NCBI GenBank assembly: GCA_002707525.1
Contig: PAND01000025.1
Span: 1-58,766 of the forward strand
Direction: 5' to 3'
DNA length: 58,766 nucleotides
From: Flavobacteriales bacterium
GTDB lineage: Bacteria; Bacteroidota; Bacteroidia; Flavobacteriales; Schleiferiaceae
Of the stretch, positions 1 to 58,766 are shown one piece after another; the stretch's first letter is position 1, and every line of letters starts with the position of its first letter. Under the pieces are notes generated by a model, which was given only the letters and a program-made list of their open reading frames with translations, made no database searches and had not been told where the DNA came from. The position numbers and the translations under genes are program-made.

Positions 1-1689
1 TAATAAACTACTCACCTCAGATTCTGGGTTATTCGCTTGATCAAAGTAATCAATACGCTGGAAGCTTTGGTTACTTACACCAGCCTGAACTACTGCAGTC
101 AAACGACCATTGTCATTGTACTCAGCCATACCGTTGAGTCCTTGCCACCCTACGTTACCAATGTTATAGTAGTCAATCTTTGGACCGGCAATGCTTGTAT
201 TGTTGAACGGAGAAGCTTCAATAGTAGTATTCACAATACGGCCATTCTCGTTGTCATTACCAGTAGAGTAATATCCGTCAAGACCCATTAAGTTGTTCAT
301 TGTACGGTAGTGGTAACCGGTGTAATTTCTTAGATCTATACCCACTGAATAGGTCATTTTGCCTTGAGTGATTTCTAGATTGGATATGGCACCAATCCAG
401 TTGTGCGAATTCATTGATGCACGTCTCACCATTACAGCACGATTAACATTGCTATCACGGAAACCATTAGAGCCTATAAGCCGCCCATTAAAATCAGAGA
501 TTTCACCAGTATAAGGATCCGTAGTGCTTTGATTTAAAGAAACAACATTATCAAAGTCTATTGTACCGTCCGCATTTCTTGACGCAATACCAGTGCTGTC
601 TTCCATCCAGTGCTCATACAAGTCTTTGCGGTAAGGAAGAACGTTCATATCACTGTTACGGAAGTAATTTCCACGAGGACCTGTACCTCCACCACGACCA
701 GCAGAACCGTATAATGAAGTTGCTAATTTTACATTTTTAGCAATTTCCCAATCCCAGTTGAATGTAGCGAGCGGCTTGTTGTAAAAGTTACGACGCATAG
801 AAAACTCCTCTACGTTTCCGTCAGCATTCGTCATTGTACCTCCGTTCGTATTCCAACGACGGTTGATTTCGCCGCCATCGCCTTTGAAGCCATTATCATC
901 AGAAAAATATTGGTAGTCGCGAATACTTACCCATACATCACGTTGGTGGTGCCACTGACCTGCACCAATAAAGCTAACATTCATGCTGTGTGCTGAACCC
1001 TCTGGGTTATATCCAACAGCGGCAAAGTAATTATATCCCTCACCTTGAGTCTGGTTAATGTATCCATTACCCATCCAACGTGATATCAAAACTGAAGAAG
1101 CCCAACCGGCGTCATTCTTACCTGAATTGTACGAAGCTGTAGTTTTAAAATACCCGTCATTACCTGCAGACTGGGAAAACGAGCCTCCTTCTTTGAGTTC
1201 TGCTGCTTTCGTGAAGATACTTACTGTACCACCTACAGAAGGTACAGCCAAACGAGACGCGCCCAAACCACGTTGGATTTGAATACCGGAAGCAACATCT
1301 GACAAACCTTGCCAATTTGACCAATATACCCAACCGTTCTCCATGTCATTTACGGGTTGTCCGTTAATTAAGAAGGAGGTGTTTCTTTGGTCAAAACCGC
1401 GAAGAGATAAACGCGAATCACCGTAACCACCGCCTTGCTTGGTGGCATAAACACCGGGTGTGTTATTCATTACCTCAACAAATTCGAGGTTACCTACTTT
1501 TAAAGAAATTTCAGCAGGCGAAATGGTAGAGACAGCAATAGGAGTCTCTCGTTCCTTCGCAATGTCAATTACATTAGAAGTCACCGTGATTTCATCCAGC
1601 ATATTAAATAGCGAATCAGCAGCAGCCTCTTGAGCATAAGAAGATGCACCTGTGAGCAATGCACCTACAATTAGTAAAGCTTTTTTCAT
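1..1689 (-). CDS. TonB-dependent outer-membrane receptor, N-terminal part (3' end beyond window)
   Basis: The minus-strand frame is open from an ATG at 1689 to the first base, so only the first 563 residues are present. It begins with a signal peptide (MKKALLIVGALLTGASSYAQ). A plug-like domain follows directly, with TonB-receptor motifs such as EITVTSNVID, VMNNTPGVYA, RLSLRGFDQRNTSFLING and a PSVGGTVSI strand. Aromatic-rich, Gly/Asn-rich barrel strands come next. There is no carboxypeptidase-regulatory-like domain before the plug, so it does not look like a typical SusC. Such receptors import siderophores, cofactors or oligosaccharides across the outer membrane using TonB energy; the substrate cannot be told. 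No SusD-like partner is visible on this side. A terminator at about 1800 separates it from recA. Confidence 0.9.
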   Translation of the reverse strand, partial: MKKALLIVGALLTGASSYAQEAAADSLFNMLDEITVTSNVIDIAKERETPIAVSTISPAEISLKVGNLEFVEVMNNTPGVYATKQGGGYGDSRLSLRGFDQRNTSFLINGQPVNDMENGWVYWSNWQGLSDVASGIQIQRGLGASRLAVPSVGGTVSIFTKAAELKEGGSFSQSAGNDGYFKTTASYNSGKNDAGWASSVLISRWMGNGYINQTQGEGYNYFAAVGYNPEGSAHSMNVSFIGAGQWHHQRDVWVSIRDYQYFSDDNGFKGDGGEINRRWNTNGGTMTNADGNVEEFSMRRNFYNKPLATFNWDWEIAKNVKLATSLYGSAGRGGGTGPRGNYFRNSDMNVLPYRKDLYEHWMEDSTGIASRNADGTIDFDNVVSLNQSTTDPYTGEISDFNGRLIGSNGFRDSNVNRAVMVRRASMNSHNWIGAISNLEITQGKMTYSVGIDLRNYTGYHYRTMNNLMGLDGYYSTGNDNENGRIVNTTIEASPFNNTSIAGPKIDYYNIGNVGWQGLNGMAEYNDNGRLTAVVQAGVSNQSFQRIDYFDQANNPESEVSSLL

Positions 1690-1785
1690 TGTTGTTATTT
1701 TGAAATGGTTACTCATTACTAAAATAATAAGCCCAAGACAAGATTTGACTTCCCTACATTAAGTTTATATGAACAGGTTAATAAC

Positions 1786-1814
1786 AAAAGGCGCTGATTA
1801 TCAGCGCCTTTTTT
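1786..1814 (-). terminator. Rho-independent terminator downstream of recA
   Basis: A near-perfect stem (AAAAGGCGCTGA pairing with TCAGCGCCTTTT, loop of about 3 nt) lies 26 bp after the recA stop. On the minus strand it is followed by a T-rich run. It is also flanked by T on the plus strand, but no plus-strand gene ends here. Confidence 0.85.
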
Positions 1815-1839
1815 CAAAATTGATTGTTCCATATGCCCG

Positions 1840-2838
1840 TTAGGAGCCTGATAATACGGCCTTAATCTTAGCCTCTACCTCTTCCGCAAGTTCGGGATTA
1901 TCTATGAAAAGTTGTTTCACGGTATCACGACCTTGGCCCAAACGTGTTTCTCCGTAGCTAAACCAAGAACCACTTTTAGTTAAAATATCATGTTCTACAC
2001 CCAAATCAATTAACTCTCCAGCTTTTGAAATTCCTTGACCATACATGATATCGAATTCTGCAAGACGGAAAGGCGGAGCTACTTTATTTTTGACAACCTT
2101 CACGCGTGTTCTATTCCCTATAACTCTATCACCGTCCTTGATTTGTGTAGATCTGCGAATATCCAGACGAACAGAACTGTAAAATTTCAATGCATTACCG
2201 CCGGTAGTCGTCTCCGGGTTTCCAAACATGACTCCGATTTTTTCGCGAAGTTGGTTGATAAATACGCATGTACAATTGGTTTTACTAATAGTACCAGTAA
2301 GTTTTCGCATTGCTTGAGACATAAGTCTAGCTTGAAGACCTACACGCGCATCTCCCATTTCACCTTCAATCTCTGCCTTAGGCGTTAACGCTGCAACCGA
2401 ATCTACTACAAGAATATCAATAGCACCGGAGCGAACTAAATTATCCGCTATTTCTAAGGCCTGCTCGCCGTTATCGGGTTGAGAAATGATAAGTTCATCC
2501 GTGTTAATACCCAATTTTTCCGCATAGAAACGATCAAAGGCATGCTCCGCATCTATGAACGCTGCAATACCCCCTTTCCGCTGGCATTCAGCAATAGCAT
2601 GAAGTGTTAATGTGGTTTTACCTGAACTCTCTGGACCATAAATTTCAACTACACGACCCGTGGGATACCCGCCAATTCCAAGGGCAACATCTAGTGTTAA
2701 TGAACCCGTGGGAATGGAGTCTACTTCTATGACTGGGGCATCACCCATCTTCATTACTGTTCCTTTACCATATGCTTTATCCATACGGTCCATAGTGAGT
2801 TTGAGTGCCTTTAGTTTGGCGTCTTTATCTGCGCTCAT
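1840..2838 (-). CDS. recA: Recombinase RecA
   Basis: This is a 332-residue RecA of normal bacterial length. RecA forms ATP-dependent filaments on single-stranded DNA, drives homologous strand exchange, and acts as co-protease in the SOS response. The Walker A loop GPESSGKT is at residues 68-75. The Walker B strand ([10 protein letters not shown]) lies near 140-150, the L1/L2 region includes [30 protein letters not shown], and the C-terminal domain is intact. It is a single-gene unit with its own TAnnTTTG-type promoter about 30 bp upstream and a strong terminator downstream. No recognisable LexA-like palindrome was seen upstream. The start is the first ATG, with the usual N-terminal [19 protein letters not shown] helix. 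Confidence 0.98.
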
Positions 2839-2871
2839 AATATTAGAATGCTAAAAATATTAGAATTTATA

Positions 2872-2901
2872 CAAATGTAGTACTTTGAATCAAACTTCAA
2901 A
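2872..2901 (-). promoter_or_regulatory. Bacteroidota-type promoter of recA
   Basis: Read on the minus strand, TTTG (2901-2898) is followed after 18 bp by TACATTTG (2879-2872). This matches the Bacteroidota sigma-ABfr consensus of TTTG at -33 and TAnnTTTG at -7. The predicted transcription start is about 25-30 bp before the recA ATG. Confidence 0.6.
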
Positions 2902-2929
2902 GCCTTTCTAATAATTTATGAAGAGAAAT

Positions 2930-3391
2930 TTAATTTTCGAAATTATCTAGCACTTGTTCAGTTGCTTCTTTTGTTTTCACTTTTTCAAGAACTTGGGCAA
3001 TAATACCTTCCTCATTGATGACATAGGTATGCCTGTAAATACCTTCGTATTCCTTGCCCATAAATTTCTTCCAACCCCATGCTTCAAAAGCCATGATAAT
3101 GGATTTTTCTTCGTCTGCAATCAAATTATAATTGAGATTATGTTTCGTTGCAAAATTACTTTGACGCTTGACAGAGTCTGCGCTAACGCCCACTACTTCA
3201 AACCCTTTTTCACTCAATTCTGAATAATGATCACGAAAGTTGCAAGCCTCTACAGTGCACCCAGGAGTGCTTGCTTTAGGATAGAAAAACAGGATAACTT
3301 TTTTACCCAGAAACTCATCTGATGAAATGGATTTCCCATTCTGATTTACACCGCTCCAAGCCGGTGCTTTTTGTCCGATTTTTAATGCCAT
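2930..3391 (-). CDS. bcp: Thioredoxin-dependent peroxiredoxin (Bcp/PrxQ type)
   Basis: A 153-residue peroxiredoxin that reduces hydrogen peroxide and organic peroxides in the cytoplasm using thioredoxin. The active-site segment YPKASTPGCTVEACNFRDH carries the peroxidatic Cys45 and a resolving Cys50 five residues later. This is the atypical two-Cys arrangement of the PrxQ subgroup. Length and fold landmarks (FFYPKAS near the start, YRHTYVINEEG near the end) match the family. It is transcribed toward recA and divergently from nth, with an 85-bp gap between the two starts. Confidence 0.95.
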   Translation of the reverse strand: MALKIGQKAPAWSGVNQNGKSISSDEFLGKKVILFFYPKASTPGCTVEACNFRDHYSELSEKGFEVVGVSADSVKRQSNFATKHNLNYNLIADEEKSIIMAFEAWGWKKFMGKEYEGIYRHTYVINEEGIIAQVLEKVKTKEATEQVLDNFEN

Positions 3392-3476
3392 TGTTAAATG
3401 ATTTTATTTCTCAACAATGCCAAGTTAGCTTTGTTTTGTTCCTTAGAACCACCGTTAGCAATAAATAGTTTTTCAC

Positions 3477-4172
3477 ATGACCAAAGCAGAAAAAGTAGAA
3501 TATGTTGTCCATGAGCTAGAGCGATTGTATCCCGAAACCCCTGTTCCTCTAAATCATCATGACCCCTTCACACTTTTAGTGGCTGTAGTGCTTAGTGCAC
3601 AATGCACCGATGAACGAGTAAATAAAATTACTCCAAAGTTATTTGCCGTAGCAGACAACCCTTATGACATGGCTAAAATGAGCGTTGAAGAAATTGCTGC
3701 AATTATTCGACCTTGTGGATTAGTCCCTATGAAAAGTAAAGGCATTCATTCCTTCAGCAATACTATTGTAGAAAGCTATAACGGTCTAGTTCCCGCAAGT
3801 TTTGAAGCACTAGAAGCTATGCCTAGTGTTGGTCATAAAACAGCCAGTGTAGTTATGAGTCAAGCATTTGGAGTCCCCGCTTTTCCTGTAGATACGCACA
3901 TTCAACGTCTTATGTTTAGATGGGGATTTTCCAATGGAAAATCCGTTGAAAAGACAGAAAAAGATGCAAAACGACTGTTTGACAAAGCTCTTTGGAACAA
4001 GCTTCACCTTCAAATAATCTTTTACGGTAGGCAATACAGTCCCGCTAGAGGATGGGATTTGAAAAATGATTTTATTACCGCCCAAATTGGACGTAAAAGC
4101 GAAATTAAAAAGTGGACTTCTGAGCAAGAGAAGCGTACCAAAAGATCTACTACTAAAAAAGCTCGCCGATAG
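3477..4172 (+). CDS. nth: Endonuclease III-like DNA glycosylase, lacking the Fe-S cluster
   Basis: A 231-residue HhH-GPD glycosylase that removes oxidised pyrimidines and nicks the abasic site in base excision repair. The helix-hairpin-helix EAMPSVGHKTA contains the catalytic Lys121, and VDTH provides catalytic Asp139, at the same spacing as in E. coli (120/138). The C-terminal region, where the usual C-X6-C-X2-C-X5-C iron-sulfur ligands would sit, reads FYGRQYSPARGWDLKN and has no cysteine at all. The cluster is therefore absent. A basic tail of about 20 residues ends the protein. A TAGCTTTG element at 3426-3433 could be its -7 promoter box. It is divergent from bcp and precedes yebC by 35 bp. 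Confidence 0.93.
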   Translation: MTKAEKVEYVVHELERLYPETPVPLNHHDPFTLLVAVVLSAQCTDERVNKITPKLFAVADNPYDMAKMSVEEIAAIIRPCGLVPMKSKGIHSFSNTIVESYNGLVPASFEALEAMPSVGHKTASVVMSQAFGVPAFPVDTHIQRLMFRWGFSNGKSVEKTEKDAKRLFDKALWNKLHLQIIFYGRQYSPARGWDLKNDFITAQIGRKSEIKKWTSEQEKRTKRSTTKKARR

Positions 4173-4207
4173 TTGTTACTTTTGGCTTTCACTATTGAAT
4201 TTCTTCT

Positions 4208-4939
4208 ATGGGACGCGCATTTGAATTTAGAAAAGAACGCAAGTTTAAGCGTTGGGCGGGGATGGCGAAAACCTTCTCAAGAATTACCAAAGACATTATC
4301 ATGGCTGTTAAAGAAGGTGGTGATAATCCAGACTCCAACTACAGATTGCGCATGCTTTTCCAAAATGCAAAAGCAGCTAACATGCCTAAGGACAATGTGG
4401 AGCGCGCCATTAAAAAGGCAATGTCCAAGGACCAAAGTGACTATAAAACAATCATTTACGAAGGATACGGACAGCACGGGGTTGCTGTTCTTGTAGAGAC
4501 AGCAACAGATAATAATACGCGCACGGTTGCCAATGTCCGTTCTTATTTCAACAAATGTGAAGGCTCTCTTGGCACTTCAGGTTCAGTTGAATTTATGTTT
4601 GAGCATAAATGTCATGTTAAAATTGCCGCAGGTGATATTGATTTGGAAGAATTAGAATTTGAAATGATTGATTTCGGCGCTGAGGATGTTTTCAAAGACA
4701 CTGAGGAGAAGGATGGCGTGGAATCTGAGGTAATAATGATTTATGGTCAATTTGCAGAATACGGCAACATTACCAGAGGGCTAGAGGAATTAGGACACGA
4801 AATTGTAGAATCTGGTTTTGAATATATTCCAACCACCACCAAAGAGTTGGACAATGCGCAAACTAAAGACATTGAAAAGCTCATTGAAAAACTGGAAGAA
4901 GACGACGATGTCCAGAATGTCTATACAACAATGAGATAA
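4208..4939 (+). CDS. yebC: YebC/PmpR (TACO1-family) protein
   Basis: A 243-residue protein of the YebC family. Members were first described as transcriptional regulators, and more recent work links them to translation of difficult sequences on the ribosome. The canonical N-terminus MGRAFEFRKERKFKRWAGMA fixes the start at 4208 rather than at earlier in-frame positions. The family core follows (AKTFSRITKDIIMAVKEGG, the NMPKDNVERAIKKA helix, and EGYGQHGVAVLVETATDNNTR). It lies 35 bp after nth and probably shares its transcript. A bidirectional terminator shared with clpX follows directly. Confidence 0.95.
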   Translation: MGRAFEFRKERKFKRWAGMAKTFSRITKDIIMAVKEGGDNPDSNYRLRMLFQNAKAANMPKDNVERAIKKAMSKDQSDYKTIIYEGYGQHGVAVLVETATDNNTRTVANVRSYFNKCEGSLGTSGSVEFMFEHKCHVKIAAGDIDLEELEFEMIDFGAEDVFKDTEEKDGVESEVIMIYGQFAEYGNITRGLEELGHEIVESGFEYIPTTTKELDNAQTKDIEKLIEKLEEDDDVQNVYTTMR

Positions 4940-4955
4940 GGCCAGAATTAGCCAT

Positions 4956-4985
4956 AAAAAAGCCGCTCTTGGAGCGGCTTTTTTA
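4956..4985. terminator. Bidirectional terminator between yebC and clpX
   Basis: The stem AAAAAAGCCGCTC / GAGCGGCTTTTTT with a 3-nt loop has an A-tract on one side and a T-tract on the other, so it can end both convergent transcripts. It overlaps the clpX stop codon at 4983-4985. Confidence 0.9.
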
Positions 4986-6221
4986 TGCTGGTATTTTTCT
5001 TAGTGAACTTCGTTCAATCTGTGCTTTTGCGTACTCTTTTGTAATATTCAGTTCTTTCTCTTTCAACCCTGGTGCATTAAACATGTGATCTGTAAGTATA
5101 GCTTCACAAACACTGCGTAGTCCGCGGGCGCCAAGGCCATAATCAATAGCAACTCCAACAATATAATCATACACCTCCTTGTCAAAAGTCAAATTGATGT
5201 CATCCATATGAAAAAGGTGCTGATATTGATTGATTAAGGCATTCTTAGGAAGCGTAAGAATGGCTCTAAGGGCCTTTTTATCTAAAGGCGACATAAAGGT
5301 TACAATTGGCATACGACCTATTAATTCAGGGATAAGGCCAAAGCTCTTCAAATCTGAAGGGGTAATGTAACTCAATACTTCATCTTCCTCCACATGATTC
5401 CGGCTATCTTTTGAATAACCTAGTGTGGCTGAATTCAATCTTGATCCAATTTTCTTTTCAATTCCAACAAATGCCCCTCCAGCAATAAATAAAATATTGG
5501 TAGTATCTACTTCTATATACTTTTGATCAGGATGTTTTCGCCCTCCTTTAGGTGGCACATTAACTTTAGAGCCTTCAAGGAGTTTGAGAAGCCCTTGTTG
5601 CACACCTTCGCCACTTACATCGCGGGTAATTGAAGGATTATCGCCTTTACGAGCTATTTTATCTATCTCATCAATAAAGACAATACCTACTTGTGCTCGA
5701 CTTAAATCATATTCTGCTGCTTGTAATAAGCGTGTCAAAATACTCTCCACATCTTCACCAACATACCCAGCTTCCGTGAGAACAGTGGCGTCTACAATAG
5801 TGAATGGGACATTTAACAACTTGGCAATGGTCCTTGCCATTAACGTTTTCCCCGTACCGGTATTTCCAACTAATACAATATTTGACTTATCCACTTCTGG
5901 AGCATCTTTGAGCGGAACTAAACCTATACGTTTGTAGTGGTTATAGACGGATACAGCTAGCGTACGTTTGGCTGATTCTTGACCAATTATATATTGATCT
6001 AAGTGCTCCTTGATTTGCTTTGGTGTAAAATCAAACTCCGGTTTTGCAGCAACTTCTAATGGATTAGATTGTGGCTTCTCACCCAGCTCTGCATGAAGAA
6101 TACCACCCGCTTGACCCACACAACGGTCACAAATATGTGCATCCACACCTGCAATCATCATTTCAGCCTCTTCCTTACTGCGTCCGCAGAAAGAACAGTG
6201 AATATTTTTCTCTTCACTCAT
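4983..6221 (-). CDS. clpX: ATP-dependent Clp protease ATP-binding subunit ClpX
   Basis: A 412-residue AAA+ unfoldase that recognises substrates, unfolds them with ATP and feeds them to ClpP. The N-terminal C4 zinc-binding domain (CSFC...CDRC, residues about 9-36) is intact. It is followed by Walker A GNTGTGKT, the GYVGEDVE pore loop, Walker B VFIDEIDK, the [12 protein letters not shown] segment and a sensor-2 region GLGARGLR. The ATG follows the clpP stop immediately (clpP stop at 6222-6224, clpX start at 6221), so the two are translationally close. Gene order tig-clpP-clpX is the common bacterial arrangement. Confidence 0.98.
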
Positions 6222-6896
6222 TTATTTCGCCTGATTCTTACCTAACAGTATTTCATCAACCATACCGTAGGACTTAGCTTCTTCTGAAGTCATCCAATAG
6301 TCACGGTCAGAATCGGCTTCTACTTTATCAAAATCCTGACCACTATGGTGAGAAATTATAGAATACAATTCCTTCTTCAATTTTAAAATCTCTTGGAGAG
6401 TGATTTCCATGTCTGAAGCCTGGCCTTGTGCGCCTCCCATTGGTTGGTGGATCATAATTCGGCTGTGTTTCAGAGCGGAGCGTTTTCCTTTAGCGCCAGC
6501 GCACATGAGAACCGCGCCCATTGAAGCCGCCATTCCCGTACAAATAGTAGCCACATCTGGATTTACAACCTGCATGGTATCATAGATTCCTAATCCAGCA
6601 TAAACTGAGCCACCTGGAGAGTTGATATAAATTTGAATGTCTTTTTTGGCGTCGGCACTCTCAAGGAACAACAATTGAGCTTGTACAATATTCGCAACTT
6701 GATCGTTAACGCCCGTTCCCAAAAAAATAATTCTATCCATCATAAGACGGGAAAAAACATCCATCTGTGCAACATTCATTTGACGCTCCTCAATGATGTA
6801 AGGGGTCAAAGAGGCATCTACATATTGATCTACATACATGCTTTGAATACCAGCATGTTTAGTAGCATATTTTTTAAATTCTTTTCCTAAATCCAT
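6222..6896 (-). CDS. clpP: ATP-dependent Clp protease proteolytic subunit ClpP
   Basis: A 224-residue serine peptidase that forms the tetradecameric chamber of ClpXP. The catalytic triad is visible: Ser125 in GMAASMGAVL, His150 in RIMIHQPMGG, and Asp199 in DSDRDYWM. The 25- and 49-residue spacings match E. coli ClpP. The N-terminus is longer than the mature enzyme and probably includes a short propeptide. It sits between tig (46 bp upstream) and clpX (immediately downstream) in one operon. Confidence 0.97.
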   Translation of the reverse strand: MDLGKEFKKYATKHAGIQSMYVDQYVDASLTPYIIEERQMNVAQMDVFSRLMMDRIIFLGTGVNDQVANIVQAQLLFLESADAKKDIQIYINSPGGSVYAGLGIYDTMQVVNPDVATICTGMAASMGAVLMCAGAKGKRSALKHSRIMIHQPMGGAQGQASDMEITLQEILKLKKELYSIISHHSGQDFDKVEADSDRDYWMTSEEAKSYGMVDEILLGKNQAK

Positions 6897-6942
6897 TTTC
6901 GTTCAGTTTGTTAGGTTGAGGATTCACTTACTATTGTCCAAG

Positions 6943-8298
6943 TTATGCCTTTTCCGTGACCAATTTGATGAATTCATCATAAGTCACTTCTTTCTCCTCC
7001 ACTTTGAAAGAATCCTTGTAATGAGCAAGTAGTTTTGCGTTATACACTTGATCACTCACACGACGCACTTCTTCTTCGTTTTTCAACGCATTTTCCGCAA
7101 TACCCTTGAGCATCTCATCGTCCATAGCTTGTTGACCGTATTGCTGAAATTGAGCTTTTACCATGCCTACTGTATGATCGAGTAAATCTTCTCTGCTCAC
7201 TTTGATTTCTGCAGAGCTGATTACGGAGTTCTCAATCAATTGGTAACGCAAACCTTTCTCTGTCTTTTCCCAATCGGCCTCTACTTCCTCAGCGGTCAAT
7301 GTCTTTTCCCCTGAAGTCTGCATCCACTTTTTTAGGAAGGCAATAGGTAAATCAAATTTGTTCTTCTCTAATAAATATTCTGCAACGTTGTTCAAGAAAT
7401 ATTGATCGGCTTCATTAAGATACATGCGCTCCGCCTCTTCTTTCATTTTTTCGCGCATTTCTTCTTCCGAAGTAACGGCACCCTCTCCATAAACCTTATC
7501 AAAAAACTCTTGGTTTAATTCTGCTGGCTCCATGCGGCTAATATTGGTCAACTTAAATTCAAATGAACCTGTTGATGATTCAAGCTGTGCATCTGTAACG
7601 CCCAATAATCCTGCTACGTTATAGCCTTTACCAAACGTCTTTTTTGTATCCAATATTAAGGTTGAACCTAGCGTAGTTTTGGTCAATTCCCCTTGTGCCT
7701 TTTTAGTCTTTAAATTCATCCCCATAAACTGGGCGTCCTCCTTTGTAATACCTCCTTCCACTGCATTACCGTCTGCATCTATCTCTGAAATAGATCCGTG
7801 ATACATATCATCAGCATTAGGGGTTTCGGGAGTCAGCATCTTACCATAACGACCACGGATATCCTCCATGTAGGTATTTAAAACCTTCTTATCTGCTACA
7901 ACCTTGACGCCTTTAATCTTATTCTTTTTAGTGATTTTAACATCAACCTCAGGACTTAATCCTAGCTCAAAGCCAAAATCATATGAACCCGGTGTATCAA
8001 AATCCATTTCTTCTTGCTCAATAGGAAGGGGATTGCCCAGTATATTGAGCTTTTCTTCTTGGATGTAGTTATATATTGAATCTTGAAGCATTTTATTAAT
8101 CTCTTCTACTAATACAGCCTTTCCGTATTGTTTCTTGATTAATCCCATAGGCACTTTACCCGGACGAAAACCTGGAATATTGGCACTCTTCCGATAATTT
8201 TGTAAAACTGTGTTCACTTTGTCTTGGTAGTCCTCCGGAGTAATTTCAATATTCACCGATAGATTTAACGCATCTACTTGGTTCTTACTAATGTTCAT
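6943..8298 (-). CDS. tig: Trigger factor, ribosome-associated chaperone
   Basis: A 451-residue trigger factor, which binds the ribosome exit tunnel and shelters nascent chains. The ribosome-binding signature is visible as NIPGFRPGKVPMGLIKKQYG near residues 40-60. The central region (DDMYHGSISE... to FGKGYNVAGLLGV) occupies the place of the FKBP-like prolyl isomerase domain and is divergent. The helical C-terminal chaperone domain follows. Length is close to E. coli Tig (432). It is first in the tig-clpP-clpX operon and has a good -7 box upstream. Confidence 0.95.
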   Translation of the reverse strand: MNISKNQVDALNLSVNIEITPEDYQDKVNTVLQNYRKSANIPGFRPGKVPMGLIKKQYGKAVLVEEINKMLQDSIYNYIQEEKLNILGNPLPIEQEEMDFDTPGSYDFGFELGLSPEVDVKITKKNKIKGVKVVADKKVLNTYMEDIRGRYGKMLTPETPNADDMYHGSISEIDADGNAVEGGITKEDAQFMGMNLKTKKAQGELTKTTLGSTLILDTKKTFGKGYNVAGLLGVTDAQLESSTGSFEFKLTNISRMEPAELNQEFFDKVYGEGAVTSEEEMREKMKEEAERMYLNEADQYFLNNVAEYLLEKNKFDLPIAFLKKWMQTSGEKTLTAEEVEADWEKTEKGLRYQLIENSVISSAEIKVSREDLLDHTVGMVKAQFQQYGQQAMDDEMLKGIAENALKNEEEVRRVSDQVYNAKLLAHYKDSFKVEEKEVTYDEFIKLVTEKA

Positions 8299-8341
8299 CT
8301 GCTTTCGATTAGAATTATTTACCTTCTTGTAATAAGGGGTG

Positions 8342-8349
8342 CAAATGTA
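8342..8349 (-). promoter_or_regulatory. -7 promoter element of the tig-clpP-clpX operon
   Basis: Minus-strand TACATTTG matches the Bacteroidota -7 consensus TAnnTTTG and lies about 44 bp before the tig ATG. No convincing -33 TTTG was found at the normal spacing, so this is a partial match. Confidence 0.4.
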
Positions 8350-8455
8350 CTAACAAATTGCGGTTTATGTTGTTGTAACTAACAGAGCGCTTTTGAATTC
8401 CTTTAACCTTTTATTAGTGTTCCAATTCAATTAACATTGTACCTTGTCATTTCCT

Positions 8456-10615
8456 ATGTATTCAATGCTTATGCAGCGTAAAAACCTCAAATACCTATTG
8501 CCCATTTTGGGTGTGGCTTTAACCATGTATGGATTCAGTAAATACAATACTGAAAAAGATAAAGAAGCCGTAATATTTGCTCTAGTAAGAGATGCTCTCA
8601 CCAATGTTCATCTACAACCAAAAGAAATGAATGATGCGCTTAGCTCAGAAATTTTTGATGCGTACATAGGGTCACTTGACTACAATAAGTTGTTCTTTAC
8701 ACTCAACGAAGTTGAAGCGCTAGAAGAATACCGCTATGACTTGGACAATGCCTTCTATTCTTCCAATACAGCCTTTTTTGAAAAGAGCTACACCTCTGTA
8801 TCAAAAGGTATTGTGCGTTCTAAAGAAATATATACGCGACTTCTGGCTCAATCTTTTGTCTACACAGAGGAAGAAGAATTATTTTCTGATGCTGAAGAGC
8901 GTCCATTTTCGCGTGATATTTCTTCGTTAGAACAAAGCTGGAAAAAGCACCTGAAATGGCGCATTCTCAACAGAGTTTATGAAAAAGACAATGCTCAGAA
9001 AGAAGATGCAGCAACGGACCCGGAGGTTATCCTTAAAAACTTTCCAACCTTGGAGAAAGAAGCACGTCAAAAAGAACTTGAACTTCAAGAGGAATGGTAT
9101 GAAGATTTAATGGACATAACCAGAATAGAATGGTTCGGAATGTACATGAATGCCTATTGCGAAACTTTTGATCCTCATACAAACTACCTAGCTCCTCAGC
9201 AGAACGAAAACTTTGAGCTCAGTATGACTGGTCAATTTGAAGGAATCGGCGCGCAGCTAAAGCAAGAAGGCGATTATATAGGTATTGAACGGATTATAGC
9301 TGGCTCCGCTTGTTGGAGACAAGGCGACCTTGAGGCCGGTGACCGAATTATTGCCGTGGCACAAGGTGAGGAAGAGCCTGTAGATGTCATTGGATACAAA
9401 GTACGCGAAGCCATCAAACTCATAAGAGGTAAAAAGGGATCTGAAGTGCGCCTTACAGTAAAAAAGAAAGACGGTTCAAGGCAAATCATACCGATCATAA
9501 GAGATGTGGTAGAAATTGAAAGTACGTTTGCACGAAGCGCAATCCTTAACGGAAAATCTTTCAAGAAGAATGAGGGCGAATTTGTCTTAAACAAAGAACT
9601 AGGGACCAAAACAGGTTACATAAAGCTCCCTAAGTTTTATGTTAACTTCTATGATAAGGACAATCGCAATGCGGCTGACGATATCAAAAATGAAATCATA
9701 AAACTTAAAAAAGAAGGGGTAGAGGGAATCATCTTAGACCTCAGGAACAACGGAGGGGGCTCCTTACAAGCAGCGGTAGACATTGCCGGTCTTTTTACCG
9801 GGTATGGACCACAAGTTCAAGTAAAGAGTTTCCAAAACGGTACACGGTCAAAAAACAACAGGAATTATCCAATTACTTGGGAAGGACCGCTCGTAGTTTT
9901 GATCAATAATTACAGTGCATCAGCCTCAGAGATTGTTGGGGCAGCACTTCAGGATAGAGGTCGTGCACTTATTGTTGGGCCCTCAAAAAGCACGTTTGGC
10001 AAAGGGACAGTGCAAAACATGTTTGACCTTGACCGAGCAGTAAATGGACCACTGCGTGATCTCAAACCTCTTGGAGCGGTTAAAATCACAACGGAAAAGT
10101 TCTACCGTATTTCAGGCGGAACAACTCAGCTCCAAGGCGTAGTACCGGATATATCTTTACCAGGCGCATACGATCTTATAGAAATAGGGGAAAAGAAATA
10201 CGATCACGCACTTCCCGTGGATTATATAGAAAGAGCTAATTACCTTGAGAATTCAGATTGGACTAAATCATTTAAGAGAGCAATTAAGGCTTCGGAGAAA
10301 CGCATTGGACAGGATTCGGTCTATAGGAAATCTATTGAATATGCGCAGTGGATTAAAGCCGGAGAGGATAACGCCTTCATTCCTTTAGATTATACATCTT
10401 TTTCCAGCTTTCAAGATTCCTTAAAAGAAGAAGGCAAAAGGTTCAAGAATTTGTACAAACTCAAAGACAGTACTGGCGTGGTCCCTTTGCCGGATCATTT
10501 AGTAATGTTCCAAACAGATAGCGTGCAACAAGATATCTACACGAAGTGGTATAAGACATTGTCCAAGGATGCTATCCTGAGAGAAGGCATAGAGATTATT
10601 CATTCCCTCAAATAA
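8456..10615 (+). CDS. prc: Tail-specific carboxy-terminal processing protease (Prc, S41 family)
   Basis: A protein of about 719 residues from the chosen ATG. An in-frame TTG at 8444 would add four residues. Prc-type proteases cut periplasmic proteins near their C-termini. A hydrophobic N-terminal segment (YLLPILGVALTMYGF) serves as signal or anchor. An N-terminal helical domain follows, then a PDZ domain (MTGQFEGIGAQLK... RGKKGSEVRLTV). The S41 catalytic domain has the nucleophile in NNYSASASEIV (residues 487-491) and the general-base Lys516 in STFGKGTVQ, about 27 residues apart as in E. coli Prc. A C-terminal helical domain completes it. It is divergent from tig. The following permease starts 28 bp after its stop. 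Confidence 0.95.
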   Translation: MYSMLMQRKNLKYLLPILGVALTMYGFSKYNTEKDKEAVIFALVRDALTNVHLQPKEMNDALSSEIFDAYIGSLDYNKLFFTLNEVEALEEYRYDLDNAFYSSNTAFFEKSYTSVSKGIVRSKEIYTRLLAQSFVYTEEEELFSDAEERPFSRDISSLEQSWKKHLKWRILNRVYEKDNAQKEDAATDPEVILKNFPTLEKEARQKELELQEEWYEDLMDITRIEWFGMYMNAYCETFDPHTNYLAPQQNENFELSMTGQFEGIGAQLKQEGDYIGIERIIAGSACWRQGDLEAGDRIIAVAQGEEEPVDVIGYKVREAIKLIRGKKGSEVRLTVKKKDGSRQIIPIIRDVVEIESTFARSAILNGKSFKKNEGEFVLNKELGTKTGYIKLPKFYVNFYDKDNRNAADDIKNEIIKLKKEGVEGIILDLRNNGGGSLQAAVDIAGLFTGYGPQVQVKSFQNGTRSKNNRNYPITWEGPLVVLINNYSASASEIVGAALQDRGRALIVGPSKSTFGKGTVQNMFDLDRAVNGPLRDLKPLGAVKITTEKFYRISGGTTQLQGVVPDISLPGAYDLIEIGEKKYDHALPVDYIERANYLENSDWTKSFKRAIKASEKRIGQDSVYRKSIEYAQWIKAGEDNAFIPLDYTSFSSFQDSLKEEGKRFKNLYKLKDSTGVVPLPDHLVMFQTDSVQQDIYTKWYKTLSKDAILREGIEIIHSLK

Positions 10616-10643
10616 TCTCAATTTTTATCCTAGATTAGCTAGG

Positions 10644-11462
10644 GTGTTATCTACGTTCACAGCCTTTCAAAAAATAGCTCTTACATGGCTCATTGCATTA
10701 ATTGCAATGGCGCTATGTGCAAATCTCATTGTGCTAGATAAAACCGGCAATGCGAATAACATGAATTTAAAAGGCACCCTTCTTGGCCCAGGTGCTACCA
10801 CAGAAATGGGTACGCATATTTTTGGAACTGATAAATTTGGTCGAGATCATTTTTCAAGAGTCGTCCTGGGAAGCAGAATAAGTTTAAGCGTGGGATTCAT
10901 TGCCGTTTTGGTTAGTTTAATCATTGGTATTCCAGTAGGAGCAGTTTCAGGCTATTTTGGCGGTAGGATTGATGCTGTTTTATCCTGGCTCATGAATGTA
11001 ATTTGGTCCATACCAACCTTGCTCCTTGTAATCGCCTTAACTTTTGTATTAGGCAAAGGTTTATTCCAGGTTTTTATTGCTGTTGGACTTACTATGTGGG
11101 TGGAGGTAGCACGAGTGATTCGTGGACAGTTCTTAGTAGAGAAAAATAAAGAGTACGTGGAAGCAGCCAAAGTTTTGAGTTTTAGTACAACGCACATACT
11201 CTTCAAAGAGATACTTCCCAATACCTTTGCTCCTGTATTGGTAATATGTGCGACCAATTTCGCCAGTGCTCTTTTAATAGAAAGCGGTCTTAGCTTCTTA
11301 GGTATTGGCGCGCAACCTCCACTACCTTCATGGGGAGGTATGATTAGAGATTATTACCCCTACATAATTACGGGAAAGGCCTATTTGAGTATGATTCCAG
11401 GAATTCTAATAGCCGCGAGCGTTTTAAGCTTGAATACGATTTCTACCGCTTTAAAGCGGTAA
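10644..11462 (+). CDS. ABC transporter permease, DppC/OppC type (orphan)
   Basis: A 272-residue inner-membrane permease of the peptide/nickel uptake class, with a GTG start. An N-terminal transmembrane helix is followed by a periplasmic segment ending in the conserved GTDKFGRDHFSRVVLGSRISL motif region. Five further membrane helices surround the cytoplasmic coupling loop EAAKVLSFSTTHILFKEILPN and the typical ESGLSFLGIGAQPPLPSWGGM. No DppB partner, ATPase or binding protein lies nearby, so the rest of the transporter must be encoded elsewhere. Its stop overlaps the convergent aat gene by 12 bp. The substrate is unknown; peptides are the family's usual cargo. Confidence 0.9.
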   Translation: MLSTFTAFQKIALTWLIALIAMALCANLIVLDKTGNANNMNLKGTLLGPGATTEMGTHIFGTDKFGRDHFSRVVLGSRISLSVGFIAVLVSLIIGIPVGAVSGYFGGRIDAVLSWLMNVIWSIPTLLLVIALTFVLGKGLFQVFIAVGLTMWVEVARVIRGQFLVEKNKEYVEAAKVLSFSTTHILFKEILPNTFAPVLVICATNFASALLIESGLSFLGIGAQPPLPSWGGMIRDYYPYIITGKAYLSMIPGILIAASVLSLNTISTALKR

Positions 11463-12173
11463 AGTAGTCTGCTCCAGGGTTCCTAAAATTACTTGTTCTT
11501 TATCCTCGGCATGTACTTGAAGTACCTCTAAGAAATCTAAGCGTTCAAGATTCCATGCGCCCAAGCTGTCTAGATGTTCCGTGGGCAATTGATTATCAAC
11601 GTATTCAACGCCGTGCTGCTGGAGGTACTGGCACATTCCTATATAAGCAAACTTACTAGCATTGGTTTTGGAATGAAACATACTTTCACCAACCAATACA
11701 CCGCCAGTCATCACACCAAAAGTGCCGCCAATGAGTATATCCTCTTCCCAAACTTCAAAGCTATGCGCCATTCCAAGGGTATGCATGTGGATAAAATTAG
11801 CAGCAAATTTATCAGAAATCCAAGTTCCAGCTTGACCAGGCCTAGGTACCTGACTGCATTTTTCAATGACCTTTTCAAATACGGTGTTCACTGAAAAGCG
11901 CCAATTTCCTGCGTTAATTAAGGGGCGCATACTTTTGGAAATCTTCACTTTTTCCGTGTGGGTAATGCTTCGCTCTGCAGGCGAAAACCAAAACACCACA
12001 CCCTCTTGTTCAAACCAAGGAAAAATTCCTTTTGGGTAACATCTCTCGTAAAGTTTAGGCTCTAAATCCCAAGAAAGGGCAATCAACCCTTCCGAATTCG
12101 TGGCACCATTAGGGTCCGGTACTTCCCAGCCTTCTTGGCCAATAAAATGTAATGGATTTAAAGAACCTTCCAT
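11451..12173 (-). CDS. aat: Leucyl/phenylalanyl-tRNA--protein transferase
   Basis: A 240-residue Aat enzyme. It transfers Leu or Phe from charged tRNA to N-terminal Lys or Arg of proteins, creating N-degrons for ClpS/ClpAP. The family signatures ALSWDLEPKLYERCYPKGIFPWF, VVFWFSPAERSI, GTWISDKFAANFIHMHTLGMAHSFEVWE and GVLVGESMFH are all present, and the length is normal. It is the last gene of a three-gene minus-strand operon with small gaps (12 and 11 bp), and converges on the permease with a 12-bp overlap. Confidence 0.96.
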   Translation of the reverse strand: MEGSLNPLHFIGQEGWEVPDPNGATNSEGLIALSWDLEPKLYERCYPKGIFPWFEQEGVVFWFSPAERSITHTEKVKISKSMRPLINAGNWRFSVNTVFEKVIEKCSQVPRPGQAGTWISDKFAANFIHMHTLGMAHSFEVWEEDILIGGTFGVMTGGVLVGESMFHSKTNASKFAYIGMCQYLQQHGVEYVDNQLPTEHLDSLGAWNLERLDFLEVLQVHAEDKEQVILGTLEQTTLPL

Positions 12174-12185
12174 TAATACAGCCTA

Positions 12186-12563
12186 TCAAAAAGGTAAATC
12201 GTCATCTAATACACTATCGTCGCTTGAAGGATTGAACGGCTGTCCTGCCGGAGGTAAATCGGAAGGAGGTGCAGACTGTGTGTTTTGCTCCATTGGAGAC
12301 ATTCTCCAAGCTTGAAGCGTTGTATAATAACGGGTTGCTCCACCTTGAGGAGGCGTCCATTCACGGCCTCTAATATTAAACTCCACACTTACTTCTTGGC
12401 CCGTATGATATGCATCTAAAACAGAGGTCTTATCTTGAGTAAATTCAAAACAGAGCGTCTGTGGGTACTGCTCCTTGGTCTGAACAACAAATTCACGTTT
12501 TCTGAATCTATCAGAAATCACTTGTTCTTCCATAATTTTCTCAATTCTTACTTCAATTTGCAT
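12186..12563 (-). CDS. DUF3127 protein with SSB-like acidic C-terminal tip
   Basis: A 125-residue protein matching the Bacteroidota DUF3127 family, which resembles small OB-fold DNA-binding proteins. Residues 1-95 hold the core: IEVRIEKIMEEQVISDRFRKREFVV, then QTLCFEFTQDK, then GQEVSVEFNIRGREW and a YYTTLQAWRM strand. A Pro/Ser-rich linker of about 25 residues leads to the final residues DDDLPF. This layout closely mimics single-stranded DNA-binding protein, whose conserved tip DDDIPF recruits repair and replication enzymes. Function is unknown; a role on DNA or with SSB partners is an inference. It lies between a flavin-reductase-like gene and aat in one operon. Confidence 0.85.
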   Translation of the reverse strand: MQIEVRIEKIMEEQVISDRFRKREFVVQTKEQYPQTLCFEFTQDKTSVLDAYHTGQEVSVEFNIRGREWTPPQGGATRYYTTLQAWRMSPMEQNTQSAPPSDLPPAGQPFNPSSDDSVLDDDLPF

Positions 12564-12574
12564 TTTCTTACCCG

Positions 12575-13468
12575 TTATCGGGCCGATTTATCAATTAATA
12601 ATACTTTCCAAGCTTCTTGAACGAGCCCATTTTCTAGAAGTTTTTTGGCAACTTCATGCAATGCCTCACGACGTTCAATTCCTTCTGCATAATTCAGCAT
12701 TAATCTTCGAATATCAAAGTCATTTTTCTTCTGTTCTATTGCCTCATCATTTGGAAGCATAGTAGCACCTCCGAGTAATCCTAGATCATTACCTGTAAGA
12801 ATAGTAGAATTTCGAATAGAAAGAGGGATTTGATCAACGCCTATTCCAATTTGTGGCGAAGCCACGGTGAATAATGCATCTCCTGATGCCCTAACCCACC
12901 AATTTTTCCCCAATCGCCCAACTAAATCCAATGCATGTTGATCTAAACCGCCTTCGTCGGAGATGACATCATCTGCACAATGAATCTTTTGTATCTCGCA
13001 AATAACTAAATTACCAGCACCTCCTTCCTCACCCAAGGAAACTACATCTTTTACTAGACACTCTAAACTCACAGGACTCTCCAATACCCTTGGGGGAGCA
13101 ATAACTTCTGAAGGCACTTTTGTTAATCCAGATTTAATGAACTCATCCACATGAGAATCGTACTCAGCAGAAGATAAATTCACTTGTTGCACCAAATCAT
13201 AATTGACCACATTGACCACCACTTCTTTTTCCCGCATTGCATTGTGTAATGTATCCTTGGTAGTGTTATCTCTTACTCGTCTTGCTGGAGAAAAAATAAG
13301 AGTAGGCGGGTTAGATGAAAAAATATTAAAAAAACTATATGGACTCAAATTAGGAGTACCGTATTCATCTATTGTACTTACCAGAGCAATTGGACGAGGC
13401 CCTACTGCTCCAAGCAATATTTTGTGTCTATCCTTAGTTAGGAGTTCGGACGGTAAAAATGATGGCAT
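12575..13468 (-). CDS. Flavin reductase-like (FMN-binding) family protein
   Basis: A 297-residue protein whose first about 200 residues match the flavin reductase-like/FMN-binding split-barrel domain: LGAVGPRPIALVSTIDEYGTPNLSPYSFFN, then PPTLIFSPARR and KDTLHNAMREKEVVVNVV. Relatives bind FMN and reduce flavins or act as NAD(P)H oxidoreductases; the true substrate here is unknown. A C-terminal extension of about 95 residues (from WWVRASGDALF on) contains helices ending in LLENGLVQEAWKVLLIDKS, which is not part of the core fold. It heads the operon with DUF3127 and aat. The region upstream is shared with the tRNA-Leu promoter on the opposite strand. Confidence 0.85.
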   Translation of the reverse strand: MPSFLPSELLTKDRHKILLGAVGPRPIALVSTIDEYGTPNLSPYSFFNIFSSNPPTLIFSPARRVRDNTTKDTLHNAMREKEVVVNVVNYDLVQQVNLSSAEYDSHVDEFIKSGLTKVPSEVIAPPRVLESPVSLECLVKDVVSLGEEGGAGNLVICEIQKIHCADDVISDEGGLDQHALDLVGRLGKNWWVRASGDALFTVASPQIGIGVDQIPLSIRNSTILTGNDLGLLGGATMLPNDEAIEQKKNDFDIRRLMLNYAEGIERREALHEVAKKLLENGLVQEAWKVLLIDKSAR

Positions 13469-13533
13469 ACATTCAGATTTAGTTCAAAATTACTCTTTTC
13501 CTAAAGCCAAAGGAAATTTATTTGAATTGCGAA

Positions 13534-13561
13534 TTGATTTTATAGAATCTACTTATATTTG
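13534..13561 (+). promoter_or_regulatory. Promoter of tRNA-Leu
   Basis: TTG (13534-13536), a 17-bp spacer and TATATTTG (13554-13561) match the Bacteroidota -33/-7 consensus. The tRNA 5' end lies 11 bp after the -7 box, leaving a very short leader. Confidence 0.65.
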
Positions 13562-13572
13562 CCGTCCAATAT

Positions 13573-13654
13573 GCGGATGTGGTGAAATTGGTAGACACGC
13601 TAGTTTTAGGCACTAGTGCTTTATCGCGTGAAGGTTCGAGTCCTTTCATCCGCA
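13573..13654 (+). tRNA. tRNA-Leu (anticodon UAG)
   Basis: An 82-nt class II tRNA. The acceptor stem GCGGATG pairs with CATCCGC, with discriminator A. The D arm contains AAATTGGTAGAC. The anticodon stem CTAGT/ACTAG encloses the loop TTTAGGC with anticodon TAG. The long variable arm is typical of leucine tRNAs, and the T arm reads AGGTTCGAGTCCT. CCA is not encoded and must be added after transcription. It decodes CUN leucine codons, preferentially CUA. A short intrinsic terminator follows within about 5 bp. Confidence 0.97.
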
Positions 13655-13657
13655 CGA

Positions 13658-13692
13658 AGAAAAGCTCAGTCGACAGGCTGGGCTTTTCTTTT
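13658..13692 (+). terminator. Terminator after tRNA-Leu
   Basis: A GAAAAGCTCAG / CTGGGCTTTTC hairpin followed by TTTT starts four bases after the tRNA end, giving a compact monocistronic tRNA transcript. Confidence 0.75.
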
Positions 13693-13815
13693 GCAGTGAT
13701 ATCTTTCTATTCTTTTAATTATACGGAATACAATCATTGCAATTACTGATATCTTTGCTGTCTGCATTGATAATTAAACTAATTATATACATTCTGATTT
13801 CATTAATTTTTAAAT

Positions 13816-14370
13816 ATGTCAGTACAATTTAACGCGAGCGAAATTAAAGCAAACCTAAAATTTCTTTTCTCCGTAGCGTTTATTATCTCCTTAAGTACCT
13901 TCTGTTTGCAACTGGCGCTTATGCATTTCGAAAAAAAGACAACGAAATTGTACCAAGATATGTCTCAAACTGAACTTGAAGTAAGTCAATATAGGTACTT
14001 AGTATGGCTTGTTCACAATTACGAACAAACTAACATAGCTGGAGACTACTTTTCGAGCGAGTATAAACAAATTCAAGAGAGTTTAGAAAATAGCGCAATT
14101 GATCTCATCAGAGATCATTTTATAAGTATTGACAAGAGAATTCAGACCGATCGGTTAATGGAATTTAATCAGTTGATTAATCATGATGAATGCCTTGCTA
14201 TTATGGTAGAAACTTCAACTTTTATAAAAAAATATAGGGTGTCCAACAAAATAAAGTTGGAGCAACTTCAAGCAAGGGTGGACCTTATAAATATGCTCAT
14301 ACTGGCTCTTTTAACCTTGTTGTCCTTCTTTTTCATTTACACCGTGTTTTACGCTATTTATGGAGAGTAA
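13816..14370 (+). CDS. Small two-helix membrane protein, putative sensor partner of adjacent kinase
   Basis: This 184-residue protein belongs to no family I can name. It has a transmembrane helix at about residues 15-36 (LFSVAFIISLSTFCLQLAL) and another at about 157-181 (MLILALLTLLSFFFIYTVFYAIY). Between them lies a mostly helical, probably periplasmic domain of about 120 residues. This is the layout of the input half of a transmembrane sensor kinase, a four-helix-bundle-like module between two helices, but no kinase part follows in the same frame. The next gene, a histidine kinase, starts inside its last codons (11-bp overlap), implying translational coupling. A direct repeat of TGATATCTTT, 50 bp apart (13697 and 13747), lies upstream. 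The second copy contains the -7-like TATCTTTG. Confidence 0.8.
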   Translation: MSVQFNASEIKANLKFLFSVAFIISLSTFCLQLALMHFEKKTTKLYQDMSQTELEVSQYRYLVWLVHNYEQTNIAGDYFSSEYKQIQESLENSAIDLIRDHFISIDKRIQTDRLMEFNQLINHDECLAIMVETSTFIKKYRVSNKIKLEQLQARVDLINMLILALLTLLSFFFIYTVFYAIYGE

Positions 14371-15535
14371 ATGGATGAAATCACGGGCTGGCTTACTTCC
14401 TGGAGGGCTGCTGCTGCTTGTTTACTTAGCAATTGTACAAGACGAATTTTCTATAGGAATTATTATCATATTCCTTGGACCTTTATTCTACCGTGCTTCT
14501 TTATTACTTAATAAGCCTAATCATGGGGTTCTATTGAATTCTTTATTTAGTGGCATTTGGTTATTTATCTTTTTTCCTGGGCTGTTATCTATATTTTCAA
14601 TGGCGATGGTTGGCTTAAGGATGAACAATCATCATAACCCTACCAGCATTAGGCCTAGGTTATTGGCAGACCGAAATCTTGGACCATTTGCAATTTTAAG
14701 CTTAATGGTAGTAAAAGTAATTCTCTTAGTATGGGATTTAGGCTCTCCGTATTATAGCGATAGTGATGATGACCACTTTTTATTAGTGTTCATTCTGCTC
14801 ATGTCTTTGGCAGGCTATGCGGTTTCTCTTTATCAAAACACAAAGTCGCGCTATGAAACCTTAATTACTGAGGTAGCTCAACAGGATAGAAACTGGACAA
14901 ACAATGTATTCACATTGCTTTCACATAACATCCGCACGCCAATTACATCTTTAGGAAATAGAATAGAAATATTAAAGCTGAAAAAAGAGTCACAATTAGA
15001 AATTAATGATGAAGACATTCAGTCTTTAGATCATGATAGAGCCAGAGTAAATAGTATTGTCCATACCCTGCTATCCAAAGCAAGCCGTAGTATTATCTCT
15101 CATGTTGATAACAAATTTACAACCATAAACACGTTGTTAGAAGAGTATGCTGAACGAACAACTCTTACTATACATGAAGGCGCGGATTTTAATATCAGTG
15201 CTAATTCGAGAATTGCTTTGGATTTAGGTCTAGAATCTGTGATTTCCAATGCTGAAAAATATGGTTCTAGCATAATTTCTATTGATGTTAGAGTTGACTC
15301 AAGTGATATCTATTTAAGCATTGTTGACGATGGTGATGGCATGAGTCAAGAAGCCCTTGACAGATATGGGACTCCATTTAATAATCAGCGTTCGAAGCAA
15401 GGTGGTAGCGGATTAGGTGTATACTTTGCACTTCAACTTATCAAAGACGCAGGATGGGACTGGGCAGTTGAAAGCGAACTAAACCTTGGAACTACTATTC
15501 ACATAATCATTCCTAAGAATACAATCGTATTATAA
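14360..15535 (+). CDS. Membrane-bound sensor histidine kinase (orphan)
   Basis: A 391-residue kinase. Five hydrophobic segments fill the first about 160 residues. The phosphorylation box LLSHNIRTPITSL follows, with the predicted phospho-acceptor His189. The HATPase domain has the N box ESVISNAEKYG, the G1 box VDDGDGM and the G2 box GGSGLGVYFALQL. It should autophosphorylate on His and pass phosphate to a response regulator, but none is encoded nearby. The membrane part has no recognised extracellular sensor domain. The overlapping upstream gene supplies a protein with exactly that missing topology. It converges on the next gene with a 2-bp gap. Confidence 0.9.
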   Translation: MESKWMKSRAGLLPGGLLLLVYLAIVQDEFSIGIIIIFLGPLFYRASLLLNKPNHGVLLNSLFSGIWLFIFFPGLLSIFSMAMVGLRMNNHHNPTSIRPRLLADRNLGPFAILSLMVVKVILLVWDLGSPYYSDSDDDHFLLVFILLMSLAGYAVSLYQNTKSRYETLITEVAQQDRNWTNNVFTLLSHNIRTPITSLGNRIEILKLKKESQLEINDEDIQSLDHDRARVNSIVHTLLSKASRSIISHVDNKFTTINTLLEEYAERTTLTIHEGADFNISANSRIALDLGLESVISNAEKYGSSIISIDVRVDSSDIYLSIVDDGDGMSQEALDRYGTPFNNQRSKQGGSGLGVYFALQLIKDAGWDWAVESELNLGTTIHIIIPKNTIVL

Positions 15536-15537
15536 GG

Positions 15538-16335
15538 TTAATCGTCTTTAAGCTGAGTAAACATATCGTAGGCTATAAGATTGAGTACGGGAATAACAAC
15601 AAACAACCCTATAAAAAAAGATACCAGAAGAATTATAGTACCTGGCGTCCCTAAAAGCAATAATAGATAGGTATACATCCCAACCGCGAGCCCTATGATT
15701 AAATAAGCAAAAAGGATGTTGAAGAAATTGGGTAATGCAGTCATAATTGAGTAGCGAAGTGCTTGAATAGCATCTTGATTTTCTAGAGATGCGGCAAATG
15801 GAGCGAACATTAAGACAATACCAAGAAATACCTGAACGCCCAAGAATAATAGTATACTTCCGATATTATCGACTAATAGGATCCCGATTTCATCGAAAAA
15901 CATCATTAGCTCTTCCAAATCTTGTATTTGATTTTCTTCTTCTAGATTTAAATTCTGAAGCTCTTGTGGTATGGTTAAAGAATTTATCTGTGTAATAAAC
16001 ACTGTCGCTATCAAAACGAGAATAAGGGATTTAATATTCGTACTAAAGCCTAATAAGAAGTTTCCAAATTCAGCAGCATCACCAGATTCATCCTTTGCTG
16101 CGAAATGAGCATATCCGATATTTATTATACCGCTTACTACTCCAATTAAAATTGCTACTACGGTGTCTTGTATGAATGTGTTAAATGAGAATACAATGCC
16201 TATTCCTGTAGCTACTGAAGTAAGCACTAAAGAAATCAATAACGTCATAACTGTAAAGGAGGTGTACATTCCCGCTTTATTAGAATATCTAATCCAACCC
16301 GCTTGAATTGCCTGTAATGGGTGTATCTTTTTCAT
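15538..16335 (-). CDS. Multi-pass membrane protein of unknown function
   Basis: A 265-residue integral membrane protein with about five to six hydrophobic segments (for example SFTVMTLLISLVLTSVATGI, FIQDTVVAILIGVVSGIINI, SLILVLIATVFITQI, and two near the C-terminus). A conserved-looking N-terminal cytoplasmic start reads MKKIHPLQAIQAGWIRY, and an acidic stretch near residues 130-145 reads LNLEEENQIQDLEELM. Similar Flavobacteria proteins exist as unnamed membrane proteins and are sometimes mislabelled as carotenoid enzymes; nothing here supports an enzymatic role. It is transcribed alone, back to back with ribF, 48 bp away. Confidence 0.8.
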   Translation of the reverse strand: MKKIHPLQAIQAGWIRYSNKAGMYTSFTVMTLLISLVLTSVATGIGIVFSFNTFIQDTVVAILIGVVSGIINIGYAHFAAKDESGDAAEFGNFLLGFSTNIKSLILVLIATVFITQINSLTIPQELQNLNLEEENQIQDLEELMMFFDEIGILLVDNIGSILLFLGVQVFLGIVLMFAPFAASLENQDAIQALRYSIMTALPNFFNILFAYLIIGLAVGMYTYLLLLLGTPGTIILLVSFFIGLFVVIPVLNLIAYDMFTQLKDD

Positions 16336-16383
16336 TGATGTGAAAATTGCAATGCTTAATTTTAGGCCAAATTACAACAGACG

Positions 16384-17310
16384 TTGAAAGTAACTTACGG
16401 TTTAAACAATTTTAAGACTATTTCTTGTGCCGTAGCAACCACAGGAACCTTTGATGGGGTCCACCTAGGGCATAGGAAAATTTTAAATCAACTTGTTACC
16501 AAAGCAAAAGAAGTAGGTGGTGAGAGTGTGCTGTTAACGTTCTCTCCGCACCCAAGGATTGTACTTCAACCAGATGTTGAACTAGAATTGCTTTCTAGTG
16601 AAAACGAAAAAATTTCATTACTTGAAAAAACGGGTATTGATCACCTCATTATACATCCTTTTACACGAGAGTTTTCGCGCACGCAATCGCTTGATTTCGT
16701 TAGAGAATATCTTGTAAATCAGATTGGGGTTAAGCATTTAGTCATTGGATATGACCATCATTTTGGTAGAAACAGAGAAGGTAGCTTTGAACATTTAAAG
16801 GAATTCGGGCCCATTTACGGCTTTGAGGTAGAAGAAATAACGGCCTTTGATATTGACCAAGTCAATGTTAGCAGCACTAAAATTAGAAAAGCGCTCGCGC
16901 TGGGGAATGTAGAATTAGCCAATGTATATTTAGGCACTCAATATTCCATTTGCGGCAGGGTCATAAAAGGGAATCAAATTGGAAGAACCATCGGTTTTCC
17001 AACGGCGAATATTGAATGTGATTTCACGGAAAAGCTTCTTCCTTCAGATGGTGTTTATGCAGGTAAACTTCATGTGAATGGCCATACCTACAATGCTATG
17101 GCTAATTTAGGTGCTAGGCCTACATTAGGCAGCAAGCAAAGGAAATTAGAAGTCCATTGTATTGGGGTAGACATTAATCTCTATGGAAATGATGTACAGT
17201 TTGATTTATACAAGTTTCTTAGGGGCATTCAAGAATTTGCTAACTTAGACTTATTAAAAAAACAACTTGAAGCAGATAAAAAGAAAGCTATTGATGCTTT
17301 GGCACAATAA
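16384..17310 (+). CDS. ribF: Bifunctional riboflavin kinase/FAD synthetase
   Basis: A 308-residue RibF, which phosphorylates riboflavin to FMN and adenylylates FMN to FAD. The N-terminal nucleotidyltransferase domain has ATTGTFDGVHLGHRKIL, LTFSPHPRIVL, VIGYDHHFGRNREG and the SSTKIRKAL motif. The C-terminal kinase domain has GRVIKGNQIGRTIGFPTANI and ANLGARPT. The start is the TTG at 16384, which gives the normal short lead (MKVTYGLNNFK) before the first strand; no suitable ATG lies nearer. It is divergent from the upstream membrane protein gene. Confidence 0.96.
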   Translation: MKVTYGLNNFKTISCAVATTGTFDGVHLGHRKILNQLVTKAKEVGGESVLLTFSPHPRIVLQPDVELELLSSENEKISLLEKTGIDHLIIHPFTREFSRTQSLDFVREYLVNQIGVKHLVIGYDHHFGRNREGSFEHLKEFGPIYGFEVEEITAFDIDQVNVSSTKIRKALALGNVELANVYLGTQYSICGRVIKGNQIGRTIGFPTANIECDFTEKLLPSDGVYAGKLHVNGHTYNAMANLGARPTLGSKQRKLEVHCIGVDINLYGNDVQFDLYKFLRGIQEFANLDLLKKQLEADKKKAIDALAQ

Positions 17311-17343
17311 TCGTTTAACACATTTAAATTAAAAACAATCAAA

Positions 17344-17817
17344 ATGAAAAAAATCGCCTTAATCGCAGTAATTGGACTATTCGCCATGAGCTGTAAAAAA
17401 TGGGAGAACAGAAGCACAGAGTTCAAAGTAACAGGGGTTTGGACAGGGGTTAACCAAGAATTCCAAATTCAAGCGCTTCCATTCCTTGATTCTAATGATG
17501 TGACTCCTACCACCAATACTGAAGCAAATTTTGGAGAAGACGGTAGTTTGATAATTGACTCTGCTGGAGTGCAATTAGATAGCCTTGGATGGTCTATCAA
17601 AAACGACTCAATTTTAGTTTTAGAAGGGTTAGACTTAGGTGTGGATAACCCCTTAGGTGGAGGATCTTTAACTCCTAACAATCTTGAATTTAGTATTCTG
17701 CGTCTAACCAAAGAGGAACTCACATTCCGATACGATACAACCCTTTCATTAACGTTCCCGGGTATACCTATTCCGGTAAATGTAACAGTGAAACAAATTC
17801 AACGTTGGGGAAAGTAA
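17344..17817 (+). CDS. Small putative lipoprotein
   Basis: A 157-residue exported protein. The N-terminus MKKIALIAVIGLFAMSCKK has a short basic, hydrophobic signal sequence ending in a lipobox-like AMSC, followed by KK, so lipidation at Cys17 is likely. The rest is rich in beta-strands (VTGVWTG, EANFGEDGSLIID, LGWSIKNDSILVLEG, LTFRYDTTLSLTF) and resembles lipocalin-like lipoproteins of this phylum. That assignment is by pattern only. Function is unknown. It follows ribF by 33 bp and ends at a strong terminator. Confidence 0.8.
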   Translation: MKKIALIAVIGLFAMSCKKWENRSTEFKVTGVWTGVNQEFQIQALPFLDSNDVTPTTNTEANFGEDGSLIIDSAGVQLDSLGWSIKNDSILVLEGLDLGVDNPLGGGSLTPNNLEFSILRLTKEELTFRYDTTLSLTFPGIPIPVNVTVKQIQRWGK

Positions 17818-17840
17818 TATAGACCTCTTATAGTATTACA

Positions 17841-17869
17841 AAAACCCACGCCTAAGGCGTGGGTTTTTT
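17841..17869 (+). terminator. Terminator after ribF/lipoprotein unit
   Basis: A perfect stem AAAACCCACGCC / GGCGTGGGTTTT with loop TAA is followed by T residues, 23 bp after the lipoprotein stop. The A-run on the other side could also serve the convergent cutC transcript. Confidence 0.9.
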
Positions 17870-17944
17870 ATTTCAAATCATATTGGGAAGACATTACAAC
17901 GTCATGAACTATTGAGAAGCTTCCTTATTTAAAACCTTCAACTT

Positions 17945-18679
17945 TTACATAGGCTCTTTTAAAGGAAATTCATTTCTAGCGACCTGTACCATGGCTTTTA
18001 TTTTGTTATCATCGCGGTTCCACTCGCCCGAAAATCCTAGGGTATCCTCTTGAGGTAAAGACCACTTACGAGCCGTACAGTGAAATGCCTGAATACCTGC
18101 TATTCTTAGAGCCCTGACTATCTCTGCATTTACCCCACTTCCTGCTTGAATCTGTATTCTATTTTGAGACCACTCCAAAATTTTGGAGAGTTGGTCAGCA
18201 TCTACCTTTGAGGCAAATCCGCTAGTTAAAATGCGTTCTATTCCTAGATTAACGAGCTGTTCAAGTGTTTCTTTTGGATTCACGCAAACATCAAATGCAC
18301 GATGAAACGTAATGCCTAAATTGTATTGTTTAGCGCGGTATGCTATTAATTGGGTAAATCGTTCGTCTAATTGTTTATCTCTGGTTAGCGCACCAACCAC
18401 AATACCACTAACACCCGCTTTTGCAAGCATGTCTAGGTCTAGGAGCATTTGGTGTTGTTCGCTTACAGAATAATTAAAATTCCCCTGCCTGGGACGCAAC
18501 ATAGCGTACACTGGAATTGGCGTAACTGCAACAGTTTCAATAGCTTGACCAAATGTGGGTGTAAGTCCACCTTCATTAAGATTCGCGCAGAGTTCTATAC
18601 GATTTACCCCAAGCGCATGAAGACCTTCTGCATGTTTAGGCTCCTCAATAGCAATCTCAATTTCTATACGGTCTTCCAT
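17945..18679 (-). CDS. cutC: CutC family protein
   Basis: A 244-residue TIM-barrel protein of the CutC family: IEIAIEEPKHAEGLHALGVNRIELCANLNEGGLTPTFG near the start, YAMLRPRQGNFNYSVSE, GVVVGAL-like GIVVGALTRD, and FHRAFDVC. CutC is traditionally called a copper homeostasis protein, but its biochemical role is not settled. Here it is the last gene of an operon after a glycosylasparaginase and a GH20 hexosaminidase. Its start overlaps the GH20 stop region by 23 bp, so the context favours a role linked to glycan or sugar breakdown over copper. No metal-binding Cys cluster is seen. Confidence 0.92.
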   Translation of the reverse strand: MEDRIEIEIAIEEPKHAEGLHALGVNRIELCANLNEGGLTPTFGQAIETVAVTPIPVYAMLRPRQGNFNYSVSEQHQMLLDLDMLAKAGVSGIVVGALTRDKQLDERFTQLIAYRAKQYNLGITFHRAFDVCVNPKETLEQLVNLGIERILTSGFASKVDADQLSKILEWSQNRIQIQAGSGVNAEIVRALRIAGIQAFHCTARKWSLPQEDTLGFSGEWNRDDNKIKAMVQVARNEFPLKEPM

Positions 18680-20846
18680 AAATCTGTACTTCGTCTAAAA
18701 AATGCCAAACTCGCTGTCCAGCAGCGGGATGATTAATAGCTAGGCGTTCTGTATTAGGAATTTCAAAATGAATGGAATTGGTAGGTGAAAAACCTCCCGT
18801 TGGGGCCAAAGTCATGGTGTGAATAAATGTTCCTTCTTCTTCAACACTCACGTCTCTATCCCAATGGTATCGTTCAATGACATCACTTTGCACATAAATA
18901 TCTGTATACACTACTTCAGGGATTAGGATCCAGCTCAAGCGACTCTGAAGGAAATTAATTTTCACAGAATCAATGATATACTTTTCCTTCCATTCAAAGT
19001 GGCCGCTAAAAAAATCCGGACCAAAATAACCCAGCCAATTTCCGTCTCTAAAATTAGTAGAACCAAGTACGCCATTAGCTAAAGAAATATCCGGTGTCCC
19101 ACTATAAGGTGGCGTTGGCGGTGAGGTCAAACAACTATGCGTCAACAATCCTTGGTGCAGCGCAAAATCATATTCTAAAAGCGGCCCCATAGGCCTATCA
19201 TCCCTTTTAGGCTGAACGGACACGCTATGTGCTCCGGCATCAATAAAGCGTACTCTATTCCCTATAACAACACCCGTAGAAGACTGTACATCTATTTCTA
19301 GATTTTCAAATGCCGGATTAGCTATAACATGAAGTTCTATTTCATCTTCAGTACTCTTATTATAAGATTGAAGGTCCACTGGAACCTGCTCCACATCATA
19401 ACTATACCCCATAGCCTCTAACAAGGAGTAGTGCTGCTGCAATCGATTCCAAAATGCCTCATAATTTCGCTCCTGAGGATACGACCAAAGGACTTCTGCC
19501 ATGGCAAGGCCACGAGGTAAAAAACGTCGGTCTAAGGTTTCTATATTTGGGATACGTTCCGACCATAAGTTGCATTCACCACCAAGAATATGTTCGCTAA
19601 GCATAGGATCAAGATCTTGCGGAACAGGATCATAAGCGTATACCTTGGGTACATCAATACTACTTATGGGATAATCAAAATAAGCATGTGATGTTGGGCT
19701 CATTATTGCATCATGACCCTGCTCTGCAGCCTGAATACCGCCTTCAAAGCCTCGCCAACTTTGAACCGTTGCATTCGGACTCAAACCACCTTCTAAAATT
19801 TCATCCCAACCAATGATCTGTTTACCTTTTGTGGCTACATAATCCTCAATTCGGATATTGAACCAACTTTGAAGCTCCTCCTCCGTTTTAAGGCCCTCAT
19901 TCTTTATTCGCTGTTGACACTTTGCACAGTGCTCCCAGCGGTATTTCGGAGCCTCATCCCCTCCTATATGGATATATTTTGAAGGGAATATTTCACATAC
20001 ATAATCAAGCACATCCTCTAAAAATTCAAAAGTATGCTCATTACCAGCACAATAGATGTCTTTGAATACGCCCCATTCTGTGGCTACTTCCAAGGGCTTA
20101 CCCGTGCATCCTAATTCTGGATAAGCGGCTATAGCAGCTTGACTATGTCCAGGCAATTCAATCTCTGGAATAATCTCAATACCTAATCCTCTAGCATGCG
20201 CCACTACATCTTCTAACTGTTCACGACTATATGATCCACCATAAACGCTGTCTCCATACATTCGAAAAGCGGCCACCTCTGCCAACTTAGGGTACTTATC
20301 CATCGCAATGCGCCAGCCTTGATCTTCAGTAAGATGCCAATGGAATACATTAAATTTATAAAGCGCCATGATATCCAATTGTCTTTTGACTTCTTCCACT
20401 GTAAAAAAATGACGACAGACATCTAACAGTACGCCGCGATGACGGAAAGCAGGACGGTCATCGATACGACCGTAGGGTAGCTTTGCCCCTTCAGTAGTTA
20501 GACGAGTCAATTGGAATAACGTAGCTCTAGCATGATGGTCACCATTGGGGCCATAAGTGATTTGAACACCATCACCATCTGATACAATGAAGTACTGCTC
20601 TGAAGCTAGCGTAGAGTCAAATTCCATCTCCCAATCACCCTCTTTGGGCGATAGATAATTATACCCAACGGAATCGTATAAACTATGCATAGTAACCGCG
20701 GGAATGACTCCATTGATATCTGCCCAGGATAACTCCCGTTCATTAAAATCGGACACAGACCTCGTAAAAAGAACTACCAGCACACTAATTATCACGGCAA
20801 ATACACCGGTCAACCAACGCCGTTTTTGCCTATTTCTTACTCCCAT
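18657..20846 (-). CDS. Beta-N-acetylhexosaminidase, GH20
   Basis: A 729-residue GH20 enzyme that removes terminal beta-linked N-acetylhexosamines. An N-terminal signal-anchor helix (WLTGVFAVIISVLVVLFT) places it in the periplasm. A GH20b-like domain follows, then the catalytic TIM barrel from about residue 130 with RGVLLDVCRHF, FNVFHWHLTEDQGWR and the catalytic pair Asp297-Glu298 in HIGGDEAPK. The C-terminal about 200 residues form a discoidin-like beta module ending in FLDEVQIYG, similar in layout to the end of the neighbouring GH92 protein. It overlaps the upstream glycosylasparaginase by 10 bp and the downstream cutC by 23 bp, so the three are one operon. Confidence 0.95.
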   Translation of the reverse strand: MGVRNRQKRRWLTGVFAVIISVLVVLFTRSVSDFNERELSWADINGVIPAVTMHSLYDSVGYNYLSPKEGDWEMEFDSTLASEQYFIVSDGDGVQITYGPNGDHHARATLFQLTRLTTEGAKLPYGRIDDRPAFRHRGVLLDVCRHFFTVEEVKRQLDIMALYKFNVFHWHLTEDQGWRIAMDKYPKLAEVAAFRMYGDSVYGGSYSREQLEDVVAHARGLGIEIIPEIELPGHSQAAIAAYPELGCTGKPLEVATEWGVFKDIYCAGNEHTFEFLEDVLDYVCEIFPSKYIHIGGDEAPKYRWEHCAKCQQRIKNEGLKTEEELQSWFNIRIEDYVATKGKQIIGWDEILEGGLSPNATVQSWRGFEGGIQAAEQGHDAIMSPTSHAYFDYPISSIDVPKVYAYDPVPQDLDPMLSEHILGGECNLWSERIPNIETLDRRFLPRGLAMAEVLWSYPQERNYEAFWNRLQQHYSLLEAMGYSYDVEQVPVDLQSYNKSTEDEIELHVIANPAFENLEIDVQSSTGVVIGNRVRFIDAGAHSVSVQPKRDDRPMGPLLEYDFALHQGLLTHSCLTSPPTPPYSGTPDISLANGVLGSTNFRDGNWLGYFGPDFFSGHFEWKEKYIIDSVKINFLQSRLSWILIPEVVYTDIYVQSDVIERYHWDRDVSVEEEGTFIHTMTLAPTGGFSPTNSIHFEIPNTERLAINHPAAGQRVWHFLDEVQIYGRPYRN

Positions 20847-21826
20847 GTACGGAAGTATTTGGCATTGACCATTTTGTTCTCCTCTTTACTACGGAGTGCA
20901 TAATTAAAGCCATCATAAACGCTATATCCACCAACTTCTCCCAGCACATTCATTGCTAAGAAACCTACTTGCATTTCGTTAACACCGGGATGCTTTTTGA
21001 GAATACGTTGGACAATATCATAGCACGCTTCTTCTGGGGAGGCCCCGCGACGCATAGATTCCACAACTGAAGCAGATCCAGCGGTACGAATCATGGCCTC
21101 GCCTACTCCCGTTGCAGTGGCGCCACCAACATCACCGTCAATGAATAATCCTGCGCCAATTATTGGACTATCTCCCACCCTTCCACGAACCTTATAGGCC
21201 ATTCCAGAGGTTGTGCATGCGCCTGCCATACGACCGCTTGCATCCAATGCCAACATTCCAATGGTGTCATGATTTTCAACATTGACTCCTGTTTTATATT
21301 CAGATTTAATACGCCATTCTTCGAACTCCTTTTGTACCGGTGGAACTGGTACTTCAAATTTTGCCTTTGTAAATCCGTTCTCCAGTGCCCACTGCTGTGC
21401 TCCTTCGCCTACCAACATAACATGAGGCGTTTTCTCCATGATAGCTCTAGCTACATCAATTGGATGGATAATTTCTTCTAAAAACGCTACTGCGCCGCAA
21501 CGGCTATCATGATCCATGATGCACGCATCCAACGTGACATATCCATCGCGATCTGGTCGACCGCCTAACCCTACACTCCTGTTCGTTAAATCATTCTCTG
21601 TAACCGCTACGCCCTTGTTTACAGCATCCAAAGCATCACCGCCATTACCAAGAATTTCCCATGCACCTGCATTGGCTTCCATACCGTGAATCCATGTACT
21701 GATCACTAACGGATTGTTTTTAATAGGTGGGGTTAAATTAGTGGGTTGCGCTGCGGATTTTAACGGGTTTATAGCTAGGCCCGCGCCGGCCAAACCAAGA
21801 TTTTTTAGAAATCTTCTCCTAGACAT
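20837..21826 (-). CDS. N4-(beta-N-acetylglucosaminyl)-L-asparaginase (glycosylasparaginase)
   Basis: A 329-residue Ntn-hydrolase that splits the GlcNAc-Asn bond left after N-glycan trimming. The N-terminus MSRRRFLKNLGLAGAGLA is a twin-arginine-type signal, so export is likely. The sequence NHDTIGMLALD contains the predicted self-cleavage site between Asp187 and Thr188. Thr188 becomes the nucleophile, just as in the characterised Elizabethkingia (Flavobacterium) meningosepticum enzyme. The beta-subunit signatures RVGDSPIIGAGLFID and GDVGGATATGVGE follow. It heads the operon with GH20 and cutC and is divergent from GH92 across a 46-bp gap. Confidence 0.95.
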   Translation of the reverse strand: MSRRRFLKNLGLAGAGLAINPLKSAAQPTNLTPPIKNNPLVISTWIHGMEANAGAWEILGNGGDALDAVNKGVAVTENDLTNRSVGLGGRPDRDGYVTLDACIMDHDSRCGAVAFLEEIIHPIDVARAIMEKTPHVMLVGEGAQQWALENGFTKAKFEVPVPPVQKEFEEWRIKSEYKTGVNVENHDTIGMLALDASGRMAGACTTSGMAYKVRGRVGDSPIIGAGLFIDGDVGGATATGVGEAMIRTAGSASVVESMRRGASPEEACYDIVQRILKKHPGVNEMQVGFLAMNVLGEVGGYSVYDGFNYALRSKEENKMVNAKYFRTWE

Positions 21827-21872
21827 GGTTCAGTGTTTCCTTAAACTTAAGCATTATTCTTAATTTGGGGAG

Positions 21873-24806
21873 ATGCGAAACACAATGATTATCATAACCC
21901 TTCTTTTTGGGTTAACTTCTGCAGCCCAAGAAGCTACATGGACCTCTATCAAGGATATCAACCCCTTCATTGGCACGGGAGGACATGGCCATACACACCC
22001 TAGTGCGCAAGCACCTTTTGGAATGATTCAATTGGGTCCCAATACACGGTACGATGGTTGGGACGGATGCGGAGGCTATCACTTTACGGATAGCGCTGTG
22101 TACGGGTTTACATGCACCCACCTCAGCGGAACAGGAGTAAGCGATTATGGTGATCTGCTATTATTGCCGTATTCTTCTCCAAGAAAAGAAGGTGATCACA
22201 TTGCTTTTGATAAATCAAGCGAGCTGGCAAAGGCGGGGTATTATTCCGTTACTCTTGATGATGGAACAAGAATTGAGGCTACTGCGGGTGATCGCGTAGG
22301 TATTCTGCACATCCAATTTCCTGAGGGCGGTGATCCTGGAATCATGGTGGATCTTAACTTTCGTGATCGCGTGCTAGAAAAGTCTTTTGAAGCCACAGGA
22401 ATTGGCGAATGGCAAGGGCGTAGAATTTCGGAAAGTTGGGCGCGCCAACAACATTTTTACTTTGGACTCAACATCACCGCGCGTCCAGATACCGCAATAG
22501 AACTTGATGACGGCGTGTATTGGATACCTATGCCCGAGGGAACTCGAGAAACGACGGTCAGAATTGGTATGAGTGGAACCTCAGAGAAAGGTGCATGGAC
22601 GAATGCAGTGGCAGAGTTGACCAACCACAATTTTGAAAGTTTACAAAAAGAAACGGAACAGAAATGGGAGAAAGAATTGGCCAAGAGTAAGGTTATAAGC
22701 TCCTCAGTAGATGACCGCACCATCTTTGCTACTGCTTTATATCACGCTTATTCTGTGCCAAACCTATGGAGCGATGTAGACGGTTCTTATCGCGGCGCTG
22801 ATAATCAAATTCACAGTGATACTGTTAATAGACATTACACCGTTTATTCGCTCTGGGACACCTATCGTACTGCACATCCTTTATACACCATAACCCAGTC
22901 CAAGCGCACACAAGAATTCATCTACGGCATGCTGGATATGTACAAACAGCGTGGGCGATTACCCATATGGGAATTAGCCGGGAACGAAACCGATTGTATG
23001 ATTGGCTACCACAGCGCAAGTGTCATTGCAGATGCTGTTGCAAAGGGCTACCATACGGATACTGTGCTTACCCTTGAAGCTATGCGCGTTTCAGCGGAGA
23101 TGGATGTTTATGGCCTTAGCCCATATCAAGAAAACGGCTTTCTAAGTATTGAAGACGAGAGCGAATCCGTAAGTAAAACCTTGGAATATGCCTATGACGA
23201 TGCCTGTATAGCGTGGACTGCAGAACGATTTGGAGATTTAAATATGATGAATAGGTACAAACAGCGTGCTTCTGCTTACCGTTCCTTGATTGATCCAGAA
23301 AGTGGATTTGTTCGACCTAGGAAGAATGGCGATTTCTTAACACCCTATGCGCCTCAAGAGGTAAACAATCACTTTACCGAGGCAAACGCGTATCAATACA
23401 GTTTCTCCCCAGTGCAAGATATAGAAGGTTGGATGGAAGTATTAACCAATTTCAGGGCGAGCAGAGAAGGCTGGAATTCGTTATCTCCAAAGAAACAAGT
23501 CGGTGTGGTAAAAAGTGGCCAAGATGTTCTTGAGGAATTGCTTGATGAACTATTTAATGCATCTTCCCAAACCACAGGCCGAGAACAGGCCGACATCACT
23601 GGACTAATCGGACAATACGCACACGGAAACGAACCGTCTCACCATATTGCGTACCTCTACAATACCACCAATAACCCTAGCAAGACGAGTTATTGGGTGA
23701 ATAAAATTTTGGATACACAATACCACAATGCGCCAGACGGACTCAGTGGAAATGAAGATTGCGGGCAAATGAGTGCTTGGTACATAATGGCCTCAATAGG
23801 ACTTTATCCTCTAGTACCCGGTCAACCACATTATCAATTGAGCACCCCAAAATGGGAGGAGATTCAGCTGGGATTGGCCAATGGAAAAACCTTGGAAATA
23901 CACTCTCACGGGAAAGGTCCCTACATTCATAAGTATGATCAAGGTGCTTTTCTTGAAACGCACCTCAAGTACAGGTATGTTAGCCACAAACAACTACTTG
24001 AAGGGGGAGTCTGGCAAGTGGAGCGCGGTGAAGATTCTCAGCCGTGGAGTGTATCACAACGCTATACAACCAATCTGAATAACCCAACGCCACCGGCACC
24101 AATTATTCGAGTGGACAGAACCTTCTCAAAAGAAACTCAAGTTGAAATCATACCTACAGGGAGCTATGGCATGTGGCGTTACAACCAGTATGAAAACGTG
24201 GAGTGGAAGAAAGACCGCAAGGGCCGCAAACGAATGGGGACGGCCTACGACAACGGATTCGTTACAGCCATCACCCCACATTACGGATACGGCAACCACA
24301 TGGCTAAAGCCGTGTTCACAAAAAAAGACGATAACTACGGAGCGGAATGGATTCAAGGAACCCCTACTTCCCAATATACGGCTGGTGGTGCTGGAGCGGC
24401 CGTTGACGGCATCCAAGGAGATACGGATTGGCGCAAGGGACATTGGATAGGTATTCAAGGGGAAAATGGATTGCTAGAAATCACCCTAGAAAAACCCAAA
24501 CCAATGGAAAGTATTAGCGTGGGGGTTTTAAAAGACATACGCGCTTGGATTGCCCTACCAAAGGAATTGGAATTGAACATTCAATATGAGGGCAGTTCCC
24601 AATGGGAAACTATTGGAAGCGAATTCATGAATCATCCGCTCAGCCAAGAAGAACCTGTGCGTAAGGAGGTGATTTTCTCCTTTGCGGATGCACGTCCCAT
24701 AAAGAGGGTTCGTATAAAATTTGTTAATGCAGGTGTACTTCAAGAGTGGCATCCTGGCGCCGGGTATCCAAGCTATTTCTTTCTAGATGAAATTAGGTTG
24801 AATTAA
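21873..24806 (+). CDS. GH92 family alpha-mannosidase with C-terminal discoidin-like module
   Basis: A 977-residue exported glycoside hydrolase. A signal peptide (MIIITLLFGLTSAAQ) leads into the GH92 N-terminal domain NPFIGTGGHGHTHPSAQAPF and GPNTRYDGWDGCGGYH. The (alpha/alpha)6 catalytic domain follows with YSLWDTYRTAHPL, ELAGNETDCMIGYHSA, GNEPSHHIAYLYN and SGNEDCGQMSAWYIM. GH92 enzymes are calcium-dependent inverting exo-alpha-mannosidases acting on N-glycans or yeast mannan. From about residue 740 onward a beta-rich tail ends in a discoidin-like module (YFFLDEIRLN). It is divergent from the glycosylasparaginase/GH20/cutC operon. Its stop abuts the stop of the convergent nadE without a gap. 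Confidence 0.95.
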   Translation: MRNTMIIITLLFGLTSAAQEATWTSIKDINPFIGTGGHGHTHPSAQAPFGMIQLGPNTRYDGWDGCGGYHFTDSAVYGFTCTHLSGTGVSDYGDLLLLPYSSPRKEGDHIAFDKSSELAKAGYYSVTLDDGTRIEATAGDRVGILHIQFPEGGDPGIMVDLNFRDRVLEKSFEATGIGEWQGRRISESWARQQHFYFGLNITARPDTAIELDDGVYWIPMPEGTRETTVRIGMSGTSEKGAWTNAVAELTNHNFESLQKETEQKWEKELAKSKVISSSVDDRTIFATALYHAYSVPNLWSDVDGSYRGADNQIHSDTVNRHYTVYSLWDTYRTAHPLYTITQSKRTQEFIYGMLDMYKQRGRLPIWELAGNETDCMIGYHSASVIADAVAKGYHTDTVLTLEAMRVSAEMDVYGLSPYQENGFLSIEDESESVSKTLEYAYDDACIAWTAERFGDLNMMNRYKQRASAYRSLIDPESGFVRPRKNGDFLTPYAPQEVNNHFTEANAYQYSFSPVQDIEGWMEVLTNFRASREGWNSLSPKKQVGVVKSGQDVLEELLDELFNASSQTTGREQADITGLIGQYAHGNEPSHHIAYLYNTTNNPSKTSYWVNKILDTQYHNAPDGLSGNEDCGQMSAWYIMASIGLYPLVPGQPHYQLSTPKWEEIQLGLANGKTLEIHSHGKGPYIHKYDQGAFLETHLKYRYVSHKQLLEGGVWQVERGEDSQPWSVSQRYTTNLNNPTPPAPIIRVDRTFSKETQVEIIPTGSYGMWRYNQYENVEWKKDRKGRKRMGTAYDNGFVTAITPHYGYGNHMAKAVFTKKDDNYGAEWIQGTPTSQYTAGGAGAAVDGIQGDTDWRKGHWIGIQGENGLLEITLEKPKPMESISVGVLKDIRAWIALPKELELNIQYEGSSQWETIGSEFMNHPLSQEEPVRKEVIFSFADARPIKRVRIKFVNAGVLQEWHPGAGYPSYFFLDEIRLN

Positions 24807-25589
24807 TTACTTAAATTCCAATGGAATCTCACAAACAGGAATAGGAAGCATTTTATGTTTATTGGCAGTGTTGAACTTGAGATAGATTCCCATTACTTCT
24901 ACTTCACGTCCCGAAAAATCATCCATAGATTTCCCTGCTTCTTGCTGCGCCATTGCCCATTCTAATTCCGGGTATGTGGCACCTAGTTGATCTTCGTCCG
25001 TGCGGTCGTCTCCCCATAAACCGTCTGTAGGCTTTGCGTCCAAAATACTCTCCACAATCCGTAAATGGCGAGCTAAAGCAAAAACTTCGGTCTTCAATAA
25101 ATCTGCAATTGGACTAAGGTCCACTCCGCCGTCTCCATATTTAGTGTAAAAGCCCACACCAAAATCCTCTACTTTGTTTCCAGTTCCGGCAACCAAAAGA
25201 CCGTTAGATTGACCGTGGTAGTAGAGGGTTGACATGCGCAGACGCGCACGAGAATTGGCTAAAGAAAGCTGGTGACTTGCCCCGTTTGGCTGCATAGCAG
25301 TAACAAAATTATCATACACGGGAGTCAAATCTACTTGGATATGCTTTGTATTTGGAAAATTAGTAGCCAGCCAGGCCTGATGTTCCTTACCTCGCAAGGC
25401 TTGGTCAGGTTGCTGATGTATAGGCATTTCTATGGTAAGCACTTCAAGGCCGGTACAGGCGCAAAGTGTTGAAGTCAGTGCAGAATCAATACCGCCACTA
25501 ACACCTACCACAAAACCCTTAACACCTGCATTGTCTGCGTAGCTTTTCAACCAGTTAGAAATATGATTTGTCGTTTCCTGTAATTTCAT
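24807..25589 (-). CDS. nadE: NH3-dependent NAD+ synthetase
   Basis: A 260-residue NadE that amidates deamido-NAD to NAD using ATP and ammonia. The PP-loop VVGVSGGIDSALTSTL is at residues about 26-42, and the pyrophosphate/substrate segments RARLRMSTLYYHGQ, AGTGNKVEDFGVGFYTKYGDGGVDLSPIADLLKTEV and TDGLWGDDRTDEDQLG are all present. There is no N-terminal glutaminase domain, so it relies on free ammonia. Divergent from gldB by 25 bp. Confidence 0.96.
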   Translation of the reverse strand: MKLQETTNHISNWLKSYADNAGVKGFVVGVSGGIDSALTSTLCACTGLEVLTIEMPIHQQPDQALRGKEHQAWLATNFPNTKHIQVDLTPVYDNFVTAMQPNGASHQLSLANSRARLRMSTLYYHGQSNGLLVAGTGNKVEDFGVGFYTKYGDGGVDLSPIADLLKTEVFALARHLRIVESILDAKPTDGLWGDDRTDEDQLGATYPELEWAMAQQEAGKSMDDFSGREVEVMGIYLKFNTANKHKMLPIPVCEIPLEFK

Positions 25590-25614
25590 AGCTCTATCGC
25601 CTAATTTTGTCCAA

Positions 25615-26616
25615 ATGAAAGGAGTTCACCAAATATACCTCTTCGCAGCAACCGTTGTGCTCGCTGTTTTCTTCTTTATTCAACGCGGGACCTATTCAGA
25701 AGGTTCACTGTTTGAAGTAACAAATAATGGTGAAATTACTTGGGAAGTAAACGACTTTGGTGAAGTACTTTTTGGAAGGGATAGTTTACCATGGGAAGAA
25801 ATGCAAGACAGGTATTGGCCCTTTTTAGAAAATCAACCCAATCGTTTTTTCTGGGCAAATGAACGTAAAAATCAAGTATTAATTGACCACTATACCAACG
25901 TTCAAAACTTGTGCGATCAAGAAAAGATAACAACTGAATTGGCGCAAATTAGCGCAAATGCAAAGGAGCTTTTAGGCGTACCAGTTCCTGACCAGTTATT
26001 CTTCTATATCAGTGGAATAGACCTTGAGCACCCCTGTCTTTACTTCCGTGGCGGCAAAGATTCTGTCATTGCATTTGTAGGACTAGATAATTTCTTGGGT
26101 TCCGCCTATCCCGGTTATAACGCTGTTCCAAGTTATCAGCGAACTTTGCTTACTCAAAGCCAACTAGTTGTTCGTTATGCTCAAACAGTAGTAGAAAATC
26201 AAGTAATCAAAAATTTCAAAGACCCAACATTGTTAGGAGAAATGATTTATCATGGAAAATGGCATTTAGCAGCAGAGGCTATAATCCAAGACGCACCTAT
26301 TCATCAAGTACTGGGCTTTAGCAAAGAAGAATACGACTTCTTAGAAAACAATGAAAGGCAAATTTGGGAGGTACTAGTTCGTGAGAATATACTTTTTTCC
26401 ACTGATATTATGGTTCGGCAGCGTTTATCTGAACCTGCTCCTTTTTCTAAAATGGGCACTGCTATGGATGCTGAGATTCCCGGAAGAGTGGCTCAATTTA
26501 TTGGATATAGAATGATGCGGAGTTACGCAGAAAACCATTCAGAACTGGACCTAAAACAACTTTTAACTATCCGCGATGCGCAACGAATTTTGCGTGATGC
26601 ACAATACAAACCCTAA
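25615..26616 (+). CDS. gldB: Gliding motility protein GldB-like
   Basis: A 333-residue protein matching GldB, one of the proteins needed for Flavobacterium gliding and T9SS function. Recognisable parts are the mid-region YISGIDLEHPCLYFRGGKDSVIAFVGLDNFLG, AYPGYNAVPSYQRTLL and DPTLLGEMIYHGKWHLAAEAII, and the C-terminal PGRVAQFIGYRMMRSYAEN. The N-terminus has a hydrophobic segment (IYLFAATVVLAVFFFI) but no cysteine, so it lacks the lipobox expected of GldB lipoproteins and is probably anchored by this helix. A TAATTTTG box (25602-25609) ends only six bases before the ATG. Its stop overlaps the gldC start (TAATG). Confidence 0.88.
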   Translation: MKGVHQIYLFAATVVLAVFFFIQRGTYSEGSLFEVTNNGEITWEVNDFGEVLFGRDSLPWEEMQDRYWPFLENQPNRFFWANERKNQVLIDHYTNVQNLCDQEKITTELAQISANAKELLGVPVPDQLFFYISGIDLEHPCLYFRGGKDSVIAFVGLDNFLGSAYPGYNAVPSYQRTLLTQSQLVVRYAQTVVENQVIKNFKDPTLLGEMIYHGKWHLAAEAIIQDAPIHQVLGFSKEEYDFLENNERQIWEVLVRENILFSTDIMVRQRLSEPAPFSKMGTAMDAEIPGRVAQFIGYRMMRSYAENHSELDLKQLLTIRDAQRILRDAQYKP

Positions 26617-26978
26617 TGGCAATACATAAAGAAAGTGAAATCAAGATCACCGTTGGATTGGATGAAAATAAAATTCCTGAGACCATTGTTTGGGATGCTA
26701 GTGATGGTGGTGTAAAGAATGAAGAAGCTAAGGCCTTAATGATGGGAGTATGGGACGACAAAACTTCAGAGTGCCTGCGCATAGATTTATGGACCAAAGA
26801 CATGCTTATGGACGATATGAAGCGTATGTTCCATCAAACCTTTATCTCTATGGCTGATGGTTACGAACGAGCTACAGAAAACACGGCGTTAGCAGCTGAT
26901 ATGCGAGATTTCGCGCGTTACTTTGGTGAAAAATCCGGTATCATTGAAGCCGGGAATGAGGGAAAAGCAAATCAGTAG
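26616..26978 (+). CDS. gldC: Gliding motility protein GldC
   Basis: A 120-residue cytoplasmic protein matching GldC: MAIHKESEIKITVGLDENKIPETIVWDASD, KALMMGVWD, LWTKDMLMDDMKRMFHQTF and the C-terminal DMRDFARYFGEKSGI. GldC assists gliding and T9SS secretion in Flavobacterium but its biochemical role is unknown. The ATG shares one base with the gldB stop, so the two are translationally coupled, as in other Flavobacteriia. The frame continues past its TAG stop into a probable decayed coding stretch described separately. Confidence 0.93.
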   Translation: MAIHKESEIKITVGLDENKIPETIVWDASDGGVKNEEAKALMMGVWDDKTSECLRIDLWTKDMLMDDMKRMFHQTFISMADGYERATENTALAADMRDFARYFGEKSGIIEAGNEGKANQ

Positions 26979-27215
26979 CAAGAATTCCGCGATATAGAAT
27001 CGCAACATCAATCATTTTTGCGTCAAAGGTTGTTTTGGGGTATAGGCATGTTTCTATTGACCACTTTCTTGCAACCTTCTGTTCGCTAAGAAATTGAAGA
27101 AACCGATTTTACTCGCATCTTTTAGTGATTCGTTATCTGGTTATTGCTAGACGCGGGTACATTCATCATTGCCGTTTATACACAAAATGCCAAGAGACGA
27201 TTAATACTTAGGACG
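26979..27215 (+). pseudogene. Probable decayed small membrane-protein gene after gldC
   Basis: The gap between gldC and engB reads, in the same frame as gldC, QEFRDIESQHQSFLRQRL then the hydrophobic FWGIGMFLLTTFLQPSVR, a TAA at 27087, a short charged piece EIEETDFTRIF, two stops (TAG TGA, 27123-27128), then FVIWLLLDAGTFIIAVYTQN and a basic AKRRLILRT. Two transmembrane-like segments flanked by charged residues in one frame look like a gene for a small two-helix protein broken by three stops. An ATA codon at the position before ESQHQ could be a lost start. This is inference from pattern only; chance non-coding sequence is the alternative. Confidence 0.35.
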
Positions 27216-27833
27216 TTACTGACGGTACATGTCTGGAGTGATGCTTTGGTGCACTATATCTATGTAACGAAGTACTTCTTCTCGTCCCGTTCGTCCTTCT
27301 GCTGAAGTCATGAATACGGGCGGCAATTCTTCCCATTGCATCAAAAGTTTCTTTTTGTATTGCGCAATTTGCTTCATCAGTGCAGAAGACCCCAATTTAT
27401 CAATCTTGGTAAACACTATAGAGAACGCAACGCCTTCCATGCCGCACCATTCCATAAATTCTAAATCAATTTTCTGTGGATCATGACGGCAATCCACCAA
27501 GACAAACGTGTTAATCAAATTGGGTCGGTCTTTGATGTAAGAGGTAATCATACGTTGAAAGGTTGCACGATTCTTCTTAGACGTTTTCGCATAGCCATAT
27601 CCCGGTAAATCCACTAAATACCAATCCTCATTAATTTCAAAATGATTAATAAGTTGCGTTTTTCCTGGTTTTCCTGAAATTTTCGCAAGATCCTTTCGCT
27701 GCATTAACATGTTAATGAGTGAACTTTTACCCACGTTTGATCTTCCGATAAACGCAAACTCGTTTTTAGTCGGTGCAGGGCACTCTTCCACTTCAGGAGA
27801 GGACTTTACAAAATTGGCACTTGTAATCTTCAT
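27216..27833 (-). CDS. engB: Ribosome biogenesis GTPase EngB (YsxC/YihA)
   Basis: A 205-residue small GTPase needed for assembly of the large ribosomal subunit and normal division. G1 FIGRSNVGKSSLINML (about 28-43), G3 DLPGYGYAKTS, G4 FTKIDKLG and G5 TSAEGRTG are all visible. The start ATG gives the usual N-terminus MKITSANFVKSSPEVEECP. It is divergent from mraZ. The 231-bp space between them holds two MraZ-type box arrays. Confidence 0.96.
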   Translation of the reverse strand: MKITSANFVKSSPEVEECPAPTKNEFAFIGRSNVGKSSLINMLMQRKDLAKISGKPGKTQLINHFEINEDWYLVDLPGYGYAKTSKKNRATFQRMITSYIKDRPNLINTFVLVDCRHDPQKIDLEFMEWCGMEGVAFSIVFTKIDKLGSSALMKQIAQYKKKLLMQWEELPPVFMTSAEGRTGREEVLRYIDIVHQSITPDMYRQ

Positions 27834-27925
27834 CTTTCTCAGTATTCGCGCAAAGTTAGGTCATTTATTGGGTCGCGAGTGTTTAAGGTTATTAACGATG
27901 TTATACACAGAAATAATTCCTTTTT

Positions 27926-27940
27926 CCCACTTCTTCCCAC
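27926..27940 (-). promoter_or_regulatory. Inverted MraZ-type box pair upstream of mraZ
   Basis: CCCAC at 27926-27930 and 27936-27940 is the reverse complement of GTGGG repeated at a 10-bp period (GTGGG, 5-nt spacer, GTGGG). This is the same spacing as the MraZ operator repeats described in E. coli. The pair lies 85 bp upstream of the plus-oriented array and nearer to engB. Functional role inferred. Confidence 0.45.
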
Positions 27941-28000
27941 CCTATCAAATAAGGGCTAACAATGTTTTATAACAAATCAAAGGCTAAAGTTATTCACAAT

Positions 28001-28025
28001 GTGTACGTTTGTGGGAAATCGTGGG
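28001..28025 (+). promoter_or_regulatory. MraZ operator: three box repeats over the mraZ promoter
   Basis: GTGTA (28001), GTGGG (28011) and GTGGG (28021) occur at exact 10-bp spacing, the layout bound by the MraZ repressor just upstream of its own gene. The array lies within the promoter spacer, so binding would block transcription of the whole dcw operon. Confidence 0.65.
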
Positions 28026-28043
28026 ATGATAATTCTACATTTG
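28008..28043 (+). promoter_or_regulatory. Candidate promoter of the dcw cluster
   Basis: TTTG (28008-28011) and TACATTTG (28036-28043) resemble the -33/-7 elements, although the 24-bp spacing is longer than usual. The -7 match is exact. The start of transcription would be about 15 bp before the mraZ ATG at 28065. Confidence 0.5.
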
Positions 28044-28064
28044 TAAGGAGAGCAAACTTTAAAC

Positions 28065-28538
28065 ATGTTAAACCTCATAGGAGTATATGAATGCAAGATG
28101 GATGCGAAAGGTCGCATCAGTCTACCAGCGGCCCTAAAAAAGCAGCTGGCGCCCGGTATGGACGACGCATTCGTACTCAAAAGAAGTGTATTTAGCCGTT
28201 GTTTGGAGTTATATCCAATGCAAGAGTGGAATGAAGTCATGGGTAAGGTGAACACCTTGAACCGTTTTGTAAAAAAGAACAACGATTTTATTCGATTATT
28301 CACTGCAGGTGTAAAACTTATTGAGCTAGACGGCGCTACCCGAATAGGGATTAGTCCGGACCTTAAATCTTTTGCAAACCTCAGCCGTGAAGTGGTGCTT
28401 AGTGCGCACAACGGTATTGTAGAGGTTTGGGACAAACTAGCTTATGAAGATGCCGTTAACGTAGATGGAGATGACTTTGGATTGCTCGCTGAAGAAGTAA
28501 TGGGCGGAAAAAATCCAAGTCAGAATGAGCTATCATGA
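28065..28538 (+). CDS. mraZ: Transcriptional regulator / division protein MraZ
   Basis: A 157-residue MraZ, an AbrB-fold DNA-binding protein that controls the dcw operon. Two MraZ repeats are visible: LIGVYECKMDAKGRISLPAALKKQL near the N-terminus and TAGVKLIELDGATRIGISPDLKSFANL in the middle, each with the DxxGRI/DgatRI core. It is the first gene of the dcw cluster and overlaps rsmH by 14 bp. Box repeats of the type it binds lie over its own promoter, so autoregulation is likely. Confidence 0.95.
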   Translation: MLNLIGVYECKMDAKGRISLPAALKKQLAPGMDDAFVLKRSVFSRCLELYPMQEWNEVMGKVNTLNRFVKKNNDFIRLFTAGVKLIELDGATRIGISPDLKSFANLSREVVLSAHNGIVEVWDKLAYEDAVNVDGDDFGLLAEEVMGGKNPSQNELS

Positions 28539-29445
28539 TCCAGTTCTCTTAGAAGAATGCCTAGAGGGACTTCATGTCAATCCATCTGGATTGTATGTTG
28601 ACGTGACCTTTGGCGGCGGTGGTCATAGCAAGGCCATTTTAGAACAGCTAACTACAGGTAAGCTCTATGCCTTTGATCAGGACCCTGACGCTAAAGCCAA
28701 TCTTCCAGAACACCCAAACCTCGTTTTTATAGCCGCCAACTTCAGGTACATCAAAAATCACCTGCGATTACACGGCGTACAAAATATTGACGGCATTCTC
28801 GCAGACTTAGGCGTCTCTTCACACCAATTTGATGAAGGTGGAAGAGGGTTTTCCATTCGATTTGACGGCCCGTTGGACATGCGCATGAACCCTAGTGTAG
28901 GTATGAGTGCTGCGGAAGTTTTACAAACCTATCAAGAGCAAGCACTCTATGATCTATTTAGAAAGCATACGGACATCAAAGGATTAAGACCCCTGATTAA
29001 TGCCTTGCTTATGGCGCGCGCTAATAATCCATTAACTACTACTGCTGCCTTGCGTGAATTGTGCGAACCGCTAGCGCCACGAGGACAATGGCACAAATAT
29101 GTAGCCCAAGTATTCCAGGGACTCCGGATGGAAGTCAATAGTGAACTTGAGGCATTAGAGGATATGCTATATGGTGCCATTGATGTTTTAAAACCTAGCG
29201 GAAGGTTAGTGGTCATGAGCTATCACAGCTTAGAGGACCGCATGGTCAAAAACTTTATAAAAGAAGGAAAAGCATTGGGACAAACAGATAGCGATTTCTT
29301 CGGAGTAAAGCATCTACCGTTAAAGGCAATAACAAGGAAGCCCATTGTTTCAAGTGCGCAAGAAAATGCCAAGAATCCACGAGCAACAAGCGCCAAGCTC
29401 AGGATAGCTGAACGAACTCATACAGAATGGAGGAGAGATGAGTAA
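28525..29445 (+). CDS. rsmH: 16S rRNA (cytosine(1402)-N(4))-methyltransferase
   Basis: A 306-residue RsmH (MraW) that methylates C1402 of 16S rRNA in the decoding centre using SAM. MSYHDPVLLEECLEGL, the SAM-binding YVDVTFGGGGHSKAIL, GILADLGVSSHQFD, RGFSIRFDGPLDMRM and VMSYHSLEDRMVKNFI are all present. The start overlaps mraZ by 14 bp and the end overlaps the FtsL-like gene by 8 bp. It has the normal family length. Confidence 0.97.
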   Translation: MSYHDPVLLEECLEGLHVNPSGLYVDVTFGGGGHSKAILEQLTTGKLYAFDQDPDAKANLPEHPNLVFIAANFRYIKNHLRLHGVQNIDGILADLGVSSHQFDEGGRGFSIRFDGPLDMRMNPSVGMSAAEVLQTYQEQALYDLFRKHTDIKGLRPLINALLMARANNPLTTTAALRELCEPLAPRGQWHKYVAQVFQGLRMEVNSELEALEDMLYGAIDVLKPSGRLVVMSYHSLEDRMVKNFIKEGKALGQTDSDFFGVKHLPLKAITRKPIVSSAQENAKNPRATSAKLRIAERTHTEWRRDE

Positions 29446-29758
29446 AATTAAGGTCTTCTTTAGCACCCTTGGCAACCGTCTAAAAATTACGGACGAGGCC
29501 ATCATCAAATCCCTTCCCTTTGCAGGTTGGCTGAGTTTTTTGGCACTAATCAGCATTTATTTGAGCCACAGTGCAGATAAAAAAGTTCACAAAATAGATA
29601 ACCTGAGCAGAAAGCGTCAAACACTTGAGGCAGAACATACTGAAACTAAAGAACGACTGACCAAGCTTTCCCTTGAGAGCCGGGTAATCACGAAAGCCGA
29701 AAATCTCGGTTTGATGCAACCTGAAATTAGACCAGAGAAAATTGTAATAACGGAGTGA
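29438..29758 (+). CDS. ftsL: FtsL-like division protein
   Basis: A 106-residue bitopic protein. A short cytoplasmic N-terminus is followed by a transmembrane helix at about residues 30-46 (GWLSFLALISIYLSH) and a predicted coiled coil (VHKIDNLSRKRQTLEAEHTETKERL). The ending VITKAENLGLMQP resembles the FtsL signature region. Sequence conservation of FtsL is weak, so the call rests on size, topology and position between rsmH and ftsI, as in other Bacteroidota. It would act in the FtsQLB/FtsWI part of the divisome. Confidence 0.85.
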   Translation: MSKIKVFFSTLGNRLKITDEAIIKSLPFAGWLSFLALISIYLSHSADKKVHKIDNLSRKRQTLEAEHTETKERLTKLSLESRVITKAENLGLMQPEIRPEKIVITE

Positions 29759-31737
29759 GTACAGATATTAAGGACATAAAGAATCGTGTTGCCTGGGCCA
29801 GTGGAGTCATTTACCTCGTGCTCGCCATTGTACTGATTCGCTTGTACTATGTTAGCCTTGTGCAAGGTCCTGAACTAAGGGCCAAGAGCCAAGAGCGTGT
29901 CATTGAACGCCACGTAATTGAGGCAAAACGCGGTGATATCTACTCTGCGGACGGCAAAACCTTGGCAACCACTAAGCCTGTATATAAAATACATTTTGAC
30001 GCCGTTACGGTAGATACAGAGGTTTTTACAGCAGAAGTAGATGCTCTTGCAGCACAATTGGCAATCGTCAACCCAAAATACAGCGCGAACGGTTGGTCTG
30101 CGTATCTAAAAGAACAACGAGCAAAAAGACGTCGTTACATTCCTCTTGCGAAAAATCTCAACTTCAGTGAATTACAACGTATTCGTCAATACCCAATTCT
30201 AAAAAGAGGGGCACATCAAGGAGGTCTAATTGTGGAAGAAGATTTACAGCGCATCCAAATGGCCACAAACATTAAGATGCGCACGATTGGATATGACCTA
30301 GAAGGCGCAAGCGCCGGTTTGGAGGGATACTATAGTGAATACCTAAGAGGAAAACCTGGTAATCGATTGAAACAAAAAATTGCCGGTGGAGATTGGAAAC
30401 CGATTGACGATCCACAAGCTGCAGAACCAGTGGATGGTTGTGATCTATACACCACAATAGATACACGCATACAAGACGTTGCACAACAAAGCTTGCTTAA
30501 GCAACTGCAGAAGTATAAGGCAGAGCACGGTTGTGCTGTAGTCATGGAAGTAAATACGGGCAAAATTGTGGCCATGGCCAACCTTGGCCGTAATGAAGAC
30601 AGCACCTATTCGGAGCTCAGGAATTACGCCGTTTGGGAACAGACAGAACCAGGCTCAACCATGAAGCTACTCTCTACCATGGCGCTTTTGGAAACTGGCA
30701 AAGCAGATACCAATACTATCGTAGATACAGAAAATGGGGTAATCAAAGTTTTTGATCGAAAAGTAAAAGACTCAAAAGACGGTGGCTATGGGGAGATAAG
30801 CTTAAGAAAGGCTTTTGAGAAGAGTTCCAATACAGCAATCGTGAAGCTTGTTTATTCCAACTTCAAAGACAATCCTGATGAATTTATAGACTTTTTATAT
30901 GCTCGCAAATTCAATGAAAAAACGGGCGTTGGTATCAAAGGAGAATCAACTCCAAAAATCCCAAAGCCGGGTGATAAGGATTGGTCTGGAGTTACTCTTC
31001 CATGGATAGCATACGGCTATTCCATTGCATTCACACCGTTGCAGCTTTTAACCATGTACAATGCCGTAGCAAATAACGGTATTATGGTTCAACCACAAGT
31101 GGTTAACCGCATTATGAATCATGGACGCCAAGTAGAGCGTTTTGAGACTAAAGTACTGCACCCAGCTGTATGCTCTCAAGAGACCATAGACAAACTAAAA
31201 GTATTATTAGAAGGTGTGGTAGTGCGCGGTACTGCAACAAACCTGAAGGACAGTAAAATGAAATTAGCCGGCAAAACCGGAACCTGTCAATTGAATTATT
31301 GGATTAAAGGCACGAGCGATTACCAAAGCTCATTTGCCGGTTATTTTCCCGCAGACCATCCAAAATATTCTTGTGTTGTGGTGATCAATAAGCCTGTTAA
31401 ACAAATAGGGTATTATGGAAACACAGTGGCAGGACCTGTTTTCCAAGCCATTGCAGATGAAGTGTACAGCCAAATGCCTCAAGAAGCTGAAATAGTGGGA
31501 GGCAAACTAATAGCAATCAATAATACAGCCCTTTCACCTATTCCAAGAATTGACGAAGCCTTTCAGAAGAACTTTATTCCTAGTCTCAAAGGTCTCAACG
31601 CGCGGGAAGTGCTGCGTGCTGTTGGACCGCATAATATCAAGGTTAATATGCAAGGAACTGGTCATGTAAGTAGCCAAAGCCCTGCTGTTGGAACACCATT
31701 GAATACCATAACCGAAATCAATCTAACCTTGCGATGA
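29755..31737 (+). CDS. ftsI: Division transpeptidase FtsI (PBP3) with PASTA domain
   Basis: A 660-residue class B penicillin-binding protein that cross-links septal peptidoglycan. An N-terminal membrane helix (VIYLVLAIVLIRLYYVS) is followed by the pedestal domain with RGDIYSADGKTLATT. The transpeptidase has the SxxK motif EPGSTMKLLS, the SxN motif KSSNTAIVKL and the KTG motif LAGKTGTCQLN. A C-terminal PASTA-type module (LKGLNAREVLRAVGPHN... INLTL) ends the protein. The start is a GTG overlapping the ftsL stop (GTGA). Confidence 0.96.
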   Translation: MSTDIKDIKNRVAWASGVIYLVLAIVLIRLYYVSLVQGPELRAKSQERVIERHVIEAKRGDIYSADGKTLATTKPVYKIHFDAVTVDTEVFTAEVDALAAQLAIVNPKYSANGWSAYLKEQRAKRRRYIPLAKNLNFSELQRIRQYPILKRGAHQGGLIVEEDLQRIQMATNIKMRTIGYDLEGASAGLEGYYSEYLRGKPGNRLKQKIAGGDWKPIDDPQAAEPVDGCDLYTTIDTRIQDVAQQSLLKQLQKYKAEHGCAVVMEVNTGKIVAMANLGRNEDSTYSELRNYAVWEQTEPGSTMKLLSTMALLETGKADTNTIVDTENGVIKVFDRKVKDSKDGGYGEISLRKAFEKSSNTAIVKLVYSNFKDNPDEFIDFLYARKFNEKTGVGIKGESTPKIPKPGDKDWSGVTLPWIAYGYSIAFTPLQLLTMYNAVANNGIMVQPQVVNRIMNHGRQVERFETKVLHPAVCSQETIDKLKVLLEGVVVRGTATNLKDSKMKLAGKTGTCQLNYWIKGTSDYQSSFAGYFPADHPKYSCVVVINKPVKQIGYYGNTVAGPVFQAIADEVYSQMPQEAEIVGGKLIAINNTALSPIPRIDEAFQKNFIPSLKGLNAREVLRAVGPHNIKVNMQGTGHVSSQSPAVGTPLNTITEINLTLR

Positions 31738-33188
31738 AATTATTAAAGGACCTCATCTACGGTATCCGTCTCAAGGAAGTTATAGGCAGCACGCAGATTG
31801 CCATTGAGCACATTTGCTACGACAGTAGAAAGTCGGCCAAAAACGCACTTTTTATTGCCGTACCCGGAACCCAAGTGGACGGCCATCTCTACATAGACAA
31901 AGCTATTGAACTTGGTGCTATTGCAGTGATCTGTGAGCGGTTACCGAATCGAATTCAAGAAGGCATACATTATATACAAACTTCAGACAGTGCTTTCGCA
32001 CTTAGTGCGGTTGCGAGTAATTGGTACAGCAACCCATCTAAAAAAATGAAGGTCATTGGTGTTACAGGCACCAATGGAAAAACCACCATTACTACCCTAT
32101 TATTCAATCTATTTTCCCAGATTGAAGGCGAGCTGTGCGGATTATTAAGCACTATTGACGTAAAAATTGGTCGCAGCAGCCTTCCTGCCTCACATACTAC
32201 TCCAGACGCCATAGCCATTCAAGAACATATGCACAACATGCTCCTCGCTGGAGTAAAGTATTGCTTTATGGAAGTGAGTTCCCACGCTCTTGTGCAACAG
32301 AGGGCTGCACATGTAGATTTTGACGTTGCTGTCTTTACCAATATTACACGAGACCATTTGGACTACCACGGCGATATGAACGGCTATATTAAAGCCAAAA
32401 AAATGCTCTTTGACGGGTTAAAAAAAGAAGCGGTAGCCATTTTTAATGAGGACGTGAAACATGGTCAAACCATGGTTCAAGATTGTAAGGCAATCAAGCG
32501 GGGCTATGCACTTAAGTTCCCATGCGATTACAAGGTGAAAATCCTAGAAAGACAATTCGACGGCATGCTCTTGACCATTAATGAGCAAGAATGTTGGACC
32601 AGAATTATGGGTGATTTTAATGCCTATAATCTTTGTGCGGCGTATGCCACGGCTATAGAATTAGGTAAAGATGCACTACAGGTACTCACCACACTCAGTT
32701 TACTTACTCCCGTTGAAGGTAGATTCCAAACCATCACAGGAAAGGGAATTGTTGCCATAGTGGACTACGCACATACTCCGGACGCCCTACAAAATGTGCT
32801 TGCCACCATCAAAACTATCAACGAAGGCAACGGCAAAATCATCACAGTAGTGGGTTGTGGAGGAAACAGGGACAAGGGGAAGCGCCCGCAAATGGCCTCC
32901 ATTGCAGCCAAGCATAGCGATACCACCATCCTCACCTCTGATAACCCGCGTGATGAGGATCCAAATACAATTATTGCTGAAATGGCAGAGGGCCTTAGTC
33001 CCAGTCTGAAGAGTAAAACACTCGAAATCACGGACCGTAGGCAGGCTATAAAATCTGCTATAATGCTTGCTACAGAAGGTGACATTGTACTTGTAGCGGG
33101 GAAGGGACATGAAAAATATCAAGAAATCCAGGGTACTCGATTAGACTTTGACGATGTACACGAAGTAACCCACTTATTGAACAGCTAA
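31734..33188 (+). CDS. murE: UDP-MurNAc-L-Ala-D-Glu:meso-diaminopimelate ligase
   Basis: A 484-residue MurE that adds the third amino acid of the peptidoglycan stem. The ATP loop [42 protein letters not shown] and [15 protein letters not shown] are visible. The motif [10 protein letters not shown] marks meso-diaminopimelate as substrate rather than lysine, because DNPR is the DAP-selecting signature. The ATG overlaps the ftsI stop by 4 bp (ATGA). Confidence 0.97.
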
Positions 33189-33189
33189 T

Positions 33190-34416
33190 ATGCTTTATTA
33201 CCTATTTGACTTTTTAAACCAAACGTACGATTTGCCCGGTGCAGGTGTTTTTCAATACATCACCTTCCGTGCAGCGATGGCTGTGATAACTTCTCTTTTG
33301 ATCAGTATGGTCTTTGGAAAAAGGTTAATAGACCGTCTTCAACGATTACAGGTTGGAGAAACGGTTCGTGACTTGGGACTAGAAGGACAACAAGAAAAGT
33401 CAGGAACACCTACTATGGGTGGGATCATTATTCTGATGGCTATCGTTTTTCCAACATTGCTTTGGGCAAAACTGGATAACATCTATATCATTCTCATGCT
33501 GATAACTACGCTTTGGATGGGGAGCATAGGATTTTTGGACGACTATATCAAAGTATTCAAAAAGGATAAAAAAGGCCTTAGAGGTATTTTTAAGGTTATT
33601 GGTCAAGTGGGGCTTGGCGTCATTGTTGGCGCAACGCTATACTTCCATCCTGAAGTAACTATAAAAGAACATTTACCAGTCGTTCAAACTGGACAATACG
33701 AGTCAACCAACAGCCCATCCTATGGCGATGCAGTTAAAAGCACAAAGACGACTATTCCTTTCTTCAAAAACAACGAATTTGATTACGCCTACTTCACGAA
33801 TTGGATGGGAGACGCAGGCAAGCCAATAACTGCAATTGTCTATATTCTTGCCGTCATTTTTATTATTACTGCCGTATCAAATGGCGCTAATCTCACAGAT
33901 GGTTTAGACGGTTTAGCAACAGGTACTTCTGCAATAGCTGCTACTGCATTGCTTGTGTTAGCTTATGTGAGTGGCTCCATCATTTTTGCGAGTTATCTCA
34001 ATATCATGTATATCCCTAATACGGGAGAACTTGTAATATTCACCGCTGCGTTCATTGGTGCCGCAATTGGATTTTTATGGTACAATAGCTTTCCTGCACA
34101 GGTATTCATGGGAGATACCGGCTCATTAGCTATTGGTGCCATTATCGCTGTATTGGCGCTTGCCGTTCGTAAAGAGTTTTTACTTCCCATAATTGCTGGA
34201 GTCTTCCTTGTAGAGAACCTTAGTGTAATCATCCAAGTGAGCTACTTCAAATACACTAGGAAAAAGTATGGCGAGGGCAGACGCGTTTTCTTGATGAGTC
34301 CACTTCATCATCACTACCAGAAAAAAAACTATCCCGAAACTAAAATCGTCACCCGATTCTGGATTGTAGGAATCATGCTTGCTGTTGCAGCTATTGCCAC
34401 CTTGAAATTGAGATAA
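33190..34416 (+). CDS. mraY: Phospho-N-acetylmuramoyl-pentapeptide-transferase
   Basis: A 408-residue polytopic membrane enzyme that links UDP-MurNAc-pentapeptide to undecaprenyl phosphate, forming lipid I. Signature motifs are [26 protein letters not shown] with the catalytic Asp pair, [27 protein letters not shown] and [12 protein letters not shown] loop insert of about 60 residues after the third motif ([14 protein letters not shown]... to FTNWMGDAG) is longer than in E. coli and is common in this phylum. It is separated from murE by one base and from murD by three. Confidence 0.97.
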
Positions 34417-34419
34417 TTC

Positions 34420-35790
34420 TTGAATACGCCTTACCAACATATTGCCATTTTAGGAGCCGGAGAAAGCGGCATGGGAGCAGCACAGTTTGCCTCAAAACTT
34501 GGTGTGCACGTATTCTTAAGCGAATATGGAATACTAAGCAATGAAGATAAATTAGCTCTTACAAGTTGGGGAGTGCAATACGAAGAAGGCGGTCATTCTG
34601 AAGCGGCTATTTTGAGCGCTGAAGCCGTTATTAAAAGTCCAGGAATTCCGCATAGCGCACCTATAATTGAGAAAATCAAAGAAGCAGGTAAACCGTTAAT
34701 GGGCGAATTAGATTGGGCATCAAGGCATACAAACGCAAAAATTGTAGCTATTACCGGCTCAAACGGTAAAACCACTACAGCAACGCTTTGTCATCACATC
34801 ATTTCTGCTCAATACGACACCGTGATAGCTGGAAATATTGGTGTCAGTTTAGGCCGAGTGCTCGCTCAACGAATGAAAGATGGGCAAAATGACCCAGAGG
34901 TTATAGTCTTGGAAGTGAGTAGTTTCCAATTGGACGACGCGTTAATATTTGAACCGCACATTAGCATTTTAACCAATATTACCCCGGATCATTTAGACCG
35001 ATACAATTACGATATCTCCAATTATGCGAGAAGCAAATTCCAACTATTGGATTATACAGCAGATACAGGTCATTTTATTTACTGCGACGACGATCAAGTG
35101 AGTTCGGAATTCTTAGAAAAATGGCAAACTAAACAGAATATCAAGGCAACACTGTTTGCTGTTGGAATTGACGCTCCAGCAGGACCTCACAGAGTTGCAC
35201 ATCTAAATAATAACAAAATCATAATCACATTAAACAACGAAGCAATGACTATTGAAGAATTAGCAATGCAAGGCAAGCACAACACGTACAACGGAATGGC
35301 TGCTGGCCTAAGCGCACAACTACTAAAAGTAAGAAATCAAACCATTCGTGAAAAACTAGAATCGTTTGATGCATTGGAGCACCGTTTAGAAAGCGTGCTG
35401 AACATCAGTGGGGTGGAATATATAAACGACAGCAAGGCTACTAATGTCAACGCAACTTACTACGCGCTAGAATGTCAACACAAACCCGTGGTTTGGATTG
35501 TAGGCGGCGTGGATAAAGGCAACGACTACAATGAACTCATTGCCTTAGTTGAAAATAAAGTCAAAAGCATCATTGCGCTAGGAGCAGACAATTCAAAGAT
35601 CATAGAGGCATTTGGACAGATTACTGAAGTCATTGAAGCAGAAACCATGAAAAGTGCAGTTCGCAAAGCAGCTCGTTTGGCTAAAAAAGGAGATGCCGTA
35701 TTACTTAGCCCGTGTTGTGCATCCTTCGATCTTTTTGAAAATTTCGAAGACCGCGGCAATCAATTTAAAGATCAGGTGCGCAACCTATAG
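34420..35790 (+). CDS. murD: UDP-N-acetylmuramoylalanine--D-glutamate ligase
   Basis: A 456-residue MurD that adds D-glutamate to UDP-MurNAc-L-Ala. The start is TTG, giving MNTPYQHIAILGAGESGMG, the UDP-binding start of the family. The ATP loop VAITGSNGKTTTATL, VLEVSSFQLDD, LTNITPDHLDRYN, INDSKATNVNAT, VGGVDKGNDY and LLSPCCASFDLFENFEDRGNQF (read as overlapping C-terminal motifs) are all present. It follows mraY by 3 bp and precedes ftsW by 11 bp. Confidence 0.96.
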   Translation: MNTPYQHIAILGAGESGMGAAQFASKLGVHVFLSEYGILSNEDKLALTSWGVQYEEGGHSEAAILSAEAVIKSPGIPHSAPIIEKIKEAGKPLMGELDWASRHTNAKIVAITGSNGKTTTATLCHHIISAQYDTVIAGNIGVSLGRVLAQRMKDGQNDPEVIVLEVSSFQLDDALIFEPHISILTNITPDHLDRYNYDISNYARSKFQLLDYTADTGHFIYCDDDQVSSEFLEKWQTKQNIKATLFAVGIDAPAGPHRVAHLNNNKIIITLNNEAMTIEELAMQGKHNTYNGMAAGLSAQLLKVRNQTIREKLESFDALEHRLESVLNISGVEYINDSKATNVNATYYALECQHKPVVWIVGGVDKGNDYNELIALVENKVKSIIALGADNSKIIEAFGQITEVIEAETMKSAVRKAARLAKKGDAVLLSPCCASFDLFENFEDRGNQFKDQVRNL

Positions 35791-35801
35791 ATAGAAAAGC
35801 G

Positions 35802-36998
35802 GTGGATACAGCAAGAAAATATTTAAAGGGAGACCTCTATACATGGGGGCTCATCCTAACACTTATGGTAGTGAGCTTCTTGCCAACGTATAGCGCAAGC
35901 AGTTCTTTAGCGCATAAATTTAGTGGCGGGAATACCTTTACTTTTCTTACAAGGCACATGATGCACCTCTTAATAGGCGGAATATTCATGTATGCCGTGC
36001 ACCGATTAAACTTTCGATTAATTGGTAAAGTGGTACAATTGGCTATGCCTGCAGCATTAATTCTTCTCCTGATCACCATGTTTCAAGGCACCGAAATGGG
36101 AGGCGCCAACGCATCTCGTTGGGTTCGTATCCCTGTCATTGGAATGAGTTTTCAAACATCAGCTTTTGCTTCGTTAGCGCTGTTGATTTGGCTCGCAAAG
36201 TGGTTTTCAAAAACTAGAGAATTTTTAACTTTCAAAGACTTGAAAGCACCGCTTTTAATGATAGGCAGCACGCTGATTCTAATTCTACCCGCTGATTTTT
36301 CAACGACTGCGGTCATATTTACCATGGCCTTTATTATGATGGCTGTAGCTGGTGTGCCTTGGAGATTTTTGTGGAAAATTATCGCAGCAGCAGTGGTCGC
36401 TTTGCTATTATTCGTCCTCGTTGTTTGGACCTTTCCCCACCTATCAAATCGGATTGCTACTTGGAAGGCACGTATTGTAAATTTTATGGACCCTAACAAT
36501 GAAGAAGGCAATTATCAAATAGAATTGGCCAAAATGGCCATTGCAGAGGGTGAAGTATTTGGTAAAGGTCCAGGGAAAAGTATTCAAAAAAACTTCTTGC
36601 CTCAATCTAATTCTGATTTTGTCTTTGCGGTGATTACGGAAGAATATGGTCTTTTTGGGTCATCCGTACTCATTGTTTTTTACGGTTTGCTTTTTAGGCG
36701 ATTTGTGAAAATTGCACGCAGGGCCCACACAAAATTTGGCACCTTACTGGTGCTTGCAGCTTCCTCAGGAATAGTGCTGCAAACCATAGTCAATATGGGA
36801 GTAGCCATAGACCTATTGCCTGTGACTGGGCAGACACTGCCGTTTCTCAGCGCAGGTGGATCCTCTGTATGGGTAACCTGTATTGCGTTAGGCGTCATTC
36901 TATCTGTAAGTCATACGGATGTTGAACGTATCATTGGAACCAGCCCGCAAGAGGAAGAAGAAAGTTTTGATACAGAAAACACACTTGCTCATGGCTAA
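35802..36998 (+). CDS. ftsW: Septal peptidoglycan polymerase FtsW
   Basis: A 398-residue SEDS-family glycosyltransferase with about ten membrane helices; it polymerises lipid II at the septum with FtsI. The signature segments are MHLLIGGIFMYAVHRLNF, GANASRWVRIPVIGMSFQTS, VFGKGPGKSIQKNFLPQSNSDFVFAVI, EEYGLFGS and LPFLSAGGSSVW. It starts with GTG and ends in an acidic tail (SPQEEEESFDTEN). Its last eight bases overlap the murG start. Confidence 0.96.
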   Translation: MDTARKYLKGDLYTWGLILTLMVVSFLPTYSASSSLAHKFSGGNTFTFLTRHMMHLLIGGIFMYAVHRLNFRLIGKVVQLAMPAALILLLITMFQGTEMGGANASRWVRIPVIGMSFQTSAFASLALLIWLAKWFSKTREFLTFKDLKAPLLMIGSTLILILPADFSTTAVIFTMAFIMMAVAGVPWRFLWKIIAAAVVALLLFVLVVWTFPHLSNRIATWKARIVNFMDPNNEEGNYQIELAKMAIAEGEVFGKGPGKSIQKNFLPQSNSDFVFAVITEEYGLFGSSVLIVFYGLLFRRFVKIARRAHTKFGTLLVLAASSGIVLQTIVNMGVAIDLLPVTGQTLPFLSAGGSSVWVTCIALGVILSVSHTDVERIIGTSPQEEEESFDTENTLAHG

Positions 36999-38073
36999 AA
37001 CTTTCATCATTAGTGGCGGAGGAACAGGTGGACATATTTTTCCTGCGGTAAGTATTGCAAATGCATTGAAAAAACGCCATCCAAAAGCAATCATCCATTT
37101 CGTAGGCGCCTTAGGCAAAATGGAAATGACTAGAGTCCCAGATGCCGGTTATCCGATCACTGGAGTTCCAATTGCTGGAATTAATCGTAAAAAACCGTGG
37201 AAAAGCTGGAACGTGCCGTTCAAGCTCCTTGTTGCACTTAGTCAATGCCGTAGACTTCTTAAAACTATGCAACCCGATGCTGTGATAGGCACTGGCGGGT
37301 ATGCAAGTGGCCCAGTTCTATTAATGGCTCAGCGAATGGGTATACCCACTATTGTTCAAGAACAAAACAGCTATGCTGGAATTACCAATATTCGGCTTGG
37401 GAAAAAGGCACAATTCATTTGTACGGCCTATGAAAATGCAGCCCGCTTCTTCCCTAGTGACCGCGTTAGACTGACAGGCAACCCCATCCGAGAAGTTTTT
37501 ACCAAAGCGCTTCCCAATCAAAATACATGTAAAGAGCAATTAGGATTTAATCCAAGCAAAAAGCTCTTGTTGGTTCTTGGGGGTAGCTTGGGGGCCAGAG
37601 CCATAAATCGGCAGATATCAAAAAGTTTAGCAGATATCATGGATCAAGGCTGGCAAGTAATGTGGCAATGCGGCAAGCTCTATGAAAAGGAATACCTGGG
37701 CAAGTCCACAGCCAATGTCAAGGTGCAAGCATTTATAGAAGATATGTCTGTTGCCTATGCAGCTGCAGATGCCATTGTTAGTCGAGCCGGCGCGGGTACC
37801 CTCAGTGAACTTTGTCTAATTGGAAAGCCCGCCCTTCTGATTCCATCTCCAAATGTTGCAGAAGATCACCAGACCCACAATGCCATGGCGTTAAGTGAGA
37901 AAAATGCTGCCATTTTAGTTAAAGAAAGGGAAATGGATCATCTTTTATTAGATCAATTGGCCGCTTTAAAAGATTCGGAAACAGCAAAAAAAATGGGAGC
38001 TGCCATCAAAAGCTTGGCGTTGCCCCAGGCCACAGAAGACATAGCAAATCTTATTGACGACTTAAGTGAATAA
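36991..38073 (+). CDS. murG: UDP-GlcNAc:lipid I N-acetylglucosaminyltransferase
   Basis: A 360-residue MurG that completes lipid II at the inner membrane. The ATG at 36991 is chosen because it gives MAKTFIISGGGTGGHIFPAV, the canonical glycine-rich start. A longer in-frame reading from 36919 would only add sequence overlapping ftsW. VIGTGGYASGPVLLMAQ, TIVQEQNSYAGITN, LLVLGGSLGARAIN, SRAGAGTLSEL and AEDHQTHNAMAL follow. It overlaps ftsW by 8 bp and murC by 8 bp. Confidence 0.96.
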   Translation: MAKTFIISGGGTGGHIFPAVSIANALKKRHPKAIIHFVGALGKMEMTRVPDAGYPITGVPIAGINRKKPWKSWNVPFKLLVALSQCRRLLKTMQPDAVIGTGGYASGPVLLMAQRMGIPTIVQEQNSYAGITNIRLGKKAQFICTAYENAARFFPSDRVRLTGNPIREVFTKALPNQNTCKEQLGFNPSKKLLLVLGGSLGARAINRQISKSLADIMDQGWQVMWQCGKLYEKEYLGKSTANVKVQAFIEDMSVAYAAADAIVSRAGAGTLSELCLIGKPALLIPSPNVAEDHQTHNAMALSEKNAAILVKEREMDHLLLDQLAALKDSETAKKMGAAIKSLALPQATEDIANLIDDLSE

Positions 38074-39367
38074 GAAGGAGCAACATATCGTATTTCTAGG
38101 CATTGGCGGCATTGGCATGAGTTCAATTGCTCGTCATTATCTAAGTATAGGTACACCCGTATTTGGATACGATAAAGTCCCTTCATCATTGACCGACGAG
38201 TTGATTCAGGAGGGTGCTCAAATAACATTTGATGAAGACACGACTGTTTATCCGGGTTGGGCTGCAGAAGAAACCACAGTAATCTTCACACCTGCTATAC
38301 CCGAAAGGCTTAAATGGCTTGAATTCTTTGCGGATTTCACCATAATTAAGCGCGCTGAAGCGCTGGGTTTATTATCCAATCATAAGCGGTGTCTTGCAGT
38401 GGCCGGTACACACGGCAAGACTAGTACCTCCGCAATGCTACTTCACATTTTAACTGAGGCGGGTGAAGATCCAACTGGTTTTATTGGCGGAATAATGACG
38501 GATACCGGAACAAATTACCGCCTTGGGCGGGGGCCGTGGGTGGTTGTTGAAGCAGATGAATTTGACCGAAGTTTCATGCACTTGCGACCTGAAGCAGCCG
38601 CAGTAACTACCATTGATGCGGACCATTTGGATGTCTATGGCAGTTCTAGAGAATTAAGGAAGACTTTTGAGGCCTTCTTAAGCCAAGTAAGTGGGCCTAC
38701 TTTCACCGCTACTTCATTATCAAATACACATAGAGTACACACCCCTGAAGCTCCCATTCGAGCTGAAGACATTCAACCAGATGATGGAGTGTATATATTC
38801 AACTTGATCATTGATGGTGAAAAACACCGCACTCGGCTTCGGATGCCTGGTGCGCACAATGTTTACAACGCAGTACTGGCAGCATCCTTAGCGAATTATG
38901 CCGGCATAAGCGGCCAGTCAATTGCACGCGCACTAAGCAGCTTTAGAGGCATTAAACGCCGATTTGAATTTCATAGCAATAAACCTGTAATCATTGAGGA
39001 TTATGCGCACCACCCAACAGAGCTCAATGCACTTTTAACGAGTATTGAAGAGTTGTACCCGTCCAAGAAAACAACGCTAGTTTTTCAACCGCACCTCTAT
39101 ACAAGGACTCGAGATTTCATGGAGGCGTTTCAAAAGGAACTATCCAAGACAGCTCATACGCTAATCTTACCAATATATCCTGCAAGAGAAAAACCCATTC
39201 CGGGGATTACAACCAGCGCTCTAGCCAAAAATATTGAACGCGGCGAAGTGATCTCGAAAGAAGCATTAGCAAAGAGAGTAAAAGAATTAAAACCCGATGT
39301 CCTACTACTTGTGGGGGCCGGTGATATTGGAGACTTAGTAGCATCCTTAAAAGAAGAACTGACATGA
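38066..39367 (+). CDS. murC: UDP-N-acetylmuramate--L-alanine ligase
   Basis: A 433-residue MurC that adds the first stem amino acid. A GTG start within the end of murG gives MNKKEQHIVFLGIGGIGMSSIA. The ATP loop LAVAGTHGKTSTSAMLL, VVEADEFDRSF, TIDADHLDVYGS, IEDYAHHPTEL and VFQPHLYTRTRDF are in place. The motif order and length are normal. It overlaps ftsQ by 4 bp. Confidence 0.96.
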   Translation: MNKKEQHIVFLGIGGIGMSSIARHYLSIGTPVFGYDKVPSSLTDELIQEGAQITFDEDTTVYPGWAAEETTVIFTPAIPERLKWLEFFADFTIIKRAEALGLLSNHKRCLAVAGTHGKTSTSAMLLHILTEAGEDPTGFIGGIMTDTGTNYRLGRGPWVVVEADEFDRSFMHLRPEAAAVTTIDADHLDVYGSSRELRKTFEAFLSQVSGPTFTATSLSNTHRVHTPEAPIRAEDIQPDDGVYIFNLIIDGEKHRTRLRMPGAHNVYNAVLAASLANYAGISGQSIARALSSFRGIKRRFEFHSNKPVIIEDYAHHPTELNALLTSIEELYPSKKTTLVFQPHLYTRTRDFMEAFQKELSKTAHTLILPIYPAREKPIPGITTSALAKNIERGEVISKEALAKRVKELKPDVLLLVGAGDIGDLVASLKEELT

Positions 39368-40086
39368 AAAAGAGAAAACTTTCTGGTCTGATTCTTATGC
39401 TACTGCTACTATCGGGTCTTGTTTTAGCGGGGATTTTTAGTAGTAACTATATCCAATCTGCTCAATTTTACAACGTAACCGTTTTAATAGAAGATTCTGA
39501 TAAACAAGGACTTATAACAAAAGAACAAGTGAAAAATGAGGTAAACCAATTCCTATCAAAATCTACAGATTCCCTTGCTCTGAGCCTTGATGCGTTTTTG
39601 TTAGAAACCTCTATTGAAGCCCTGCCGTATGTGAAAGAAGCGCAGGTATATTGGAATATGGACAGCAACCTCGTAGTTGAAGTGATTAACAAGAGTGTAC
39701 TGGCCATAGCTTACGGAACAAAACATAACTATTTCATCAGTAAAAAAATGGAGGTATTGGAACAGCCCAAAGGAAAATGGTTGGACCTGCCCGTTATAAC
39801 GGGAACATCAGATAGTATGGCTTTGTCAAATGCTGGCAGAACCCTAGAAAAGATGTCCTCTATAATTAGCCAAGAGAGTGTTGCACAACTAGAGGTTGTT
39901 GGTAATACAATGAAATTAGTTCCAAGAGCGTATCAGCATATTGTAAAGGCACATACAGACCAGCGTATGGAGGGCGAATTAAGAAAATTGGCTGCCTATT
40001 ATGCGGTACATACTGAAGAAGAGTTAATAGACATTAAGCGTATTGATTTGCGGTATAAAAACCAAGTAGTAACCACATCAAGATGA
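39364..40086 (+). CDS. ftsQ: Cell division protein FtsQ
   Basis: A 240-residue bitopic membrane protein of the divisome. An N-terminal helix (LSGLILMLLLLSGLVLAGIF) is followed by a POTRA-like domain (YNVTVLIEDSDKQGLITKEQVKNEV) and a beta domain (VKEAQVYWNMDSNLVVEVINKSVLAIAY). The ending LIDIKRIDLRYKNQVVTT is the FtsQ C-terminal signature. It overlaps murC and ftsA by 4 bp each, which supports tight coupling of septal proteins. Confidence 0.92.
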   Translation: MKKRKLSGLILMLLLLSGLVLAGIFSSNYIQSAQFYNVTVLIEDSDKQGLITKEQVKNEVNQFLSKSTDSLALSLDAFLLETSIEALPYVKEAQVYWNMDSNLVVEVINKSVLAIAYGTKHNYFISKKMEVLEQPKGKWLDLPVITGTSDSMALSNAGRTLEKMSSIISQESVAQLEVVGNTMKLVPRAYQHIVKAHTDQRMEGELRKLAAYYAVHTEEELIDIKRIDLRYKNQVVTTSR

Positions 40087-41447
40087 TACAAAATGCCCCA
40101 TTAGCAGTCGGATTAGATATCGGCACAACTAAGATTGTTGCCGTAGTAGGACGATTGGAAGAGCACGGAAAAATTGACGTACTAGGTATTGGAAAGAGCA
40201 AAAGCCTTGGGGTTCAACGCGGTGTTGTTGCGAACATTACGCTTACTATTGAGAGCATTCAATCTGCAATAAAAATGGCAGAAGAAGCCTCAGGGCTTAA
40301 AATCACCAAAGTAATGGTGGGTATTGCTGGACAGCATATCCGTTCCATGCAGCATTCCGATTATATCATGAGAGATGATGCACAAGCAATCATTGATGTA
40401 ACAGATTTAGAATCCCTGAAGAAAAATGTAGACAACCTAGTTATGATGCCAGGTGAACAGATTCTGCATGCCCTTCCTCAAGAATACCGCGTTGACGGCG
40501 ATAGCAATATCATCAACCCTCGCGGCATGTACGGGTCTCGATTGGAGGCTAATTTTCACATTGTTGTTGGTCAAATTGCATCTATAAAAAATATAGCCCG
40601 TTGCGTTGAACAGAGTGAATTGACCGTTGGAGATATTACCCTTGAACCTTTGGCATCTGCTGATGCCGTTTTAGGAGAAGATGAAAAAGATGCCGGGGTA
40701 GTGTTAGTAGATATTGGTGGGGGTACAACAGATATTGCCATTTTTAAAGACGGCATCATACGGCATACTGCTGTGATTCCTTTTGGAGGCAAGGTAATTA
40801 CCGAAGATATTAAGGAAGGTTGCGAGATTATTGAAAAGCAAGCAGAATTACTGAAAGTGAAATTTGGCTCGGCATGGCCTGGTGAGAATAAGGAAAATGA
40901 AATTGTAAGTATTCCGGGTTTACGCGGACGGGCGCCAAAGGAAATAAGCCTAAAGACCTTATCCAAAATAATCAATGCACGAGTTAAGGAAATCATTGAG
41001 AGTGTAATAAGTGAGATTAACAACTACCAGCAAAATGATCCTCGTAAAAAACTCATCGCTGGAATTGTGGTGACGGGCGGAGGTTCCCAATTAAAGCATA
41101 TGAATCAATTGGTAGAATACTTAACGGGAATGCCAACTAGAATTGGTTATCCTAACGAGCATTTAGCCGGTGGTTATTTGAAAGAGTTAGCGAGTCCCGT
41201 TTATGCTACGTCAATTGGACTGCTTTCCATGGCTCTTGCAGAAAGTGCAGATACTATGGCTTATGACCCCAATGAAATAATACTTCCTGAAGAAGAAACG
41301 CAGAAACCTGTTGCGCCCGAAGCAGAGCCTGAAGAGGGCGACCCGGACCAAGAGGGATCAGTAAAAGCTAAACCGCGAAAAGACCCCGTTTGGAAGAGTT
41401 TTGTCAGCGGAATTTTAAACTGGCTAGAAGACGACGACATTGAATAA
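40083..41447 (+). CDS. ftsA: Cell division protein FtsA
   Basis: A 454-residue actin-fold protein that tethers FtsZ to the membrane. Phosphate loop 1 VGLDIGTTKIVAVVG, the 1C subdomain, phosphate loop 2 VVLVDIGGGTTDIAIF and the adenosine motif GIVVTGGGSQLKHMNQL are visible. After an acidic, Pro/Glu-rich linker the C-terminus (KDPVWKSFVSGILNWLEDDD) forms an amphipathic helix for membrane binding. The ATG overlaps the ftsQ stop. Confidence 0.97.
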   Translation: MIQNAPLAVGLDIGTTKIVAVVGRLEEHGKIDVLGIGKSKSLGVQRGVVANITLTIESIQSAIKMAEEASGLKITKVMVGIAGQHIRSMQHSDYIMRDDAQAIIDVTDLESLKKNVDNLVMMPGEQILHALPQEYRVDGDSNIINPRGMYGSRLEANFHIVVGQIASIKNIARCVEQSELTVGDITLEPLASADAVLGEDEKDAGVVLVDIGGGTTDIAIFKDGIIRHTAVIPFGGKVITEDIKEGCEIIEKQAELLKVKFGSAWPGENKENEIVSIPGLRGRAPKEISLKTLSKIINARVKEIIESVISEINNYQQNDPRKKLIAGIVVTGGGSQLKHMNQLVEYLTGMPTRIGYPNEHLAGGYLKELASPVYATSIGLLSMALAESADTMAYDPNEIILPEEETQKPVAPEAEPEEGDPDQEGSVKAKPRKDPVWKSFVSGILNWLEDDDIE

Positions 41448-41454
41448 CAAAACC

Positions 41455-43896
41455 ATGATCGAAGACGGAATTCAATTTAACCTACCTAAAAACCGCAGCT
41501 CCGTAATAAAAGTTATCGGAGTTGGTGGTGGCGGCTCCAATGCTGTCAATCATATGACACGTGTGGGTGTGAACGGTGTAGACTTTATCGTTTGCAATAC
41601 AGATGCTCAAGCCCTGTATCACAGTCCTGTTCCAAATAAGGTACAGCTAGGTGCATCACTTACAGAAGGTTTGGGCGCTGGCGCAGATCCAGAGATTGGT
41701 CATAGGGCTGCAGAGGAAAGCATCGCTGAAATCACTAAGATGCTAGAAAACGGCACTAAAATGTGCTTTGTAACAGCCGGGATGGGCGGTGGCACTGGAA
41801 CAGGAGCCGCTCCGGTAATCGCTAAGGCGGCCAAAGAAATGGGCATTTTGACCGTAGGAATCATCACTTCACCGTTTTCATTTGAAGGTAATATTAGAGC
41901 CGTACAAGCAGAAAAAGGAATCTCAGAAATGCGTGATGCCGTTGATAGCTTGATTGTCATAAATAATGACAAGTTGCGTCAAGTCTACGGAGATTTAGGG
42001 TTCAGAAATGCCTTTAGCAAGGCGGACGAAGTATTGGCAGGTGCAGCAAAAGGTATTGCTGAAGTCATTACCAACCATTACACGCAAAACATTGATTTAC
42101 GTGATGCCAAAACAGTTCTTGAAAACAGTGGTAGTGCATTGTTTGGGACAGGATCTGCAGAAGGCGAGGACAGAGCTTCATTGGCAGTTAGCGCTGCGCT
42201 TGATTCACCGCTTCTTAACGACAATCATATCAAGGGCGCACAAAATATTTTACTCCTATTAACGTCAGGAGAAGGTGATTACGAAATAACTATTGATGAA
42301 ATTGGCGAGATTACCGACCATATTCAACGAGAAGCAGGAGGAAATGCAAACGTAATCATGGGTATTGGCGGCCAGAATGAGGAAGGAAGCAAGATAACCT
42401 GTACTATAATAGCTACAGGATTCCCTACAGGAAAAAGGGTACTACCCACTGATAAGCAGGATAAGGTAGTGCACACTTTAGATGAGGACAAGCAAGAGTC
42501 CATGGTTGTGCAAGAAGAATCTAATACCAAGGCTCCCAAAACAAGTATTGAAGAAATTCAGGAAGAGACAGAGGATCGCATCATAATGGACCTAGGAGAC
42601 TTTGAAGAGAAAGGAGCCATAGATACGGTGAATGCGAGCTCCCAAGAAGATGAAGTTCTGGATACCGCAGCAGATGAAGTTGTGGAAGATTTTCTAGACC
42701 AACACGAATTTGACGTACAAGACGAATTAGGTAATCAGGAAAACCCGCGCGAAGGATTCCCTCAAATTCCTGAAGAAGATGCTGAGATATTTGATACTAG
42801 CCTAAATGATGAGACTTTTGAAGAGGAAGAAGCTACGGTTCATGTTCTAGAATGGGATATAAGTGAAGAAGCACCTGATCAAAAGGACTTAGAAACAGAA
42901 ACTGAGGAAGATGAACCTGTACTCCTTTCATCAGCAGAAGAAACTGAGCCAGTCATCCATAATACAGAAAACAGTTCAACTTTAGAAATTGAAACGGACC
43001 AAAAAGAAGGCGGCCTAGAAGTCTCCCCATGGGATTTGTTTTCGCAAACAGTTGACCCTGAGGAAGAAGAAATAGAATTGGTCATAGTAGATGAGGTTGA
43101 ACAAGAAACGGAAACACCTATTCCTATTCCGGAAGTTTCCTCAGAATTTGACCAACCCGCTCCTGCACCAATGAAAAGACCGGAGGGAATAGTGGAGCAA
43201 CAAAGCCAAAACGAGAGTACACCAGAATCCACTTTAGATAACGAAGATTCAGCAAAGTCACCAAGCCAATTGACAAGTTCAACATTCACCTTAGAGGATA
43301 TTGAAGGTGACGGTTTCGCACTTAATCTTGAGGAAATTGAGGCAAGTGAACGTCCTTCACTTGACGAAAGTAATGCTGAGGCAGAAACATCGTACGAAGC
43401 TTTTGACTTAAGCTTAAGTGAAGTCTCTAATCTCCATGTTAAAGCACAACAAGAAGGTATTGAAAATAGCTTAACGGTCCCTTCACCGGAGTTTCACACC
43501 TCTGAAATAGCTACCGATGAAGCGCAAGAAAAAGAGGAAGAAGAATCTTTGACGTTCGAAGTAAAAACAGTGGAAGTCACTAAGGCCCCTGAAGTAGAAG
43601 TAGAAGTAGATAACCACGAAGAAGATATGGACAGGCCTATCTCCGCTGTAAAAGCAGCCAATGCTGGTGACTTCCCTACAAAAGTAAAGGATAGAATATC
43701 TAGACTTCAAGCCTTCCAATACCCATTCAAGGGAATTAATCAAATTGAAGAGTCCGAACGCGTACCTGCCTATATGCGTCAGGGGGTGGATGTTGATTTA
43801 GATCACAAATCAGAAGATAAACCGTCTAATATTGGGGTTGATTCTGAAGGAAATATTAGAACAAATAATTCATTTTTACACGACAACGTAGACTAA
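41455..43896 (+). CDS. ftsZ: Cell division protein FtsZ with a very long acidic C-terminal region
   Basis: FtsZ of 813 residues from the ATG at 41455; a TTG at 41440 inside ftsA would add five. Residues 1 to about 325 are the GTPase: KVIGVGGGGSNAVNHM, the tubulin signature GGGTGTG at 111-117, and the T7-type loop NIDLRDAK. The remaining about 490 residues are low in complexity and rich in Glu, Asp, Ser and Thr, with a net negative charge. The last about 75 residues regain order: FPTKVKDRISRLQAFQYPFKGI, then VPAYMRQGVDVD, which resembles the conserved FtsA/MinC-binding tip. Most FtsZ proteins have about 380 residues. Bacteroidota versions are longer, but this one is long even for them. Confidence 0.96.
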   Translation: MIEDGIQFNLPKNRSSVIKVIGVGGGGSNAVNHMTRVGVNGVDFIVCNTDAQALYHSPVPNKVQLGASLTEGLGAGADPEIGHRAAEESIAEITKMLENGTKMCFVTAGMGGGTGTGAAPVIAKAAKEMGILTVGIITSPFSFEGNIRAVQAEKGISEMRDAVDSLIVINNDKLRQVYGDLGFRNAFSKADEVLAGAAKGIAEVITNHYTQNIDLRDAKTVLENSGSALFGTGSAEGEDRASLAVSAALDSPLLNDNHIKGAQNILLLLTSGEGDYEITIDEIGEITDHIQREAGGNANVIMGIGGQNEEGSKITCTIIATGFPTGKRVLPTDKQDKVVHTLDEDKQESMVVQEESNTKAPKTSIEEIQEETEDRIIMDLGDFEEKGAIDTVNASSQEDEVLDTAADEVVEDFLDQHEFDVQDELGNQENPREGFPQIPEEDAEIFDTSLNDETFEEEEATVHVLEWDISEEAPDQKDLETETEEDEPVLLSSAEETEPVIHNTENSSTLEIETDQKEGGLEVSPWDLFSQTVDPEEEEIELVIVDEVEQETETPIPIPEVSSEFDQPAPAPMKRPEGIVEQQSQNESTPESTLDNEDSAKSPSQLTSSTFTLEDIEGDGFALNLEEIEASERPSLDESNAEAETSYEAFDLSLSEVSNLHVKAQQEGIENSLTVPSPEFHTSEIATDEAQEKEEEESLTFEVKTVEVTKAPEVEVEVDNHEEDMDRPISAVKAANAGDFPTKVKDRISRLQAFQYPFKGINQIEESERVPAYMRQGVDVDLDHKSEDKPSNIGVDSEGNIRTNNSFLHDNVD

Positions 43897-43898
43897 TT

Positions 43899-44345
43899 AT
43901 GGCGTTAGAAGCACAAATCATGATAGACCTCAAATCTGCCATGAAAGCAAAAGATCGTATTGCTCTAGAGGCATTGCGGGCTATCAAGACAGCGATTCTC
44001 AACGAAAAAACCGCTGTTGGTGCAACTGAAATTACCGAAGCAGGTGAGCTCAAACTATTGACAAAACTGCGAAAACAAAGAGTCGAAAGCGCTACTATAT
44101 TTAGGGAGCAGGGACGAGAAGATTTAGCAATACCTGAAGAAGCACAAATAGAAATTATTGAACGCTACTTACCTGAAATGTTGAGCGAGGGTGATATTGA
44201 AGCTAAAGTCAAGGAAATTATAGCCTCCACTGGAGCCAGCACAATGGCTGACATGGGGAAAGTAATGGGTCAGGCCACAAATGCTATGGCGGGGCAAGCA
44301 GATGGAAAAGTGATTAGCGGTATGGTAAGAAAATTGCTCTCTTAA
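43899..44345 (+). CDS. yqeY: GatB/YqeY domain protein
   Basis: A 148-residue protein of the YqeY family, whose helical domain resembles the tail of the GatB amidotransferase subunit. MALEAQIMIDLKSAMKAKDRIALEALRAIKTAI, KQRVESATIFREQGREDLA, YLPEMLSEGDIEAKVKEII and ADMGKVMGQA are characteristic. Its function is not firmly known. It follows ftsZ after 2 bp and closes the dcw operon before a strong terminator, a gene order usual in this phylum. Confidence 0.94.
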   Translation: MALEAQIMIDLKSAMKAKDRIALEALRAIKTAILNEKTAVGATEITEAGELKLLTKLRKQRVESATIFREQGREDLAIPEEAQIEIIERYLPEMLSEGDIEAKVKEIIASTGASTMADMGKVMGQATNAMAGQADGKVISGMVRKLLS

Positions 44346-44370
44346 CCATTAAGCAAAGGATCTAACACAA

Positions 44371-44400
44371 AAAACCCGGCATGCTATGCCGGGTTTTTTT
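44371..44400. terminator. Terminator at the end of the dcw/yqeY operon
   Basis: Stem AAAACCCGGCAT / ATGCCGGGTTTT with loop GCT, followed by further T residues, 25 bp after yqeY. It faces the convergent endonuclease gene ending at 44422 and can work in both directions. Confidence 0.9.
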
Positions 44401-44421
44401 GTTAAATATTTTCGCTAATCT

Positions 44422-45480
44422 TTAATGAATGATCAAAACCTTTTCCTTAGTTCCATCACTAAACTCAATGATATATGAACCTGCAGGAATAGCACTCACG
44501 TCCCATTGATTGATACCTTCCTCAAGTTTGAAGGTTACGCATTGTCCTTTAACATTAACTAATCGGGCACTACCAGCATGGGACGTAGTTAAAAACAGTT
44601 CATTCGCAACTGGGTTTGGGTGAAGTTCAACCAATGAACTCTCCTGTTCAATCTTTTCAAGATCTAGAAATGGGTTCCAAACTACACCCAAAGAGTCTCC
44701 ATAAAGGTAATCTGCTAATTCTGGGTGGTCTATGAACGGGTTTCTATTGCCTTGTAAATTGGCTATGACGTTGTTTCTGTTGATTTCAAATTGATCCACG
44801 GTATCTTGAAAATGCCAAGTTAGGAGCGTAGATAATACAGCGAAAGTTGTTCCTCCTGTATTCAATGCTTCACGCACCACTAAATCTGGTTCGCTCCCTG
44901 CGCCTTCATATCTCAGGTCCATGTACATGATGATTCTTGCTAAATCACCTTTCACATCATCGCGAGGCTCCCATAGTCCAGCACTTGCGTTTAATCTGTT
45001 GCCTGTAATGTTACCGCTGTAACTCACCGGATTTCCGCTAGTTCCTAAATAATCAAATTCATGATTCGAACGCGTAGAATTTAAACTGACTGTAGCTGGT
45101 TTCAGATTATGCACGTCTGTACCGACTCCCGTGCTAGTTCCAAAATTTCCTAATGAACGAGGCCAAACATGCTCTCTGTTCCATCCCGATCCCCCATTGT
45201 ACTCCTGAGGGCCGTTTACGCTTATACCTGCGTAAATCAATAAAACATTTGAAGAGTTTGCCGGATCAACATCTGATGCTTTTAAAACGTCCCAGGTATC
45301 TGTGGAAGATGAAGTATACGGTAACCTAGTATGCACTTTGATGATATCATAAAGTGCTTCTCTTAAGTCATTGCCGTTTTCATTCCAGGCATCTTGGTAA
45401 TACGTTAGTGGCTGGGCTGCGGAACCAAAGGTCATTACTATTCCTAAGAGCGCAACAAAGTATTTGTGTCTTAATATCAT
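44422..45480 (-). CDS. Secreted endonuclease I family nuclease with T9SS sorting domain
   Basis: A 352-residue exported nuclease. A signal peptide (HKYFVALLGIVMTFGSAAQ) is followed by the endonuclease I/NucM fold: LREALYDIIKVHTRLPYTSS, WNREHVWPRSLGNFG with the catalytic His, DVHNLKPATVSLNSTRSNHEFDYL and GDLARIIMYMDLRYEG. The C-terminal about 75 residues (VELHPNPVANELFL to GSYIIEFSDGTKEKVLIIH) are a type A T9SS sorting domain, so the enzyme should be exported by the T9SS and released or anchored at the surface. It probably breaks down extracellular DNA for phosphate or nutrients. Confidence 0.94.
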   Translation of the reverse strand: MILRHKYFVALLGIVMTFGSAAQPLTYYQDAWNENGNDLREALYDIIKVHTRLPYTSSSTDTWDVLKASDVDPANSSNVLLIYAGISVNGPQEYNGGSGWNREHVWPRSLGNFGTSTGVGTDVHNLKPATVSLNSTRSNHEFDYLGTSGNPVSYSGNITGNRLNASAGLWEPRDDVKGDLARIIMYMDLRYEGAGSEPDLVVREALNTGGTTFAVLSTLLTWHFQDTVDQFEINRNNVIANLQGNRNPFIDHPELADYLYGDSLGVVWNPFLDLEKIEQESSLVELHPNPVANELFLTTSHAGSARLVNVKGQCVTFKLEEGINQWDVSAIPAGSYIIEFSDGTKEKVLIIH

Positions 45481-45577
45481 CCGCTAAAGGTCGGAAAAAA
45501 TCCGGTCCTTTCTCTGCCTAAGCTCAGTTATTAAGAGGCTCAATGAATGCGCCAATACGAGTGAAGACTTCCTCTAT

Positions 45578-46420
45578 TTACGACCACTTTTCCAAACGAA
45601 AGTCTGGAAATGATTTCTTCAAATCAAGGCCCACTCCTGCATGATTAGTCTTGAATGCTTGAAGAACTCCCGCATCGTCTTCATCATCAAGCACGCGACC
45701 TCCACTATTCATTTTCATGTAAATCGGCAGTAACAGGCGTTGAATGAAATGCGGAATTAAAGGCTGAATCCTCAAGCCCAGTTGATGCAATACGCCACTG
45801 CGAATCGCCACACTTTCATTGCGATGCTCAAAATTGAAACTCTCATAAAAGGATGAATCTATTTCCAAGTATTCAGCTATTTCTTTCATCACCTCTTCCT
45901 TTCGGGACATGAGATCTTCAAAGGCCCATATGCGGACATGATTCTTTGGCATTGCATTCACCCATTTTTTCAAATAAAACGCATAATTCACATACTTCTC
46001 AATTTTGGGTAATTCAATGTATTGTTCCAAATTCATGTCAACGGTCTTGGTACGGAACTTCTCCATCTTGTAATGGCTGTACATCTGCTTTGAAGGCTCA
46101 CGAAATAAAAAAATCATCTTCGGAGGTTGTTCAGATTGAGAAAAAGCTTTGAGTGCCTCTTCCTCATATAGGTAGTGAGCTGTTGCTTCAAAACGAATAG
46201 CGGCATTTGCGCCGTCCTTGAAGAATTCATGGTACCTACTAAGGTCGTGTTCATGAACATTTGCAGATGCATTGAATCTATTTACCTTATCCGCGAAAAA
46301 GAACGTCTCTTTTTTTGGAGACCCATATACCTCTGGGTGCGCACTAAGCCAAAAATATAGACTACTTGTACCGCATTTTGGGGCACCACCTATGATGAGA
46401 TTTGGAAAATGCTCTATCAT
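45578..46420 (-). CDS. Sulfotransferase family protein (1)
   Basis: A 280-residue PAPS-dependent sulfotransferase of the glycan type. The 5'-phosphosulfate loop GGAPKCGTSSLYFWLSAHPEV lies at the N-terminus, followed by a KKETFFF segment with a conserved Lys/Glu. The 3'-phosphate motif MIFLFREPSKQMYSHYK has the expected Arg and Ser. It would move sulfate from PAPS to a hydroxyl or amino group of a sugar. Its ATG shares a base with the stop of the upstream sulfotransferase gene (TAATG), so the two are coupled. It is the last gene of the glpF-led minus-strand operon. Confidence 0.9.
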   Translation of the reverse strand: MIEHFPNLIIGGAPKCGTSSLYFWLSAHPEVYGSPKKETFFFADKVNRFNASANVHEHDLSRYHEFFKDGANAAIRFEATAHYLYEEEALKAFSQSEQPPKMIFLFREPSKQMYSHYKMEKFRTKTVDMNLEQYIELPKIEKYVNYAFYLKKWVNAMPKNHVRIWAFEDLMSRKEEVMKEIAEYLEIDSSFYESFNFEHRNESVAIRSGVLHQLGLRIQPLIPHFIQRLLLPIYMKMNSGGRVLDDEDDAGVLQAFKTNHAGVGLDLKKSFPDFRLEKWS

Positions 46421-47412
46421 TATTCGGGCCTGATTTTCAACTGTTGCAGTGAATCGTTTATGAACGCATAGTCTTTTGTATGCTTGGACAACGCAAGGTC
46501 AATGGCCCCAACCTCATCTTTGCTCAACTGACTTTTCCATTTCTCTAAAGGATTCCCCTTAGTCGTAGTATTGACCAATACCGTTGCCTTTTCTGCAATT
46601 TCGCAAGCCACTCTATGATGAGCCTGCCTAAGGTTTAAGGCATCAAAAAGAGCCAAAAGTGTCCCTCTCTGATTAGCAACCAGGTCTTCATAACTAACTA
46701 CTATCTTTTGGTGAAAACTAGCGTCATTGAGCTCTTTAAAGGCCAATGTATTCATGCGTATCCAAAGCTCAGGAATAATAGAGAAGTTGCCTGGAAAAGA
46801 GGGCTTTCCTTCAGGTACTTCACCATACGATTGGCTGTAGCAAGCCTCTGGGTTGTCTTCCATGAAGTATGTTCTACCATCCGCTTGGTGCAGCTTTTCA
46901 AAGTGATACTTCATAGAAGCCGAATGACTGTAAATATCTCGTACAATCAGAATCAGCGTACTCTTAGGAAACAAAGCACCCACGTAACCGAGTTTGTTCA
47001 TCAAATGTGGGCTTTTATTTACCGGGATAATGTGGTCCCAATCATAGGAGGCCCTGCCCAATCCATGAAAATATTTTGAATATCTCCGCATAGCTTTTCG
47101 CTTCACGCTGCGAGATTCATAAATGAAATTGGCAAAATATGCCGTCATCTGGTACGTGTATTCAGCGGATGCATCTGCTGCGTCTTTATGGTCACAAGTT
47201 TCCTTAATGGATGCACCGCCAATGTCTGTCCAAACTTGATTGAGTTCAACACCAATTTTTAATAATTGAGGATGTGTACTTAATTTATCTACTAGAAATG
47301 TAGTACCCGAACGCATACTACCGGTTACAAAAAGTGGCGCATTTGTAATTTGAGCATTGGGCTCACCGTGAGTACCAAAAAGATTTCTTAACGATTCGGG
47401 AAGCTTAATCAT
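46420..47412 (-). CDS. Sulfotransferase family protein (2)
   Basis: A 330-residue sulfotransferase-like protein. PAPS loop FVTGSMRSGTTFLVDKLSTHPQL at about residue 28, 3'-phosphate motif STLILIVRDIYSHSASMKYHFEK, and a C-terminal KIVVSYEDLVANQRGTLLALF helix. It differs from its neighbours enough to suggest a different acceptor. It overlaps the upstream aminotransferase gene by 4 bp (ATGA) and the downstream sulfotransferase by 1 bp. Confidence 0.88.
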   Translation of the reverse strand: MIKLPESLRNLFGTHGEPNAQITNAPLFVTGSMRSGTTFLVDKLSTHPQLLKIGVELNQVWTDIGGASIKETCDHKDAADASAEYTYQMTAYFANFIYESRSVKRKAMRRYSKYFHGLGRASYDWDHIIPVNKSPHLMNKLGYVGALFPKSTLILIVRDIYSHSASMKYHFEKLHQADGRTYFMEDNPEACYSQSYGEVPEGKPSFPGNFSIIPELWIRMNTLAFKELNDASFHQKIVVSYEDLVANQRGTLLALFDALNLRQAHHRVACEIAEKATVLVNTTTKGNPLEKWKSQLSKDEVGAIDLALSKHTKDYAFINDSLQQLKIRPE

Positions 47413-48542
47413 GATCTGAATTCATTGCATAGTCGCACGACTTCTTCTATTACACGATTGATTTTGTCATCTTCTAAACCAAAATAAAGCGGTAAACAAA
47501 GAATGGAGGTTGAAATTGTTGCGGCGTTTGGAGTCTTTCCTGGTTGAACAATGTAAGGCAGTGTATTAAGCGCAGGATAGAAGTATCTGCGCGCATAAAT
47601 CCCAGAAGCTTCAAGACCATCAAGCACATAAAGGGTCTCTTCTTCACCTTTAAATACCACAGGATAATAACTTTTATTCCAATCTATATTTTCTGCTATT
47701 TCCGGTTTGATTAATGTCAAAGCTGCTAATCCTTGATTATAGCGATCATGCTGCCGTTCCCTATCCGCTATTATTTCTTCTGCATAGCGCAGGTTTACCA
47801 GTCCAATGGCTGCATGAATTTCACTATTCTTGGCATTAATTCCCACTCCGTCAAAAACTTCCGGCCCAAAGTGACCAAAGTTTCTCAATCGATTAACAGT
47901 ATAACGCAAAGGAGATACTGGTTCAGTAAGCCCTTCTAATTTATTGGAAGAATCATTGACAAAAATTGCTCCACCTTCCACGCTGTGCATAAGCTTGGTG
48001 GCGTGAAGGGAAAGCGTGCTAAGGTCGCCGTAATTCAATATTGAACTACCATTTATTTTAGTTCCAAAACAATGCGCTGCATCATAAATCACCTTCAAGT
48101 GATGTTTTTTGGCAATGCGCTCAATAGACTCCACATCGCAAGGCACTCCAAAAACATGCGTTGCTAATATAGCTGTAGTCTTTTCTGTGATTGCAGATTC
48201 AATTTGTGTGGGATCTATATTGAACGTATTTGCATCTATATCTACAAATACGGGAGTACAACCCTCCCAGACAATAGTTGAGGTGGTAGCCACATAAGAA
48301 AAGGGGGTTGTGATTACCTCACCTTTGATTCCCAATGCTTGAAGGGCAACTTGAATGGCTGCGGTTCCGTTACTCACAACAGCGCAATCTTTAGTGCCTA
48401 AGTAAGCATTCAAACCAGCTTCAAATTCTTTGAGAAGTGGTCCATTATTCGTAAGCCATTGGGCATCCCAAGCACGCTGCATTTCTGAAGTAATCTCTTC
48501 AAAGGGAGCCTGAAATGGTTTTGTGACGAGTATTTTCGACAT
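47409..48542 (-). CDS. DegT/DnrJ/EryC1/StrS family sugar aminotransferase
   Basis: A 377-residue PLP enzyme that aminates keto-sugar nucleotides. The N-terminus VTKPFQAPFEEI... WLTNNGPLLKEFEAGL resembles WecE/VioA-type enzymes that make dTDP-4-amino-4,6-dideoxy sugars. VSNGTAAIQVALQALGI, VITTPFSYVATTSTIVWEG, YDAAHCFGT with the PLP Asp, and LSLHATKLMHSVEGGAIF with the Schiff-base Lys are intact. A 4-amino-dideoxy sugar would fit the Fuc4NAc-transferase-like gene in the opposite arm. Exact substrate specificity is inferred. Confidence 0.9.
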   Translation of the reverse strand: MSKILVTKPFQAPFEEITSEMQRAWDAQWLTNNGPLLKEFEAGLNAYLGTKDCAVVSNGTAAIQVALQALGIKGEVITTPFSYVATTSTIVWEGCTPVFVDIDANTFNIDPTQIESAITEKTTAILATHVFGVPCDVESIERIAKKHHLKVIYDAAHCFGTKINGSSILNYGDLSTLSLHATKLMHSVEGGAIFVNDSSNKLEGLTEPVSPLRYTVNRLRNFGHFGPEVFDGVGINAKNSEIHAAIGLVNLRYAEEIIADRERQHDRYNQGLAALTLIKPEIAENIDWNKSYYPVVFKGEEETLYVLDGLEASGIYARRYFYPALNTLPYIVQPGKTPNAATISTSILCLPLYFGLEDDKINRVIEEVVRLCNEFRS

Positions 48543-48567
48543 AAGACAAAGCTAATTGCTTTTAGAA

Positions 48568-49983
48568 TTAAATACGCTTACGCACTAAGATAAAACCAAC
48601 GACTAAACCTATTACTATAACGGCATTGGTTAATATGAAATCCATAGTGCTAGGCCCACTTAACTTTTTAGCAAGTAAAAAGGTGGGAAGCGCAATACAA
48701 ACTAATCTAAGTTGGACTGTTGAAAATGGTTGCATATTCTCTTTTAAGTAGAGATAAACAGCTTTTGCACTGTTGAATACCGCATAAGAAATGACCAAGG
48801 CATAACCGGCGCCATCTAAACCGTGTTTTGGAATCAGCACATAATTGAGCCCAATTAATAATGCAACTAACCCGGAAATAGCCAACAGATTCCATTTAAA
48901 ATAAGGCCCATTCGAAAGCAACTCGCCATTCGAACCAAAACTGTAATCAATCACTCGTGAGAAAAGGACTAATACCACTACAGATTTAGCATCTTCGAAT
49001 CGCTCAGGATGAGGTATCATGCTAAATATGATTTCAATATTTGGAACAATAAGGAGAAAACTAACCAAGGCCACAGCCATCAATACTCTAGAAGTACGCC
49101 CGTACATTTTCGCAATTGCATCCGTGTTGCCCTCATTCCAAAGATTAGCAAACTGTGGAGACAGTGCTTGAGAAACTGGCCGGCGTATGCCGTCCACAAA
49201 ACTCCCTATAAAAAATGCAATACTATAAATTCCAAGTGCCTCGTAGCTCATCAAAGAAACAATCATTTGACTATCAATAGTAGCAAGGCTCATGGTCATT
49301 ACCGCCATGATAACTCCGCTTCCAGCAAAAGTGGCCAATTCCTGACCCAGTCCTTTATTTAACGGTTTAGGTTTACGCAACGGAATCCCCTTTAGCAATA
49401 GACTATAGGCTAAAACTCCCAATCCAACGCATACATGCACAAGGGCAAAAATCCGCATCCAAAAAGAGAAATCCAGTTGATCTTTACTCACTAAATAGGC
49501 GCTGATTAAAAGTGCCAGTCGAATTCCCACGTTTTTCATGAAAAACGGAACGGAAATACGCTTCGCACTTGATGCGATGGAGAGGCCAAGCGTGTAAGTC
49601 ATACTTCCCGCTATAACTGCTCCAAGAATAAAGATTTCATCTGCAATAGGAACATCTAATAGCGAAGCTAGTCTACCAGCAAACAAGGAAAAACCAATAC
49701 CTGAAACCCCTGCTACAGCAGCTACTATAACTACAATATTTGATAAAAACTGACTGGCCTCTTCGCCCTGAAATTGGCTTTGATACCTAACATAGGTTCT
49801 GTGCATTCCCAATAAAGCTATGGCAGCAATAAGAACAGCGGTTCGTTCTACCCATCTATAAATCCCTAATTCTTCAAGGGTAAATGCTAGAGGGAACAAC
49901 CAAATATTATTAAGCACGCCTAGACCAATTCCTAAAAAATTGGACAATGAACCTTTGATTATCTGCCGCTTAAAAACACTCAC
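48568..49983 (-). CDS. Polysaccharide flippase (Wzx/MATE-like membrane protein)
   Basis: A protein of about 471 residues with 12 or more hydrophobic segments, of the polysaccharide biosynthesis/flippase type. It starts MSVFKRQIIKGSLSNFLGIGLGVLNNIWLFPL; the N-terminal pattern and helix spacing fit Wzx proteins that flip lipid-linked oligosaccharides. The GTG at 49983 is preferred: it overlaps the glpF stop by one base (TAGTG), while the longer reading from 50061 lies wholly inside glpF and lacks a membrane-protein-like start. It shares an operon with glpF upstream and the aminotransferase 25 bp downstream. Confidence 0.85.
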   Translation of the reverse strand: MSVFKRQIIKGSLSNFLGIGLGVLNNIWLFPLAFTLEELGIYRWVERTAVLIAAIALLGMHRTYVRYQSQFQGEEASQFLSNIVVIVAAVAGVSGIGFSLFAGRLASLLDVPIADEIFILGAVIAGSMTYTLGLSIASSAKRISVPFFMKNVGIRLALLISAYLVSKDQLDFSFWMRIFALVHVCVGLGVLAYSLLLKGIPLRKPKPLNKGLGQELATFAGSGVIMAVMTMSLATIDSQMIVSLMSYEALGIYSIAFFIGSFVDGIRRPVSQALSPQFANLWNEGNTDAIAKMYGRTSRVLMAVALVSFLLIVPNIEIIFSMIPHPERFEDAKSVVVLVLFSRVIDYSFGSNGELLSNGPYFKWNLLAISGLVALLIGLNYVLIPKHGLDGAGYALVISYAVFNSAKAVYLYLKENMQPFSTVQLRLVCIALPTFLLAKKLSGPSTMDFILTNAVIVIGLVVGFILVRKRI

Positions 49984-50732
49984 TATACCGTAGTCAATAA
50001 TAGTTCTTTGATATAGTAAGCCAGTGCACCGCCGCATAGCGGACCAGCAATCGGTATCCAAGCATAAGACCAGTCTGAATCAATTTTATTTTTAATAGGC
50101 AATAATTGATGCATAATACGCGGTCCTAAATCACGTGCAGGATTGATTGCGTATCCAGTGGTCCCTCCCAATCCAAGACCAATAACCCAAACTAAAAGCC
50201 CCACCGGTAATGCACCAATGCTTCCAAGCCCCACAGGCACCTCTTGACCATCTAGCTCAAAAGCACCGTCAGAAATGTAAAAGATCACGAACATCAATAC
50301 AAAAGCACCTATGGTTTCACTAAAGAAATTATTCCAAGAGTTTTTAATCACCGGTGCCGTACAGAACGTTCCCCGAATTGCAGCACCATCCTTGGTAAGG
50401 TCATAATGTGGCTTATAGAAAATATAATTCAACGTGGTGCCTGCCGCTGCACCTAAAAGTTGTGCCAACATATACACACCCACCTTTGACTCCTCTAAAG
50501 CTCCATCAAGCCATAAAGAAAGCGTTACTACCGGGTTTAAATGTGCCCCACTATAAGGACCTGCTACAACAATACCAATGTATACTGCTAATCCCCAAGC
50601 TGTTGTTATCATCACCCAAGAACCTGGGTCACCTGAACCTTTAGTTCTTTTTAATTCCACATTAGCAACAACTCCATTCCCTATAAATAAAAGCAAGAGT
50701 GTCCCAATAAATTCAGCCCAAAATTCACTCAT
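49983..50732 (-). CDS. glpF: Glycerol facilitator (MIP/aquaglyceroporin)
   Basis: A 249-residue channel with six membrane helices and two half-helices. The first pore motif is SGAHLNPVVTLS (NPV in place of NPA) and the second is GYAINPARDLGPRIMH. The Asp after NPAR marks glycerol facilitators rather than water-only channels. It would admit glycerol for the kinase encoded divergently, 106 bp away. It is the first gene of a minus-strand operon running into the glycan genes, and its stop overlaps the flippase start. Confidence 0.93.
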   Translation of the reverse strand: MSEFWAEFIGTLLLLFIGNGVVANVELKRTKGSGDPGSWVMITTAWGLAVYIGIVVAGPYSGAHLNPVVTLSLWLDGALEESKVGVYMLAQLLGAAAGTTLNYIFYKPHYDLTKDGAAIRGTFCTAPVIKNSWNNFFSETIGAFVLMFVIFYISDGAFELDGQEVPVGLGSIGALPVGLLVWVIGLGLGGTTGYAINPARDLGPRIMHQLLPIKNKIDSDWSYAWIPIAGPLCGGALAYYIKELLLTTV

Positions 50733-50744
50733 ACATAATCCTTT

Positions 50745-50757
50745 TCACGACGCGTGA
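50745..50757. promoter_or_regulatory. Inverted repeat between glpF and glpK, possible operator
   Basis: TCACG-ACG-CGTGA is a perfect 5-bp inverted repeat with a 3-nt spacer in the 106-bp divergent region, 12 bp before the glpF ATG. A dimeric regulator could bind it. It could also arise by chance. Confidence 0.25.
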
Positions 50758-50838
50758 CAAGATAAGTATTTCTCCTATCGCTTTCTCTTTCCTTCCCTGC
50801 ATTCTGATTATCTTAAAGGCAAGTAATTCTTAGACATT

Positions 50839-52335
50839 ATGGTCCCTTATATTCTCGCAATTGATGCAGGTACAACGTCATCACGTGCTATAGTATTTGA
50901 TAAAGACACAAAAAAAATAGGCCTTGGTCAATTTGAGTTTTCTCAATACTTCCCTAAAAATTCGTGGGTTGAGCATGATCCCAATGAAATATGGGCCTCG
51001 CAGCAAAAAGCCATTTCTTCAGCGCTGAAAGCAGCAAAAATCAATTCCAATGAGGTCTCTGCGATTGGAATTACTAACCAGCGCGAAACAACTATAGTAT
51101 GGGACCGACGCAGTGGTGAACCCATTTATAATGCTATTGTTTGGCAAGACAGACGCACCTCTGATTATTGCAGTTCATTTTCTGAAGCTTCCATTAATCA
51201 GGTTGCAAAAAAAACAGGTCTCATAGTGGACGCCTATTTTTCAGCAAGTAAAATAAGATGGATTCTTCAACATGTGGAAGGAGCCCAAGACAGAGCAATT
51301 CGCGGAGAACTATGCTTTGGAACTGTAGATTCGTGGCTTATTCATAAGCTCACAGGGGGGTCAAAACACATCACAGATGCTTCAAATGCAAGTCGCACAA
51401 TGCTGTACAATATTCATAGTGGAACTTGGGACAAGAGACTCTGTGATCTATTTAATATCCCTATATCTATTCTACCAGAAGTGGTCAATAGCAGTGGATA
51501 TTTGGCAAGCACAGATCAAGAGGTGTTTGGCGCTAAAATTCCCATATCTGGTATTGCAGGTGATCAACAAAGTGCGCTATTTGGTCAGCTTTGCTTCAGT
51601 TCAGGAGAAGCTAAAAACACCTACGGTACAGGTTGCTTCGCTATGACAAATACGGGAAACCATATTGTAGTCAGCAGCAATAAAATGCTCAGCACGGTAG
51701 CTTGGCAACTTAACGGCATACGCACGTATGCCTTGGAAGGTTCTGTATATGTTGCCGGATCCCTTATTCAATGGCTTCGTGACGGCTTGGGCTTCTTTGA
51801 TCATAGTGCGGATGTTGAACAGTTAGCCCTTAAAGAAGGGACAAGTGGAGGGATAACCATTGTTCCTGCTCTCACCGGACTCGGAGCACCACATTGGGAC
51901 AGCTATGCTCGAGGCGCAATTATGGGGATTACGCGTGGGACAAATACCTCCCATATAGCCTATGCTTCATTAGAAGCAATTGCACTTAGTACAGCGGATG
52001 TTTTAGAGGCTATGGCAAAGGACTTAGGACAACCTTTGAAATCTATTCGAGTAGATGGCGGTGCAAGTACCAATGATACACTTATGCAGATTCAAAGCGA
52101 CCTTTTAAATTGTCCCGTAATCCGACCGTTGGAAACAGAAAGTACGGCACTCGGGGCAGCATTACTAGCCGGGCTCGGAATAGGCATATGGAAATCAATT
52201 GGTGAATTAAAAGACCTAGCAGTAATTGATCAGAAATTCTCTCCAAAGAATGGCTCATTCGCCTCACTCCGTAATCAATGGAACAAGGGAATTCAATCAA
52301 CCAAGGGGTGGGCCGAACCGGGCAACTACGAATAA
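50839..52335 (+). CDS. glpK: Glycerol kinase
   Basis: A 498-residue FGGY-family kinase that makes sn-glycerol-3-phosphate. The N-terminal ATP-binding start ILAIDAGTTSSRAIVFDKD, the substrate segment IGITNQRETTIVWDRRSGEPIYNAIVWQDRR, the second-domain signature GGITIVPALTGLGAPHWDSYARGAIMG and SIRVDGGASTNDTLMQIQSDLL are intact. The length is typical. It is divergent from glpF and heads the plus-strand arm of the glycan cluster. The next gene follows after 47 bp. Confidence 0.97.
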   Translation: MVPYILAIDAGTTSSRAIVFDKDTKKIGLGQFEFSQYFPKNSWVEHDPNEIWASQQKAISSALKAAKINSNEVSAIGITNQRETTIVWDRRSGEPIYNAIVWQDRRTSDYCSSFSEASINQVAKKTGLIVDAYFSASKIRWILQHVEGAQDRAIRGELCFGTVDSWLIHKLTGGSKHITDASNASRTMLYNIHSGTWDKRLCDLFNIPISILPEVVNSSGYLASTDQEVFGAKIPISGIAGDQQSALFGQLCFSSGEAKNTYGTGCFAMTNTGNHIVVSSNKMLSTVAWQLNGIRTYALEGSVYVAGSLIQWLRDGLGFFDHSADVEQLALKEGTSGGITIVPALTGLGAPHWDSYARGAIMGITRGTNTSHIAYASLEAIALSTADVLEAMAKDLGQPLKSIRVDGGASTNDTLMQIQSDLLNCPVIRPLETESTALGAALLAGLGIGIWKSIGELKDLAVIDQKFSPKNGSFASLRNQWNKGIQSTKGWAEPGNYE

Positions 52336-52368
52336 AGGAAAAGTAGAGAAGTATTGACAACTAGACCT

Positions 52369-52376
52369 TACATTTG
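52369..52376 (+). promoter_or_regulatory. -7 promoter-like element before sulfotransferase (3)
   Basis: TACATTTG matches the -7 consensus exactly but ends only 6 bp before the ATG at 52383, implying an almost leaderless transcript if used. A normally placed -33 element is not seen, so use is doubtful. Confidence 0.25.
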
Positions 52377-52382
52377 AATACT

Positions 52383-53234
52383 ATGAAATTCTGCTTCATT
52401 CTTGGCAATCCACGCAGCGGAACATCCCTGTTCCGATTAATGCTCAATGCTCATCCACAGATTGTGGCACCTCCTGAATGTGGATTCATTCAATGGAATT
52501 TTTCCGCGTTCGGCAGGGTAGATTTCAGCTCTTCAAAAAATCGTGTTGCATTCGCCAAAGCAGTTTTAGAAAGCAAAAAAATGGAAACGTGGGGTTTGAC
52601 TACGGATGACCTCATAAATACCTTTGATCAGGTAGTCGCACCCAATTATAAGCGTATGGTTAAAGCTGTGTTTTACGCCTATTCTAAATCAAAGGGGAAG
52701 AACAAAGATCCTAAGGTTGCTATTGATAAGAATAACTATTATCTGAATTTCCTTGAGGATATTTCAAGCGCAATGCCTAATGCAAAATATGTCCACCTGG
52801 TGCGAGATATTAGAGATGTGGCAAACTCGTATTTAGATATTGAAAAGAAGAACTTAAAGGGGAAATATGCTCCAAGTTTAGAAACCAGCGCAGAACAAAT
52901 AGCTGGAAAATGGACAAAGAATAATGAGCGCTTATTGACCTTTTTAGATGATAAACCCACGCTGGTGGTGCGCTACGAAGATTTGTTGATTCGCCCAAAA
53001 CAAGAACTAGAAAGAGTAGCGCTTTTCTTAGGTCTTTCGTATGATGAGCGTATGAGGCAATTCTATGAATACAATGACGAACCTGAAGAAATGCTCAATT
53101 GGAAGCAAAAAACCCTTCAACCTATTGACCCCAGTAGAGCCGGCGCCTTCAGAAGAGAGCTAGACCCCCATTTTAGTGACCAGCTATGGAACTTATCTCA
53201 TGCGACTTTAGAAAAATTCGGTTATTCCAAATAG
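52383..53234 (+). CDS. Sulfotransferase family protein (3)
   Basis: A 283-residue sulfotransferase. The PAPS loop is FILGNPRSGTSLFRLMLNAHPQI, right at the N-terminus. The 3'-phosphate motif is AKYVHLVRDIRDVANSYLD, and TLVVRYEDLLIRPKQELERVALFLGL is the usual C-terminal helix region. The ATG at 52383 is preferred to an in-frame TTG at 52374. The acceptor is unknown; the context suggests a surface glycan precursor. One base separates it from the next gene. Confidence 0.9.
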   Translation: MKFCFILGNPRSGTSLFRLMLNAHPQIVAPPECGFIQWNFSAFGRVDFSSSKNRVAFAKAVLESKKMETWGLTTDDLINTFDQVVAPNYKRMVKAVFYAYSKSKGKNKDPKVAIDKNNYYLNFLEDISSAMPNAKYVHLVRDIRDVANSYLDIEKKNLKGKYAPSLETSAEQIAGKWTKNNERLLTFLDDKPTLVVRYEDLLIRPKQELERVALFLGLSYDERMRQFYEYNDEPEEMLNWKQKTLQPIDPSRAGAFRRELDPHFSDQLWNLSHATLEKFGYSK

Positions 53235-53235
53235 T

Positions 53236-54351
53236 ATGTATGTCCACCTGATTAATGACGAAAAGTTTTTACCGCCATTTATTAAAAGGGCACAAGCAGT
53301 ATTGGACAATAATCTTTATATCGTTTTTGGTTCAAAACCACCCTTTACATTTCTTCAAGAAAGCCAACAGGTCATTCATTCCTCTGAATGGTTAGACTAC
53401 CAATTCCAGCATGAGATTGAAATAGAACGCATTTATATTCACTTGATGACCTACCAGAAAATCAATTGGGTAAATACCGCTCCTAAAGCTCCCGTCTATT
53501 GGCTATTTTACGGTAATGATCTCTATGAACTTCTTCTAGCTTTCAAGGGCTTCAAGCTGTTTGAAATATTGGATGCTCCTAAAGGCATCTTAACACGAAT
53601 CAAAGGGGAAACCCTCTTGAGTAGAGTCAGGCGCTGGGCTCAATTGAAAGCGTATAACCGGCATTATGCCCCCTTTGTACAATCCCATGTGGACTACTGG
53701 TGTTTCTGGAGTCCAGGAGATTTGAAGCTTCTTGTGGAGCACTATCAATTCCAGGGAGAAATGTTGAAATTTCAATACGGTGCATTCAATCCAGAAGACA
53801 TTGAGGTAGTTCAACAGTGGGTGGGCGCTAACCCTGATTTTCGCTCAGAAGATATTTTATTGAACCACAGCGGTTCACAAAGCGGAAATCACAAGCACTT
53901 ATTGGCTCTACTTGATGAGTTAGGAATCAATCAGTCAATAAGAACTCCGCTGAGCTATGGAGACAAACCGCATATTGAAGCTACGTTAGAATTTGGTCAA
54001 AAAGTTCTTGGCACGGCCTTCCAACCGATTCTAAATTACATGGACCGTAACGCATATTTTGAACTCATTTGCACTACGGGATATGCACTATTTGGTCACA
54101 GAAGACAAGAAGCAGGAAACACCCTGTTTATTGCATTAATGAGTGGAACTAAAGTTTTCTTGCACCCCGAAAGTGTACTTCTCCCTTTCCTGGAAGAGCA
54201 AGGATATTGCTTTTTTACTTGGAATGACCTGAGCGCTGAGGCACTGAGCACTCCATTATCCAAAAAAGAACGCGCTAAAAATTACACCCTTGCCTGCAGC
54301 CAATTCTCCGAACAGACTATCGCAGAAAACTACCAGAGGATTCTTAGTTAA
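53236..54351 (+). CDS. WecF-like 4-acetamido-4,6-dideoxygalactose (Fuc4NAc) transferase
   Basis: A 371-residue glycosyltransferase resembling the family of WecF (GT56), which moves Fuc4NAc from TDP to a lipid-linked glycan in enterobacterial common antigen. The pattern matches are YVHLINDEKFLPPFI at the start, KAPVYWLFYGNDLYELL, and the acceptor/donor segment ILLNHSGSQSGNHKHLLALL, followed by YGDKPHIEATLEFG and GNTLFIALMSGTKVFLHPES. The assignment is by overall resemblance, so the donor sugar is inferred. It shares a base with the MBOAT gene start. Confidence 0.8.
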   Translation: MYVHLINDEKFLPPFIKRAQAVLDNNLYIVFGSKPPFTFLQESQQVIHSSEWLDYQFQHEIEIERIYIHLMTYQKINWVNTAPKAPVYWLFYGNDLYELLLAFKGFKLFEILDAPKGILTRIKGETLLSRVRRWAQLKAYNRHYAPFVQSHVDYWCFWSPGDLKLLVEHYQFQGEMLKFQYGAFNPEDIEVVQQWVGANPDFRSEDILLNHSGSQSGNHKHLLALLDELGINQSIRTPLSYGDKPHIEATLEFGQKVLGTAFQPILNYMDRNAYFELICTTGYALFGHRRQEAGNTLFIALMSGTKVFLHPESVLLPFLEEQGYCFFTWNDLSAEALSTPLSKKERAKNYTLACSQFSEQTIAENYQRILS

Positions 54352-55769
54352 TGCTGTTCAATTCGCTCTCATTCGCCGTTTTTTTACCCATTGTATTCGC
54401 AATATACTGGGCGCTGAGGAATTCATTGCGCTATCAAAATATCATGCTCCTGCTGGCGTCTTATTTTTTTTACGGTTGGTGGGACGTAAGATTCTTAGGC
54501 CTTATAGTTGCATCCACTGTGGTCGATTATTTGCTTGGACAACATCTAGCAACTGCCACTAAAGTCTCTAAGCGTAAACTTTTGCTTACCGCAAGTATGC
54601 TTTTTAACCTAGGACTTCTTGGCGTGTTCAAATACTACAATTTCTTTATAGGCAATTTTACGGAGATTGCTAATAGCATTGGATTCCATACGAACCCTAT
54701 TCTTTTAAAAATAGCCTTACCGGTAGGTATTTCTTTCTACACCTTTCAAACTATGTCCTATACCATTGACATCTATAGAAAGCAACTAGAACCTACCAAG
54801 GACTTCATAGCCTTTGCAGCATTTGTTGGCTACTTTCCGCAGCTCGTTGCTGGACCCATTGAAAGGGCCTCAAACCTACTTCCTCAAATTTCCACAAACA
54901 GGTCTTTTAATTATCAGAAAGCTGTGGATGGCATGCGGCAAGCTCTTTGGGGATTTTTCAAAAAAGTGGTCATTGCAGACGCGGTAGCTCCATTAGTTGA
55001 TCAAGTATTTAGTGATCCTAACGGTTTTAGTTCCATTGCTTTAATTACCGGAGCATTATTATTCTCCGTACAGATATATTGTGATTTTTCCGGCTACTCA
55101 GATATTGCCATAGGGGTCTCCAAACTCTTCGGAATAGATTTAATGCAGAATTTTAAAACACCTTACTTTTCAAGAGACATTGCCGAATTTTGGCGTCGCT
55201 GGCACATTTCATTGAGTACTTGGTTCAGAGATTATTTATACATCCCATTGGGGGGCTCACGCGGGTCCACTGCATTTAAGGTCAGGAATACATTTGCCAT
55301 ATTTCTAGTCTCTGGTTTTTGGCATGGTGCCAATTGGACATTCATCATTTGGGGTCTCATTAATGCACTGCTCTTTCTTCCGCTCCTTCTTGCCAAACGC
55401 AACAGAAGTAACTTAAATGATCCAAAAATTCGAGACTTACATAGAATACTTCTTACTTTTTCAATTACCACTATAGCTTGGATTTTTTTCCGTGCCGAAT
55501 CTCTTTCCCATGCCATAGATTATATCCAAAATATCACCCAATTAAATACCGGAAAGGCGCTATCAATCAAACCCTCTCTAATGGTATACATAGCCCTATT
55601 ATTCTCCGGTGATTGGATTGGACGCAAACACGATTTTGCGCTTAATTTCCTTAGTAAAGGAGTCCTTGCAAAGTCTTTCTTACTTAGACTAATAGTTTAC
55701 CTAAGTCTAGCCTACTTGATTTTGCTCTACATTGGCGGACAGCAGAGCTTTATTTATTTTCAGTTCTAG
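54351..55769 (+). CDS. MBOAT family membrane O-acyltransferase (AlgI/DltB-like)
   Basis: A 472-residue protein with many membrane helices. The MBOAT signatures are FFYGWWDVRFLGLIV near the start, ALPVGISFYTFQTMSYTIDIYR, GYFPQLVAGPIERA, FSGYSDIAIGVSKLFGI, FWRRWHISLSTWFRDYLYIPLGGSR and the catalytic His in VSGFWHGANWTFIIWGL. Such proteins pass acyl (often acetyl) groups across the membrane for modification of alginate, teichoic acids or peptidoglycan. It overlaps the previous gene by 1 bp, and the SGNH-like partner follows after 3 bp. Confidence 0.93.
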   Translation: MLFNSLSFAVFLPIVFAIYWALRNSLRYQNIMLLLASYFFYGWWDVRFLGLIVASTVVDYLLGQHLATATKVSKRKLLLTASMLFNLGLLGVFKYYNFFIGNFTEIANSIGFHTNPILLKIALPVGISFYTFQTMSYTIDIYRKQLEPTKDFIAFAAFVGYFPQLVAGPIERASNLLPQISTNRSFNYQKAVDGMRQALWGFFKKVVIADAVAPLVDQVFSDPNGFSSIALITGALLFSVQIYCDFSGYSDIAIGVSKLFGIDLMQNFKTPYFSRDIAEFWRRWHISLSTWFRDYLYIPLGGSRGSTAFKVRNTFAIFLVSGFWHGANWTFIIWGLINALLFLPLLLAKRNRSNLNDPKIRDLHRILLTFSITTIAWIFFRAESLSHAIDYIQNITQLNTGKALSIKPSLMVYIALLFSGDWIGRKHDFALNFLSKGVLAKSFLLRLIVYLSLAYLILLYIGGQQSFIYFQF

Positions 55770-55772
55770 TTT

Positions 55773-56606
55773 ATGCGTCAGTTCATTTTTAGATTTTCAT
55801 TGGTCTCCATATTACTTGCTACGGCGATTGGACTATTAGTTGCTTTTAATTATTGGCGTAGCCTTTCATTCATAGCCAAACACCAAGGAGGCACAATTAT
55901 TTTGGGCGATAGCCACGCCGCAACAAATATGTGTCCTGACATCCTTGACGCACAGAACTTTGCCCATACGGCAGAACCTCTTGTGGCAACTTCACAGAAG
56001 CTGGAATGGATTGCCAAAAAGCTCCATCCAGACACCATTCTATTAGTGCTTAGCCCAAATAACTTTGCGGGATATAACGATTTCAAATTTTCAGATTCTC
56101 AATGGTCTTCAGAAATGGCAAAGCGATACTATACGTTATTTCCAAGGTCTTTCTGGGCACAGAATACCAACCCATTAACTGCTCAGGGACATTCCTACAG
56201 ACAACAGCTTCTGCCCAATCTATCTGGCCGTCCTACTTTTCTTGGAAAATTTACACCTAAACCCATTCATGGCAGAAAAAATGATCTCCTAAACACATTA
56301 GACAGGCATTTTAATCCGGAATACCCTACAGTCTCTCTTCCTTCTGAATTAGCCATTCAAAACATAACCAAGACCTGTGAACGCAGCGGCATAACGCTAT
56401 TAGTTGTGCTCGCTCCTCTTCTTCCGGAATACAAATCAGCCATTCCCGTTCAAGTCCAACAGGTGTTTAATGCTACCATTGAAAATCTTGAGGTTATCAC
56501 CACAAACATAAAATTACCTGACAGCGCATATTTTAATGCAGATCATCTGAATCTAAACGGCGCCAATACTTTTACAAAGGCAATACAAACGGCGCTAGCC
56601 CATTAA
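55773..56606 (+). CDS. Membrane-anchored SGNH-like protein, probable MBOAT acyltransfer partner
   Basis: A 277-residue protein with an N-terminal membrane helix (FSLVSILLATAIGLLVAF). It has an SGNH-hydrolase layout: block I TIILGDSHAATNM with the candidate nucleophile Ser, a LLVVLAPLLPE strand, and the C-terminal YFNADHLNLNGAN holding the candidate Asp-His pair. AlgX/AlgJ- and PatB-type proteins with this arrangement complete O-acetylation together with an MBOAT protein. Its position 3 bp after one supports that role. Specific chemistry is inferred. A strong terminator follows. Confidence 0.8.
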   Translation: MRQFIFRFSLVSILLATAIGLLVAFNYWRSLSFIAKHQGGTIILGDSHAATNMCPDILDAQNFAHTAEPLVATSQKLEWIAKKLHPDTILLVLSPNNFAGYNDFKFSDSQWSSEMAKRYYTLFPRSFWAQNTNPLTAQGHSYRQQLLPNLSGRPTFLGKFTPKPIHGRKNDLLNTLDRHFNPEYPTVSLPSELAIQNITKTCERSGITLLVVLAPLLPEYKSAIPVQVQQVFNATIENLEVITTNIKLPDSAYFNADHLNLNGANTFTKAIQTALAH

Positions 56607-56626
56607 GAGAATCCAAAATAATCTAT

Positions 56627-56658
56627 AAAAAAAGCCGCGGCCATAGGCCGCGGCTTTT
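56627..56658. terminator. Bidirectional terminator between glycan cluster and T9SS protein gene
   Basis: GCCGCGGCC / GGCCGCGGC with loop ATA is flanked by an A-run (AAAAAA) and a T-run, giving an extended stem. It lies 21 bp after the SGNH gene and 24 bp beyond the end of the convergent gene. Confidence 0.9.
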
Positions 56659-56681
56659 GTATCCCTTACTACCGTTTGGGA

Positions 56682-58766
56682 TTATAAGACCTGAACTCTT
56701 TGAGTTACTGTTCCTTCTGCAGAAGATACGCGCACCAAGTACATGCCTGGACTTGCATTAACTTCTACTGGAATTATATTTCCTTCCACTGTGATTTTTG
56801 AAAGAACTGATCCTCTAACATCCATCACTTCAACAGTGTAGTTGTCTTTGACACCCATCTCTATCTTAAATACACCAGTATTTGGATTAGGATAAATACG
56901 ACCATTTAAAATGAGCTCACCCGCATTAGTATTAGGAGCTAAGTTACCCGGAGAACCTACATCGCCGTTCAAAGAGGTATATGCTCCGTTAACACCGTCT
57001 ACAGCATCTCCCAAAGAAGCGCCTGTAGAATCAAATTCAACAGATGTACCTGCACTTGCAGATGCATAGACACTATTGGACAATTCAATACCTGCAGCAT
57101 CAAATAAGTATATACCATCACCATTTTGACTCAATGATGGGAAAGAACCCGTCATTTCATCTAAAGATATAACCTGAACGGCACCTGGAGATAATTTCCA
57201 ACTAACAAGCAGACTGTCTTCATTTGCAGCTACATCGTCCCAAACTACTACAGCTTCACCAGGAGCTACATCAACAGAAGGGAGTCCAACTGTACCTGAA
57301 ATACCGCTTTCATCATCCCATGACATACCCGCTAAATTAACTAGGGTATCACCGTAGTTGTGAATTTCAAACCAGTCTGCATTCCAAGAAGAAGCATTTG
57401 AACCCGGCATAATCTCACTTATTACCAACTTAGGAACATATACTGCTGCCGCAGGTACAATATCAGCCGTATAACGAGGTAGAAGTTGATATCCATCAAA
57501 ATTACCTATGTTGAACGTAAACTGACCACCAATACCCGTTACATCAAAGGCTCCAGTTGGTGCTGGTTGAGAATATAAATCAACATCGTTATCTATTCTC
57601 AACGCTATAGTATCTGTACCGTTAGTAATATCTACATTAAATCCAGAGCCTGAACCTGACCATTGGGAAGGATCAACTAGAGTAGCACTCTTAAATGTAA
57701 CAAGCTCACTTTCAGTATTCTCGCCAAGTTGAGTCACCACAGTGGCTGTAGGTAACGCATTACCTGAAGAAATAAACACAATGCTATCTGGGTAAATTTG
57801 AGTCAAACCATTGAATTGACCAATGGTTCCAATCAATCTAACTTGATCACCCTCCATTACAGAGTAGGCTTGCGCAGCAGGTGCAGAAGAATAACATCCA
57901 ATGCCACCAATACCGTCGTGTATAGTGAATTGGATTGCTGCAGTAGAACCTTGCATATCTATACCCATAACGGTACCTACTAGCTTACACTCAACACCAA
58001 GGCTATCTGCTACACCACCCGCATCTACGACTGTAACATCTGCAATAGCATAGGTTGGTATATTACCTGTTGGCGGAGGTGGAGGTGGAGGTGGAGATGA
58101 AGCACAATTTGAAGTGTGCATGCCCATATCCGACCAAGTATTCTGAGGATACACATCCCATTCTGCAGCACCTGTAGACCAATCCGTTGAACCAGCATCA
58201 ATAGTTGCCATTCTCACCAAAGTAAAGTCTTTGGTAGAGCCTGTGCCGACGGGCCATTCACTACCTGGATCAACACCTGGTACACCAATAACATCTAAGG
58301 TATCTGACCCATTAACCAAGATAAGTGCATCATCACCGTTATAATGAACAATTGATGGATATCCCAAAGAAGTATCCGCAGCAGCTTGAATAGAAGGATC
58401 AGCAGTATTTGTGCTAATCATATATACATCGCCTGAAGCTAATGATCCTGACATAATGAAAGCACTAGTATTGCTACCGCCATTAACGCTCGTATAAACC
58501 GTATAACCCGTTAATGAAACCGGGCTACCCGTAGGATTATATACTTCAACGTATTTATTGTTGGAGGAGCCTTCCGCATATTCAGAGAAAAATAGCTCTG
58601 AACAACCTGTAGATGGTGGCGGAGAGGAAGCACAGTTAGAAGTGTGCATTCCCATGTCCGTCCAAGTATTTTGTGGATACACATCCCATTCTGCAGCACC
58701 TGTAGACCAATCCGTTGAACCAGCATCAATAGTTGCCATTCTCACCAAAGTAAAGTCTTTGGTAGA
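56682..58766 (-). CDS. Large T9SS-secreted lamin-tail-domain repeat protein, C-terminal part (5' end beyond window)
   Basis: The minus-strand frame stays open to the right edge, so the N-terminus is missing; an ATG at 58748 lies inside a repeat and is not the true start. The visible 695 residues contain, in order: the end of one lamin-tail (LTD) unit, a full LTD unit (ELFFSEYAEGSSNNKYVEVYNP... STKDFTLVRMATID), an eight-proline linker, an OB-fold-like domain (ECKLVGTVMGIDMQG... GLTQIYPDSIVF), another LTD (LVISEIMPGSNASSWNADWFEIHN), and a type A T9SS sorting domain (LNGRIYPNPNTGVFKIEM to the end). LTD/OB proteins of this sort are often extracellular nucleases or adhesins; the catalytic part, if any, lies outside the window. 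Confidence 0.88.
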   Translation of the reverse strand, partial: STKDFTLVRMATIDAGSTDWSTGAAEWDVYPQNTWTDMGMHTSNCASSPPPSTGCSELFFSEYAEGSSNNKYVEVYNPTGSPVSLTGYTVYTSVNGGSNTSAFIMSGSLASGDVYMISTNTADPSIQAAADTSLGYPSIVHYNGDDALILVNGSDTLDVIGVPGVDPGSEWPVGTGSTKDFTLVRMATIDAGSTDWSTGAAEWDVYPQNTWSDMGMHTSNCASSPPPPPPPPTGNIPTYAIADVTVVDAGGVADSLGVECKLVGTVMGIDMQGSTAAIQFTIHDGIGGIGCYSSAPAAQAYSVMEGDQVRLIGTIGQFNGLTQIYPDSIVFISSGNALPTATVVTQLGENTESELVTFKSATLVDPSQWSGSGSGFNVDITNGTDTIALRIDNDVDLYSQPAPTGAFDVTGIGGQFTFNIGNFDGYQLLPRYTADIVPAAAVYVPKLVISEIMPGSNASSWNADWFEIHNYGDTLVNLAGMSWDDESGISGTVGLPSVDVAPGEAVVVWDDVAANEDSLLVSWKLSPGAVQVISLDEMTGSFPSLSQNGDGIYLFDAAGIELSNSVYASASAGTSVEFDSTGASLGDAVDGVNGAYTSLNGDVGSPGNLAPNTNAGELILNGRIYPNPNTGVFKIEMGVKDNYTVEVMDVRGSVLSKITVEGNIIPVEVNASPGMYLVRVSSAEGTVTQRVQVL
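58099..58238 (-). repeat. Tandem repeat copy A of LTD unit end
   Basis: This 140-bp block matches 58627-58766 with only a handful of differences in its first 50 bases, and is identical over roughly the last 90. The copies lie exactly 528 bp apart, a 176-residue coding period, so the repeat encodes whole lamin-tail modules. Confidence 0.95.
58627..58766 (-). repeat. Tandem repeat copy B of LTD unit end (continues past window)
   Basis: Second copy of the 140-bp block at 58099-58238, cut by the window edge. More 528-bp units may follow to the right. Confidence 0.95.

Follow-up and report, generated by a model that had tools for sequence, protein, structure and literature searches.

The window analysed here is a stretch of 58,766 nucleotides (contig PAND01000025.1) from an uncultured marine Flavobacteriales bacterium, in which ten genes form two divergent arms with the gene order, ORFs and strands that an earlier note had described and that the ORF table bears out. 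The minus-strand arm comprises two sulfotransferase genes, ST_A (45578..46420), which is the core gene of the locus, and ST_B (46420..47412, Sulfotransfer_3), followed by the genes for a DegT-family sugar aminotransferase (47409..48542), a Wzx/MATE-like flippase (48568..49983) and the aquaglyceroporin GlpF (49983..50732). The plus-strand arm starts with glpK, encoding a glycerol kinase (50839..52335), and continues with a third sulfotransferase gene, ST_C (52383..53234, Sulfotransfer_3), and the genes for a remote WecF-like glycosyltransferase (53236..54351), an MBOAT acyltransferase (54351..55769) and an SGNH-like protein (55773..56606). The start of the flippase gene was corrected to the GTG at 49983, and the ATG at 52383 is a likelier start for ST_C than the TTG at 52374. 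No mobile-element families are found among the family matches of the cluster proteins, and a PHROGs search with six of the ten returned one weak match, to ST_C.

Proteins of the glycan cluster

All three sulfotransferases are backed by Pfam (PF13469/PF00685) and have intact PAPS-loop motifs (PKCGTSS in ST_A, RSGTT in ST_B and RSGTS in ST_C), and the nearest solved structures of ST_A are a sulfotransferase (3rnl) and a heparan N-sulfotransferase (1nst). Within our sample of the genus (25 genomes, mostly MAGs, one per species, many of them incomplete), ST_A occurs at an identity of at least 64% in 24 genomes, its own included and several copies being partial, and is absent from G018. Family scores also uphold the identities proposed earlier for DegT, GlpF, GlpK and MBOAT; those of the flippase, the WecF-like and the SGNH proteins are weaker, with scores below cut-off or no family match. 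The flippase, with some 11 hydrophobic segments, reaches 22.4-22.6 bits against MatE in Pfam (cut-off 24.9), and its orthologue in G011 clears Polysacc_synt_3 (31.9 bits, cut-off 23).

The DegT protein (PF01041, 298 bits) is nearest to DesI-type 4-aminotransferases. Among NCBIfam models it scores 246 bits with DesI, 189 with PseC and 178 and 160 with the WecE-type models, every score being below the model's own cut-off (375 and 434.85, respectively, for the WecE-type models). The top-scoring solved structure is 2po3 (210 bits; annotated as a '4-dehydrase'), which we take to be DesI. With 4piw, which leads among the chains bearing the name dTDP-4-amino-4,6-dideoxygalactose transaminase, the score is 94.5 bits. 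On these scores a WecE identity was rejected. The WecF-like protein gives 104.8 bits with the best WecF model (NCBIfam NF002756, cut-off 457), has no Pfam match and, as a profile against PDB sequences, finds a single match at E 0.34; its AlphaFold model (mean pLDDT 42) was set aside, and two distant matches to plasmids lie at 28-30% identity. The WecE/Fuc4NAc route of the earlier note, a pathway of the enterobacterial-common-antigen type, is thus not sustained, with a DegT that prefers DesI and WecE-type and WecF models that all stay below their cut-offs. Nor is the word 'polymer', since Pfam and NCBIfam families reveal no recognised initiating transferase or polymerase in the ten genes.

The acylation genes resemble the DltB/DltD pair. 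DltB is the nearest solved relative of the MBOAT protein (116 bits, Pfam), and the SGNH-like protein, which has one N-terminal hydrophobic helix, GDSH and ADH motifs and no family match at E 0.001, yields an AlphaFold model (mean pLDDT 80) whose ten best PDB matches are all DltD chains, each of them weak, with E from 2.6e-3 to 4.3e-2 and no TM-score above 0.43. Unlike that system, the ten genes include neither DltA nor DltC. Pfam and the nearest structures support reading these genes as a glycan cluster that includes sulfotransferases and a DltB/DltD-like pair for acylation. Judging from the families, the product of DegT would be a nucleotide 4-amino-4,6-dideoxy sugar; a sugar would be loaded onto a lipid carrier by the WecF-like enzyme and taken across the membrane by the flippase; acylation would fall to the MBOAT-SGNH pair and sulfation to the three sulfotransferases.

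The glycan is probably sulfated and acylated. That the sulfotransferase-fold proteins are instead PAPS-independent or idle in the source species, leaving no sulfated product, seems to us quite improbable. Such a reading could point to the lack of an APS kinase match in the source genome and in 18 others of the 25, to the absence of cysD-type matches from these 19 cysC-less genomes (score bands as read) and to a Sat-type ATP sulfurylase in none of the 25, but it has to accommodate three intact PAPS loops and the six genomes that carry cysC, with cysD alongside in five of them, within a second polysaccharide island. In the source genome this island, the bearer of the APS kinase in relatives, is cut by the end of contig C16. 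The missing kinase counts against sulfation, which needs PAPS, but an assembly gap may account for it. A sulfated capsule cluster of Vibrio sp. KMM 8419 likewise combines sulfotransferase, glycosyltransferase and transport genes and also includes the PAPS synthesis genes cysNDC, termed a hallmark (PMC11641403); the window cluster differs in having no cysNDC. We found no literature on sulfotransferases in Schleiferiaceae and, among the titles and abstracts listed, no published cluster of such make-up.

Three cassettes at one chromosomal locus

Of the 25 genomes, 22 have a readable locus (three were unreadable), which holds one of three cassettes: type 1, that of the window, in six genomes, type 2 in four, and type 3 in twelve, six with and six without glp genes. 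Every cassette provides a flippase, one glycosyltransferase and sulfotransferases, that is, similar functions encoded by different genes. The type-2 and type-3 flippases have 33-40% identity to that of the window and no significant Pfam matches of their own, and the WecF-like gene is present in five of the 25 genomes, all of type 1. The glp module of types 2 and 3 is flanked by ST_A on one side and by the flippase gene on the other. In type 1, glpF is separated from ST_A by three genes, those for ST_B, DegT and the flippase. Types 1 and 2 have the flank yqeY-endonuclease-ST_A in common wherever the contig extends far enough, and an LTD gene occurs on the far flank in G000, G003 and G020 (type 1) and in G004, G009 and G017 (type 2), the far-flank ORF of G021 having no LTD match. 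Type 3 shares the endonuclease-ST_A side and has a different far flank. Since G007, a type-1 genome, clusters with type 2 in both the concatenated tree (support 97) and the glpF tree (support 99), its placement points to cassette exchange.

This arrangement recalls the replacement flexible genomic islands of aquatic bacteria (PMC4033161), in which sets of genes with similar functions, surface polysaccharide genes among them, are swapped at one chromosomal spot beside shared neighbours, a kind of locus that has been tied to phage recognition. The lack of mobile-element families among the cluster's matches is a further likeness. The differences are that strains of one species are concerned there and species of a genus here, that type 3 shares just one flank with the window, and that the variable part here contains a metabolic glp module that is itself disappearing. 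The best reading of the locus is an exchangeable surface-glycan locus of an already known kind with an embedded, shrinking glycerol module.

A glycerol module that is seemingly shrinking

GlpF is a MIP channel (156 bits, Pfam) and GlpK has FGGY kinase domains (Pfam) and clears NCBIfam TIGR01311 (670 bits, cut-off 590); their genes are adjacent in the window. As the dehydrogenase GlpD (PF16901) has no match in the source genome, which is 91% complete, the window copy counts as a reduced glp module only. Beyond the genus, the order glpD-glpK-glpF is seen at 54 of the 65 near glpF loci, and none of the 65 has glycan-profile matches. The genus has the same three genes as this Bacteroidota operon, all of them in six congeners, and differs in that glpF is divergent from glpK-glpD and in that glpD has been lost, together with glpK and glpF in some relatives. 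Across the 25 genomes, glpF is present in 16, glpK (over cut-off) in 14 and glpD in six, in each case directly 3' of glpK; absences accordingly number 19 for glpD, 11 for glpK and nine for glpF. The module would once have comprised glpF, glpK and glpD and is seemingly shrinking, the window retaining the first two. GlpF and GlpK would convert glycerol to glycerol-3-phosphate, chiefly for phospholipids, as no GlpD was found.

The proposal, drawn from the neighbourhood, that glycerol uptake is coupled to the assembly of the glycan is not supported, and the losses bear directly on it. The six type-3 genomes without glp genes have no match for glpF, glpK or glpD and form one clade (support 81), next to the glp-bearing G010 (95) and nested in type 3. 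Four further genomes have deletion scars consisting of glpK and/or glpD ends with intact glycan genes beside them: the final codons of glpK next to an intact type-1 cassette in G003, the glpD tail in G005, the first glpK codons fused to the glpD tail in G014, and the start and tail of glpD in G004. As the glp losers keep their sugar cluster, glp and glycan genes look like neighbours, not one pathway. Type 3 gives direct evidence of this dispensability, and type 1 gives it for glpK alone (G003), the one case of type 1 without glpK; type 1 without glpF was not observed, glpF being kept in 6/6 and adjoining the flippase gene in all five with that side read.

There are nevertheless signs that could be taken to mean that GlpF and GlpK feed glycerol or glycerol-3-phosphate to the glycan, with the flippase overlap synchronising expression. 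The adjacency itself is conserved within the genus, glpF adjoining glycan genes in 16 of the 22 readable genomes across all three cassettes; the TAGTG overlap is kept in four genomes; glpD is absent from all six type-1 genomes; and glpF is retained without glpK in G003 and G014, where it stays under purifying selection (dN/dS 0.075 for G003-G012 and 0.052 for G014-G005; 0.113 and 0.049 for the flippase in the same pairs). Because glpF, where present, always lies at the glycan locus (16/16, with glpK in 14) and is constrained even where glpK is gone, there may be some glp-glycan link. Feeding of the glycan is, however, very unlikely in view of the glp-less type-3 cassettes and the loss of glpK beside an intact cassette in G003. 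It is also at odds with the presence of glpD in six genomes, which indicates ordinary glycerol catabolism, with the missing overlap in G011, with the promoter-like box 3' of glpK and with the absence from all 25 of the CDP-glycerol glycerophosphotransferase PF04464 (matched in 3 of 14 control genomes), on which grounds a teichoic-like glycerol-phosphate polymer was rejected. We give hardly any credence to a recruitment of GlpF, retained under selection beside the flippase gene or ST_A even once glpK and glpD have been lost, to type-1 and related glycan systems in which it would pass glycerol or another small solute into the glycan or balance it, the flippase overlap linking both.

The overlap does not make the arrangement special. 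The 1-bp TAGTG overlap between the glpF stop and the flippase start is present (49981-49985), the remaining minus-arm junctions show overlaps of 4 bp and 1 bp and a gap of 25 bp as described, and TAGTG is retained in G000, G003, G007 and G012 but not in G011, which has no overlap. Elsewhere in the window, half of the same-strand neighbours (13 of 26, in a gene list hand-picked from the ORF table) overlap as well, so overlaps are commonplace here and translational coupling as an unusual feature was rejected.

Co-regulation without shared chemistry, in which a divergent glpF/glpK promoter drives parts of both glycan arms and glycerol supply or a regulator sets the amount of glycan, would fit the type-1 overlap, the deletions in G003 and G014, which leave the retained glpF-side gap immediately ahead of a glycan gene, and the inverted repeat TCACG-N3-CGTGA in the glpF/glpK gap (50745..50757, single copy in the window). 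We find it rather unlikely. Among eight loci compared, the repeat recurs only in G012, with one mismatch in G003, and is not seen in G007, G011, G020, G009 or G022; the glp-less clade manages without the module; and ST_C and the type-3 flippase gene have promoter-like boxes of their own. Boxes matching TAnnTTTG, which we take to be the -7 promoter consensus, lie ahead of DegT (TAGCTTTG, 48547..48554, minus strand) and, 3' of glpK, ahead of ST_C (TACATTTG, 52369..52376, plus strand). The latter is found before ST_C in three of five type-1 loci (window, G012 and G003), with TATCTTTG in G011 and one mismatch in G020, and precedes the flippase gene in 10 of 10 type-3 loci examined, for a chance expectation of 0.03 TAnnTTTG boxes per stretch; at the three type-2 loci examined, no such box precedes the flippase gene. 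The plus-arm glycan genes therefore probably have their own promoter.

In conclusion, we hold it to be likely, as one joint proposition, that the glycan genes of this chromosomal locus for a surface glycan are swapped among related species and that a separate glycerol module is embedded in the locus, glp and glycan genes being neighbours and not one pathway. An exchangeable, probably sulfated glycan locus is thus now described in uncultured marine Flavobacteriales, which raises the testable question of where these bacteria obtain their PAPS, and its striking neighbourhood can be tested by natural knock-outs, that is, the glp losers, some of them with readable scars, that retain their glycan genes.

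The ten-gene cluster and its predicted product

The window's contig (C21) belongs to a 2.1 Mb, 91% complete genome from the Schleiferiaceae, which NCBI places within the Flavobacteriales. The ten genes listed for 45578–56606 in the earlier note match ORF and family-search results: on the minus strand glpF, a flippase, a DegT aminotransferase and two sulfotransferases (ST_B, then ST_A) and, on the plus strand, glpK, a third sulfotransferase (ST_C), a WecF-like transferase, MBOAT and SGNH. The TAGTG overlap between glpF and the flippase gene is present in the sequence, but gene overlap, the means of the coupling that the earlier note singled out as unusual, is commonplace here, since 13 of 26 same-strand neighbour pairs elsewhere in the window (a hand-picked gene list excluding the cluster) also overlap. 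A WecE-type identity for the aminotransferase, as the earlier note implied, is not supported. It scores closest to DesI, then PseC and then WecE, no model passing its cut-off, and its best relative among solved structures is 2po3, followed by perosamine synthases. This closeness to DesI and 2po3 makes 4-amino-4,6-dideoxyglucose a better guess for its product than Fuc4N. MBOAT is closest to DltB, and the predicted fold of SGNH is, weakly, closest to DltD. None of the ten genes was recognised as encoding a polymerase or an initiating transferase, and the product could therefore be either a polymer or a short glycolipid.

Two further observations concern other parts of the genome. At C18:96000–108509 (L096), near a contig end, lies a further cluster of glycan type that includes two or more sulfotransferase genes, and ARAGORN calls a selenocysteine tRNA in the window at 20547–20640, within a co-oriented 729-aa ORF, a call that is probably false.

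Glycerol genes and glycan cassettes across the genus

Among 25 genus genomes (G000–G024, the window's own, G000, counted in), 16 gave a glpF match, 14 a glpK match exceeding the cut-off and six a glpD match (PF16901). In none of the 25 does glpK occur where glpF is missing, or glpD where glpK is missing; glpF occurs without glpK in G003 and G014, and glpK without glpD in G000, G004, G005, G007, G010, G011, G012 and G020. The locus is readable in 22 genomes (it stops at contig ends in G015 and G019, and G018 has no yqeY or ST_A orthologue as a starting point) and carries one of three cassettes, each combining a flippase and sulfotransferases with a single glycosyltransferase (WecF-like, GT2 or GT4), and with an additional 2OG-Fe(II) oxygenase in type 2. 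ST_A orthologues are present in 24/25 genomes. Type 1, that of the window, is found in G000, G003, G007 (minus arm and glpK only visible), G011, G012 and G020 (split across two contigs and typed from the plus arm); type 2 in G004, G009, G017 and G021; type 3 with glp genes in G005, G006 (typed solely from glpD and its neighbours, the contig stopping within glpD), G008, G010, G014 (partial locus) and G022; and type 3 without them in G001, G002, G013, G016, G023 and G024. These last six have no match for glpF, glpK or glpD, and ST_A and the flippase gene are directly divergent in all of them (the G023 contig has part of ST_A, and the G002 cassette is split or cut by contig ends). No type-1 cassette without glpF was seen in the six type-1 genomes, where, of these two genes, only glpK was seen to be lost (in G003).

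Alignment of intergenic gaps among genus loci revealed remnants that are scars of gene loss: G003 keeps the glpF side and the final glpK codons, followed by the ST_C leader, G005 a 141-base remnant containing the glpD end, G014 the initial glpK codons fused to the glpD end, and G004 both the beginning and end of glpD. The glp-less gaps, G010 and the glpK–ST_C gap of G012 (the type-1 gap tested) showed no such scar, and we infer from types 2 and 3 only that glpD was once present in type 1. A midpoint-rooted tree of 23 genomes, built from concatenated ST_A, endonuclease and YqeY with ultrafast bootstrap, places the glp-less genomes in a single clade (81), sister to G010 (95) and nested in the type-3 group. 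In it G007, a type-1 genome, clusters with type 2 (97), a grouping that the glpF tree repeats (99). The glpK tree, weakly supported around G007, joins G004 to G000 and G012 (100), which makes some recombination likely. Glycan cassettes changed hands and glpF remained in place; a known kind of variable locus, the replacement flexible genomic island, is defined in PMC4033161.

The motif TAnnTTTG, which we take to be the Bacteroidota −7 promoter consensus, occurs ahead of ST_C as TACATTTG in G000, G012 and G003; G011 has TATCTTTG there, and G020 a version with a single mismatch. The motif also precedes the type-3 flippase in 10/10 loci examined, with and without glp, and the type-2 flippase in 0/3, about 0.03 being expected per such stretch. 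Taking the longest ORF puts the flippase start within the box at six of these ten type-3 loci, where the true start must therefore be further in. No such box was seen upstream of the window's glpF and glpK. This distribution of motifs suggests that the plus-arm glycan genes may start transcription on their own. The glpF/glpK gap holds an inverted repeat (TCACG-N3-CGTGA, 50745–50757), the sole copy in the window, of a type reached in 3/100 shuffles; it is also found in G012 and, with one mismatch, in G003, and was not seen in five other loci compared.

Sulfate activation

APS kinase (cysC) was matched in six of 25 genus genomes; the window's genome is among the 19 without a match, despite PAPS-loop sulfotransferases and CysH. 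In five of the six, cysC adjoins cysD inside a second polysaccharide island, along with a gene taken as cysN from sequence or length, and G013 has a cysC fragment only, at a contig end. In relatives, the variable polysaccharide island that carries cysC and cysD also includes an SLC13-like transporter; cysH shares the cysC contig in G003 and G016 and is matched in part in G001. The 19 genomes without cysC have no cysD-type match, Sat-type ATP sulfurylase has none in all 25, and 11 genomes have a CysH-type match with neither type of sulfurylase. Since the matching island in the window's genome starts at the end of contig C16, amid genes read as glycosyltransferases, absence of cysC is unproven there. 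In Vibrio sp. KMM 8419, the gene cluster for a sulfated capsule includes cysNDC (PMC11641403).

glpF outside the genus and its constraint within

A glpF-alignment scan of named genomes found 367 loci, 80 of which were kept (15 genus and 65 non-genus). Among the 65, glpD, glpK and glpF follow in that order on one strand in 54, the order is glpK-glpD-glpF in one, and a match is missing for one or both glpF partners in 10. None matched our sulfotransferase, flippase, DegT or MBOAT profiles (E 1e-6, flanks of up to 10 kb per side, shorter where contigs end), which derive from genus sequences and would overlook distant families. Of 12 genomes from the family's other genera, three have a glpF, only 28–33% identical and with no other window-protein match nearby, and the literature searched, most subscription journals being outside its coverage, yielded no described glp–glycan cluster. 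One of the 15 genus loci (L104), on a contig labelled Planktomarina sp. that is probably misbinned, carries genus-type glpF, glpK and ST_A-type genes in a further arrangement, where a fragment matching the flippase profile runs convergently towards glpK.

At the first NPA motif of GlpF (gene at 49983–50732), eight of 14 genus ORFs scored have NPV and six NPA, and valine is found at that position in 2/60 non-genus ORFs scored; altered selectivity is possible. Pairwise dN/dS for glpF is 0.075 for G003–G012 and 0.052 for G014–G005, and 0.019–0.065 for pairs lacking G003 or G014, flippase values being 0.028–0.113. Owing to these low values, which also cover the time before glpK loss, glpF seems to remain useful where glpK was lost. 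This apparent usefulness after glpK loss is the main fact favouring a bolder but improbable reading, in which GlpF would have been recruited into the glycan system.
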